Shown: positions 1 through 64,000 of the stretch, one piece after another | Layout: the number at the start of each line of letters is the position of its first letter | How positions within the stretch are numbered: the stretch's first letter is position 1 | Assembly (NCBI GenBank): GCA_022496185.1 | Contig: WTXG01000008.1 | Coordinates: 558,001 to 622,000, forward strand | Origin: Multifurca ochricompacta | Taxonomy: Eukaryota > Basidiomycota > Agaricomycetes > Russulales > Russulaceae | Reading direction: 5' to 3' | Length of the DNA: 64,000 nucleotides | Made by a program: the position numbers and the translations under genes | The notes under the pieces: model-generated | The model's database searches: none | What the model was told of the DNA's origin: nothing | Seen by the model: only the letters and a program-made list of their open reading frames with translations

Positions 1-213
1 TTGAATATTTCATGCAACATCTAATCCCGTTGAACCCTGTCCCTGTCCCTGGACAATGCACCCGTCGGTTCTTTTCTTTTTATTGACGTTATTTTCAGTG
101 TAGCCGGCTTCCGTTTCCATTACGAGTTCGCGCTTCGCTTCTATTGATACAGGCACCCCGATTTTGGCAAAGTCATGTCTATCCCTACTTCTACTACCCT
201 ACAATGGGCTTTA

Positions 214-1122
214 TCAAACCTCCACTTGGCACGCCAAACCATAGTGATCGCTCACCCAACCACCGCTTGGTATCTCTACCCCTACTGCCACCCTCCTCAC
301 ATTCTTGATCTTGAGGTCGCTCCCTCTTGTATACAAAATCTTATCTAACCTACCTGGGGGAAATACACATCTTGGCTGATGCCCCCATGTCACCCCGTCT
401 TCCTCCATGTTCTCTCTGAGTTCCCAAGCATCCGACAACCCATTCACTTCTGCGAGCGTCTCATCAGACGGCGCAATCGCGTTCATATCCCCACATACAA
501 TCCCACTCCACATGTCGCCATCTTTCAGCAAATCTGCGATCACCTCCATCTGTATAACACGTCCTGATGTACCCTGAGGCAACGACTCGAGGTGCGTGTT
601 GACCACCCGTAGGACGCGTGCACGGGGCTCCTCTCCACCTATCGCCACATCTGTCACCAGCGCGTTCCTCCACATCCGACTTTCCCCAAAATGGACACAG
701 ATGGATCCCACCAATGGCGCGCTCCGTGCGACGAGCGTCACAGTTCCGTATGTCGCGTGTCTTGGCCAACCAACCACCGGATCACCCGGCACGACCATGA
801 ACCACGCTCTGACCCATGGGTGCGCGAGCAGCGTACCAAATGCTCCGACGGCGATTTCTTGCAGCAGGATCAGGCACGGTGGCGGTTGGCCGCCCTTGTA
901 ATCTGGGAACGCGTGGAATTGAAGATAATTAAGCGCGGCCGTAAGGCGCTGCGTGACGTTAGGGGCGGCGAAGTCAACGTTCCATGTAATGAGGGTCAGG
1001 GAGGTAGGAAGGCTATCTGTCGCATATAAAGCCTCGCTATCGTAAGGTGCTTGCGGGGCGTACTCCCATTGGCCTGATGATGTAAACCAAATCGCTCGGA
1101 CCTGAACAACAGTGTCGGTCAT
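214..1122 (-). CDS. Endonuclease/exonuclease/phosphatase (EEP) family protein, TDP2-like
   Basis: A single open frame of 302 residues with the EEP fold signature. The four metal-site and catalytic motifs appear in order: TWNVDF (about residue 46), ILLQEI (about 85), NTHLES followed by CGDMNA (about 175-212), and a C-terminal SDHYGL (about 292). The TWN / LQE / GDxN / SDH set is the pattern of tyrosyl-DNA phosphodiesterase 2-like enzymes, which release 5'-phosphotyrosyl adducts from DNA. The length fits a bare catalytic domain, with no N-terminal ubiquitin-binding region. No signal peptide is seen. The ATG at 1122 is the first in frame and lies just upstream of the domain. The family is clear; TDP2-type specificity is inference, since other EEP phosphodiesterases share these motifs. 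Confidence 0.8.
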   Translation of the reverse strand: MTDTVVQVRAIWFTSSGQWEYAPQAPYDSEALYATDSLPTSLTLITWNVDFAAPNVTQRLTAALNYLQFHAFPDYKGGQPPPCLILLQEIAVGAFGTLLAHPWVRAWFMVVPGDPVVGWPRHATYGTVTLVARSAPLVGSICVHFGESRMWRNALVTDVAIGGEEPRARVLRVVNTHLESLPQGTSGRVIQMEVIADLLKDGDMWSGIVCGDMNAIAPSDETLAEVNGLSDAWELRENMEEDGVTWGHQPRCVFPPGRLDKILYTRGSDLKIKNVRRVAVGVEIPSGGWVSDHYGLACQVEV

Positions 1123-1304
1123 GACTGTCTCGAACGTCTAGTGTGACGATGATGAAGGGAATATGAGTCAAGGAGTCAAGGATCGTTCGGTGTGTCAACT
1201 CCGAGTATGAAAGTTACGCCCCCCTCCGACGGCCTCTTATAGTTATAGTTAGTTGAAGCGATGCCACAAATGGAAACCAGGTAATGAGGCTAGTGTGAAG
1301 TAAT

Positions 1305-2993
1305 CTACAACTCCTCTGCCGCACGCTCAACTGTGTCCCAGCCTTCCGCTACCTTTTCCACTACAAACGCTGCGAGGACATTCGCCTTCACTTTGATCTC
1401 GTCGAGCTTTGCGGGAGTCAAGCTGCGCTTTTTCAAGATAGTCCCGAGGCTACACAATTTGAAACGACGTCAATGCGTTTACATCAAAGACCGACGTGCA
1501 AGAGGTGAACACACCGCTTTGATTCTTTGGTAATATAATCCTCTGTTCCATTCACCACCTTCTCCATCACTCGTAAGTAGTGATAGACAGAGGGGCCAAC
1601 TTCTGCAGCAAGGGTAGATGCTTCTTTGTATACGGCGTCGCGTGTGGTGCCATGAGCACTGAAGAACTTCATGGCAAGCGAATCAAACACAGAGTTACGA
1701 CCAGCCTGATGTGATAGAAAAGTGTTTGCAATCGTGGCGGTGTTGAGGAACATGAACACCTACTTGGTCGTTTAGACCGCCGCCCACGGCGCGGTGAGTA
1801 CCACACTTTTCATTCAAAAACTCTACAAAGTCGGCCTCCTTACGACCACCCTCGTACGCCACAGGCTCCCCACCCTTGGGGAAAAACTTAATAGTGGGAA
1901 AGGATTGGATGCCATACTTAAGCGCGAGAGGGCGGTTGGCCTCAGAATCGGCATCAATATTTGCGACGATACACTGTGAAGGTGTCAACATTAACGAATG
2001 TGCGCACAGTCAACGGAGGCATCGTACATTGGTTTCAGGGAGGAAGTCCCTGGCAACTGCAAACAAGTGTGAATTAAGTCCCAGTAGAAGAGAAGGCTGT
2101 GTCCACCTTGCTCATAAATGGGCTTCAAACTCTTACAGTGGCCGCACCAGGGCGCGGTGAACGTGACAATGGTGTCATGATCCTTATTCTGTTAAAAGGG
2201 GCTTTAGGTCGAAAGGCGGTGAGACTCCAGTAAGTCACATACGAGAACAACTTCATCAAAAGTGTGTGTATCGAGGATAAGCGTCGCAGGGGGAGGAGGG
2301 GGCTTAATGTTTGATTTCACGCCTGACTTCTTTGCGACGCTGTCAAAGGCGTCGTTACATCACAAATATGAGAGCTCATCCAGACGATGAAATTAAAAAA
2401 GAACAACGCACAAATCTGCCAAAGAGTCAAGATCTCGACCCCCTTCATAGTCTGAAACAGTCCCTTGAGGGTCAAACCATTTCAGAGCTGCGCCAATTAG
2501 CTTCATGAATACGAGACCTAAGAGAGGTTCGCGTACTGGGGAAACCAGTAACGCCGTATTTCTTTCCCAGAGACTTCCCGACGCCATCGGCATCAACCTT
2601 TGCTACAACGACCTTGTCCTTCGCGTGGCTGAATGCATCCCCTAACTGCTCGTATGTAGGGGCAAGGTTCTGTATACAGGGGGCTGATCAACTGACTGCT
2701 AATGAAGCCGCGGTACAGTGCACCTCACCTTGCAGTGTCCGCTAATTTAAAAAAATGATGCACGGGAATAATTATATAGGGAATTTAAACAGACGCACCA
2801 CCAAGGCGCAAAGCTAGAGAGATATCAGAAGCTGAGCGGTGACGAGTCAAGTAGGGCTCACGCACAATTCAACTAGGCCCGGTTTGCCATTCCCAATGAC
2901 ACTGTCAAAGTTGCTTGAGTCTAGATCTATGACATTAGAGGCATAAGCCCCGGCGAGTAGTGATAAGGAAAGGATTGACAAGGAAAACTTCAT
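1305..2993 (-). CDS. Protein disulfide isomerase, two thioredoxin domains plus ERp29-type C-terminal domain (Erp38/P5 class)
   Basis: An ER oxidoreductase that forms and isomerises disulfides. The ATG at 2993 opens a signal peptide ([18 protein letters not shown]) followed by [15 protein letters not shown], a typical start of the first a-domain. Its active site [13 protein letters not shown] is built across tiny exons (2799-2813, 15 nt; 2729-2741, 13 nt), continuing from 2669. The second domain has [13 protein letters not shown] near 2130 and the cis-proline region FPTIKFFP near 1890. The end ([15 protein letters not shown], then [17 protein letters not shown]) is the helical ERp29-like D domain. 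There is no canonical HDEL/KDEL; the protein ends AEEL, so ER retention is uncertain. It shares a 334-bp divergent intergenic region with the Sqt1 gene. Family assignment is firm; only some of the splice junctions were traced. Confidence 0.9.
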
Positions 2994-3261
2994 GAAGAGT
3001 GTAGATGTGGACTGTGTAAGCGTAAGAAAGAGAGGGTGTTGATGATGATGCCGACGTGGAGGCTTGGTAAGATATTATTACATCAGCTTCATGCGCATGC
3101 GCATATACTCGTCTCCTTGCACTCGGTCGAGGTCTTCGATGATGATGTTATAGTCGATAGTTTTCGATACTCTCACGTCAGCAATCCTACATAGCTGTGC
3201 TTGCGAAAACAAATCCACCGCTTCACGTTCCCGTTGACTCGGCATCACGAAACATTTCTCT

Positions 3262-3269
3262 TATAAAAG
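3262..3269 (+). promoter_or_regulatory. TATA-like box of the Sqt1 gene
   Basis: TATAAAAG, 66 bp upstream of the start codon at 3328 and inside the 334-bp region between the divergent PDI and Sqt1 genes. The position suits a TATA element. Only motif and spacing support it. Confidence 0.45.
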
Positions 3270-3327
3270 ACCGCCCTCTTGTGCTCAATCGTACAACACG
3301 GATCGGACTATCTCTCTTACGCTAGGC

Positions 3328-4797
3328 ATGTCCCCTACAGATCAACAACCATACCAAGAAGAACAGGAAGAAGATGAGGATTACGTTCAAGAGGACGATA
3401 TCTATGCCGAGGTTGATCAAGGTGATGAACCGATGGTCGATGATGAGGACGATGGCCTCGCAGAACAAGTTGTATGGGAGGACAACTCCATCCAGCACTT
3501 CTCCGGTCATGAGGGGTCCGTTTACACTGTTGCTGCACACCCAACTGCGTCATTAGCAGTGTCTGGCGGCGGAGACGATTTCGGCTATATCTGGGATGTC
3601 ACAGATGGCGAGATTGTGGTCAAGCTGACGGGTCATACCGATAGCGTGACAGCGACAGCGTTCAGTTCGGATGGCGAGATGGTCTCAACAGGTGGCATGG
3701 ATGGTCGCGTCCGAGTGTGGAGGAGAGTCGGAAAGGAGACTTTTAAGACCTGGGAATTTCTGACCGAGCTACAAGGGCCAGACGAAGTAATGGTCCGTCC
3801 TTCTGTCATTAATGAGTGAACATAGGGAGACCAACCAATCAACCACCATGCAGTGGTTGCGTTGGCATCCCAAGGGCCCGGTGTTGTTGGCCGGTTCCAA
3901 CGACAGTACTGTCTGGCTATGGCAGCGTATGGAAACGCTACTTTTAAGCCCAGCGAGTACTTATGTCGTGTTACAGTACCCTCCGGTAATACTATGCAGG
4001 TTTTCGCAGGTCACACGGGGCCCGTTCAGTGCGGCGAGTTCACGCCGGATGGTAAGCAAACCCCACCGAGATCTAGTACCGAGAGTCACAAAATAAATGG
4101 GTTTTATTTCTCAGGCAAACGCATCGTGACGGCTTGTGGTGATAATACCCTCATTTATTGGGATCCCCGGTCGCCCACGCCACTTTTCAAGCTAACAGGG
4201 CAAGACGCGCGATTCGACTTGGGTGGCATCACCTCACTCGCCATTAATCCCACCTCGACTGTCGCAGTTGTCGGTGGTACGGAAGGCGGTGTCCGCGTTG
4301 TTAGCTTGAGTAAGGGAGAAGTCACCTCCGCCCTTGGCGGTCACACCCAAGGTCACAGCGTGGAAGCTATTGTCTTCGTCAACATCGTCGGTGCCGCTGA
4401 TGGTTCAAGCGCACCCGTCGGATCAGCTGGCGCAGGTATCGTCGTTACCGGTGCGACAGATGGTAGAGTATGTTCTGGGATCTCAACACGAGCCGTTTGC
4501 GCACGACACTTGAGCACGACGTGAGCCGCAGTGTACATTTCCTGACAACCAATCTTTTTTATTGTTGATTTGCAGGATGCCGTTACAAGTCTATTGGTAC
4601 ACCCGACAAAACCTCACCTGATTGTTTCGTCGTCTGCAGATCATACCCTTCGGACATGGGATGCACGTGGCGGTGCTCGCGTGCGGGAGCACAAAGGGCA
4701 CCAAGAGCTCATTAATGGCGCTGCGTTAGGTCATGGTGGAGAAATTATAATCAGTGCAGGCGATGACGGTGCCTGCTTAGTATTCGGCACGGAATAA
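3328..4797 (+). CDS. SQT1: WD40 protein, Sqt1/AAMP homologue (ribosome assembly chaperone)
   Basis: An acidic N-terminus (residues 1-50, rich in D and E) precedes WD40 blades: FSGHEGSVYTVAAHP, LTGHTDSVTATAFS, WLRWHPKGPVLLAGSND, FAGHTGPVQCGEF, then ITSLAINPT and the last blade SSADHTLRTWDARGG. This is the Sqt1/AAMP architecture; in yeast Sqt1 is the dedicated chaperone of ribosomal protein uL16. Introns can be read: exon 1 ends at 3792 and exon 2 starts at 3854, giving ..DEV-M/WLRW... Near 4468 the frame breaks: the codons for DGRV are followed, one base out of phase, by codons for MFWDLNTSRL, the obvious continuation. A GTATGT sits at the break, but splicing there would remove conserved WD40 sequence. 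A TATAAAAG lies 66 bp upstream of the ATG. Confidence 0.87.
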
Positions 4798-5145
4798 ACT
4801 TGACACATTATGATAATCGGTGTACAATTTGCTAATAGACTTCATTAGACTGTGCCAGACACATACTAACATACTATTAACTCGTCTGGCATCTTACACC
4901 GTCTCTAACTTACAGATTGCAGATGCGCTTGAAAATCCTCATCCCAATTCCTCACGCAGCTGCCAACATTCCAGGTACCTAGCGATAGTACGTTGCGATT
5001 GCTCTTTCTGTCCATGTCCTGGGAATCTGCGTATTGCGTAACTCGACCTCGGGAGTGGCATTCAAACGCCATGAAATAAAGAATAAGGTAGGATAAGATT
5101 AATGGTCGCCGCGGCCTTGAGTAATACGTCGCTTTTGCCGCAAAA
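4798..5145. other. Intergenic, convergent 3' ends
   Basis: Lies between the stop of the Sqt1 gene (+) and the stop of the RhoGEF gene (-). It should hold both 3' UTRs. No gene, repeat or strong hairpin recognised. Confidence 0.5.
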
Positions 5146-8100
5146 TCACATGTCCCATTCGTCCCAGAGTTGCTCCGCGCGTGCTAACGGTGCCTGCGCA
5201 TCGATCGCCGAGGTCTGTACCAATTCCACGAGCTTCTCACTAAGGCCTCTCGCGTCCTCAACATCGCCAGTCATGGCGGCAATGAGCATATCCTGCTCTG
5301 CCAGACCACAGTGTAACAATCGTACATCGTTTCCTTCTATCACCTGGACGAGCTTGCCCGAGTGGATGCTGCGCACTTCGATGAACCCAGGTGAGAATAG
5401 AAGTAGGTGGGACCCGCGGTGCGCATATGCCGTGGCCTTGCACTCCCAGGAAATGTAACCGGATGAACGAGCGGGCTTTCCGTATTTGTCGATGTAATAG
5501 CCTAATTCTAAAGAAGTGTCAGACAACGAATTGACTTTAAACGAGATGCTAACCGTCATAAACCATGAGGATCTCGGAGTTCTCACATCTCACCAATCCA
5601 AGGATTTTCGCTGCTTCCACCTTTCCTTGAGCAGGCTCAGAGAGGTGTTCGTGCCACCAGTGACGTCAATGAAATTAGGTACTACAGTCGGCGACGAAAC
5701 AGTCATACTTCATGGATATTCAGTACTGGCTCACTTTGACGATGAAAACAAACTCACTTCATCGGTTTCAAGATATGGACTGACTTTGACGCGCAAATGG
5801 CTACATTCTGGGGGAGAAATACCGCGTTGTGAGCTTCTCGAGGAATAGGAACTGGCTATTGTAAATTCGATTAGTGGCACGGTTTTCTGGAATGCGCGGA
5901 CAGACGAACAGAACCAAAAGGTCGGTATGAGGATGCGCGATCGACCGAACTCAACGGGTTTTCGTCCTGACGGACCACTTCTAGTGTATGCAGCGTAACA
6001 TGCATGAAACTCTTCGTCGCGTAGACAACTTCACAGCAATGAGGGAAAAAAAAGATGAGATGTGTGGTTGGTTGCTCACCCAAAGTTCGATCAGCAATGC
6101 GACCTGCATTAAAGAGTGAAACGCTTCCATCTTTCTGACCCAGCCTTTCCGCCGAGTCGTAAAGACTCTGCGCTGTGGCCTTTCCTTGTGAAACGCGAAT
6201 GCATAGATCAAGGGGATATGAAAATAATGCCGTCTCGTAATGGACTAGGAATTTGTTGAACGTTGGAAGTGCAACTATCGAAGTCGGGCTAGTGAATTCT
6301 AAGACTCGTCGAAAAGCTGCACGCAAGCGAATCAGTGATTAGAGCAAAGACGAGCGTCGCGATGGCTTACAAGAGTCAGTGCGCATACCCACGTATATGC
6401 CATTAGTGCAACCTACGGCGAGATAATTCCGCCCTTGGCTCGCTAAAAGTCGCTTGAGTAAGATAAATGGCGACAAGGTAATTAACCCTACGAAACACTG
6501 CCACACAGACGGCACGACCAGTGAAGTGCGTCCCCTGAACATGCGGAATGCGCGAAGGTACGCGAAAGAAGCCGTCGTTAAGTGTTTGGGGTGCAAACCA
6601 CTGTGTTAAACTGTGAGGACCATGAAAATTAGAAATGGCAGCACTTGTACCTTGTTTGCATCTTGTCTAGCCTTTCGCAGGCCAATTGCGTCGACCAGGG
6701 CCTTGTGCCACTTCTCCCGCGCCGCCGCCGTCTGAGTGTAAAGGGTGTATCGACTAGCTGCCTTTGCACCGGCGTGATACACGGAGAAAGGATACAGGTT
6801 CTGCTTGGTTGAATTTATACTGATAATGCTTCCATTATCTGCGCGCTCCCTTCGGACCTCCGGGGGCTCGTTGAAAGACCCCAGCCGTAAATATTCCAGT
6901 GGAATTGGCTACAAATCGAAGCTCGTATCAGCATGAACACCTTGAGACAAGGAACGACTGCATTTACCCTCAATACAATACTCCGCTTGACTGTCTCAGA
7001 TAGCCTCGTTTCCTCCTTGAGCAACAAGACTGGTACGACTCGGATCAGAGAGGGGAAGGGGTATAGTAGTGAGACTGCCCACAGTAGTTGTCCAGCAAGG
7101 CCCCGAATACATCGCTCCACGAGCGCCAGCTATCTGATTTCTGCCTTGCTAGAGGTCCAGCATGAATCAGTGTTCGGGAGCTGTCGTGCGGCTCTATGTC
7201 CTGAACGCGACCATGAGCTCAGCGTCATCAACTACCTCAAACTCACAATAATTTCCCCTTGCGGATAACCCAAGCTCTCGTAGAGTGCCCAAAACTTGAC
7301 TTTGTCTTCTGCAGCAGCGATGCCAGGTTCTGAGCTCTTGATGAAGTCTTGTAGGACTGCCAGCACTATAGGAATAGTCTCAAGGTCCGGGTGATCCGGA
7401 GCAGTCAGCTTCTGGATACGCTCCATAACCAACTTCAATCTAGGCAATCGAGTAATGGGGCGGGAGAACAAGGTCTTGAAGTCGCGTTTCCTTAGACGCG
7501 GGTCTTCAGAGCATTTTCGGATAAAATCTTTGTACCGGGCGTTTTGGTCGAGTTCTTTCCTATGATACTCCAAAGATAAGGGCGAGTGCTTGATATAGGA
7601 CTCGTACTCCGGTGTGAACAACAGTGCATCTAAGGTTGATGGATAAAGGATAAAGAGAAGAGATGCATCTCCTGAATAACAACAACTTACTATCTAGAAC
7701 GATATCTGCTATGCTTTGTACAAGGGGATGCTGATCCCGCTGACGGGAAAGAAGAGATCCGAGCATGCGTTGATGATGCGCCAAAATGTTCTTCAAATTC
7801 CAGAAGACCTCGGACACAAACACCCTTCCCTTTTCCTCAGTCATTATCTCGTTTGGGACACTCGATAGTGGCCCGACAAAGACCTGGAAATAAACTAAGG
7901 CATACAGTGGCAGAAGACCAAAAGTTTCATACATCTTGTATGATCTGCAAATCATTGACGTAGTCCAGTTCCGACTTAAACACCTCGAACAAGGCGGACT
8001 GCCTCTCGACCTCTTGCTTTCCAAGGGCTTCAAGTGCTTGACGCGGGACAAATCGGTCCCACTCCTGTTCGGAATCAGGAATCTTACCAGACTGGAATAA

Positions 8101-8725
8101 TTCCAGTCTGCTTCCGGGTCGATACTATAATGTGTGTGTTATCAACACTACTATTCAAGAACCGAACCTAATACCTGAGCTTATTGAGATCAGGCTGGTC
8201 CTCCAGGACCGCGGCCTAGGTCAAATATGTAAGCTGGGTTGCCTGTGGATATAATTGCCCAAAAGCTACCTCTGCCTTATGTGTATCAAGAGCAGCAGCA
8301 ACAGAGTTACGATGGGATGAGGCAGGGGCCCTCTGATGCGGTTTGTATGATGGAGGTGAGTGAGGACGAAGGATAGCCTTGCTCGATGTTGCACGGTGTA
8401 GCTGGGGTTCTGGAAATGTCAGAGTCGCCGATTCTAATTGGTAAGAGCTAATGGCCCTCTGACGTTGCCACGCCAGAGGCTCTGGTGATTTGTGATGGTG
8501 TGGGGTAGATGTCGGTTCAAAGGGGGTTGTTGATGATATGGATGGAGGGGGGAATGCATGATACTCATTTTGCGGAAAAGGAGTGGACCAGTTCTGTTCG
8601 TCAGAGCTCAAAGGACTTTGAATTAAATTTGAGGATGAGGATGTCAACTTGTTTGGGCGAGAGGAGTGTAGGGAGATACGGTCAAGGTAAGGCTGCCTTG
8701 AGCTCGGGCTTGACGAGGAGTGCAT
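5146..8725 (-). CDS. Rho guanine nucleotide exchange factor, DH-PH-CNH (Rom1/Rom2-like)
   Basis: Activator of Rho-type GTPases in the cell-wall-integrity pathway. From the ATG at 8725 the first 150 or so residues are a disordered Ser/Pro/His-rich region. The DH domain follows (8100-7230): SELDYVNDLQIIQD is the conserved first helix, and FKTLFSRPITRLPRLKLVME the RhoGEF core helix. A PH domain is read at 7200-6650, with SDVFGALLDNY, IPLEYLRLGSFNEP and YTLYTQTAAAREKWHKALV. The citron-homology (CNH) domain occupies about 6600-5146 and ends with the usual SSGYISWECKATAYAHRGSH and FIEVRSIHSGKLVQVIEGND, then an acidic-amphipathic tail. At least eight short introns. No DEP domain was seen, and the N-terminus is short compared with yeast Rom2. 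Domain order is diagnostic; individual splice sites were not all resolved. Confidence 0.88.
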
Positions 8726-8946
8726 AAGTGTGAGTGAGAGGAGAGCGAAGTGCTAGTCGACTGAAGAGGTGCACTGAGCTCTCCTTCTTACTCTCACCCT
8801 CACCTCCACCTCTACCGTTCAATAATTTCTTTTCTCATCTTTCTCTTCAAGGCCTCGAGGCATAGGCTGGCGCGGGCATTTAAAAGGTGTCATATACTTC
8901 AAATCTTTTTCCTCTCGCTTTTTAAATCTTTTCACTTTCTCAGCGC
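8726..8946. promoter_or_regulatory. Divergent promoter region, RhoGEF / unknown gene
   Basis: 221 bp separate two start codons pointing away from each other. Long CT-rich runs (for example 8776-8815) resemble the pyrimidine-rich leaders common in fungal promoters. No specific site identified. Confidence 0.4.
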
Positions 8947-11089
8947 ATGCAAGTCGACCGTGCGCCCACTCGACCCACTGGAGATGAAGATGAAGAATCC
9001 TTGTTTGGTTCCCCCCCACCTTCTCCGGTCAGAGGTAGGTCACCACAACTAGCGCTACCCACAGGCCCAGGGTCTGCAGAAAACGTGGGGACCATTGCAC
9101 TTCCTGGTTCCCATTACTGTTCTGAACTTGCCATCGATCCGGCAATTTTACTTTTGAGCAGTCCGTCATCTACGAGGGATTCGAGCACACCTTCTACGAC
9201 CACTTCATCGTCCCCTCCATCTACTCTGTGCTCCTCTTCCCACGGGCTCGCAATATCCAGCGAGTCATCCAAGGCTCCCAAGAAACCGCAGAACGTTAAG
9301 GAGGGGTCTGCCACTCCTCCCCTCCCCCTATAATACATTTCCCCGATCCCGACGAACCACTACCATCCAACTTCCTCCGAAGCCAGCAGGCGCTTTTGGG
9401 TCATGCAGGTCTGATTGGTGGCTTGGATCCATCGGCTCTTTTCACAAGATATCACAGGGGGACAACGTCGCAGAATCCGATTATTGTCGAGGACGAACTT
9501 GATCCTCCATTATTAGGAAAGCAGAACACATTTTCACTTCATCCATCCTCCCTTCCCTCCCCGTCAAACGAGGAAGTCGTTTCATCTCTTGTAAAGCAGA
9601 GAAACATCTTTCCTGTGTTAGAGTCTTTGCTGCGATTACTCTCAGGTGCTGGTGACACCACCTCTTCCATTACAGCAGTTACCCCTGATCTAACAAGCTC
9701 CAGTGAGCCCAGTCAGGAGAGGGGTTCAGCACCAAAGCGCCGGAGACTCAACTCCGTTCCCGCGGGGGCTGCGGACTGGGATGTACCGTACCCATTCCAA
9801 CGAGGGGAGGGGCCAAGCCAATATCGCCTTCACTGGGAAAAGGAGCGCCTCAAGCAACTTCTTTCTCAACTTGCGGTGTTGATCAAGGGTGCCAAGCGGT
9901 CTGCCGCCGCTAGGACATACATCCAGCAACATGCGACCTCGCAGCAGTCTGCCATTCCTAGCTTCCTGAAGCCACCTACCCGGGTATCTTGTCAGCACCA
10001 GCCCCCCCGGCGCGGAGCAACATAATTCGCTGCCTTTCCATGCCGACGTCAGAGATATTACCAACACTCCAAATATTATGGAAAATACACCGTGCCAGAC
10101 ACCAGAAACTGCTCCACGAACTGCTCCGCTAGATGACCTCATAACCTCTCTTCTCTATGATTCTATATCTCGCGTGTCGTCTCCATCGACACAGACGTCT
10201 ATGTCGTCGTCGTCTTCTTTAGAACCTGCTCTTCATCATTCTCCACTCGCAGATGTACTCTTAGTAGACTCTCACCGGTTGCTAACCTCAGTACAAAGGA
10301 CGACGGCAAGCAGCAATTTCCCCACAGACCACGATCCACCACGTGAGATACCCGTCAGTGCGGTGCAATTCCAGACACCATGATCGACCCAACACTTCTT
10401 GGAAAATCTTTTAGTCATAATTCGGATTTGGTTGATCATTCAGTGGATTCCACTGCGGCTCAATGGCCCATAACGCCAACGTTCCCGCAATCTCCCATCG
10501 CTTCGACGAGTTCCGTATTCGACCCTCTAACCCCTCGAGAGGATTTCTGTTCAGAACCGGATGTCTACCGACCTGAGCAAGGTACGTCTCGATTATCTTC
10601 TTTTGAGTTCCTTTTGACAACGCTGTAGCGGAAGACCCTATTTGTGCGACAACGGCATTGCTGCACATGGCAACGCCTGCGTCATTACAAGCCACCCAGT
10701 CAAAAGTGATACAATCGCCGCCCCTCTCGCAAGTTCTGAGCGTGGACTTACAATCCCCCCCTGTGTTTCCCTTACCTTCGCAGCCATCTGCAATTGTGAC
10801 AGCTACAACAACGCCTACATCATCCAGAGCACCGTCGGTAGCACTTAAACTACCCACGATTACCCAGCCAGCCCAAGCCCTTCCCCTTGTGAACCAAAAG
10901 TATCTTAGAACCCAAACCCCTCTCGGAAATAATGCTCTGAGCAAGCAAGAAATGATTCAACGCGCAAAAGAGCGACGGCAACAACTCCTGGCAGAGCTGG
11001 AAAAGGCGAAGGTGGAGCTGTGGGAAGCAACAATCGAGCAGGGTGTATTAATTCATCTATTGAAGGAGGAACAACACGGCCGTCAATAG
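8947..11089 (+). CDS. Uncharacterised Ser/Pro-rich protein with C-terminal coiled coil
   Basis: Not recognised. Several open segments in different frames appear to belong to one gene. The N-terminus starts MQVDRAPTRPTGDEDEESLF. A long Ser/Thr/Pro-rich part carries a basic patch (APKRRRLNSVPAG near 9730) that could be a nuclear localisation signal. A short amphipathic helix reads WEKERLKQLLSQLAVLIKGA (near 9850). The C-terminus is a clear coiled coil (KQEMIQRAKERRQQLLAELE, then EQGVLIHLLKEEQ). The frame moves inside C-rich runs near 9325 and 10005 and again near 10380. At 9325 adding one base joins ATPPLP to an in-frame HFPDPDEPLPSNFLRSQQAL, so missing bases explain at least one shift better than an intron. 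The single-gene model is inference; the role is unknown. Confidence 0.55.
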
Positions 11090-11439
11090 TTCCCGCGTCC
11101 CACGTCCCGCTGTCCTGTAGAGGTCATCTTAGTAAGATGGATGTGCACTGTTAGTAATACTCATTACTCATCCGTAATTGCCCGAACTATCACTTGCTTT
11201 AAATTGCTGTCCGCATTGCGAACAACGCAATAAACAACCCACAAAGAGTTCAGGTTCAGGTACGAGAACACAGTTGTTATAAGCACCCGGTAATGGAGAC
11301 CGAGGCCGGTGGTAGAGGATAGATGATGATAGATAATGGGTCAATAGTAGTTCTCTTGATTTATTTAAGAGCGAGCAGCAGTAGCACTTTGAAAACCACC
11401 ACCAATTTCCCCCCTAACACTTCATAAACCCCATTAAAA
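11090..11439. other. Intergenic / promoter of the MDR reductase
   Basis: 350 bp between two co-directional genes. It contains a purine-rich stretch with repeated GATGATAGAT-like words (about 11320-11340) and the leader just before the ATG at 11440. No gene seen. Confidence 0.4.
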
Positions 11440-13104
11440 ATGTCTTCCAAACAATATACACGCATTTTGCTCAATGAGCGTCCCGTTGGAACTCTCACGT
11501 CCAACATTTTCCGCATAGACAAGGGACCCCTTGATCTTAAACCGGGCGCAGGCGAAGTCCTTATTCAGGTTACCTGGCTCTCGCTCGACCCCGCTATGCG
11601 GGGCTGGGTGAGCAGTGCCCGGAGCTATGTCCCTCCCGTCCCACTTGGTGATGTCATGCGGTCCTATGGTTTGGGCACCGTCAAAGAGGTAGGTGAAGGT
11701 ACCAAGCTCAAAGTGGGTGATGTCATATCAGCCTGGACCGGTGAGTGAAGTGATCTTCGAAACTACTGTTTCTTTGTTCACAGCGAACGTTAATGATCAG
11801 GTTGGACGGAGTATGCCGTCCTGAAGGAATCCGAGGTTGAGAAACTTCAGTGAGCGCCGTTCAATGACGTCAAGTTGTGATTATGGACTGAGAAGGATGC
11901 ACGCGTGCCAGTATCCCCCAGGGGCACAACTGATCGACTTTTTGGGAGCTTTTGGAGCCACTGGTACGTACTTTTATACATACACAACATTTTCGGGGCA
12001 CTCCCATCTTACTTATGATTTGATCACCTCAACCTCAGGTGGTCTTACGGCCTATTTTGTAAGTCGTTTAACGGGAAAACGTAACGACACATTTGCTTAT
12101 TGTTGATTCTGCGGGTTAGGGTCTGTTTGAAGTTGCAAAGATCAAGGCCGGTGAGACCGTGGTCGTCTCAGGAGCTGCCGGCTCTGTCGGGTCGTTGGTG
12201 TGCCAGATTGCCAAATTACATGGCGCAAAAGTCATCGGAATCGCTGGCTCTGAAGACAAGTGCAAATGGCTCAAAGACGAACTCAAGATTGACGGGACTC
12301 TAAACTATAAGAGCCCCACCTTCAAAGAAGATTTCAAGGAAGCGGTTGGATACCTCGATGTCTTTTTCGACAATGTCGGTGGTGAAATATTGGATTTCGC
12401 TTTGACCAGGCTCAACAAGGGAGCGCGCATCACTTTATGCGGTGAGTCGAAACAATTTGTCAACATCCTCATTGTACTGAACTCCCTATGTCCTTTGTCA
12501 GGTGCTATATCCGACTACAGTAGGCTCATTCTAGTTTCTTCTCTATGTACCCTTCCAATCTGATTATACCACATCACATCATAGACAATTCCGCACCGAA
12601 GGGCCTCTCTAACTACCTAAACCTCATATTTCAGCGAGGAAAGATTGAAGGCTTCGTTGTGTAAGTATGATCAATCGTGATTACCCTGAATGCCAGCTGA
12701 GGGTATTGTCTTCTGTAGATTGGATTACGCCGACCGCTTCTCCGAGGCATTGAATAAGCTGAGCCAGTGGATTTCTGAGGGTAGCCTCATTCGCAGATTC
12801 CACATCATTGAGGGGTTGGAAAAGGCACCGGAAGCGCTGCCTTTGCTGTTCTCGGGAGGCAACACGGGGAAATTGTTTGTTCTTTCCTCTTGTTTTCTCG
12901 CGTTGCCGTCCTGACTGATTGGGGTTTGTTTTCAGAGTCGTCCATGTTTCCGGCCCGCTGCAAAAATATGATATCGGGGGAATGAATGAAGTGATTATCA
13001 AGTTATTTATTAGAAAGGACGTCCCAGGTATCTCGTACATTCCTTCTGTGCCAAGAATGCCTGCTTGTCAAAGCTGTACCTTTACACCAAGCACGTTTCC
13101 CTGA
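11440..13104 (+). CDS. Zinc-independent medium-chain reductase (prostaglandin/alkenal reductase-like)
   Basis: An NADP-dependent MDR enzyme of the leukotriene B4 12-hydroxydehydrogenase / 2-alkenal reductase family, which reduces activated carbon-carbon double bonds. The N-terminus carries WLSLDPAMRGWVS and Y-V-PPV-LG. The Rossmann motif VVVSGAAGSVGSLVCQIAK starts near 12158. It is followed by GAKVIGIAGSEDKC, DVFFDNVGGEILDFAL, RGKIEGFVV and FSGGNTGKLVVHVSG. Introns are evident, including a 20-nt exon at about 12040-12059 coding GLTAYF. There are no zinc-ligand cysteines, as expected. The protein normally ends just after KLVVHVSGP. Here the frame continues for about 47 more residues to 13104, so an extra intron or base error near the end is possible. 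Family confident, substrate unknown. Confidence 0.87.
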
Positions 13105-13493
13105 GTTGTTTTGGTAGCCGAATATTGTATGAGATGTGATGTGGGAGCATGTACAATAAATTTACTCCATTCTGTCAAAATCATAACATAACCCTATTGA
13201 AAGCCATGTTCGAAGCGATTTACGTGTAGTGAAAGGAGGAAGGGGGATCATCCATCCGCCCCTAAAGCTCGCTTGATAGTTTGACTCGGCTGCCACCGTG
13301 GGAACCAACGTAATGTGGAAGGAGGGGTTCAGGCAGGCAGGCAGGCTCAAGGATTGACGGCATTATCTATATGAGTCGGATCGGGATCAGATATCAGTTA
13401 GGGTGGAGGGGTAGCGGTAATTTTATATTATTTGCCATTTGCCACTATTTATTACATGTTTCTTCTGAAGAATGCAATGAAAATGAAACACAT
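13105..13493. other. Intergenic between convergent genes
   Basis: 3' ends of the MDR reductase (+) and the aquaporin (-). A short AGGC repeat (four copies, about 13330-13346) is the only structure noted. Confidence 0.4.
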
Positions 13494-15065
13494 TCACTTC
13501 TTCTCCAAATGTTCCACATCAGCATCATCAGCACCCTTCTCCTCAGCATCTGTGCCTGAACCGTATCGTATAGTAACATTATTGAGGTGGTATCACGGTG
13601 CTTCATGTGTGCGGCACGACCCTCATAAAACTCCTTCCCTGCGGAAGTAAGGACTAGGTACGACATGAGTGCTCAGCACAAACAGGATATCTAGAAAACC
13701 GGCAATAATATGGAACCTACCTCGGCTCGAGTCCTTGAGCACGATCTCGTAGAATGCGAAAGCCAACACAGTGGCAATAATGTTGGTCAGCGCTGCGATC
13801 GCGGCATAACGACCCCCACTGGCTTTCGTTCCCCAGATAGCGATTGCAACTAAGCGACCACCGAGATCACGGGCAGTGTTCAAAACCACTAAATTCCATA
13901 GAATTAGTCATCTGTACACTCGAATCAAACCTTGGTTTGCGTACAGCCGTTGCTTGAAAAACCCCAGATCGCGGTCGCGCTGCAAGGCGATGGGTAACCG
14001 TTAGGAGTGGCGGCCATCGATGAGAACATCACGCACTATGTCATCCCAACGATCCAAGGCACAGCAACAGGAGGTGCGAAAAAGTTGGTCGGATCAAGAC
14101 ACGCAGCGATGACTATACCAATGAAGATGTCCTGTTTCCATGTTTCCAGTTCAGAACTTGACAACTCTATGTCGGGTAAGGCAAAAATGCATACCGATAC
14201 GAACTCGTTTAAGAAGACCTGACCAAGAGGGGCCGCAGGGTTGGCGTACAGAGCGAAGATACCGGCAGGCCCCAGGCTTGAGAAGTTTTCAGCTTCGTAT
14301 AAACCTGCAACCTTGAGCGCCGCTTCGGCATCCTACGAATGGGGGTGAGTATAGCTTGCTAAAAAATCTGTCTGACCTAACAACAGTAGATGTGCTAACC
14401 TTAATGAGCGTGTTCCATTGCCAGTACACGAACCAGCTGGCAATGAAGCCACCGAGAATCTGAGCAATAACGTATCTTCATTGTCATGCATAAGCCGAAA
14501 TTCCTTTGTTGGGGAGTCTGCCCCTGACCTTACTCCTTTGGCTACAGGAAACTTATTAAAGATAATATGAACCAGCGTCACCGCTGGGCTAAAATGGCCA
14601 CCGGACGTTGCCGTGCAAACCACAACAGCAACGACGATTCCTATGCCGTAGGCGAGGCCAACAGTAAGAACGGCTATTGATAGACTCCGTAAGTATTCCA
14701 CTTCGAAGTAATGATTGAGGATGAGCAGCCATACAACCAAGCCCGAGTTTCAGAATGTTGCCAACGACGTATGCTGCGGTAGCACCTATGCCTGAAATAA
14801 AGTTGACAGTGCTGCAGTAGTGCCCACGACAAGGGTCGAACCTGCATAACAATAACAGAAAACACCGAACTGTGTGCACTGTTAGGACCTATGGATACTG
14901 ACGAAGAGTAGGTGACGTCACCATCTCCGCAAGGCACTCAATGAGCCAGTGGGCCTGTCGGTGTCGTGCTCTCTCAAATGAGTCAAAGATGGCAGGACGT
15001 GGGTGGACATCTGCGAGATGGACATTGTGTTGGTGACGAAGCTGGGATGTAGGGTTTCCAGTCAT
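13494..15065 (-). CDS. Aquaporin-like MIP channel with altered NPA boxes
   Basis: A six-helix major intrinsic protein. The ATG at 15065 starts a hydrophilic N-terminus (MTGNPTSQLRHQHNVHLADV), followed by RARHRQAHWLIECLAEM, the run-in to helix 1. Spliced exons then read FGVFCYCYAG/IGATAAYVVGNILKLG. The first NPA box is replaced by SPA in SGGHFSPAVTL (near 14600), the second by NTA in LNTARDLGGRL (near 13870). The Arg after the second box, part of the selectivity filter, is kept. The last exon, KEFYEGRAAHMKHRDTT, is followed in the adjacent frame by LNNVTIRYGSGTDAEEKG and an acidic tail ending EHLEKK-stop at 13494. That requires one extra base near 13587; as written the frame gives a basic tail stopping at 13445. 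Substrate (water, glycerol or other) cannot be called. Confidence 0.85.
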
Positions 15066-18000
15066 TGAGATGGGTCTGTGTCACGTCCGCAGATTCAATC
15101 AAAGGTTGTATCGATTTGGACTTTATCGTCGTCGTTTCGTGAGGGCGTGAATCCAGAAGAGGGAAGAGGGAAGGAGAACGGATTTCCAGACCTCAGGCGC
15201 CAAGGGGTTCCATGGCTCAGCATTTTTATACATTCTGGATTGAAGGGACTTTGTCTGGCAGCGCGCGCGGCCGAAACAGTACGACGGTTAGTCTCAGGGC
15301 TCAGGTCAGGCTCCAGATGATTGGCGTCTTGGCGTCTGCATACTTTTATCAAATACACAACATTCAGAGATCCCATGATATGGCAGCATGCATGATCCTG
15401 TACCTTTCGTCCCGCTTTCGTCCCGTGTCCCGTCAAGGTCGCTTCTTCATTTCCCAGTTACTCCAGATATCGAATAGATTGCACCCCTTCCTAACGTCTT
15501 GATTGGGCCGGGAGAGCCCGCTCACTGGTGGTACACATGCTAAGAAAAATTGTCGTGTCATCTCATTGTCAAACCCCAACCCAACCAGAGGCTCCTACCG
15601 ACGCGTTTTGCCCGTCACATGGCATGGCGAACGATCTTGCACAAAAGTCAACCAGGGGTTTTCCACCAACCTAGTCTTAGTGCAGCTGTTAATCATTTAG
15701 GGTCCCCATGGACGGTACAATCTCCGCAAACACGCCGAGGATCGGAAAGATAGTCAAGGGGGGCGGAAGCAGACCCCAATGTGGGGGTTTTAGATCGATC
15801 AAGCGACTAGCGACTCAAATTATTGTTGCCTTTCCCCCTTCCCCACACATGTTAGAAACTCCGCCTGGGACAGGGCCACTCGTGATTGGGGGTTGGAAGT
15901 CCAAACTCAATTGACCGTATGATATTCATCATATTCGTGATGATTGTATAGACAGGAATCTCAGCTGCGGTCGATCATAAAGAACGGTTGTGCGGTACCT
16001 GGCTTGGTCAACTCGTGTGTGGGGGGAATAGGCATAAGCATAACTAGCTGACCACCGACCACTGACCCTGGATGGAACAAACCCGGTATCAACCGCGGCT
16101 CATGGCCAAGCAATGATATGTACTTTTACGCCGTGAGAGGCCAGCTGAGAAAGCTTTGTTGGAAGCGACAAACTCAATGCCACGGCCACTGCATGTCATC
16201 CTAGGCCACCTCCGCATGGAATCAGGGCAAAGTATGGGGTAACAATCATATCTGCTGCCCGTTTTACGATCGGAAATTGCGCTACAACTGACAGATACAG
16301 GTCATACTGTGTCTTGTCTCGAGGTGTCGTCAAGTTGGCCGGTTTCTAGAGCACGGTCACCCCTGCGGTGTGCTTGCTGGATAAATAATGTTCTTTTATG
16401 ACGGACGACGACCTGAGCATGTCCACCTGCGTCTTCGGTGTGACGCGTAGAAAAAATATCGAAAGGGTTACCATGGACACGAGCACGCTGACAACACACT
16501 TGGTTCTGGTTTTTAAACAAGACATCAGACAACACCGGACAAGAACTTACATTTTAACTCTTAAGTATGTCCTCCCAAATTTCCAAAGAAGACAACGAAA
16601 AGGGACATGTTTATGATATATACCCATGGGGTTATTATAAACGCCACTACAACTGCACAGATGTCGGGTGATGATTTTCTTTTTTTTATCCTTGGGTACG
16701 ATAACTCGAGAGCCAGGGGGAACCAATCAAGATTATTGGATTATTGGATGGAATGTGGAGGACAGTCTGTCTCCCCAAGTATAATTCTGCTGAGCGGTTG
16801 AACCATTGCAGCCGTACCCCTCCCCATCCCACCCTAGATAGGGGTAATTGGATGGATTACCCACGACAAGACTGCATCATGAAACAGCGCTCGAAATGAT
16901 CTTGGCATGATTATTGTTTTACATCTGATTCGACTTGGACCATGGCTCCTACTCCTACTGTAAGCCGGAGATTTGCTAAGTATCGAGTGACCAAATTTAG
17001 ACTGAAACTGAAACTAATATGGCAACAAGTTCCGAAAATACCCAATTTAGAACGCCCGGCCTACAGGATCAGTCGTCCCCGCTTTTCAATGATAATATAA
17101 TGATCCTGAATGTCACGTTCGTCCACGACTACATAGCGACAATACAAATGGTACGTCTATCGCTCAAAAACGACGTGGGGATCTCCATCCCAACCTCGTG
17201 TTGATGGCTAATATAACTTGCATCTATTGAGAAATTGACAAGGTAACACGAATTGACGAGACAGAGGGTGTCATAAAGTTTATGAATCGAATGGGTGCGA
17301 CGGAACATGAACATCACAGTTTGACATGTAGCTCGCGACAAGCTAAAATGACACACCAACATGATTCCGCGCTCACCGTTAGAAATGGCTCTGACATCGA
17401 CTATGAATGGTCATACTTGTAGCAACACCTAAATCAAAGAGATGACAAGTTCAACCACAAATTCAGGGCAGCGCCTCATCTTCCCAGTTCAACATGAGAC
17501 AAAAGTCAAGCCATTCCAGGGGGTGAATTAGACAAAGCCAGCCGTCCAGGATGGAGTGGAGTAAAAAAGAGATACATGTCGTACTGGAGAAGGATGGAAG
17601 ATGCTCGGGTCGGGGGGGTAGACGTAGCACAAACCGAGAGGTAGGTTGCATGTGCGAGGGCGTTCAGATCAGAACGAGAACAGGTGCTAACGTTATTGAG
17701 GGAAAGTTAGCAATTGCATGGTCAGTCTGGTTGGCAGTAACGTACACCACGGCATGGAATAATGGGTCCTGCACATGCAGTCACTGTGTGGTAAGTTGTA
17801 GTCCGGGATGAGGTAGACAATAATAGTAGGATCATGCAGATGTTCCAAAGGAGGCGCCGAGGATCAATGAGATAGTTTTCCTGATAGCAAAAGATAGCAA
17901 GATAGCAAGATGTGGGCACGCAAAGGTCCCAGTAAACGGCAAACACCGAACTCATTTTCTTTATAGAAGCAACGCTTCCATGTCCTCAGAGATACCATGT

Positions 18001-18847
18001 AAGTCGAAATGTCCAATTATCCATAGAAAGGGCACAGCCTTCGCTGGAGGACAGTGGTAAAACAAGGGCAAGATAGCACCTCACATTATTTGTGAGCATA
18101 CAAGAGTGATCTTCATTATAAATTGATTGAAGCAGCAGGGAACAAGTAGCCAAGGGAGACGAGAGGTGGCTGAGAGACGAGCCAAGAAAGACAGGACAGA
18201 GACAACAGACAGCAGAGCAACAAAGAGAGAGAGAGAGAGAGAGGGGATGAGCACCCGCTGATCGGGGAGGGAGGAAGTGGGACCCCGGATGAATGATGGT
18301 CACTTCTAGATCTGTTCAGAGAGTGCACGGACCACGGACCACTTTTGATGAGCCTCACTCAAGGCGGGCGAAATATATGCTACTCTGTACACACCAAGGG
18401 GGAGGGAGGGGGGGTCTGTGAGCAAATTTTTAGATTAGAGGGATTGTACTCTCTAATAGAATATGTATTTGGAGGGCATGTGTTGTGTATGTTATGCGCA
18501 TACATTGGGGTCCCAAGATTTTTTGTCTTGCGTCCGACCGAAGTCGACAGTTTGTTACCGCTGCTGCTGCTAACGCTCTTCGTTTCACTCTACACTTCTG
18601 CACTCTCGACCTTGCGACTCGAGCAATCCCGCTCTCTCGCCTTATTCGCGATACTTTCTTCCCCGTTTATACTCTACTTAACACAGGCTGTGCTTACCTT
18701 CATAACGAGCTCTCTCGCCGCCACAATTTCAATTTCTCTCCTCTCCCCCTCCCTCACTTCTTGACATAGTATCGTTTTTTTTTGCACTCACCTCAACACT
18801 CCCACTTCCCATTTGTTCTCTTTCTTCTGCACCTATTCAGCTATCAC
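15066..18847. other. 3.8-kb stretch without a recognisable gene
   Basis: Open frames on both strands here are short, lack conserved motifs and show no plausible splicing into a longer product. The right end (about 18550-18847) is strongly pyrimidine-rich on the + strand, with a T9 run near 18777, and is probably the promoter and leader of the Pbp1 gene. A GA microsatellite lies at 18225-18243. I found no transposon coding sequence and no obvious long terminal or inverted repeats by eye. A non-coding RNA or a fast-evolving gene cannot be excluded. Confidence 0.45.
18225..18243. repeat. (GA)n microsatellite
   Basis: About nine uninterrupted GA units in the gene-poor stretch upstream of Pbp1. 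Confidence 0.9.
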
Positions 18848-21800
18848 ATGGCTGCAACCGTCCGACAGCCAAAGCCGACCAAGAAGGGCTTTCCTGGCGA
18901 TAATCCTTCTACCCGGTTTGTCTCTCCTTCCGCCTGTCTTTTACTCTTCCATTAAGTTAGCACCGTTCTATCTAGCCGCCAGTCCGCCTGGGGCGGCACG
19001 CGTTCTTCTCCGTCTTTCTCTCCAAGTCCTAATAATGCTCGTCTGCCAAACGGTCCTCCCCCCGCCACCGCCGGTCAGGCTGCGTCTTTCCCGCCTCTCG
19101 GTCCTTCAACACCCACTCCTCGCCAGGATCACAAAGCAATCCTTCAGAATCTTGCGAGCCTCACAGTGCGTATCAACTATTTCAATTCTTACCATTTATT
19201 ACATGCTAATGTTTCTTACCTAAAAGGGGACGACCGTCACCCTCCTTACCAAGACCGCTAAGCGCTACGAGGGTGTTATCGCCTCTACCACCGAAAGCGA
19301 GGGTGACACCACTGGTGTAACCCTTCGCGACGTGAGGGAGCTCTCCGCCCCTGGTGCTCCCGTTAAGGGCCAGTTCTTCATTGCGTCTACCAACATCGAC
19401 TCTTGGTCCCCTGCTTCTGCCAGTTCTGGGAGTTCAGGACAGGCCCCTCCGGCCGCGAGCTCGCGTGTAGATGCCAAGGAAAGAGCTTTGCTTCAGACTC
19501 TTGCTGGCCTTACTGTGGGTGATACATATAGAGTTTCCTAGTTTTCAAACTAGCGCTGATCTGATTAGGGTACGACTATCACCCTCACCACCAAGGCCGT
19601 AAAACGCTACGAAGGCGTCATAGCCTCCACTGCAGGAGAAAGAAATGCAGTTGGCCTTACACTCCGCGACGTCAAGGAGCTTTCTGCTCCTGGTGCGCCG
19701 CTTAAGGACCAGCTCTTTATCCCTGCAGCTGATATTGAAACCTGGTCGTCTGGTCCTGCGGACGCCAAGGTCCCGAATGGTGATTGTACGTCGTGCGACT
19801 GGTATTTCACACCCCTTTTATTAGCTAAGCACGTTTTCGTAGCGTTCAAGACTGACACAGACATCAGCCAAAAAGCTCCCCAGCGCCGTGAGCGCGAGCT
19901 TCAGACTTGGCAAGCTGACGTGCCACCACCCACGAACCCCCCCTCCGGGCCCGCCCATGGGCAACACAGTGACGATGTCACATTCGGTGCCGGCTCTTCG
20001 GGGCATGCGGGGTGGAATCAATTCACCGCCAACGAGAAGCTGTTTGGTGTCAAGACCGGTTTTGACGAGGAATTGTATACAACTAAGTTAGACAGATCTG
20101 GCGCCGATTTCGCTGAGCGGGAAAAGAAGGCACAAGCGCTGGCGAATGAAATCATGAGAGTACGTCCAAGCATCTGCCTGCCCTCCAAAGCGTTTATCGA
20201 AGGCCCCAGGGTGCGACCAACAACTCGCATATTCTGGAAGAGCGCATAATGAACAACGTTGATGATAGCGGGGTTAATGAGGAGGACAAGTATATCCCAA
20301 TCATTGCATACGTCCGGCATTCATTTACCCATGGGTATTCAGATATGGTGCGGTCGTTCGCGGCTCAAATGCTTACATTCCCCCGGGAGCGCGAAAAAAT
20401 CTGCCTCCTCCGACTGCGGCTTCTGCCGCTGGCGTGCCTGTTGCAGCATCTCCTGCATCTACTGGCGCCAATGCCAAGGGGCCTGATGTTCCCAAGGTGT
20501 CCATTAACGCTCCGGACGGTTCCACAGTCCCCCATTCCGACACCACCACGCCAGCCTCATCGTCTAAAGCGCCTTCCCCAGTGCCTTCTTCCTCTTCCCA
20601 AAAGGTATTTCTCCTATTTATTTCACCCACAGTACTAATTTCCTGGTGTGTCCGTGTCTAGCCGCCAGCAGACGCATTACCTGCGTTCCGTGAATTCGTG
20701 GTACATGAGAAACAACGGTTGACTCAGAAGCGTCAGGCGCTGGTCAAGAGCGAAAGGGATAAACGCATGGCTGAGCTGCTCAAGTTCAGTCAGAATTTCA
20801 AGGTGACTGTCCCCTGCTAGTTCTGTTCCGCTTTTGTTTACTCATTTACTCAAACCTGTCCACCGCTAGTTGAACAAGCCCATACCAGATGACCTTGTGA
20901 AGATTCTCGCTAAGGATGAGGAAAAACAACGTGCCATCGTTGAAAAATCTTCTCGAGACGCCACATCTACACAAGCGCGCGCTATTGGGGCCACTGCAGC
21001 GCTTAGCGCCACACCCACAGCAAACCCACCTATGCCCGCGACCGCGAATAGAGTTGCGACGTCCACTTCTGGTAATGTCTCGGGCACTAGTTCTATGTCT
21101 TCAAAGCTCGTTAGTAGTCCTTCTGTCGTCGCTGCCAAGGCATCCAATGCCGCGCCCTCAAAGAGTGGAAGATCAACATGGTCATTCAGCCTATTCCACC
21201 CTTCAAGGGCAGGAAGTCTCAGTCAGCAGCGCAACCATCCAATACTACAACACATGCGAAAGCTTCCGGGTCAGGCCCAAGTGCACAATCTAACAAGGGT
21301 ACAGAGGCTACAAAGGCGGCGGATGTGGCTGCGAACAAGTAAATGTCAATGCGACATCCTTCAGGCCAAATCCGAAAGCTCTGGCGTTTACCCCTGTAAT
21401 CTGACCCCTACTTCATTCGTAGACTGGCTGACGATGATGATTGTCTTTTCAGGCTTCGCCAAATACAACTGTTGGTGCATCGGCGAACTCTTCACCCAAG
21501 GCCAAGCCTGAAAGCGTATGTAGAAATTATATGTTAAACACGCATGTCAATGATCTCACACAAACTGCCATGCAGTCCTCGACTTCGCCACCTACCCCTA
21601 ATCCCTTCTTTGGCAAAGTCGTGCTTAAAAAGACGCCTGTCCATGTCAAGGATGATTTTAACCCATTCAAATTTAATAAGGTTGCTGAGGCCAGCGCCGT
21701 CAGTACGTATCACCCAGCCCTATCTCTCAGTCTCTGGTGACTAAATATGGCTTTGGCTAGATGCTATTTGGCCATACCAGGGCAAACGTTACATGCAGAT

Positions 21801-22567
21801 GTTCCCACCGGTCCAGCCGCCGCCGCCGCAACAGTCGCCACACATGGTCCCTCCTGGGCCACCCCCAATTCCGCCGCCCCCGTACGAAGAAGATCAATCG
21901 ATTCCCCGCGGATATGTGTATGCCTACCCCCCCTATGCATATCCCGGACAGGTTAGTCACGTCACTCTTGTTGGTCCTGACAAATATCTAAGTGTGATCT
22001 GCTCGGCAGCCTATGATGCCTGGTATGGCCCCACCACCCCCTGGCGCTTACATTCCCGGACCCTTCATGCAACACATGCCCTATCCTCCGAGCATACCTC
22101 CGCCGAGCGGTGAGCACTGATCCGATTTAACGTTTATGTCAACTGAACTTAGTATTCAACAGCTATGTACGCATCACCACAGATGGGCCAGCTGCCACGT
22201 ATGTTACCTAATTTATCTGTCGAATTCTTAGACGTTCAACGCATTTCAGCACCCCAAGCATACATGCAAGCTCCGCCTCCAGGGCAGTATCCCCCTCCAC
22301 CAAACGGTGCGGGCCCTCGTCCCTCCATGCCCCCGACGCCAATTCCCGCGCACGCACATCCATACTACCACCAAAGCCCGCAACGTATGGCATCCATTTT
22401 ATTTTTCTCGTTGTTGACAAGGGCCCCTTATTCTGAACCTTGTAGTTCCTCAAGCTGTCCCGTATCAAATGATGATCCCCCCGCCTGGCGCACCTGGTGG
22501 CCCACCGCATGGTTACGATGGTGGCCCTGCACCGCCTGTGCCCATGGGCGGTGTTGGTCACGTGTGA
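18848..22567 (+). CDS. PBP1: Ataxin-2 / Pbp1 homologue with tandem Sm-like domains
   Basis: Poly(A)-binding-protein-associated regulator of mRNA stability and stress granules. The ATG at 18848 opens MAATVRQPKPTKKGFPGDNP. Two ataxin-2 Sm-like domains follow in tandem (19139-19412 and 19488-19751). Next is the LsmAD region: SFKTDTDISQ, then FGVKTGFDEELYTTKLDRSG, ERIMNN, and KYGAVVRGSNAYIPPGARKN. A charged helix (KQRLTQKRQALVKSERDKRM) precedes the conserved KWKINMVIQPIPPFKG. A PAM2-like motif SFRPNPKALAFTP (21357-21395) is then followed by a Pro/Met/Tyr-rich low-complexity tail ending VPMGGVGHV. At least eight introns. Two one-base frame breaks (near 21164 and 21339) lie inside otherwise conserved coding sequence. 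The duplicated Sm domain is unusual: one copy is the family norm. Confidence 0.9.
19139..19412 (+). repeat. Sm-like domain of Pbp1, copy 1
   Basis: Encodes ILQNLASLT/GTTVTLLTKTAKRYEG, then GVTLRDVRELSAPGAPVKG and FFIASTNIDSWSP. A 61-nt phase-0 intron (19166-19226) splits it between Thr and Gly of LT/GTT. Copy 2 has an intron at the same codon and phase. Confidence 0.9.
19488..19751 (+). repeat. Sm-like domain of Pbp1, copy 2
   Basis: Encodes LLQTLAGLT/GTTITLTTKAVKRYEG, then GLTLRDVKELSAPGAPLKD and LFIPAADIETWSS. More than 40 of about 70 aligned residues match copy 1 by eye. Its intron (19515-19568, 54 nt) sits at the same codon and phase as in copy 1, as expected if a genomic segment including the intron was duplicated. 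Confidence 0.9.
21357..21395 (+). other. PAM2-like motif (Pab1 binding) in Pbp1
   Basis: SFRPNPKALAFTP matches the N-P-x-A-x-x-F-x-P core of PAM2 peptides that bind the MLLE domain of poly(A)-binding protein. The usual leucine before Asn is Pro here, so binding may be weaker. Confidence 0.55.
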
Positions 22568-22903
22568 TGTAGGAGACTGTTCGTTGCTGCTGTCCGTCTG
22601 TTTTTTTCTGCTTTCTGCTCGAGCGGCATGCGCTCTGCGCGCACCTCTGGGCTACGGGGCTGCTGTGCGGGGCGTGCACACAAGTGGGTCTGGCGTGGCA
22701 TAGCTTCGTCCACTGTTTTGTAATCTTGTATCTACGCCATCCTTGCATTCACTCAAATGCGCCCGCGCACGCACTTGTATCCCACCATCCTAACCACAAG
22801 GACGTGCATTGCAAAAAGTGGATTACAGGAAGAGAGGATGATGGTAAGAAGAAATACGCCATTCTGAGCTACTTTTCAAGTCAAATATTCCGCGCGAAAT
22901 GGC
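22568..22903. other. Intergenic between convergent Pbp1 and Bub1 genes
   Basis: 336 bp that should hold both 3' UTRs. No gene seen. Confidence 0.4.
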
Positions 22904-25900
22904 TCACTCGCCACGAATGACGGATAGTTCGACCTTCTTCAATAGCCCCTTCAATGTGTTACTACTCCTGTTGCAATTTGCTTGCAACCACGCTTCCATC
23001 TCAGCCCGCAGCAATATGAGAATCTCTGATACGGGTAACGCGCTGTTGGGATGGACAAGACTCGGGTTGAGTAGGACGTCAAACAAGCGGGTCCACAGGT
23101 CAGTCTGCCAATATCGCTTGAACGGCGTCGTGAGCTTGTACCTTGGTTCGTTGTGCTGCTGCTCGCCGATCTGCTGCGGTTTGACGCGCACAATTGAGGA
23201 TGCCTCAATGTACTTGCCGTAAAGCATGCAGTACACAATCCCAGCGAGGCCAAAGTAGTCCGCTTGATACGTCCATGGTTGACCCTCGCGCATCTCGACG
23301 CAGTCGCGCGCATCAGTTGCCCATTCGGCAATGAAAGTCTGCCCGCGTGGGAACATAGGCGTATCGATGGCGCGTCCAAAGTCTATCAACTTGATGCCCT
23401 TGTTGCGCCACCCACCTGCGCCTGCGGGGTCATATTGCGCCGCCCAGGCGGACGCACCACCGGGCACGTCCTCGAGACGCACGAGGCAGTTGTCGATTTT
23501 GAGGTCCCCGTGGATGATCCCTTTACTGTGCAAGCCCTCGAGCAGGCGTAGGAGCTCAACTGTGAAGAATGTCACGAGTAGCTCGTCCAGGCATGCACCT
23601 GGCTGCGATACCCCAGCTGGTCCCGCACCATTGATGATGTCGAGAAGTGAGCCCTGCGTGCAGAGGTCAAGGACAAGGAAACTTTCGTCACGGAAGGTGT
23701 ACAAGGCTTGCGGGTGGATGACTGACGATCGAAGACGCGCAGGTAGGCTAGCGTGGACCTTGCGCAGCATACGGAATTCCCATTCGTTTTGCGGTTTGAC
23801 AACCTTAATCGCAACTCGGCGCGATTCCTCATTCTCGTCGTCGTCTTCTCTTCATCATCATCATCTTCATCCTCACTTTGGCCCAACAACTTTGCCTGCA
23901 AATACAGCCCCGAAGCCCCCCTCACCAAGCTTCTCGTACACATCGAAATGCATGTCACCGAGCTGCAGGGGAAATATTTGTCCGTGGTTTAGTGAGCGGC
24001 TAGACATTCCGTGGCCTTCATCTGTTTGCGACCGAATTTCTGCAAGTCGTCCAGGAGCTGAGCATCTCGAGGTGTATGATAATGTTCGGGATCCGCTGGA
24101 AGGAGAGAGAGCAGCGTCGAAATAATTTGATGATCAAATGGATTGCATGGATTTGGCGGGTTAAAGGTAGACGCGACAAACTTATCGTCAGACAAGTTAA
24201 GCGTGCCGGTCTTCTCCTCCACTAATGTCGTAACGGCCTGCAACTCGAGATCTTTCTTTTCCTTGTTGAGACTCGGGATTGTGTGCCCGTCTGACAGACG
24301 GAACGGCGGTGGCCTGGAAGACATGGACTCTTCGGATGAAACTGAAGACGTTTCGTCGTCCCCAGAATGTAGGATGGGACGAGAGTTGACCACCTGCTGC
24401 TCGCTCATGAAGACGTTATCTCGTCGGACTTCAGCCGCTAATTTCTCAGCAGCCTCAACAGCGTCAGGCTGCCCGAATGGCCTTTCCCCCAAGGCTGAGA
24501 TGTCGCTGTCTGTAACAGAGAAACGGCCGGTAGAAGTGTATTCCAGTGTTCGTTCGGCTATGGGTGTCATGACATTGAATTGGCCAAATCGTCCGCCAAA
24601 TGGGGCATTTTGAGCTGATTCAAAATCTTCGAGGTCTTCTTCGTAATCCATAGTGGGGTTGGGTTGTGCGTCTCGGCCATCGTGGTCTTCCTCATCCTCA
24701 TCGTCAGACAGTACTTCCAGTGCTTCTTCTTCTGTTCGCTGAGGCACGAATACCCCGAGCGGCGGGCGACTACACAATGCAGGACGAGGGGGGGCGGTAG
24801 ACGGGTCATCAACGAAGGGAGGGGGGAAGCTACCAGGCTTCGAAAACACCGATTTTTTTTCTGGTGGACGGCTAAAAACCTTGAAAGGAGGCTGAACGTC
24901 TCCAAGAAGTGTGAGTTTTTGAGAGTTCAGCTGGGGGGGGCCATTCTCGCCTACCGCCTGGAAGACTTGCCCTTCCGATTGAGGTGATTGACCGGTTGAT
25001 TGCCTGATCTCCTCTTTTGTGACCGGTGTGAAAACTTTAGAAAAGACATTCAGCGCAGCACCCCCACTGCCCTTCGGCGGAGGTACGGATGTGGCAGCCC
25101 CGATATCCTTGGAGGCCAGGGCTCGCCGCCCAGGTGCGGGCGCAGGTGCGGATGTTGGCGTTCGCGCTTGAAGAGTAGCATCGACAAAAGGTTTGAACTT
25201 CATTTAGCATGATCAATTTGGGTCGGTGAATAGAAAAAATAAAAAAGGATACTTTTGGCGGAGCAGCGTTCTCTTTGCGACGACCAGCATTCTCATCTAC
25301 GAAAGGGGTGAAACCTAGAAAAAAAAATAGTATAAGTGGGGTGGAAATGATATTGAACTCAGGCCGTACTTGGGATTACCGCCGCGGAACTATTGGGTTT
25401 CTCAACCGAAGCCGGCCGGGTTTGGAGGAGCAGACTGAGAGGTGTCACAGGTTCGACAGCGCGTACTGGAGCATGCTTAGTCCCAGGCATAGTAGAAAAG
25501 CGTGTAGATTTCTCAGGTGAGTTGTACATGCCAAAGACGTCTGCAAGGGCTGCTTTCGTATTAATGGTGACAGTCGGCTCTCCCCCAGCAAGGCTCCTCC
25601 GAGCAGTGTAGCTACGAGTGTTCCTACTCCCATCATCGTTAAAGTTGACTCTGGTTGTTGAGGGATTCTCGCGAGGGAGCTCAGAAGCGGGTGGCTGGCC
25701 CCACTTCTTGCCTAGGAGGCCCATAGAACGCGCGCGAGCTTCGGGCATACTGTACTCCCCTCCCTCTTCTGTAAACAGTAAATTAAGATGAAGTCGCAGC
25801 TTTTCAGGACGTTTTCCTGCTAGGGGAGGGGCGAGCATGTGAAAGTAGCGATTATGAGAATAAGATGCTGAAGATAAGGACGGTGGCGAGGGGTCCTGGG

Positions 25901-26614
25901 AAGGGGTAGAGGTGGGTTTAGGTTGAGCTTGTGCTGTTACGCTGGTAGGGTTATCGTAGTTCCTGAGTGGTTGCCGGCGCAGTAAATCAGCTTCTGATGT
26001 ACCTTTAGCCTTGGGTAAGGCGACAGGCGCAGCGGGTGGTGGCATGGGCGGTTTCGAGGATGTTCTCCGACGAAATTCATCGTATCTCTTCTTCAAACGA
26101 TCCACTGGTCGCGCCTTACGTTGTATCCCGGCGCGATATACTTCATCTGCAGCGGAATAACTTTGACGGTGTGAGTGTGCTGATGATATGTGAAAATTGT
26201 GTCCGCACCGGCCATCTCTCTCCAGCGTTAAAGCATAATCTTCAAAGAGAAGTGCATAAACAGTTCCAATCCCATTGGTGAGTATAAATTTGTACACCAC
26301 CCTGGGTGGTCCACAAGGGAAGCATAGAGTGTCCAAAGCTTGAGGTACCTCAGATCGCTCTTATAACTGGAGTCATCTTTATACCTTCTCGTAGCTTCCT
26401 CTAATAACTCGATAAGGCCGGATGATGCAAGGTGTTCGCGCGGGTATTTATCAAAGATCCACATCACGAACCGGTCGTATAACTCCAGTGGATCATCTGC
26501 CTCGTCGATTTCTGAGGTGATCTGTGAGCGTAATTTTAGACTTTCAGCATTAAGGGTATCTAGTGATGGCTGTCCATTCGCCGATGAGGAAGACGGTAAA
26601 CGAGAACGAGACAT
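22904..26614 (-). CDS. BUB1: Spindle checkpoint kinase Bub1 (Mad3/Bub1 family)
   Basis: Kinetochore checkpoint kinase. The ATG at 26614 (MSRSRLPSS) precedes the Mad3/BUB1 homology (TPR) region: DDPLELYDRFVMWIFDKYP, YKSDLRYLKLWTLYASLVD, IGTVYALLFEDYALTLERDG, then VYRAGIQRKARPVDRLKKRY. Downstream is TKAALADVFGMYNSP, matching the Bub1 CD1 (Mad1-binding) motif, and a KEN box in GRRKENAAP (25268-25276). A long disordered acidic middle leads to the kinase: glycine loop LGEGGFGAVFAG, VAIKVV lysine, HGDLKIDN catalytic loop (HGD rather than HRD, usual for Bub1), and LIDFGRAID. The C-terminal lobe ends at the stop 22904-22906. Between the glycine loop and VAIK lies a GAT/GAC run in which the main frame has several TGA codons (about 23835-23878). 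A splicing or base-call problem there is likely. Confidence 0.9.
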
Positions 26615-26974
26615 GACAACTGCGTGTATCAAAAAGCAGACTTGAGAGAGGTTCAATCCATGTTTATTATTGTTGACGCGTCTTTCACGCGCCGCACACA
26701 TGCGATCACATGACCTAGTTTGAGCTCGAGCTAAGGCTTCATCTCTGCGTATTTCTCACAAGATAAGATAGACAAGTATTAATTCGATGCTCGACGCGAC
26801 TATTCTGTCGAGATGGCCAAGAAGGTGGTCGACATGAGCATCGTCGAATAATCAGATCCTGGGATTGGATGGCGCAATAAAAGTGTAATGACGCGAATGG
26901 CCACAAAGCCGAGCTCTTCACGGAAGTTCAGATTTGAGACTGGAGAAAGTTCAAACAAAACTCACAAGTAGTAA

Positions 26975-27563
26975 TTATGTACCCGCCAGTCCGTTGAGAG
27001 GTTGTTGGAGGAGCTCACTCAGTAACTCGGCCACTTTGGCTTTCGCTTCCGCCATTTCTTGTAAGGTGGTCGCAAGCTCTGCATCCCGTCTTTCGACAAT
27101 TTGTGCTTCGTCGGATAAAAGCAATTGCAGTTTCATAGAATGGACTATGGAGAGTAGGGAATTGGCAGCCTTAATCTAGACAGAAGCTTCAGAATTCAGA
27201 GCGCGAGGGCGGAACGAGGACCACTGTGCCATGGACTCTGCGCGGAACTGAGCCTGGAAAGTCTCCTGCGCAATTTTGAATTTATCTTTATTGTTTATCT
27301 AACCACGCAACAAGGCAACGAAGTGAAGAAGGTTCAGAAAACACGCTACAGAGACTTACTGAAGCGAGGTTCACTAAATCGACCATGCCATCAGCAAGTG
27401 TCTCTATCTCGACATCGACTCTCTTATTCCATTCTTCCTCAACGGCATCTAAGTATTCAGAGGAGGTTTGATCGACAACTGGAGGCGCTGAGCCTTGTAG
27501 AACAAGATTTGCAGTTGGAAGCTTTGAAGGACGTGAAACATCAGACTGAGGTAAATCGGACAT
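26975..27563 (-). CDS. MED22: Mediator complex subunit 22 (Srb6/Surf5)
   Basis: Small head-module subunit of Mediator, which links activators to RNA polymerase II. The ATG at 27563 opens exon 1, with SEYLDAVEEEWNKRVDVEI and TLADGMVDLVNLAS ending at a clean GTAAGT. Exon 2 reads INNKDKFKIAQETFQAQFRA-ESM. Exon 3 starts IKAANSLLSIVHSMKLQLLL and ends in the helix VAELLSELLQQPLNGLAGT. This is the usual Med22 order and length (about 140 residues). The boundary after ESM has no GT in the right phase; a GC donor (ATG/GCACAG) with the acceptor TCTAG would keep the frame. It is head to head with Mgm1, with only 116 bp between start codons. Confidence 0.85.
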
Positions 27564-27679
27564 TACAAGAGCCGAGCCTCACTCACTCCTCGCTTTCCTC
27601 ATATTCCGGTTAGCTGGCGGCTGGCGGCGCGCTCTACGCGCTCTACCACATTTCTCTCTTTTCTGTTTTGTCTGCTATC
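27564..27679. promoter_or_regulatory. Short bidirectional promoter, MED22 / MGM1
   Basis: Only 116 bp separate the two start codons, so both 5' UTRs and the core promoters must fit here. No TATA box is visible; CT-rich segments precede the MGM1 start. Confidence 0.6.
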
Positions 27680-30663
27680 ATGTCTTTCCCTAATTTTCGC
27701 TCTCTTTCTGCCCAGAAAACCGTTACATATGGTCTGAATGCTTCGCGAAGACCTGTTGACAGTGTCAGGTCTGCACATAGGCAGTTCACCACGATCATGA
27801 TGCAACATCCGACTCGTCTTCGCTCCCGTCATGCCTCCTCTGTCGCTCCTTTCCGCCGCGTCAACTCGCGTGCTCTGTCCTATGCGTCAATACCCAGGTT
27901 CGTAGCGAGGGCATTTAGGGTTCCGATCGCGGGTGCTACTATTGGTGCCGGAGGATATACATATGCGAACTATAAGTTTGAAGGTGAGTTGACTGTCTTT
28001 GTCACCCTGTAACTTAGCAAAGTCTTCCTCCAGAGTTCAGGAAAAAGTCAGAAGGTTGGATATCTTCGGTTCGGGATACCGCCACGGATATCTTTGACAC
28101 AGCGTCTGATGGGATCAAGTCCGTGTCAAAACGAGTTCAGGGTGCGAACCTACCCGCGTTGGAAGCCCCACAATTTCTCAAAGACTTGTTCTCCACCAAG
28201 GTCGACTCCCACACTCACAATGAAGACGACCAAAATAACGAGAGACGTGGGGCTTCAGGTACAAAAGGTCGTCCAGATGGTGAAGACGCCGCGATAGCCG
28301 CATTAGTGGCCGCTACTATGTCGTCTCCCTTGAGTTCTACTGATGATATCAACGATTCACCTATCGACTCTCGGCAGAACGGTCTTATGCATCTGACTAA
28401 GAAGCTCATAGAAATTAGGAGCATGTTACTCAGCATTGATCAAAGTGACACGCTGAAGCTACCAAGTATCGTCGTCATCGGTAGCCAGAGTTCCGGCAAG
28501 AGTTCCGTCTTGGAAGCAATTGTTGGACACGAGTTTCTCCCAAAGTGAGCCTTCCCTTATTTCCCTGCCTCCATTTGCATCTCACTGTTCTGCAAGGGGG
28601 AATAACATGGTCACGCGTCGCCCTATTGAGCTGACTCTCATCCATACTCCCACCGGCACGAACGGACAGACAGTCGAATACGGTGAATTCCCTTCCCTTG
28701 GCCTGGGCAAGATCACGGATTTCTCCCAAATTCAAAAAACGTTGACCGACCTCAACCTTGCTGTCCCAGCTTCGGAAGCTGTCTCAGATGAGCCAATCGA
28801 GCTCCGGATATACAGTTCAAACGTCCCAGACCTCACTCTTATCGACCTTCCAGGATATGTACAAATTTCGTCTATGGACCAGCCCGAAACGTTGAAGGAG
28901 AAGATTTCTGCGCTCTGTGAGAAGTACATTCGCGAACCAAATATTGTCCTTGCTGTCTGTGCCGCCGACGTGGACCTTGCAAACTCCCCCGCTCTTAGGG
29001 CGAGCAGAAAGTTTGATCCTCTGGGTCTGCGGACCCTTGGCGTCATCACGAAGATGGACCTCGTGCCTCCAGAGCAAGGTTCAACGATTTTGTCTGGCAA
29101 TCGCTATCCATTGCATCTCGGTTACGTTGGCGTTGTCTGTAAACCCTCGGGGAAGAAAGTCCACCGTGAGACTCTGAATGTCGCTGCGCGACGCGGTGAC
29201 GAGTACTTCCGAGACAACCGAGAGCATTTCTACAGCGCATCGTCCCTCATGGTGGGTACGGATACTCTCAAAAAGCGCCTCATGGAAGTTCTCGAGTCGT
29301 CCATGGCCTCGTCACTCCACGGCATCACAAACGCGGTGCAACTAGAGCTTGAGGAGGCCCAGTACCAGTTTAAGGTACAGTACAATGACCGGCGGGTCTC
29401 CCCGGAATCCTACGTCGCGGAGACGATCGACACCCTCAAAGGGCGCTTCAAAGAATTTATGACTCAGTTCCGCAAGCCCGCGGTGCGCGCGAAACTCAAG
29501 AGCATGCTTGATGAGCGTGTCATGGATGTTCTCGAGCAATTGTACTGGAGTGACAAGCGCGTTGGCGAATTCACTGCCCTCGGAGAAGATAAACGTCTGA
29601 AACCAGACGACGTCGAGCCATACTGGAAGTACAAGCTTGAGGCTGCATCGTCATTACTCACTAAGTCAGGAGTTGGGCGTGATGCGACGCTTCTTGTAGC
29701 AGACGGTTTGCGCACACTCATTGACAGCATAGCAGCCGGCGAACCGTTCAACTTTCACCCCCGTGCTAGCGAGCGTTTGGTACAATTCGCACATATGATT
29801 TTGCGCGATCGCATCCCCCTTACATCAGACCAAGTTGAAAACTGCATCAAACCATACAAGTACGAAGTAGAGGTGGATGAGCGAGAGTGGGAGATTGGCC
29901 GGAATGAAGCTATCAAACTTTTTGAGCGCGAACTCACTATGTGTGAGGAGAAGATCAAGGAGATTCGAAAGAAGGTCGGCGGCAGCCGGAGCCTCAATAA
30001 CTTGATGTACTATGTCCGAGATCTCGAGGAGAAGGAGCAGGAAAGGAAAAAACGACGCACTGCCCAAATGACAGCTGGCGAAGAGATCGCGGACACTCCA
30101 CTAGAAGAGTCATACAAATACCCTGCCGCACAACTCGTAGATGGTACGCTTTCGTTACACGATCCCTATTGATTCTTTTTGATCGTCCCTTAGCGCGCCA
30201 TGCTGCTCTATACTCTGGTCGGTTGAGCATCCTCAAGCTCCGTCTTGCAGCTCTTAGATCGAAGAGGTGTAAATCAGGCCCCGAAAGCGACTTGCTGTGT
30301 CCGGAAGCTTTCTTAAACGTTGTCGCAGATAAGCTCGCCTATACTTCATCCATGTTCATCAACATCGAATTGCTCGACCAGTTCTTCTACCAGTTCCCTA
30401 GGGAGATTGACTCGCGATTACTTTACGACCTCGACCGTAAGGAGATTGTCGATTTTGCCAGGGAAAATCCAACAATACGGCAGCACCTGGATCTGCAGGA
30501 CCGGAAGGACAAGTTAGAGGAGGTTAGTTATATCCTCTTTCTGAACGAACAGTCTATAACGCGTTTCCAGGTCATGAAGCGGCTCAACAGCTTGTCTATT
30601 CTTCGTACAGACGTACAGGCTACGCCCCGGCGACCGCGTGGTCTATTTAGTGGGATGTTTTAA
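27680..30663 (+). CDS. MGM1: Mitochondrial dynamin-like GTPase Mgm1/OPA1
   Basis: Inner-membrane fusion GTPase. The ATG at 27680 starts an Arg/Ser-rich mitochondrial presequence, then a transmembrane segment ([18 protein letters not shown]) split from the matrix-to-space part by the first intron. A second weakly hydrophobic stretch, [14 protein letters not shown], lies where rhomboid cleavage yields the short form in yeast. The GTPase domain has P-loop GSQSSGKSS, switch-1 [14 protein letters not shown], and TKMD. Middle and GED-like parts follow, with [34 protein letters not shown] and FYQFPREID, then [20 protein letters not shown]. The protein ends GLFSGMF. Four introns of about 50 nt can be read. 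All GTP-binding motifs are intact. Confidence 0.93.
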
Positions 30664-30886
30664 TTGCGTTTTTCTTTTCTTTCTTTTTGTTTTACACATA
30701 CGACGTTCTCTCCTCTCACTCTCAATCTCACTTACCTATATCACGTGTACGCATAATCACAACTCAACTGAGCTCAGATATCACATGGGAGTTTGGTGAT
30801 TTGGCTTATTTACCGAGCCGAGTGTTGTTCAGATTTGGAATGTAACGCGTCAGGTACTGCCATCGCCATCCCCACCCAGCCACCCC

Positions 30887-30919
30887 CACACACACGCACA
30901 CACACACGCACACACACAC
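30887..30919. repeat. (CA)n-type microsatellite
   Basis: CACA units interrupted by three G substitutions, about 70 bp upstream of the SCP2 start codon, in its promoter or 5' UTR. Confidence 0.9.
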
Positions 30920-30988
30920 TACAGTTCTTCAGCTCAGCCACAACAACAGCAGAATCACTACCATCATCATCGTCATCTCATACCCATC

Positions 30989-31566
30989 ATGTCCGACGTC
31001 AAGGTGGAAGGTTACAAGGTGACTAGCTTCACGTCATTGATCTAACAGGGAGTCCTGGGAGACCTACACTTTATTTTGTAGACCTCGGAGATCCTGGCCA
31101 CGCTGGCTCAAGTCTTCGAAGCATACAACGACGAGGAGAAGGCGTCACAGCTGAAGAAGGTGACCGCTCTAATTCTACTGCCCATTCCTGAAGGTATTCC
31201 TTACTTGACCCTCACAGAACAACGGTATCTTCGAATTCAAAGTCAAGAACGCCGCCGGAAAAGAAGCGTCGTGGACTATTGACCTCAAGAAGACAGGTGC
31301 AGTGAAAAAGGAGAAGCGAAATTGTTGGGGTTGAAACCGGATGTGACGATCATCCTGTCCGACGAGACCTTTGTTGAAATTGCGAACGGCAAGACAACAG
31401 GACAGAAAGCGTTCATGACTGGAGCCTTAAAGACGAAAGGAAATATGATGCTTGCAACGAAACTAGATGGCGTCCTCAAGGTATGCTGGCCCTCGATTTA
31501 TCTCATAGTCATGAGAGTTAACACTCGGATTTGTATCAGAGTACGAGAGGTAAAGCGAAGCTGTGA
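30989..31566 (+). CDS. SCP-2 sterol/lipid carrier domain protein with peroxisomal PTS1
   Basis: A single SCP2 domain of about 130 residues. Exons read MSDVKVEGYK/TSEILATLAQVFEAYNDEE, then NNGIFEFKVKNAAGKEASW, LLGLKPDVTIILSDETFVEI, ANGKTTGQKAFMTGALK and GNMMLATKLDGVLK. The last short exon codes STRGKAKL-stop. The final AKL is a PTS1-type peroxisome import signal, fitting SCP2-like lipid carriers of peroxisomal beta-oxidation. At 31305-31311 the frame breaks within GTGAAAAAGGAG: one more G would give AVKKGEAKLLGL, the natural sequence; as written a stop follows. I read this as a base missing from a homopolymer. The lipid bound is unknown. Confidence 0.85.
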
Positions 31567-31914
31567 ACTTGTTTAATTGGTTGTGATTTCGTATAACTAA
31601 CTGAAGCAAGCTAATGGTGTTTTAATTACATGGTACGGTTAGAATAATGGGAATGAGAATGAGATTAAAATGACTGTCGCGTCGTTGGTGTCGTGTCGCG
31701 CGTGTCGCCCAACGCCCAACGCCCAACGCCCAACTTAGCTGACAAATGAAGCGAATTGTGTACGCATGTGTGCATGTATGCGTATTGGTGGTGATTGTAT
31801 GCTGCTAACTGCATAGCGGCCCCTGGCCTCCTCTCGCATCCGCCCACTCGACAACGAACGAGTATATTTATCATCTATCACCTATCATCTATCATACTAT
31901 CTTTTCCTGAATCC
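31567..31914. other. Intergenic SCP2 - Maf1
   Basis: 348 bp with a 7-bp minisatellite at 31707-31734 and a tract of ATCTATC words just before the Maf1 start. No gene seen. Confidence 0.4.
31707..31734. repeat. 7-bp minisatellite GCCCAAC x4
   Basis: Four perfect copies in the region upstream of Maf1. Confidence 0.9.
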
Positions 31915-32976
31915 ATGAAATACATCGAAATACCTAATCTCTCTCGCCTCGCTCAAGCTCTCACTCATGAAGGTCCTGAATGCTCCGTCCATACGCGAAT
32001 AGAGGCATATAGCTGTAAGAACATCAAGAGGGATAAGAAACTCTTCAAATCCCTGGAGAGTGCATACAATGAGGATGTATCTCACTCCCCACCGGTCCCC
32101 TCCTTTATCGCTCTCGACCGAGAGGCCGAAGTGACCCCCTTTGGCCCTATGGACAAACATTCATCACGCAAGACGCTCTACTTGCTCATCGCCACGCTCA
32201 ACGTCGCATTCCCAGATCACGAATTCTCTGACGTCAAGCCCGCACATTTCCACAAAGAGCAGAGTGGGGCAAGCGTCCTCAACGCTCTTAGCACAACCTT
32301 GGTCGCCCCACACCGCGCTGGCATCCGCGCACCACGGACTTATTCATCGTACCCACCTACCTCGGTCGACTTCTTTCCATCCTCCTTGCCCACATCTTCG
32401 TCACCTGTGCAACCCCTTCCTAGTCCTTACGCCCCTCCAAAAATCATATCTGGCACACACCCGACGCTTTACCGCGCACTCGATGATGTGATTGGGCTCA
32501 CAGAATGCGAGGTCTTCTCCTATGTGCCTGACATCGAGTCCGACCCGCACGCGAGTGACTTTTCGGATGATGAGGATGACATCAAGTCTGTCGGCGACTC
32601 CGACTCATCCGAAGATTCCGGTGACGAGCCCTTTGCGTTTGACGACTATGACATCGACGAGGCTACACCAGTTCACCGCCCGGCATCCGGGGGTCGATTA
32701 CGCGCCTTCGTCGACGACGATTTGCATACGCACGCTGTATTGCGCCGCCGCGGCGCATTATTATGGAGTTCGCATTGGTTCTTCTTCAATCGGAGATTGA
32801 AGCGAATATTGTTCGTCTCTGTCTGGGCGCGCTCCCGGGGCATGACGAGGTGGGGTGACGAAGACTTTGATGATAGTCCTGAGAAACTCCAATCAATATC
32901 CGGGGAGCGATTCTTTGGCTGGGAGGGTGCTATTGGCTCAGGTGCCCGAGCGATGGGTCTCCGTGCGGCGGTCTGA
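31915..32976 (+). CDS. MAF1: Maf1, repressor of RNA polymerase III
   Basis: A 354-residue protein read in a single open frame. MKYIEIPNLSRLAQAL opens the A box (the ATG at 31915 is preferred because this is the family's normal start). RIEAYSCKNIKRDKKLFKSL follows. After a spacer come SSRKTLYLLIATLNVAFPDH and DFSDVKPAHF-type sequence (EFSDVKPAHFHKE). A Ser/Pro-rich insert precedes LYRALDDVIGLTECEVFSYV and an acidic stretch. The B/C box region ends LLWSSHWFFFNRRLKRILF. Maf1 binds Pol III and, when dephosphorylated on stress, moves to the nucleus and shuts down tRNA and 5S transcription. PP2A is the phosphatase acting on Maf1 in yeast; a PP2A catalytic gene lies 3.1 kb away, though this is probably coincidence. 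Confidence 0.93.
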   Translation: MKYIEIPNLSRLAQALTHEGPECSVHTRIEAYSCKNIKRDKKLFKSLESAYNEDVSHSPPVPSFIALDREAEVTPFGPMDKHSSRKTLYLLIATLNVAFPDHEFSDVKPAHFHKEQSGASVLNALSTTLVAPHRAGIRAPRTYSSYPPTSVDFFPSSLPTSSSPVQPLPSPYAPPKIISGTHPTLYRALDDVIGLTECEVFSYVPDIESDPHASDFSDDEDDIKSVGDSDSSEDSGDEPFAFDDYDIDEATPVHRPASGGRLRAFVDDDLHTHAVLRRRGALLWSSHWFFFNRRLKRILFVSVWARSRGMTRWGDEDFDDSPEKLQSISGERFFGWEGAIGSGARAMGLRAAV

Positions 32977-33760
32977 TGACTGGTTTTGGTCAGTCTCCCG
33001 AATCCCATTCATTCCCTTTGCGCCCCCACTCACCGTTTTTTTGACCAACGAATGTAGTCCGTTTCTTCTTCAAGCCTCTGCTTTCTTGTTCATACCTGCC
33101 TTGTTTCCGTATTTATACTCCATCTATGTCTATTTTTTTTGGATGTTTCATTCCTGCTTCCACGAACTCTATATCTGCTCGTCTCGTCTACCTTATTCGC
33201 TCGGTGATTTCTCTTTTCTTGGAGATAGGAATACTGTAGTAATTTACGGCTCGTGGACCCGAGAATTTGCTGCGCTCCACCTTCCACATTTCTTGATGTT
33301 GGTGATAATATGCTATTAGTTAGGCCAATACCTAAAGAGCCCAGCTAAGGACCAAAACGAATGTGGAAAAAAAAAAAAGAATTCACAGGAGAACGCGGGA
33401 CGGGTTGAATTTTAACAGGTCCTTAGGTTTTGCAGAATATCAGGTTCTGAAGATACCTAGCCGGCACTCATCACCAAAACAAATAGAAACTGGGGGTGTT
33501 CGAGTACTGTGGAATGGGAGAATGCGAGTGACTCGGACTCGCACACGACTGAGGCTACCTCTCTGAGAGCAGGAGCAGGATTCCACTACCAAGACCTATC
33601 GCGAATGTAGTGGGTGTTGACGAATAAAACCAGAATCAAAAAGAATCATGAACCTGACCATCGATGACTCTTAAGAGCCGGTGATGACTAAAAACGCGAC
33701 ACGCGGTAAGAAATACTTCTTCAATATCTATTATTTGCTTTTCTATATCGTACAAATTCC
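32977..33760. other. Intergenic between convergent Maf1 and CCT5 genes
   Basis: 784 bp. The first part is T-rich and includes a T8 run; A12 occurs near 33367. Open frames here are short and without recognisable motifs. Probably 3' UTRs plus spacer. Confidence 0.4.
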
Positions 33761-35946
33761 CTAATCTGCTTGACCAGCAACGATAACATCGTCTAGGGAG
33801 GGAGATAAGATAAGGATGAGTTTCAAAAAAATAAATGATGCAAAAGACAGACCTATTTTCAAGACTGCACGAACCAGCTACAGATCCAGTCGTTAGGTAC
33901 AATAGACCACAGAATAAAAGCGTCGATATACATACCTGTGTCGCGAGTAGGTATTGTTGTCGCTTGGAGATCAGTGGATCGTACACAAACTGCTTCTTCA
34001 TGTCTGCCAAAAGTCAACAACTGTTCTCCCACTGAGCGAGACGAAAATGCACCCTTATTTCCCCGCCCATTACAGTCAATGCCCAATTTTGAGTCATTTT
34101 CTTTCACCTGACGACTCTTAACCTCTGAAAGTGTCTCGATAGGCGAAAGTCCGCTGTTTTCTGCCAGCGCCAGCGGAATAGAATCCAATGCTGATGCAAA
34201 AGCGCGCATGGCATATTGTTCGATCGACGGGATTTCGTCGGCAGCTTTCTGTATGGCTATCGACGAACTGATGTCCGCGGCGCCGCCGCCATATACTACA
34301 CGGTTATCCTTGATGAGGTTTCGAACAGCACAAATGGCATCGTGCAGAGCACGTTTTCCTTCATCGACAATCTGGGTAGGGTAGGACAGTCCACGACCGG
34401 AGCGGTCTACGTTTTCGAAAATTCACGCACCATTTTGTTGCTACCACGAACGAAAATGGTTACGGCACGGGTGTTAGCACATTCCTCGATGACCATCATC
34501 TTATCCCGCGTGGTTCCGAATGTGACTTCCCGGACAAGCCCCGCCTTCCCGAGCTTCTCCGGTGTTAGATCCTCGAATCGAGGAACAATGCGACCCTCGG
34601 TGGCGATGGCAATTAGCTTAGGGGCATGGTGCCAGGCGTTAACGACTAATGTAAACTTAAATTTTAACGATTTACCTCGATCTCCGGACCACCAACCCAT
34701 CGGACAGCAGGGAGGTCGTTTTGCATTAATAAATGATTCGCCTCATCGTCGAAGCCCCATTGGCAGATGACTAGGTTTGCGCCCGAGTCTTGCACACGCT
34801 TAATCATGTCCAAAAATTTTTCCTTTTCATAGTTCTGAAGTTTTTTGAACTCTTCAACACTCGTAATATCAAGTTTATGTTTCGTCTTGGGCCGCGGGGG
34901 CTCGAATGGGCAGGTAAGAATAGCAATACGGGCATCTTCCACTTTATCTGGCATTTGTGGGTGTGACATGTCCTTGTCAATGAGCACGCCTTTGATGAGC
35001 TGCGTGTCTGCCAGGGATCCGCCAACTTTGCCATCGACTTTGATAAGATCAAAGAGTACATCTCTGCGCTCTAGATCAGCGACTTGCAATACAGCATCGA
35101 CGGCGATTTGTGCAAATTGCTGGTGCTCTTTCGATACACTAGACGACAGACATGGTCAGTCGACCCTAGCATAGGAGACAATATCAAGGGCGAACATTTT
35201 GCTACCCAAACTAGTCATGGCAGTCTTAAGAAGGTTTTCTGTATTTGTCTTGCTATACTCGATCGTGTCCGCTATACGCTCGAGGTTGCTCACGGCGATT
35301 GCACAAGCACGATCGAAGCCATCCGCGATTCGGATGGGATGGATGCCGCGATCAAGGAGGGCTTCACTTTGTTCTAGTAGGGCGCCGGCGAGAACTAATA
35401 GAGACGAATCATCAGAGAAAATCTATAAAGAGGATGCAGGCGGGAGACGCACCAACAACACCTGTGGTACCATCGCCGACTTCATCGTCCTGACTCCTTG
35501 AAAGTTGTACTAAGAGCTTCGCGATTTGATGCTCCACCTCCATTTGGCTCAATATCGTTGCCCCATCATTCGTGACGGTTATCTCCCCATCGGGAGAGAT
35601 GAGTATTTTATCAAGACCTAGGATGGGTGGATGACGCTAAATTTGCACGAAAAACGAGAACGAAAGATTAACCTCTTGGCCCAAGAGAGGTGCGGACGAT
35701 GTTGGCAACGGTTTTCGCAGCCAATATATGGGACTATAGAGTTGTTTGTGCGCGCATGCTATGGAACAGGACGCGTGCAGACCTTAATCGCTTCGAGACC
35801 ATGCGCGCGGGTCTTTTTAGCCTGTTCTCTGAGGATAATGAATGGACGACCGTACTGTTAAGATAAAGAATTAGCTATTTGAGCGTCTGGTTGAGAAAAG
35901 AAAGAAAGACCTCGTCTGTAGCATATACAGCTTGATGTTCAGCCAT
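33761..35946 (-). CDS. CCT5: Chaperonin TRiC/CCT subunit epsilon (CCT5)
   Basis: Subunit of the cytosolic chaperonin that folds actin and tubulin. The start at 35946 gives [23 protein letters not shown], the usual CCT5 beginning; upstream codons in the same frame are not family-like. ATPase motifs are present: TSLGPRGLDKI, NDGATIL and GDGTTGVV. Later parts include [85 protein letters not shown] and [20 protein letters not shown] 25-nt exon then codes LVRAVLKI, and the protein ends [10 protein letters not shown] at 33761. The chain is complete, with about nine introns. It is head to head with the PP2A catalytic gene. Confidence 0.93.
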
Positions 35947-36115
35947 TTGCAAGTCTTGCTCACTTGGGTCAAGTGCCGTTAGGAAGGAAAAGGCGCGTGA
36001 CTGTGACAACAAAGTGTGACCTAACCTTGATCCATCACTCGCAGTGATTGGCCCTTGCACCCTACTACCGTACTTAGATTTCATTCAAATCTGATATTTG
36101 AACGCTACCCTCATC
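35947..36115. promoter_or_regulatory. Bidirectional promoter, CCT5 / PP2A catalytic subunit
   Basis: 169 bp between divergent start codons. No TATA box evident. Confidence 0.5.
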
Positions 36116-37526
36116 ATGGAACACGAAGTCGACGGATGGATTCAACAACTTAGTCAATGCAAGCAACTTTCGGAGGCAGATGTAAAAAAGTTGTGCGACA
36201 AGGTTGTAGATTCCATCTTGTCGATAACGGCCCGCCTCTTACCTGCTCCTTTCTTCATCTCGTCTGTTCTTCACATGTTCTCAGACAAGAGAAATATTGA
36301 TGGAAGAATCAAATGTACAACCTGTGAGGTGTCCTGTCACCGTTTGTGGCGACATCCACGGTCAATTCGTGCGTGGCTTTTCTTGCTCATCGTTATCTTC
36401 TATCTGGATGTTTCAGCTTGCTGCCGTGCCCATCTTTTGCCGCCTCTTACGCATCTTCTTTCCCAACCCCACCTATAGCACGATCTCTCAGAGCTTTTCC
36501 GTATTGGTGGGAATTCACCTGACACCAACTATCTCTTTATGGGAGATTATGTGGACCGAGGCTACTACTCCGTTGAGACGGTCACCCTCCTTGTTGCAAT
36601 GAAGCTCCGCTACCGCGACCGTGTGACGATTCTTCGAGGAAATCATGAGAGCCGGCAGATCACACAAGTCTATGGCTTTTACGACGAGTGCCTACGCAAG
36701 TACGGGAATGCCAATGTGTGGCGGTTCTTTACCGACCTATTCGATTTTCTTCCCCTCACGGCACTCATCGAGAACCAAGTATGTCATCTCTCTCTACCCA
36801 TGCTGGACCTTTTTCCTTGTTCCCAATCGGGTCGCGCGATTTGCGTGATCAGCTACCCGTGTCAGCGATGGGATGTCGCCCTGACTTACGTATATTACAG
36901 ATATTCTGTCTCCACGGGGGCCTCTCGCCTTCGATTGACACCCTCGACCACGTCCGCGCTATTGATCGCGTGCAAGAAGTTCCACACGAAGGGCCTATGT
37001 GTGACCTACTTTGGTCTGACCCTGACGATCGCTGCGGATGGGGTATCTCGCCGCGAGGAGCGGGTTACACCTTCGGGCAGGATATTTCGGAGGCTTTCAA
37101 CCACAACAACGGTTTGACACTCGTAGCGCGTGCTCATCAGCTTGTTATGGAGGGTACGTATGACCCCAGATCCAAGCGTCATGGGTACCTATGTCTATGT
37201 CATCACAGGGTACAATTGGGGACAGGACCGCAATGTGGTGACGATTTTCAGCGCTCCGAATTATTGCTATCGTTGTGGCAATCAGGCCGCAATCATGGAG
37301 ATTGACGAAAAGCTATCATACAGTTTGTTCGTTCACTCTTTTTTTTGTGTGTGTGTGCTCGTGTCACTAATAGGCGACTGTGTTTGAAACTACAGCCTAC
37401 AGTTTGACCCCGCTCCTCGGGCTGGCGAGCCGCTGGTTTCACGGCGCGTCCCGGACTACTTTTTGGTAACAATTTATCTTCACTATCAATGGATTTGCGA
37501 TTATTAATCGACATCTTCGACAGTAA
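36116..37526 (+). CDS. Protein phosphatase 2A catalytic subunit
   Basis: PPP-family Ser/Thr phosphatase. Six or more short introns separate exons coding [139 protein letters not shown] and [15 protein letters not shown]. All metal-binding motifs (GDxHG, GDxVDRG, GNHE) are intact. The end reads RRVPDYFL, the PP2A tail whose last Leu is carboxymethylated. After that Leu codon comes an intron (37466-37523), and the next exon supplies TAA at once. Without that intron nine extra codons would follow. Near 37323 the donor after YS appears to lack one G. The WGxxPRGAG and YFL tail distinguish PP2A from Sit4 and PP1. Confidence 0.92.
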
Positions 37527-37564
37527 TCACTTCGCATGCCGCAGCCGCGTATTGTACATACAGC

Positions 37565-37825
37565 ATGACTCAACTACCTCTTGTAGCCCCACCCGCTCCA
37601 TCCCAATATACCTTTCTCCTGAAAAATCTACTCTTATCTCATCTTTTCACCCTGCTGTGTCACAGAAGTCGCGGTGGCGCGGCTATGACTTTTCCACCAG
37701 CCACAGAGGTGCCGTTGGTGCGGTCCTACCCTCAACCCAACCAACACCACGGTGTCATGATTTTTCTGGGTTTCTGTGTTATTTATGGGACATGGACCTT
37801 GTTTACAAAAGAAAGTGAAGACTAG
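37565..37825 (+). CDS. Small putative single-span membrane protein
   Basis: 86 codons, or 46 if translation begins at the ATG at 37685. The C-terminal part, EVPLVRSYPQPNQHHGVMIF then LGFCVIYGTWTLFTKESED, has one clear transmembrane helix and a short acidic tail, a form common among small mitochondrial or ER proteins. The upstream part may contain an intron ending in TGTCACAG at about 37662-37669. The start is only 38 nt after the PP2A stop. Not recognised; conservation is needed to accept it. Confidence 0.35.
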   Translation: MTQLPLVAPPAPSQYTFLLKNLLLSHLFTLLCHRSRGGAAMTFPPATEVPLVRSYPQPNQHHGVMIFLGFCVIYGTWTLFTKESED

Positions 37826-38132
37826 ATACTGAAATAAAGCGGACGTAGAACGCGTCCTTTCATGTTCCGACGGCGGCAACGCGCGTGAAGCCATGAACTG
37901 TGGCCCACGAAAAGACTGCGTTCGGAGTGAATGTGCTTATCCAGTATGTTACAAACGAAACTGGGGTCACGGAATTCAATCACACGAGGAATACACCGGA
38001 GAACGGAGGAACCCGCTGGACCTTGCCATTTTTTCGTGGGCAGGATTCCACTAACGATCGGGGACATCAGGGTAGACGGGACTGGGAGAACAACGAATGA
38101 TATGAAACGGCATGAAAAAAGTCAAATCCAGG

Positions 38133-38900
38133 TCATCTTACCTTTGAACGCTCGATATGCTCGCGCCTGACCTTGTGTGTCCAAGCGCCTTCCTGCTCCT
38201 TAATCTCCTCTTCATAGCTGTCATCAATGTCAACGACACCGGTAGTGCCAGGTGCCGATCTGAGTGGGCCGGACACTTCGTCACGGTCATACGAAGCGTT
38301 GGGTGATGCCAGGTGGTTTTCCTCCAATGAGTCTTTTGCTTTTATATGGGCGACGGTGCGGGAAGCCAAGTCATGAGAAGAGCTGGCGTCCTGATCGGCC
38401 TGAGACAGGTGTCATAGGAGATAGGAGACTTGGCAGACACAGACGAGGTCCAACGACATACCTTGATGTTAGCCTCTGATGTTGTGGCAAGATGCTCGTT
38501 CCATCCCGGTGAGTGATCAAGGGGCGACGAAGTCTGATAGGGCTGGCGGGTCAAGTTACGCCGCTTCTCGCGTTCCAGAACCTACACGGGCAGTCGGATT
38601 AACGGGGTAATTATGAAAGGGGATGTAAGCTATTCACCTCTGGATCATTGTCGTGTACGGAGCTAGTACTAGAAGGTAAGGATGAGCGTATTCTCGAAGA
38701 AATTGTGGTGAGTCGTGTGCCACTGGCACTACGAACCTATATGCGCGACTGTGGAGCGTGATGAGATTATACGGTAGACGGTAGCGCACAAGATTGACAT
38801 ACCTAGCTCGTTTAGACGTTGTGGCTGTTGTGTTGACTGTAGGTCGGGCAAGAGAATGGGCACCATTTCTAAAGATGCTGCGTATTACGACGGTTGTCAT
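38133..38900 (-). CDS. Conserved-looking fungal protein with likely mitochondrial presequence
   Basis: The ATG at 38900 opens MTTVVIRSIFRNGAHSLARP, a basic, hydroxylated N-terminus without acidic residues, as in mitochondrial presequences. Further exons read VRSASGTRLTTISSRIRSS, VHDNDPE/VLEREKRRNL, SSPLDHSPGWNEHLATTSEA, then KADQDASSSHDLASRTVAHI, DEVSGPLRSAPGTTGVVDID and GAWTHKVRREHIERSK. The phases agree across four small introns, which argues for a real gene. I do not know a function. The C-terminus may extend through another intron beyond 38133, since GTAAGA follows SK. Confidence 0.6.
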
Positions 38901-39132
38901 GATTTAAAATTGTCGCTATCGTTGAGGGGAGCCAAGCAAGAAGAAGAAGGAAGGGAAGAAGAGAGTTATCGATTTATCAAACACAAATAATAATATCAAT
39001 TAATGCCATCGCCTCCAATGACGTCACTTGTCTCGTGACACGTGACATCCAATGACACATTTTGAGGCTCAGCTAGCTCAGCTTCAAACACCGGGACTCG
39101 TTGTGGGCTCAAAGCTCAACCAACCAACAACT

Positions 39133-39156
39133 GAGACTGAGACTGAGACTGAGACT
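39133..39156. repeat. 6-bp minisatellite GAGACT x4
   Basis: Four perfect copies, followed to about 39178 by degenerate GACTGGAGACTGGAGACTT units. Confidence 0.9.
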
Positions 39157-39660
39157 GACTGGAGACTGGAGACTTGACTGGATAAGAGATTACAGGTGCT
39201 AAAGCGGAGAGAGAGATGAGCTTGGCTCCTATAGCCTTAGCCCTTCACCACACGGGTCGTGGCGCGTGAAATTTTAGAATTTTCGCGTATGTTATAACCT
39301 TGTTCGAGGAGAAGCAGGATTGTGACTGTGAAAAGTCAGACTGAGTATCAAGTGGCAGGTAGAAGTCATAGTCATGATATCTGGCAGCGAGTAGTCCCTC
39401 GACTTCGCTTCGGCTTCGGAACTGCTGGAAGAACCAGGGAGTGGATTTTCTGTTATTCTAGAATGTTCACCCTGAAACAGGGCTTGACCATATCGATAGT
39501 CGGCGGCAGTGGCAATAGAGGTAGGGGCAAAGCAAAGAGATGAAACATGTGTTTGTGTTATGTTACAGTTCGTTTCAGATCGGATACATGGGGATGAGAA
39601 ACTAGGTGACTTTCAAAAGTCGTGCAAGTCTGTAAATAAGTTGGCATGGTTTCAGGGTTA

Positions 39661-39736
39661 AGGGCGAGGGCGAAGGGGAAGGGGAAAGCGAGGCGAAGGG
39701 GAGAGCGAGGGCACCGCACCGCACCGCACCGCACCG
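39661..39736. repeat. G-rich purine tract and GCACC x5
   Basis: Runs of GGG/GGGG separated by short A/C spacers (39661-39710), then five perfect GCACC units (39711-39735). The G runs could form a quadruplex on the + strand. Confidence 0.8.
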
Positions 39737-39739
39737 AAA

Positions 39740-40110
39740 CTAGCTAACCTCTTTTCGCCCTCGTTTTAGGTTGTTGCACATCGACCCTGAGAACGCCATC
39801 TACCTGATGAAGAGCAGTTATGATGGCTTCAGATGAGTGCTCCCATGTTAACTTTGGTACTGAGAAAATATGAACGTCTGGCAGCGCTCCGACCTTTCGG
39901 CTCTGCGTAAGCGGATCAAGATAGGAATAAATGTCGTTAACGTTAACTCACTGAACCGAGATGCTTCAAGTCTGGATGAAATCTGGAAGGATCCGACAAT
40001 AGTGGTGAAGTAGAATGAGTGATAAGGATGGTGAGATAGGTATGTGTATTATAATTTAAATTTAATTGTGTCGATGTCGACGAGGAAGAGGACGAGGATG
40101 AGGAGGACAT
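39740..40110 (-). CDS. Small uncharacterised two-exon protein
   Basis: The ATG at 40110 begins a polyserine stretch, then NLNYNTHTYLTILITHSTSP and SDPSRFHPDLKHLGS. An intron with good borders (GTGAGTTAAC to TTACGCAG, 61 nt) joins an exon coding KVGALPDVHIFSVPKLTWEH, then SSEAIITALHQVDGVLRVDV, ending KRGRKEVS. The second exon has the hydrophobic periodicity of an alpha/beta ferredoxin-like fold, but no metal-binding cysteines. No family recognised. The clean intron and helix-strand pattern are the only support. Confidence 0.35.
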
Positions 40111-40525
40111 GAAAATATCTTGCGGTATCAGTTCTGGGGTTCTATCTTCATGTGTCTGTCTATCTGTCTCACTCTCACACACACACCACACATCCACACG
40201 AGGTTACAACGAGGCAGACCAGAGCCACGTTGAACCCGCTCAGCATCCCTTACTTGGTCACTTCCTATCCAGTGCCCCGTTCGGTTGACGTCGACAATTC
40301 TCCCTCTTTCTTCTACGTATACGATACGATAAACCCCCTTCCAAATCATTCAACTCGCTAATTTTTGTTTTTGTTTTTGTTTTTTTTTTTGGGTTTTTCC
40401 GGCCAATTCTTTCCCCACCGCGTAGTACATTGTCAACCCCCACTCCGAGGTCCATTTACAAAACGTAAATGCTCTCTGCTCTTTTAGGTTCACGTGTGAA
40501 CCCCGCTTAGCCGCATTCCTAGACG
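40111..40525. promoter_or_regulatory. Divergent intergenic region
   Basis: 415 bp upstream of the coiled-coil gene. It carries a T-rich tract with TTTTTG units at 40361-40392 and CA-rich sequence near 40175-40195. No specific site called. Confidence 0.35.
40361..40392. repeat. TTTTTG units and poly(T)
   Basis: Three TTTTTG units running into about 14 T, 134 bp upstream of the ATG at 40526. A likely nucleosome-depleting promoter tract. Confidence 0.8.
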
Positions 40526-42258
40526 ATGAACACCTTGTGGAATTTCATTGCATCGTACCTCCCTTCCATTCGCATCATCAACAACTTAGAGGACAACTAC
40601 CCATCTGACGACGAAGAGAGCGACGACGGCTCTTACGAACTCCCTACTACGATCTCCTACCCTATGACTCTTCCTCGTAGACCCGGTCAACGTCACGACC
40701 GACCGCTTTCTCATGGCGCAGTTCTCGACGGCCATCGTGCCTCAGACGCCGATCCTCTTCGAATAAAGCAGCTCGAAACATTCAATAACCGCCTTCAGGA
40801 GCAAGTCCTCACCCTCCAGCGCCAGCTCGACCACTTGCAGGCCGACTTTTCAAGCGCAAAAATGGAGTTAGAGCATCAACGCTCAGCCAACACCGTCCTC
40901 GTTTCCCAGAAAGGCCAGCTCTCTGTAGAGCTAGCGCAGGCCTGCGCCTCTCGTCAAGCTCAAGCCACCGAAGTCCAGAAACTCCGTACTTCGTACGCCG
41001 AGCTAGCCAACTCCGTGCGAACATTGGAGTCCAATGGCGAGGAACTCAGGACACTCAAGTCTTTCCTTACCAAGACGGATGATTTTTCCGGCCAGCAGAT
41101 AATCCAGGCCGTGCACGACCTCAATACCGAGATACTCCAACTTGCCGCAGCTGTGTCCGATGAATTTCCGTTGACTCGCCGCTCGCCTGGTTTATGGAAG
41201 GAGTCCCATAGTGAGCTGATTCGTGGAGCTATTGGCGATGGCATGCTGGCGCTCTTGCGCGATGGTGATCATGGGGATGACCCGACCGTCGTACAGCTGG
41301 CGATCCAAGCATGGGAAGTCTGGTGCTGCCGCCAAGTCCTTGATTCTTTCTGCGCCGGAGTCCCGCCCGAGATAGACCGCTTCTTGAATGACATTTTCCG
41401 TGAGATGCAATCCTCTGGTAAGCATTCGTCAGCATCGTACTTAACCTCAGCCGTGCTGAAGCTTGGGGACGACGCACCAGAACCACAAGCGACTACCTCC
41501 CGTTGGCGAACTCTCACTCACATGTACGCACGCAGCGTACTACCTGCTTATACCGCTCCTGCTCCAGCTTATCCGGGTTCACTTACATCATCCTCTCTTA
41601 TCTCTCCCATTTCTCTTCCCCCATATCCCACACCCGGTTCTACGGCAAATAACACTCCTGATCAACGTCTCTTCGCGCTTCCAATGCCGCGTTCACGAAC
41701 TCCGTCGAGCGCGTCAGCGAGCTCTCTTGGTGACCCGTCCTCTCGCACTGCTTGCCATATCAGCGGCATTCTCGCGATCCTTTCACTTGCCGGGTGCAAC
41801 GACGAGCGTGGGGTGCATCGTGAGCCCCTGCGCGCGCGCTTCGGTGAAGCGATTTCACATATTGCCGAGCGGACTGAAGCGCTTGAGCGCATATTTCGTG
41901 AGGGCGTAAGCAGCGCGTGGTTTGAAGCTGTGATCGAGAACCCCTCCACTGTGCCCGCGCTCGTGGCAAGGGTCTCGAGCGTGATATTTGGCCTAGTTGT
42001 CAAACGTTCGACCCCGCCACCATGGAGAACATGTACGCAGGGTATGGAAGCGAGAAGTGCGGCGTCTTGTGCACCGTTGCATTCGGGCTGTCCGTACTTA
42101 AGCGGCGAAAGGAGGGAGAGGTTGCGGAGGACTGGAAGTCCTCTTACCTAGATATGAATGGCGAGACAGGGGCCATGCGGAGTAGGGCTGACCTGTTGGA
42201 GCGCACGTTGCTGGTTAAACCCAAGGTACTGTTGGAGAGCGTGAAGGAGCTTTTGTGA
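40526..42258 (+). CDS. Uncharacterised coiled-coil protein, paralogue A
   Basis: No known family name. The N-terminus MNTLWNFIASYLPSIRIINN is followed by an acidic patch, then a long coiled coil (about residues 75-180, with FNNRLQEQVLTLQRQLDHLQ and TSYAELANSVRTLESNGEEL). A conserved block follows: FLTKTDDFSGQQIIQAVHDL then NTEILQLAAAVSDEF, and WCCRQVLDSFCAG. After a small intron at about 41416 comes EPQATTSRWRTLTHMYA, a Pro/Ser insert, and a helical C-terminal domain. The gene at 56677 shares this architecture, including the intron before EPQAT. At about 41997 the frame shifts by one base: the paralogue-like continuation QTFDPATMENMYAGYGSEK lies in the next frame and ends at 42258. As written a stop comes at 42151. 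Nuclear or cytosolic; no transmembrane segment. Confidence 0.65.
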
Positions 42259-42500
42259 TTGGAACCTTTTCTCGAACGAAACTGTCTCACTCTTGCTCTT
42301 CCGGTTTCTGATGTGAGGGAGTAAGTGAGAGGATATGAATTGAAGGAGTTGGGGCTGACGAGAATGTGCTTTTAGGCTGCGTGCTTGCCTCTTTGTTGTT
42401 CTACATATTCTCCAACGGCGTCAACAAACGAACGATCCCCGGTTTGCGAACCTCGTGCTTAATGCGCCGTTCACAACCGGTTTCACCCTTGGCATTTCGT

Positions 42501-42553
42501 CACGGTCAAGTGGTTAGGCTTTTCGCTCAAAGCGAAACGATCACTTGGCCGTG
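42501..42553. other. Perfect-looking nested hairpin
   Basis: CACGGTCAAGTG at 42501 pairs with CACTTGGCCGTG at 42542 (one G-T pair). Inside, TTTCGCT pairs with AGCGAAA around a short loop. It could be a structured RNA, a palindromic regulatory site or part of the 3' UTR of the gene upstream. Confidence 0.5.
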
Positions 42554-42787
42554 CGCATACCAGGTGTCAACCAGGAGGCACTGAGTTTTCGACCTCCGGG
42601 TACCATATTCCCCTGTTTGTCGTCATCTTGCACATCGCCCAGGCATGCTTTCCTCACCAACCACTATCCCCCCTTATTTAACGCATATCGATCTCATCGC
42701 ATGTATCCCTCTAAATTGTTACCTGGACTGCTCACGAATCTTGCTACTTGCTATGCTTTTTGTTGGAATACTGTATTGTATTGTACT

Positions 42788-42806
42788 CGCTCTCTCTCTC
42801 TCTCGC
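42788..42806. repeat. (CT)n microsatellite
   Basis: CTCGCTCTCTCTCTCTCTCGCT-type run in the intergenic stretch after paralogue A. Confidence 0.85.
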
Positions 42807-43269
42807 TATAACTTGGTTACTCATCCTTAAAACCCCGAACCCAGTACGATACAGTAACGCCTATTATGCAAACAACCTGTCAGACCCACCATAATACGTG
42901 AATGCTCATCCGCGAGTTGCGCTCCGCTCCTCCACCAATACAATACAATACATACACACAACACACAACTGACGACGACACCACATCGCACTCCGACATC
43001 CGAACACACGCCCACCCTTAGTTCCAGTAGTGATCTTTGATCTTGATCTCCTGCGCACCCGCGTCGACTGATGTGCGCAAAACCATCCTGCCGTCGCTGT
43101 CACAAGGTAATATTGCACCCGCATCCCCTCCAAGCCCATCGCCCTCCCCCCTTTAGGATAGTCAGCTGGTAGCCCGCATGATCTCGATGAAAGATTGCAC
43201 CCGAATGATGACAGGGGGGGCAGCGACAATGAGCCATGACGTCACTTTTCGCCCCGTTCTAGTTCCGGT

Positions 43270-43288
43270 GAAAAGAGAGAGAGAGAGC
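43270..43288. repeat. (GA)n microsatellite
   Basis: AAAAGAGAGAGAGAGAGC in an intergenic stretch. Confidence 0.85.
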
Positions 43289-43912
43289 ACGACTCTTGAC
43301 ACTATTTGATTTATTCAATTCAAGGGTATTACGGTACGAGTCGTGTGTGATGATCTACTAATCTTCAAGTCCAAGTGACGCCAATATCTACTCCTGAGCC
43401 AAGTTACACGTATCCCTGTAACGGGATGCCGGAGGGAATTGTCGACTTGCCTGCGTGAATTGACAGTTTCTACTTCACGGTCATTTGCTATTACGTCGTC
43501 AAGCTCAGCACGATTGATGTCCGAATCTATAGAGGAGGAAGAACATGAGATGTCTTTAGAAGGTGCAGGGACGGTGCTTGACTGGTATTAACATCCAAGG
43601 CCTAACGTCTTGGGCCCCTTGGGTCTCTTCAACCTTCAAACCTTACGAAGGGAATGAAACATACCAATACCAATAAAGCACTCACAATTTACAAGGTTTC
43701 TCATATGAGCTCATCACGAAGTGGGCGTGGTCGTTCTTTTGCTAAAGACGAGGCAGGACCAAAAACACACACAACGATCGTTACCAGTTTGCAGGAAATC
43801 AGTATAGCTTACGACAGCACTTCATCAACACATCATCCATTTTATCTGTACGGTTGCATATGCCCGTAGCACCCGGTATGAAAACTAGTTAGTTCTATCA
43901 CGAATTGTTAAC

Positions 43913-45728
<1,816 letters not shown>

Positions 45729-45969
45729 CGTTGACGGTGTGGCAATAAAATTGCGCTGTGATGCCCTATGTAGAGGATTTCCTAGAACTAGTACAAACCT
45801 GCGATGCAAGCTGAACCCAGTGAACCCACGACTGATCAGAGCCTGAGAGCCTGACCGTCCCAAAACGAACATGACTGCCTTATGCAGAAGAGGAACGGGG
45901 GTAACATTGTATACAGACGTGCGCAAGGAAGGGGGTATATGATACTCTAAACGAAAGCCCACCGGCACT

Positions 45970-47403
45970 CTAGATAGCAGTGGCGGGTGCTATCACCTCA
46001 GTCTCTGCCCCTTGCGGCGTATCGCCCAAGTCTTTGCTAGGAGCGTCGTCGGCAGCTCCAGCAGCAGGAAGCTTGTCAACCATGGTACCCACTTCGGCTT
46101 CGGCTTCAGCTGTCGGTGAAATGTCCACCACCTCTTCTGACTTGTAGTCCCATTCGTCGCAACCAACGCCACCACCGAGCTTCCGCCAACGCGCTATCTG
46201 TTTGGCTTTGATCTCGGCACACATCTGTACGAGTTGTTGCCAGTACTTTTCATGGTCCCACACAAAGCTACGTGAGCCCGCCCATCCGCCTTCCTTCAGA
46301 AGCTCATCGGCTGTGAATAACCCATCTTCGACAGGCTTCGGGTTGAACTTCATCTTGTTGCGCGTGATAGGGTCAATGAAAGGGCTATCATTTTGAAAAA
46401 AGCGTGGATCAAGAATGGGACGTTCAAAATCAGTGAAGCACCCAGGCGTTCTGGGTAGTGAGTCTGTAGAATGTTTAAAACCTGATTGTCAAAGCCAATG
46501 ACCCCCGCGCACTGTTAAGGCGTAAATGAGTGCCTACCGATTTTGACGTCGCGAATGACGGGTTCTTCGCTCTGTCAGCAAAGTTGATCATCAATACAAT
46601 AGACCTGGTGGTGTCACCCGTGGGTCAGACTACACAAGAAATTGGAGAGGAGAGGAGGAAAGCAGAGCTCACTCGACCCCTGGACCGGTAAGATCAAGTG
46701 CGCGTTCCAGCATCCAGAATGCAAACTGTATCTGACGTGGGGACTCCTCAGTGTTTTGGCGGCTAGGAATCATGTACAGCGCAGGCCGGCCATGGGTGTC
46801 ATAGCCAAAGACGAATTCTTTCCCAGTGACCGCCTGAGCAAACGTGTAAGCGTCGTAGTAGGTGCGGAATCCAATCCAGAATGACAGCTAGCCTGTGCCT
46901 CACCTCGGACTCGACGTCGCTGCCGAGAGATCGTAGATGCCGAATTCACGCCTCCATTTCAGCGTGCCTCCAGTCTCTCAATGGCTGCTTTTGCAGAATT
47001 CCATTTGGTAGCACGGAGATACCTATTCAGAGAACACTTGAGTCTACGCAGCTCAAAGAATGACACGCGCGAATCGATCTATACCGCAATATGCAATCAT
47101 TAGACTATCACAAACCAAACAAACAAACAACAAGCGTCAGATATCAAATGATTTTATAGTCAAGGGGAGGAGGGGACGTACCAGCCAAAACTTCTCCTCC
47201 TCAAGAGGCTCACCGTTCTCGATACCAGGTATCTTAAATGTCTTGCTCTGGAAGTGCTCTAACACCTCCCTATGCATTTCTACTTGCGCGGTGGTCAAGA
47301 CAGCGGCCACTGGCTTCTCTTGGGACAATGGCCGCGGCGGGTACGCTGTGTAATCCACACTTGGATCCCCATTTTCAGGTTTGGTGATGGTGTCAGCTGC
47401 CAT
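45970..47403 (-). CDS. CRAL-TRIO (Sec14-like) lipid transfer protein, Pdr16/17-like
   Basis: Phosphatidylinositol/lipid transfer protein. The N-terminal ORF from the ATG at 47403 carries AQVEMHREVLEHFQSKTFKI then ENGEPLEEEKFWL, the CRAL-TRIO N-helix. Spliced exons add RYLRATKWNSAKAAIERLEA-type sequence, then FVFGYDTHGRPALYMIPSRQ and NTEESPRQIQFAFWMLERAL. The lipid-binding core continues to PFIDPITRNKMKFNPKP. A C-terminal extension includes WAGSRSFVWDHEKYWQQLVQ and an acidic disordered tail (SEEVVDISPTAEAEAEVG). The GRPxLYxxPxRQNT signature is that of the Pdr16/Pdr17 subgroup. It ends 241 bp before the iminopeptidase start and is co-directional with it. Lipid specificity inferred only from the subgroup. 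Confidence 0.85.
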
Positions 47404-47864
47404 CGTTAAAGACGGGCCACGCGCGTTGACGGGTTATGGGACGGATGATGATGATACAAAGAGAAAACGAACCTTGGAAACGCGCTTTACGTAGGAGTGC
47501 TAATACAAATACATCAAATGTTCAACCTTAATGGCACCGTTTCGCGTACAATTCAAATTTAAATGAGGGAACTAACTAGCACGAGATGAGATAATGAGAT
47601 ATTCTAGTTTGTACAAGACTATTTTTGACGATGAAGAGAAACCGACGACATCAAGTCAACAGCTAAGTAAGCATTACGACGATCAACGATCAGATGCATA
47701 GACAGCAAGATAGGTTATAAAAAGACAGCCAAGGTATCAGCAATGGCGAGAGGAATGAAAGAAAGGTGAAGTTAGTAACTAAAGAAAGTAGACGAGAGGG
47801 AGAGGGGGAGTAGGAGTTACATCGTAAGTGGTCATGATGTTAATTGAATGCTATAATCAATGCA
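47404..47864. other. Intergenic CRAL-TRIO - SUN
   Basis: 461 bp: promoter of the CRAL-TRIO gene and 3' UTR of the SUN gene. AT-rich with GA-rich segments. No gene seen. Confidence 0.4.
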
Positions 47865-50800
47865 TTATGCAGTCTCAGCGTCCGGTGCTGTTCCGTCCTT
47901 CGACTCCTCGAGCTTTTCTCCATGCACACGGAAGCGATAAAGACAAGTAAACTCCTTGCCCCAGTTGCTCAACACGCGCAGCACAACAAGGCCAAAGTCT
48001 AACTCCAGGGCCCGGATATCTTCATCGACGGGGAACGTCTGCACGGCATTCGGCGCGTCGATATCGTATGCAAATTGCGCGATCCGTACGTATTTGGCTG
48101 AATAGGGGAGACTCTTTGGTTGCATCGGGATTTCCAAACCTGCCTCATTCTGAGAAACCTCCCACGCGGCCACCTTGGCAAGATTCTTTGCGCCTTCGAC
48201 AAATCCCCAAACCTCCATCTGGCGCGGGGCGGAGCGCATGTCCCAAGCGACGTCACGCTCGACATGGTCAATCGTGACTTCCTCGATGCGGACAGGGTGA
48301 GCAAGCAGGACACCAAGTTGGCCCTGATCCCCTACGAAGGGCCAACAGTGGCCATTGTGGGTCTCGTGGTGCAGCGCTGTGATGGGGGGACGTCCAATAG
48401 CAAAGCCGTTGCCGGTCAGGTATCCAATAATTTGCTGCCGCAAGCCCTTAGGCATAATTTCGAGCGTATCGGAAGTGAGGCTAGGAACGATAGACGCCCC
48501 GCCAGAGTGCAGCGCAAAGTCGGCCTTCGCGATCCCGTCCTTAGAAAGACGCATCATCGCGGTGTCGACGAGATGCCCAATGAGCTCGGTCACGTCCTGC
48601 CCGTCTGACGCCTTTATAGTCAGCGCTTTCTTGCCCGAAGATGTGATCTTGTTCCACCATGCCGCACCAGCGACAGCACCACCAGTCTTGACTGAACTCT
48701 TGCCAAGTTCGAGCGCTTCGCGCAGCCCGCCCTCGACGCTGCCAACCCGCTCTTCTAGGGAGGATAATTTCGCACGGGCCTCGTCATCGCTTGTGGGACC
48801 AGAGTTGGCCTCGCGTCCTGATTGTTGGACTTGGACTGCAGTCACAATGCTTCGGAGGGTTTCGATTTCATGACGCACGCTTTGCAAGCCCTGACTCGCC
48901 ACGACACGATCAGCATTGCGGTCCTCTGCAACGCGGAGACCCTCCTTCTGCAAGCGCGATTCCAGGGCGCCGAGACGGCCAGTAACATCGGAGTGACTTC
49001 GCGCTTGGCTATCGATGCGTGCGCGCGACTGCCCGCTATCAATGGAGAGGCCAGCGAGCGCGTTCTCAAGGGCTTGTAATCGTGCGGAGATCTCGATGAT
49101 ATTGGCGGCAGGCACGTCTGGGGCCTCATAGTGAGTTGTCTGAGACGGTAGTGATGGGATATAGCCAGCAAGGTTTGTTCTTCTAAGACCCGACAAGGCA
49201 GAATAAAGGACAGCTGCGACAATCAGCCATTTAAGGAGAAGTGCGGGGTTGGAACGGCGTATCCAATGAGCTGGCTTGTTGAAAAGAGCATCAAATGCTC
49301 CGCCTAGCGCTTGGCCAACAGTATTCATGACGACAGCGAGAGCGCGGAAAACGAAAATGAGCAAACCAATGAAGGCACGGAGCACTAAATTGACGATGCG
49401 CCCAAGTAAACCACCAGCGGAGAACGCGCGTCGCGAACGTTGCCACTGTGGTATCTCCGAGGCGATGGTCTCCGCTTCGTCATGCTCAACTATAGAGTCA
49501 AGGCCTCGCTCGTAGCTATCTAGCGTGGTGTCGGCAACCTGAGCTACGTGTTCAAATGAAGTTGGCTGCGGGACAGACGAAGCACGCGGAAGCGATGCAC
49601 TGGATGGAGGCAGTTGAACCTCCCGAGGCTGAGAGTGTCGGTGCGATGAGTGGATAGAACGCTGTTCGGGTGCGATAATAAGTTGGCGGACGGGATAAAA
49701 TCAGAATGTGTGAGAGGACTCACCTGAAGGCTAGCTCTGTCATCGCTGCTACTGTCATCCCCCTCTTCATCTTCGTCTTCGTCTCCTCCATCTGCCTTTG
49801 TCCCTCTTTTCCTTCTCCGCCTCTTTTCCTGGCCAATGATAGGTAAGGTGGTCAACGGCCCAACCATGCTCTTCTTTGCTCGCCTTCTCTTCCTTTTACC
49901 GTCACCAGAGAATTCCTCGTCCGACTCTTCCAAGTCCGATTGTGACGGAAGATACGCTTTGTTATCGATAGACATGCGACCTCGCTTGTGCGGGGCCGCA
50001 TTGCTAGCCTTGCGAGCCTTGGAGGCGGCACTCTGGCTTCGGAACTCACGCTCCTCGGCCTCATAATCATATGAATTATTATTGTGGTGCCCGTTCTGAC
50101 TTTGCTCAGAAGGGCCAACGTCGGGCTCGGTTGAGCGCTGGCGCAAATAGAAGGCCGTGCGTTTGGCGAGTTCAATGACAGACTCTATGGGTGTCCTGGC
50201 GCGCTCCTGGCGTCCATGAGAGGTATCGCCTGCGTCCTCTTCCTGGGAGTCAGGAACATATTTGAGGGATTGCTCCTTCGCAAGTTTGGCTGCTGTTGTG
50301 GCCGAGCGGGATGGGGGTGGTCCATTGCGAGGGGGGGGAGGGTTGAGACGCCTAGTGCTCGTTGACTGGGTTTCCTTTTCGTATTCGACGGAAGTACTCC
50401 GGGGAACGATGGTGCGGGAGCTGGATGCCCACGAATCGTTCGGATTCAATGCCATGGCGGCTTGATGAATCGCGTTGGCGGCTTGGACAGAGGTGCCCTT
50501 CAAGGCCCACTTTGTCGGGTCGGGGTTGTCTGTAGTAGAAGTGCGCGAGTTGATGTTCGCCAGGTTGGTGGAAATTACGTTTGTTTGTTCACGTTGTTTA
50601 AGGCGAGAGAAGCGTGCGAGCGAAGTATCGTCCTGGCTGTCGTCTGCGGGGGGATGTGAAGGATTTTCTGCTTTATTGGAACTGTCACGCGATGAAGCTG
50701 CTGATAAGGGTTTGGGAGGGGAACGTGTTCCTAGCGTGGGGGCACTAGAGTTATGACATCGGAGACAGATAGGTGCAAGAAACGCGATGAGGACACGTGG

Positions 50801-50995
50801 TGATAGAAAACGTGGTCGAGGTACTCACCCGTAAGCGTAGGAAGTGGGTATTGATGAGCGTTCAGCGGCTAATGTGGCGGTGGAAGGGCGGGTTATGAAC
50901 TGTGTTTGTTGAAGAGTAGATGGATTGTGCTTATTTAGAAAAGCGTGATGATCGAGACGTCTGCCTTGACCGAGCGGTGTGCCCGAGAATGACAT
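47865..50995 (-). CDS. SUN-domain inner nuclear membrane protein (Sad1-like)
   Basis: LINC-complex component that anchors nuclear-envelope structures such as spindle pole bodies. The ATG at 50995 opens MSFSGTPLGQGRRLDHHAFL; an intron follows SYAYG. The nucleoplasmic part is disordered and basic (DGKRKRRRAKKSM, GQEKRRRRKRGTKADG, both NLS-like). Two hydrophobic segments follow: IGLLIFVFRALAVVMNTVGQ and LLLKWLIVAAVLYSALSG. A lumenal coiled coil (about 49120-48720) leads to the SUN domain: DFALHSGGASIVPSLTSDT, NGHCWPFVGDQGQLGVLLA, PVRIEEVTIDHVERDVAWDM, SAPRQMEVWGFVEG, and the last strands FTCLYRFRVHGE. The domain is complete. The 350-bp upstream region carries an array of CCAAT pentamers. Confidence 0.92.
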
Positions 50996-51047
50996 GTAAT
51001 GGTGTGCACGCTAGAGTGATGAAATGAACGGGCGATTAACGAGCTGA

Positions 51048-51093
51048 AGGGTGAGAAGTGAGAAGTGAGGAGTGAGGAAGTGAGGAGTGAGTG
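51048..51093. repeat. Imperfect GTGAGAA/GTGAGGA repeats
   Basis: About six units of 7-8 bp just upstream of the SUN gene start codon. Confidence 0.75.
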
Positions 51094-51221
51094 GTAAGGA
51101 TTGAAGGGAAGGTGGGAGTTGAGGGGGGGGTTCAACCTCGCGTTTGTCGCGTGTTTTGTCGTGCGGTGTGGCCTTGGACAACCTTTATTTTCTCGCTTGG
51201 ACACGATTTCAATCTCCAACT

Positions 51222-51290
51222 CCAATCCAATCCCAATCTCCAATCTCATTCCAATTCCCAATTTCCCAATTTCCCAATCTCCATCCCAAT
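51222..51290. repeat. Array of nine CCAAT pentamers
   Basis: CCAAT occurs nine times in 69 bp on the + strand, 227-295 bp upstream of the SUN start codon (so ATTGG in the gene's orientation). CCAAT is the binding site of the HAP/NF-Y complex, but a degenerate minisatellite is equally possible. Confidence 0.7.
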
Positions 51291-51454
51291 TCATCATAAT
51301 GTTGTTTTAATTTAATTTTGGTATGTTGTGCTTATAGTCACGTGACAACAAGACATATACATTCACATTCCATTCATACATTCTATATTGCTTTGTACTT
51401 AAGTGTACTTGTATTTGTACATAAAAAAGATACAACAAAACAAGAGGCTTGACT

Positions 51455-54400
51455 TTATTTCTTTTTCCCAGCTTCTTCTTTTTGCTGTTGCCAACAGGTG
51501 TTGTTGCCCACTCATCTCCACCACCCGCAGCGTTGGGCGTCACTGGCGTAGTACCAACACTGGTGCTTGCTCCTCCGCCATTCTTCTTCTTCTTGCTCTT
51601 CACTTGGATGCCCCCCCAGTCATCATCAACTGGTTTCTCGCTAGCATCTTCTCCGCCCTCACCACCGCCACCTTCGCCTCCCTCTCCTTCAGGCGAATCG
51701 CCAGCCGTGATCGGCCCACCAGTGACTGCGTCAGCTGCAGCCGCGACGTCTGTCTTCACAGTGAGGTGTTCCCTGGCGTGAAGGTCTATCTGGGGCATTG
51801 CTTCCTCATGCAAATCAGCTGGCAGAATCCCATCTGCAGGTGTTGGTAACTCCGGATCTCCACTTTCCGCCAGGGCCGGCGCCATTGTAGAACTGGCGTT
51901 CACGGCTCCATCCAGCAGATCCGCAGTCGAAGACTTATTTCCCTCTTCAAAATCCAGCCACGCAGAGTTCGACCGACTATTATTGCCCGTCGCAGCGCCC
52001 CACCCAGCACCTCCCGTTGACTCCGCAACAGAGGGAGCATGACTACCAAAGCCACCCCATGCGGGTGCAGGAATAATCGGTGTCGATGGCTTGCTTTTAT
52101 CTTCTTTCTTTCCGCCGAACCCCATCCAAAAGCAGATGACGCAGCCTCTAAGAAACCCCCACCCACGCCCCCGCTCAATGCGCTACCTAAGCTCGGGAAA
52201 GAGGTAGCTTCGGTTTGGGCTGGAGGCGGAGGGTCGGCTGGCACCTCGTCCGGATTCACTACAAAGAAACCGCCGGGCGTATGAGACTGCTCTGGAAGTG
52301 CAACTTCAGGTACAGGAGGAGCTTCTGGTGCAGGGACCTCAGCAGGAGGATCTTCGGGAACGCTTGGAAGTGGAGACGGTGCCCGTGATGGTGGTTTTGT
52401 TCCATCTACGGCGGGTGTTTCGCCAGACGCACTGGTAGACTCCACTGGCTTCGGGGTTTGTGAACCCTTGGGGGTTGCCACCTTACTTGCCGCCTTGCTG
52501 ACCCCTTTGCTTGTTGCCCTGCTAGCTTTCCGTGAAGTCGCTTTTGCCTTCAGTTGACCCCAAGAAAATGCGTCCTCTTCTTCGGCGGCAGTGGGCGCAG
52601 CTGGTGCTTCCTCAATGGCAGGCAAACTTGAGGGTTGCTCAGGCGCTGCCACAGGAGGAGATTGATCCAGTTCCACCGCGGATACAGGCGGCTGCGTCTC
52701 AGAGCTGGGTATCACGGGCAGGGGTGTCGGGGCGCGTGAAGGCGGTCTGGGGGATGGCTCGCGCGGAGGGGCTGAGGGGACGCCGCGCGAGTCGGGGGCT
52801 TTGTGGGCGTGCGAGAAACACGCTTTGGAGTTGCGATAGCCGGAGGATCGATTTGCGTTGCTTCCGGTTCTGATATTATGGTAGGCGGCTCTGGTGGCAC
52901 TGCATCGGTGGGAGGAGAGACATGGGTTGGAGAAGTTGGGCCCAACGCCGAACCTTTAGGGGTCCTGAGTGCAGGAGGTTGGGACCCATTGCTGTAGATT
53001 GACACTCCCCTGGGTGTGCCACCTTGATAGGGGGATGCAGCGACGGTGGGTATCTTCGATGAAGCTTTAGGCGTGCCGGAGAGCTTGGGCGATGTAGCTA
53101 CGGCACTGGCGGCCACTGGTACACGTGACGGGGAGGCACTTGCCCGCGGTGTTTCTGCCTTCGGTGTCTTGGGTGGCTCGCTGCGATGAACGTCAGGTAC
53201 GCTGACTGCCTCCATGCTCGCGTCCGCATGGATTACTTCTGGAACGGCTGAACCCTCGGGTACAGAAGCAAGGGGTTTGAGAGCATTTAGAAGCACGCTG
53301 CGCGACGTTGGACCCTCGAGTGGCGAAGGGAGAACAGAAGAGTTTGCGCTAGGCCCGTGGAAGGGGGGGTATTACCCCAGACAGACGTAAGAGTCTCTCC
53401 AAGACGACCGGATCCGCTGCGCCGCGACGAGTTGGAGTCGGTGAGCGCGATAGGACCGGGGAGTTCAATCCCGCTGGGTATGTTGCGTGACATAGACATG
53501 GATCGCGAGTGAGCCGCACCTGACGCAGCACTCTCACGCCTCTTTCCCTTATCGACGCCCTCAACTTCGGGGGGAGAGTCGCGCGACTTGCCGGAGCGGA
53601 CACTGGTCGCAGGATTGGGTACCTCGAGATAAGACTTCTCGGGAACAGGAAGATGGGATTCGATCACGGGGGGAGGTGACGGCGCCCGGGAAATGTAGGC
53701 CGAGGGAGCAGGGTCATCGTCATCTAGGTCGTCTTCCTCAGCACGCTGGCCACCTTCATTGTAGATGATAGTGGCGGGTCCACTGTGGATGTCGCGCGTC
53801 GACGTCGTAAGCCAGAAATAGACATCAATAATACTCACTAGCGAGTTCTTCCCTATAGTCAAGAGCTGAGATCAATGGTGCGTAAAACGACTAGAGTAGT
53901 ACTTACACTATCTACCCATTTGATCCTGGCCCTGAACTCCGTCAACCCAAATGTATCTCCACGCTGAATACTATCGTCCAGTACGTTTTTCCGTTCTTTC
54001 CGGCTTTGACTGTGCGCTGCCTGCAAGTGGTGACAAATCCGCCTGAACGATGCATAACGTCGTAAAGTCTTCCGCGTGGCGATCAATCCACATTGGAACG
54101 GATGCACCTCCACGATAGCACCAAATCTCGACCTCGAAGACAGAGAGCGTGGAGAGAGAGGTGACCTCGGTGCAATACTTGCGGGTGAAGACACTGGACT
54201 CCTTAACTTTGACGCCCTGGTCGTGTGCTTGATCAGAAACAAAGAATGGAATGAGGTAGTACACATACGCGGGCAAGGATACAGTCAAAAGCGTCTGCAA
54301 GAAGCTTCGGACCCGAAGGCAGCTCGCACATCCTGTCCTGTCTCGCTACATGATCCGGATCTTCCGGGTTATACTCCCGCAAGAACTCTACACCATACAT

Positions 54401-56134
54401 GAACTTAGACATCCGAGCGGACACATGGTGATCGCAGTAAAATCCGATCGCGCCATCCGCGACTGCTTTGGACCTATAGAATCGAAGTGAGCTCAGAGTT
54501 GTGAGCCTTATATAAAGGGAAATGACGTTTGATTGTCCGGCCTGCTCACGGTGACGCCTAGAGGGGCAAGGCGCTCTTGGAGTTGGCTGAAGAGCCAAGG
54601 GCTGGCAGCGAATCCGCCGACCAACCAGACAGACTAGAGTTGTCCCATGAGATGTGAAAGTATACTATATCAACAAGATCTCACCTTTACAAACCCTCCT
54701 GTAGTCTCCACTTGATGTGCTATCGAGGTCATGGCAGCTTCTATCGAGGGTTCGAAAAGCTCGGCAACTTCGGTTCTAGAGAAGTGGTTGAGCTGGAGCA
54801 ATCCGCGTGATAAGGGTGACCCACCCTGTCAGTTTCAGCTGGCCTTGACGGATACCAGCGCTAGGGTCCTTATCAAGAGGCGAACCGAACTGGACATATT
54901 GTGGCTCTTTCTTGTCACGGAATAGACGTTTAGTCGTTTCATCAAAGCGCTTGGTGATGTGTTCGAGAGAGTCCGGAGTACCGTATTTGGAACCTCGAAG
55001 CTTATCTTAGGTGGCAGTGAGCTAGTGACACGCAAAAGGCAACGATTTAAAGATCCACTCACCTTCAAAGAACGCACGAGCTCTTCGACTAACGAATACA
55101 GATCCGGCAAAAACGCCTAAAAGATGAGAAGCCGTGAACACCGAATTAAGGGTGATGTGAACGATAACAAACAATCAGGAGGAGCGATCTCTTCCATAAC
55201 AAGCGGGACAGTTCCCCGTACAGCATAGGAGCTGATATCTAGCGTCCCTCCACCGGCATCCGCGACAAGAAACCCATTTCCTGAGTAGCCCTAACCATGG
55301 CCATCAGCCTAAGCCAAAGAACATAATAAGATCGGAGGTACGGTGAGCATCTCTTTGGCTAAACCATTTAAAACGCATGCATGCAAACTAGCCTCTCCTT
55401 CTGTGACGAATCGTATTCGCGCTTTCCCGGCGTCTGTATCCGGAACGAGGCCGCCATACACGGCAGCTCTACGCATCTTGGTTTGCTGGGCACCTTCCCA
55501 CCCGTTTGGATGGCTGAGGACAAACTGAAGATCTTCCTCCACGGCACGCCACAAGGAGGAGCCGCCGGCATGAGTATCGATGATGAAGCTCTTTGTACAC
55601 TTGAAGAGATAGCCAAGGTAGTCGCCGAAGACTTGTACGGCGGTTTTACCTTTGGGAAGCGGGGGAAGTCGCATTCCGTTCATCTTGAGTTTCATGGTCT
55701 GTGGCCGTAGCCGGAGTTTGAACCTGTGCTAGCAATGTTAGAATATGTAGAGAATCGGATGAGTAGTAGAGCGCGCACAATTCGGCCTTGATCCAACCTT
55801 CATCCTCAGCGAGATCAATGATGGCATTGCTATCGGCCTCCGCGCCGGCAACTTTCATGTCACCTTCCTGGTCGTAATACATGATCGTAGGTATTTTGTA
55901 GCTACCCGCGACATGTTCTTGTCCTGGATATCTGGGAAACGGGGGGGATGAGAGGGGCACGGAGAGCCGATGATTTGATAAGACGGACCTAGTAACGCCA
56001 TGGATCTTTGGTATTTCATTTGGTTCGAGGATTGCATATGAGACACCACTAAAAGTCGTGCCGACATCGAAAGCAAGTGCGAGGGAACGTGTAGTCCCGC
56101 TGTAAGGCTTGCGGGTGTCGCTTGTGACGGTCAT
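51455..56134 (-). CDS. Hsp70-like actin-fold ATPase with long disordered WG-rich C-terminal tail
   Basis: The ATG at 56134 begins MTVTSDTRKPYSGTTRSLAL; the nucleotide site AFDVGTTFSGVSYAIL follows, then YPGQEHVAGSYKIPTIMYYD, TKSFIIDTHAGGSSLWRAVE, ARIRFVTEGEASLHACVLNG, FLVADAGGGTLDISSYAVRG, and KSVWLVGGFAASPWLFSQLQ, all typical of the divergent fungal Hsp70/HSP12A-like family. The core ends FGLTEFRARIKWVDS; a 14-nt exon codes GRTRY, then GPATIIYNEGG. The same open frame runs straight on into a Ser/Pro/Ala/Thr-rich tail of some 770 residues with WG motifs, ending in Lys-rich sequence KSKKKKNGG and KKKKLGK. The tail shifts frame by one base near 53352, 52784, 52121 and 51463, each at a G, C or A run. 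The single-gene reading rests on the continuous join at about 53810; a separate downstream gene is the alternative. Confidence 0.7.
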
Positions 56135-56676
56135 AAGGGGCCGTTACCGGATGTGTGATATGAGGGAAAGTGACGAGGGAGGGAAAGGAGGAGAGAGAAT
56201 AGGGGAAAGGAGGAGGAGGTACGGGTGAAAAAGAGGAGATAGAAAAAAGGATAGTAGAAATGCATTTTGGAAGGGTGGTGAATGTATGCGGGGTTCTCTC
56301 AATTCTCATTTCCGTGAAAAAAGAAAAGAGCAAAGGAGCCAGGAATACCATTTATGGTTATAATCGGCCGGCTTCGGCGATACCCGCGGCGGGGGACGAC
56401 CCGGACCTACGGACCTTCCTTGCCCACAGCCTACATACCTACATATTAATATTATTGCCTTGCTGCCTGCCCTGCCTGCCAATGCCTGCCAAACCTTGCC
56501 TTGCCTCGCGGTGACCCATAATGAGGTTAACACATACACGCACACGCCCTTCTCCCCCCCACCTTTTTCACATCACCACACATTTCTACCAATCTGTCGA
56601 CCTTCAAAAAGCGTCCTTGATACCTTCATTCTAATTATTGTGCGCTGGGTCGCTTTTCCTCCCTCTTGAAATTTCC
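56135..56676. promoter_or_regulatory. Divergent intergenic region, Hsp70-like / paralogue B
   Basis: 542 bp between opposite start codons. Purine-rich near 56160-56240, and a run of CTGCC/TTGCC repeats (56461-56508). No specific site called. Confidence 0.4.
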
Positions 56677-58420
56677 ATGATTCCTCTCAAAACTAACATT
56701 CATGTTCAGGCACCCAAAGGCACCACCGTCGAACTTTTCGCGCTCAGGAAACCCTTTGCTTCCCTCATCTCTTCCGATAGGAGTACTCTAGACGGCACCC
56801 CCTCGCGTGTCCACTCTCTTCCTCCCCTCTTTTCTCAATCGGACAATCTGGCTCGCGGTCGTGCTGCTGCACGCAGGCGTAGAGGTGATCAGTCATCTCC
56901 CTCTGTTTCTACAGAGCGCTCTTCAATTGGCAAACCAAATCATTCCCCTCAACCTTCCCGCGTAGAACCTTCAAACGCCATCCTCGCATCCGTACGCAGC
57001 GAGCTTGATGCTACCCGAATAGAGCTGGCGAGATGTCAATCCGACTCAACAAAGCTCGCCGAGAAGTATCGCATCCTCGAACGTGTGCTTCAAGACGCTA
57101 AGGATGCCCTCCGATCTCGCGATAAACAGATAGAAGACCTTAAACGGGAGAGGGACTTTGCCATGGCAGACCGCCGATCTCGCGGTCCAGTCCGAGATTT
57201 CGACCGTCGCCCCCTCATGTACGACGCCCGCAGATCTAGCAGCACACGCAGCCCAAGTAGTAGGACTGCTTACGACTCCGACCATGATCATGACCTTGAC
57301 GACCTCTCTCTTCTCAAATCAGCCAGTCCCTACCGTAGTCGTCGAAATAAATCCCTTCCCCCGGTTCCTCGCACCGTCACAGTCCCACACGACGATGGCT
57401 GTCCTCCTCCAGGCCTCGAGGTTTTCCTCACAAAGACCGATTCGTGGTCCGGCGCCCAGGTCATCCAAGCGGTTCAAGATCTCAATTCAGAAATCTTGCA
57501 ACTCTCAGCAGGTGCGACCGAGAGTATAACCCTTCAAGGTCGCGGAAAGGCGTCACTAGCACGCATGAATCAGGCCACCAAAGGTGTTTCGTCTAGGTTA
57601 GGCGCCGCCTTCGCCCGCCTACTCGCCTCAAGAGATCACTCGGAAGAGCCCGCCCTCCTCCAATTTGGCTTACAGGCATGCGTCGCAACCTGCGTTACCC
57701 GTCTTCTCAATGTCTTCTGCGTCGGACTTCCCTTGATGCCAAATGAGCTCTTCCTGCAGCTACACACGCGCATGCACGCCATAGGTAAGTCACGACGCCA
57801 ATGCCCTTTAATAGTCTCACCCACCTTATCCCACCCCCCTCTATTCTGCACGTCATACCATTCTGCATACTGAATCACCACTGGTACATATATCAGAGCC
57901 TCAAGCGACATCCTCGCGTTGGCGCGCCCTCACGCTCGCGCATCTCCGCGCACTCAACCCACGACTCGAAGAGGCAGCGGTGCAAGACTTAATCACCCAG
58001 ATCCTGCGTGCTTGGGCAGACATCCTCGTCCTCTGTGGTTGTGCACCCTCCGAAGTCACACTAGATGCACTGCGGCCTCGCTTTGGGACGCAGACTCAGC
58101 GCGTCGTCCGTTCAGCGTGTGCTCTTGGGCGAGTGCTGCACGAGGACATCATGTCGACGAATTTTGAAGTCATTCTCGCAGAACAGGGACGTCCTTTTAA
58201 TAGATCCTGCATGGCTGATGCCTTTGGTACCTTTGAGGAGTCGTCCAGTTCAGTTCTGTGTTCGACGGAACTCGGGTTGAGGTGCTCGACCAAGAAGAAT
58301 GCAAGGGCCGCGGCTGACGGATTGGTCGAAGGAAGCGTCGATCAGATGATGTTGTTGTTACCGAAGGTCATTTTGGATGGTGTAGCAGACATTCTGGATG
58401 GAAAGGGGGCAAGTGATTGA
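56677..58420 (+). CDS. Uncharacterised coiled-coil protein, paralogue B
   Basis: Begins MIPLKTNIHVQAPKGTTVEL at the ATG 56677, chosen over 56638 because the latter adds only leader-like codons. A Ser/Arg-rich region precedes a coiled coil (LDATRIELARCQSDSTKLAE, RILERVLQDAKDALRSRDKQ, IEDLKRERDFAMADRRSRG). The shared block reads FLTKTDSWSGAQVIQAVQDL then NSEILQLSAGATESI. After VTRLLNVFCVGLPLMPNELF an intron (donor near 57785, acceptor near 57896) leads to EPQATSSRWRALTLAHLRAL and an all-helical C-terminal domain ending ILDGKGASD. The match to the gene at 40526 covers both halves and the intron position. No transmembrane segment or enzymatic motif. Function unknown. Confidence 0.72.
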
Positions 58421-59025
58421 TTCATTGGTGTTGTGAGGGAACTTTATCGATTCAAGACACTTTAACTACCCTTTTCTAACTGTATATTGTTGGGAGATGG
58501 ACATCCGTATCACTGACTGACATGAAAGAAAGAGAAGCTCAGGATGCTGCTGTAATGAATGTATATATATATGTACCTCGTACCCCGTATGTAGATAAAC
58601 AAACACCTTATCGCTGGTCAACCTTCATGTAGTTCATGCCTCTCTGCACTAACTGCGCTCAAGCAGTGCCCTATTTATATACAGTCTACCATTCCGTCAA
58701 CAACGTCAGATTGGAGCAGTGTGTTCGTATACATTTCCTCTACGTTCGTCCCCCTTCTCTCGACGTTTCTTAATTCCTACAGCCTTCATGCCGTGCACCT
58801 GCGGATCCCTACGTCGAGCATGACGCACTTGTTGTTGCGCTAGATCTCATTCTTCTCAAACGTGGGGTTTACAGGCACCTACTCTTTAATCGTGGAACCC
58901 CGCCCAGGAAGGCGGAGGAAAATTGTCATGGACCTGACAAGCTGAACGAACAGAACACAAGGGAGAAACGTGCGGAGGACGATGCCAGGGAAACAGTGCG
59001 AGCTTATCCGCGCTGCCTTCTCACA
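58421..59025. other. Intergenic, co-directional genes
   Basis: 605 bp with a short TATATATATATG run (58562-58573). 3' UTR of paralogue B and promoter of the membrane protein. No gene seen. Confidence 0.4.
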
Positions 59026-60634
59026 ATGGAATTATTGATTGCCTCATGCCAGACCCGCCGGTGGTTGATCATGCGTGTTGGTACGGGTGTCGTCCTTGTT
59101 GATTCGTGTAAGGTTTTATCATTACGCCTCTGGCTTACTGAGTACTGAGACTCCTACACAGTCGTACGATGGTCACGGCTCCGTGAGATTCTCTACTATC
59201 TCCTAAGCATTGCTTTTTTGGTCTTACAACTTTTAGGCGGTTTTAACAGCGTGCTGCCTTTGCCGGAATTCAATCCACCGACAAGAGGTACAGAGGTTGC
59301 CGCTTTCATACGCGTCTTGTTGGGCTGCTTTGTAGGTATGGCCATGGTGTTCACCCAAAAATTCGGAGGCTTTATCTCGATATAGAGACCGCCTCATTTC
59401 ACGGTGGGATCACGCTGGCCTCCATCGTCGTGCTCACAAGCCTCGAACGAGTTGCACGATGGAGGAAGCGGCGGTACACGCCGTCTAGCATCCGCCAGCA
59501 GCTCAGGCATGTACACCAGTACCTTCCTCCCGATCTTCCACATTTCTTACCGGAAAGTCCGCACAGATATTCTCACATTTCCCTCTGCTTGTTTTACTCT
59601 TCGCTCACAAAGTTCATGCTCCTTGTGATCCTTTCGATCGGGGGATCACAGGTCCGAAAAGACTCACCTCATCCTGTATATGTATACAAGATGCCGTTTG
59701 AGAGCCCACTCTGGCATGTCTTGGACGACGATATTCTTGATCGGACATGGCTAGTACGCAACATGCTTGGAGGTATGTCTGCTGGCTTTGGATTACGAGG
59801 TACGCCGTGCTTGCTCGTTGTGGGCAGATTCTGAAAAATCTTCAAGTGGTGTTGGACTGCCATCCCATTCTCACTACCCTCGTTATCCTTTCGGGATGTC
59901 TGATTAAAACTGGCGTCGTCAGCCTCGTGCGGGATTGTGTTGGCCCAGGAAATGGCGTTGGGGAGACATGGCTCACATATAGTATACCTTAAGCCATTGC
60001 CAGTGGCGTCGTAACAAATTGGTTTTTTCATCTCTCTTCCCGCTTTATTGCCATCTTTTTAAAGTACCTAGCATGATAGCATCATGACCGCGGAATGCTA
60101 TCCGCGGAATTTCCAGATCACCTGCAGAAGGGTTTTCAAGCAAATCCAGCGACCTTTCCATGCTGCCAAAAGGTGAGATGGTTGCTGCCCCGGAATTTTA
60201 TAGGCATGTACACCGGAACACCAGCTTTGGCGAGTGATGTACGTCTTCCCTCCCATCCCACAATGTTGATGACCATCAATGGGACATGGTCATTGCCCTG
60301 TTCTTTACACCAACTCTCCAAGTTGTTGTCACTATTTATCGCACACTTGCGCTCATTTACCTAGGTATGTCTGCGTAGTGATGAGCGACACCTTCGAATT
60401 ACTCTGGCCAACTGCCCTTGGTGTGCATGTAGGCCAGGGGCCAAGGCAAAGGTATTTTTACATATGCTGACGTGGCTCCTGCAATACAAGTATCCGTGCA
60501 TGTCAGCTTGTCTAGCTTTGTATTATTCCTTCTCGAGCCTGCTGTATTTTTCATTCTAGCTCTCAAGCGCCATGACGTTCGGCTTCTGCGGGAAGCGCAT
60601 GCTGAACAATCACTGACGGATCAATTCCTCTGAT
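59026..60634 (+). CDS. Polytopic membrane protein of unknown function
   Basis: Spliced exons give repeated hydrophobic helices: MELLIASCQTRRWLIMRVGT, then LREILYYLLSIAFLVLQLLG, FIRVLLGCFVGMAMVFTQK, FHGGITLASIVVLTSLERVA and ISLCLFYSSLTKFMLLVILS. Loops include YVYKMPFESPLWHVLDDDIL. Later helices are HPILTTLVILSGCLIKTGVV, AIASGVVTNWFFHLSSRFIA, MVIALFFTPTLQVVVTIYRT and LSSFVLFLLEPAVFFILAL, with a charged tail KRHDVRLLREAHAEQSLTD. Near 59359 one extra A in an A5 run is needed to join MVFTQK to IRRLYLDIETASFHGG. At least seven transmembrane segments. I recognise no family; a fungal membrane-bound acyltransferase (wax-synthase-like) was considered but its catalytic motifs were not seen. Several splice sites unresolved. 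Confidence 0.5.
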
Positions 60635-61224
60635 GAACATAGAACAAAGGCAAGACTTTAAATTCGTGTGCACCACCTGCCCAAAATTTAACGGTTTCGC
60701 CAATGTTACCGACCATCCACTTAACATGCACTGACGGCGCTCGTGAAGTCATTCCCCTGGATGAATTGTGCTATTGCTGACTGAGGATGATTAAGGTAAC
60801 ATTTCTGTGAGAACGTGTCTTCCAACCAGCCCTCCGTACTGGAGAACCCGAGTCGTACGCTACCGTTGTCGACAGCTTCTAAGCGTAGCAGACAGTCACA
60901 TATCCCTTGCTGACCCATATCTCCTGCATTTGTCTTCAGCTTTGATATTGCCATACAATTTGCTTCTCGCAGCTCCCGAATATCCCTCGTTGAACACCTA
61001 AATTATATCACTTGTCATGCACACACCATTTACCAGGGCTAAACCGCTTCCATTGCGCCTAACCATTACTTTGGAAGTTGACGAGTTCCCAGGGTTTCTC
61101 ACTCATTTTCAGTGTTCCGTGGCTGTTTAACGTTGAGTGTTGAGTTGAGAGCAGGCGGAGGTTGCCGCTGGCCGACATATCTATACAGCGCTTATGGGAC
61201 CAATTTGAAATAAAATTCCATGCG
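60635..61224. other. Intergenic
   Basis: 590 bp before the Sgd1 gene. No convincing coding sequence; probably the 3' UTR of the membrane protein and the Sgd1 promoter. Confidence 0.4.
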
Positions 61225-64000
61225 ATGCCCTCACATTCCTCTGGTTTGCGACTCCCTAAGAACTTGTTAGAGCAGCTTGATGAAGTCTCGGGTAATCACA
61301 ACTTTTGGATATTATTACTACTGTCAGCTCAGCGTGTTCGTAGGCGGAAATGATAGGGTCGGCCGGGGTCGCAGTGGTCTACGCAGGCCCAAAGTCAGTC
61401 GGAAGGAAGCTAGAAAGCAAGATCGTGAGGAGAAGAAGAGGAGAAAGGCTGAATACTTTTCCTCAACGAGTACCGACGCAAAGCGTATAGCTACTTCCCC
61501 TCACCCTGAGTTACCCTCACTCAAAAGAAGAGGGTTCTGGAACCGCCACGGCCTCAAGTATCAGGGTTGGAACCTTCGAAGAATCTTTCTGGATTCACGT
61601 CAAAGCACGCTAAAAGCACTGCTACCCCACAGACGGCCTCATCCCTGATTGTTAATCGCCTTACTTTACCTAATCCACCACGCAGTCAGCAGGAGGAAGA
61701 TGAGGATAGATATATCGCCTTCCTTGAGGCGAAACTAAACCCAGGAAGAAAGTCAAAAAAAATGCTGGCTATGTCAAAGACATTGGTAACGATGGGCTAG
61801 GTGGTGGGTGGTTTGCTTGCTCTACGCGTCCTATCCTCGAGCTGACAACCAAGATCTTCTGGATGATCTGATGCTATCACCACATCGCGCTCGGTCAAGG
61901 TGTGTGATGGGTTAAGAGTTTCCTCGTAACAACGAACCCACTCCCCTGTCTCGGGAAGCATCTCGAAAATACCCCTTTCGACTTCCACCCATCCTCCGAA
62001 TCTGAGCCTCTCGCAAGCAACCAAACTGAAGGCGAACACGGTTCCGACGAGAGCGCTTCTTCTGGTCTCGAAGAGTGGCATGGGTTTCAAGACGCTACAC
62101 TCAGAGGGGCTATGAACAATCCAGAGTTCAACCAAAAGACGCGAACTCACCTTGAACACCTAGCGGAAGTTCCACGCTACGTCCCGCCTCGCCTCAGAGA
62201 GGAAGATTCAACTTTCAACCAGGCTGAGGGCAATGTCAAGTTGACCCGCCAACTGCAGGGTTTGCTCAACAAGTGTTTACTCTTGTCCATTCGCTTGAAA
62301 AAATAAAGCAAAAAAGCTGACCGGGTGCTTCACAGACTAAGTGAGCAAAACATCGCTACTATACTCACTAACATCGAGGCCTTGTACCGCGAGTACAGTC
62401 GACATGGTGAACATGCCATTAGACTCATATAATTACTCTGCTCATCTCATGTTAGACGTGACAACATCCATCACATCGTTTGTTATTAAGAGCATATCTG
62501 CCCACTCCGCATTGCTCGACGCCCACGTTGTTCTCCACGTTGCACTGATATCCAGTTTATACAGAATTATCGGAGTCGAGTTTGGTAAGGACCCTGTCTT
62601 CGCCAGGTATTGTGGCCAACTCTCACATGGAGCCGCCTTTTTCGTGCAGAACGCCGTCTCTTCGTACGAGCGTCACTACAATACTCTCTCTTCAGTTGCT
62701 GCCAATGATGCAATTGGCGACTCATCAGGAAAGGAGTGCTTCAACCTCATGGTACTCCTCTCGGAACTCTACAACTTCCAAGTCGTTTCTTGTGTCTTGA
62801 TTTATGATATAATTCGCCACCTTCTATCCGCCGATTTGACAGAACTTATTGTGGAGCTCTTGCTCAAGCTATTGCGCAGTAAGTAGCATTCATCGGTTTG
62901 CTGTGCCCTGGCTGAGCTGGTTCAAGATTCTGGGCAGCAACTCCGCCAAGATGATCCAAACGCCTTGAAAGATATTGTCCAGATTGTTCAGAGTAAGACG
63001 TCTGAAGCGGAAAAGTCTTCCAAGTGCGTTACATTATACCCGTTTTCTAGCATCCTCGTGCTGAACTCCCTATAGCTCGAGAACACGCTTCATGTTGGAG
63101 ACATTGACCAATTTAAAGAATAATAAGATCAAACATGTCACAGCTCAACAAACTTATGGAGGTGCTAATGAGCGTTTGAAAAAGTTTATAGCAGGGCTTG
63201 GCAAAATACGACATTGTACACCGTTCTTAACCCGTTCACCAAAACTGAGCCTGATTTTCAGCCCGTAGTGATGCAACACGACCCGCTCCGAGTAACTCTG
63301 GATGACTTGCATTCTGCGGAAACGAGAGGCAAGTGGTGGCTGGTCGGCGCAGCGTGGAGCGGGGACCCGCTCGTGGAGCGATTGGATGGCGCGAAGAGTG
63401 CACCGATTGCATCCGATGAGGACACAGTCTCGAGCGCATTATTGATACTCGCAAAAAAACAAGGAATGAACACCGACATCCGACGAAGTATATTTGTGGT
63501 CCTAATGAGTAGTGAGGTAAGCCGGACTTTGGGACAGATATCTGCGAACTTGCTGAAATATGAAAGGACTACATTGACGCCTGTGAACGGCTCACCCAAC
63601 TGAGCTTAACAGAGGTCCAGCAGCGCGAGGTAGTCCGCGTACTTATGAGTTGCTGCGGCAACGTGAGTATTTACACCGCCTTCCGTGACTAGCGATGATC
63701 CAAATTTCTCCGATGTGGCAGGAGAAATTTTACAATCCATATTACGCATTTGTCTGCCAACATCTCTGCCGGACCTCCCGCTCGTATAAGATCACACTTC
63801 AGTTTTGCCTTTGGGATTTTTTGCGTGACCTCGGAGAGGCGTCCGTTGGCGGCGTGGAGGTCCTCAAAGGCATGAAAAACCATGGCGACGACTTTCAAGT
63901 CAAAGACATTTCTTCGACCAAGTTGCACAATGTTGCGAATGCATACGCGTGGTGGGTTGCAAAAGACTGCGTGACGCTATCTATTTTCAAGGTGCGTCCA
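61225..64000 (+). CDS. SGD1: Sgd1/NOM1 nucleolar MIF4G-MA3 protein, 3' end beyond the window
   Basis: Nucleolar protein needed for 18S rRNA production. From the ATG at 61225: MPSHSSGLRLPKNLLEQLDE, then, after an intron, RRPKVSRKEARKQDREEKKR, the basic N-terminus typical of the family. An acidic region (SESEPLASNQTEGEHGSDES) follows, then RYVPPRLR. The MIF4G domain starts VKLTRQLQGLLNK/LSEQNIATILTNIEALYREY and includes SALLDAHVVLHVALISSLYR, LMVLLSELYNFQVVSCVLIY, FMLETLTNLKNNKIK and DDLHSAETRGKWWLVGAAWS. The MA3 domain begins MNTDIRRSIFVVLMSSEDYL and is cut off by the right edge. Frame breaks of one base near 61530 (KRRGFW versus RVLEPPRPQVSG) and in an A8 run near 61758 lie in the N-terminal part. 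Partial gene. Confidence 0.87.

Follow-up and report, generated by a model that had tools for sequence, protein, structure and literature searches.

Tandem Sm domains in the Pbp1/ataxin-2 protein of Multifurca ochricompacta and other Russulaceae

Within the 64,000-nucleotide stretch of Multifurca ochricompacta DNA that was analysed (the window), positions 18848 to approximately 22567 of the + strand hold a gene of the Pbp1/ataxin-2 family. Whereas a single Sm domain is usual, though not defining, for members of this family, the protein encoded here has two per chain, followed by a single LsmAD. The features of the gene are as follows.

18848..18915, + strand: exon 1 (MAATVRQPKP...), from the splice model, with start and join as in the annotated protein P0001
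18976..19165, + strand: exon 2, from the splice model, with the N-terminal helix of Sm copy 1 (AILQNLASLT) at its 3' end
19166..19226, + strand: intron 2, phase 0, at LT/GTT of Sm copy 1, a position common to one-Sm homologues
19227..19514, + strand: exon 3, encoding the five-strand body of Sm copy 1, a disordered linker and the helix of copy 2 (ALLQTLAGLT)
19515..19568, + strand: intron 3, phase 0, at LT/GTT of Sm copy 2, with in-frame stops inside
19569..19785, + strand: exon 4, encoding the five-strand body of Sm copy 2 and the start of the link to LsmAD
19843..20159, + strand: exon 5, encoding the link and the first half of LsmAD (splice model; Pfam LsmAD)
20210..20289, + strand: exon 6, encoding a later part of LsmAD, the end of which continues into exon 7 (splice model)
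20343..22567, + strand: remaining exons, only partly settled in their splice structure, encoding disordered regions, a helical segment, a PAM2-like motif and a proline-rich tail

Exon 3 is 288 nt long and symmetric (phase 0 on both sides), and exon 4 measures 217 nt. Intron 3 is taken as non-coding because of its in-frame stops, as read-through would terminate the protein. The annotated M. ochricompacta protein P0001 matches the window Pbp1 at 99% over 92% of the query and carries both Sm copies and both splice joints, as in the window model. At 19786-19842, P0001 takes another acceptor and gains residues that are absent from the seven other Russulaceae proteins compared, which is probably an annotation fault. 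Further downstream, in the exon starting at 20870, the reading frame shifts twice relative to Lactifluus P0002, at approximately 21170 and approximately 21340, which could be genuine frame breaks or minor errors of the assembly; the annotated Multifurca model bypasses both, so that the core of the PAM2-like motif is missing from it. That motif, VNVNATSFRPNP, aligned to LNVNATPYRPNP of P0002 and judged against the PAM2 consensus, lies downstream of an apparent frame break in the assembly. Beyond the Pbp1 gene, a long open reading frame at 23992-25203 (minus strand) had no Pfam match at 0.1, and the convergent neighbour at 22904-23851 (minus strand) encodes a protein kinase domain (Pfam Pkinase, 54.7 bits) that, by eye, presumably resembles the Bub1 checkpoint kinase.

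The original prediction, made from the letters alone, placed tandem Sm-like copies at 19139-19751 of an ataxin-2/Pbp1 gene, before a single LsmAD, and held that each is split by a phase-0 intron at the same codon (LT/GTT; 19166-19226 and 19515-19568); both statements proved correct. Alignment of the two Sm bodies gives 42 identities over 67 positions (E = 8e-27 in a single comparison). Their DNA agrees at 144 of 210 aligned bases and differs at the other 66, with a dN of 0.204 and a dS of 1.89, the latter near saturation, and from this divergence it follows that the copies are old and, as had been argued before, are no echo of the assembly. Recent gene conversion between the copies is not supported either, since synonymous sites are near saturation. 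An artefact of the assembly or gene model of M. ochricompacta might draw on the two apparent frame breaks downstream in the same gene, which suggest that the assembly may hold small errors; however, besides the 66 differing bases, the same arrangement recurs in other genomes, in fragments and in transcript-like sequences, and such independent sequences refute an explanation that was in any case scarcely credible.

The domains themselves were identified by several means. Pfam SM-ATX matched P0001 in two stretches with 36.3 bits (cut-off, 29.8), and the single exons gave 16.8 and 15.4 bits, under that cut-off; Pfam LsmAD matched residues 328-399 of P0001 with 93.2 bits and was also matched in window exon 5. 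AlphaFold gives each copy as a complete Sm fold, with a helix and five strands, and thus both are predicted to adopt it. A sequence profile of the whole protein returned no relatives of solved structure at E up to 1. Based on searches of the whole genome (53.8 Mb, 605 contigs), LsmAD occurs at one place and the Sm exon at the two tandem places only.

Given that Pfam falls under its cut-off for single exons and misses the outgroup protein P0014 (13.7 bits), Sm copies were counted in the homologues with a custom HMM, built from 114 one-Sm sequences that had been picked by motif from 152. The homologue survey drew on two sets of 303 and 172 matches, the best 120 of each giving together 165 distinct long proteins, and a further set comprised all 69 of 69 homologous fragments. 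Among the 165 homologues from the matches listed, nine have two Sm domains (P0001 to P0008 and P0010) and 156 have one. Six of the nine carry species names, being from Multifurca, Lactifluus, two Lactarius and two Russula, all of them Russulaceae; Multifurca and Lactifluus are placed in that family by NCBI, and Russula and Lactarius we take to be members. One Sm domain was found in six proteins from other families of the Russulales, namely from Artomyces, Auriscalpium, Amylostereum, two Dentipellis and Stereum; these were picked by recognized names, with the placement of Artomyces, Dentipellis, Amylostereum and Stereum checked and Auriscalpium presumed to be a member of the order outside Russulaceae. 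The search for two-Sm Pbp1 in other agaricomycetes therefore succeeded, the named cases all being Russulaceae. The earlier proviso that all related fungi might share the arrangement holds within that family, where it is usual, but not outside it, where it was not found among the matches listed. Within the fragment set, 17 of 69 run from copy 1 through a second helix and then read through an intron, and would most simply be genomic DNA of the same layout. Two of these, P0166 and P0168, continue in frame into the second Sm body, and a fragment additional to the 17, P0167, represents the spliced form. Judged from their sequence, the two-Sm fragments probably come from Russulaceae.

Evidence that both copies reside in one chain comes from sequences in which the introns are missing. 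Two of them, P0003 (948 aa; contig of 3,569 bases) and P0007 (945 aa; 3,312 bases), cover the protein from end to end, and a third, P0010 (850 aa; 2,961 bases), begins within copy 1; compared with P0002, these three have no insertion of at least five residues. P0167 (339 aa, on a 3,143-base contig) also begins within copy 1, is spliced at the joint between copies 1 and 2, and runs into one later unspliced intron. As their frames stay open across many short introns, the four would most simply be spliced RNA, an origin that we infer from the missing introns and not from the record type. All four carry both copies across the joint. That the two exons might be alternative or mutually exclusive, a possibility that the original prediction had raised against itself, is contradicted by these sequences, which are spliced across intron 3. 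Mutually exclusive use is further rejected on grounds of frame, since omission of exon 4 (217 nt) shifts it, making copy 1 alone impossible by plain skipping.

Within the Russulaceae, four of the ten named annotations among the matches listed (P0009, P0011, P0012 and P0013) have a single Sm domain. Since exon 3 is symmetric, a true in-frame skipping isoform is possible, and exon 3 might be a cassette, inclusion giving a two-Lsm Pbp1 and skipping a one-Lsm form, with Lsm dosage set by splicing. Skipping would retain the frame and rebuild an ordinary one-Lsm Pbp1 from the exon 2 helix and the exon 4 body, and the models of Lactarius psammicola and L. akahatsu (P0009 and P0012) indeed read as exon 2 joined to exon 4. 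Additionally, the L. deliciosus model (P0013) retains of exon 3 only TLAGLT, its tail, which suggests that at least this part is still in that genome. However, all of the spliced sequences across the joint include both copies, and the models of R. earlei (P0011), in which part of the Sm body is missing, and of L. psammicola are odd in other respects (a missing strand or extra residues). Also against a cassette is a 29-row tree of proteins from the FKTD stretch onward, with the Sm region omitted (row P0167 being 27% filled), in which the one-Sm Russulaceae models are nested in the Russulaceae clade among two-Sm proteins; there, the two-Sm L. hatsudake makes up a trio with L. akahatsu and L. deliciosus (100/99), all on very short branches. 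Gene finding guided by homology is prone to omit an extra exon. The one-Sm models are probably annotations that followed one-Sm relatives; repeated recent loss of an Sm domain is possible, the annotation cause being simpler. A cassette exon is, on balance, quite unlikely, and the fuller proposal, in which Russulaceae would toggle between one and two Lsm via exon 3, tuning mRNP condensation with Lsm copies specialized for different contacts, is a slimmer prospect still.

The age of the duplication was assessed with a Sm tree of 60 hand-chosen rows and 67 columns, containing 12 two-Sm proteins (24 rows), four one-Sm Russulaceae models, 24 outgroup rows and eight fragments. One group (SH-aLRT 99) takes in all 20 copy 1 rows, along with the stray outgroup row P0112, and another (SH-aLRT 99) all 12 copy 2 rows together with the four one-Sm Russulaceae models. 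Resolution of the inner branches is poor, with 2 of 57 starred, and a sister relation of the two copy groups was not recovered in this tree. Because sequences cluster by copy and not by species, one duplication before the Russulaceae radiation is indicated, and a single tandem event before the split of Russula, Lactarius, Lactifluus and Multifurca is strongly supported. The residue preceding RYEG is Q in 81% of one-Sm proteins, K in 10 of the 10 copy 1 rows that cover the site, and K in 11 of 12 copy 2 rows, the twelfth having R; this fits a Q-to-K change on the stem, ahead of the duplication. Fragment P0186, in its copy 1, has an extra residue and a Q before RYEG, unlike the other copy 1 rows, and possibly derives from an early-branching Russulaceae lineage.

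As to the mode of duplication, read-through of the LT/GTT intron in six fragments that have a single Sm hit each (P0191, P0208, P0210, P0216, P0217 and P0218) implies that this intron is most likely ancestral and was copied along with the segment. Introns 2 and 3 may still be recognizable as copies of each other: their alignment score was matched by 6 of 1000 shuffles, but shared splice-site letters contribute to it. The notion that a genomic segment was duplicated together with its intron is supported, although the unit was slightly bigger than first described and included the N-terminal helix before the intron. The event would thus have been a tandem copying of helix, LT/GTT intron and Sm body, occurring once, before the genera split.

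Following duplication, both copies have been kept under constraint, as is strongly supported by a mean identity over the Russulaceae of 82.8% for copy 1 and 80.0% for copy 2, versus 57.5% for the linker, and by a dN/dS between copies of approximately 0.1, with dS near saturation. The copies have diverged unequally. The reference was a set of 48 columns with at least 75% conservation among the 114 one-Sm sequences. Copy 2 is changed at six of them: two in L3 (G to R, D to N), one in strand 3 (V to L), one at the end of strand 4 (A to P) and two in L5 (S to A, N to D); the new R, L and D are each fixed (12/12). Copy 1 is changed at two of the 48, one in L4 and one where strand 4 begins, and 9 of its 12 rows have an extra L3 residue; one conserved column is changed in both copies. 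The L3 motif EGD is found in 103 of the 114 one-Sm sequences, in all 12 copy 1 rows and in none of the 12 copy 2 rows, and the L5 motif STNI in 82 of 114, all 12 and none of 12, respectively. L3 and L5 are the RNA-touching loops in Sm/LSm rings. Hence, deeply conserved L3/L5 residues are lost in copy 2 and retained in copy 1. The changes of copy 2 are enriched in these loops (4 of 8 columns versus 2 of 40; Fisher p 0.005), in a post hoc comparison for which the 48 columns were taken from the conservation table after it had been viewed. Conceivably, the duplication was a neutral passenger that drifted to fixation in the Russulaceae ancestor, the second Sm adding little and both copies persisting only because each still folds. 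The loss of conserved loop residues from copy 2 would agree with this, but the high identity of both copies relative to the linker, the low dN/dS (with its near-saturated dS) and the fixation of novel residues in copy 2 all run counter to it, making mere drift improbable.

The explanation that we prefer, with a probability of about 0.7 for the whole, is that a single early duplication gave a Pbp1 in which both Sm domains are present in the RNA, are constrained, share the work and yield smaller granules; the granule effect and the sharing-out of roles, considered by themselves, are put forward tentatively, as something that perhaps holds. The residues suggest that the two copies could divide the ancestral job between them. 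Copy 1, having the ancestral L3/L5, would be the likelier binder of RNA or partner, and copy 2, which keeps the ancestral helix, adjoins LsmAD and has altered L3/L5, would probably be a structural or partner module. U-rich RNA is bound by the LSm of ataxin-2 but not by LSmAD on its own (excerpt of PMC11898529). In the fly, Lsm restrains granules that are driven by the disordered tail, such that its removal leads to larger granules, and Drosophila Atx2 engineered with two Lsm gives smaller granules in S2 cells (excerpts of PMC7946432). By analogy with that construct, a doubled Lsm may strengthen the brake that Lsm exerts against condensation driven by the tail, so that mRNP granules would be smaller than with a one-Lsm Pbp1, and the Russulaceae Pbp1 may be a natural lower-condensation form. 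The earlier suggestion that two Sm modules may alter valency gains outside support, by the same analogy, from the engineered fly protein (excerpt of PMC7946432). It is also conceivable that a second Sm raises valency and promotes granule formation, in keeping with Edc3-Dcp2, where the Edc3 dimer offers two LSm and multivalent LSm contacts help to build droplets (excerpt of PMC4320757). However, Edc3-Dcp2 involves another protein and other partner motifs, and the direct test in ataxin-2 gave the opposite direction (excerpt of PMC7946432), which renders promotion of granules unlikely; we think that a less condensing Pbp1 would be the likeliest outcome.

With regard to known systems, the two-Sm Pbp1 is an architectural variant of a well-known protein family and not a new kind of system. 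It has the Sm, LsmAD and long disordered tail found in Pbp1/ataxin-2 of other Agaricomycetes, yeast and animals, with a putative PAM2-like motif, as well as the same LT/GTT intron and one LsmAD per genome; the Russulaceae differ in having two Sm. A survey of 216 sequences, including 15 fungal species, describes Lsm plus LsmAD and one gene per fungus (excerpt of PMC4105795). The phrase 'two Lsm' has 0 occurrences in PMC4105795 and PMC12898128, and no report of a natural two-Lsm ataxin-2 or of a Russulaceae Pbp1 was found in the literature searched, some of it available as excerpts. The trait thus extends from one gene to the Russulaceae (russulas and milk-caps) at large, and it concerns a disease protein that is studied as both driver and brake of stress-granule formation. 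Since the fly claim that Lsm opposes condensation rests on deletions and one artificial two-Lsm construct, the Russulaceae form, apparently fixed long ago, offers a natural test with one-Lsm relatives as controls, and the one-sided change of L3/L5 offers a ready means to separate RNA contact from scaffold roles. The engineered Drosophila Atx2 is like the Russulaceae protein in having two Lsm per ataxin-2 chain; however, it is laboratory-made and its second Lsm replaces the middle disordered region (excerpt of PMC7946432), whereas the second Sm of the Russulaceae is natural, adjacent and diverged. A further likeness exists in the COE/EBF transcription factors, in which a duplicated exon is always included and supplies a second copy of a motif, as here, although that case concerns an unrelated protein, vertebrates and a helix-loop-helix motif (excerpt of PMC2394523).
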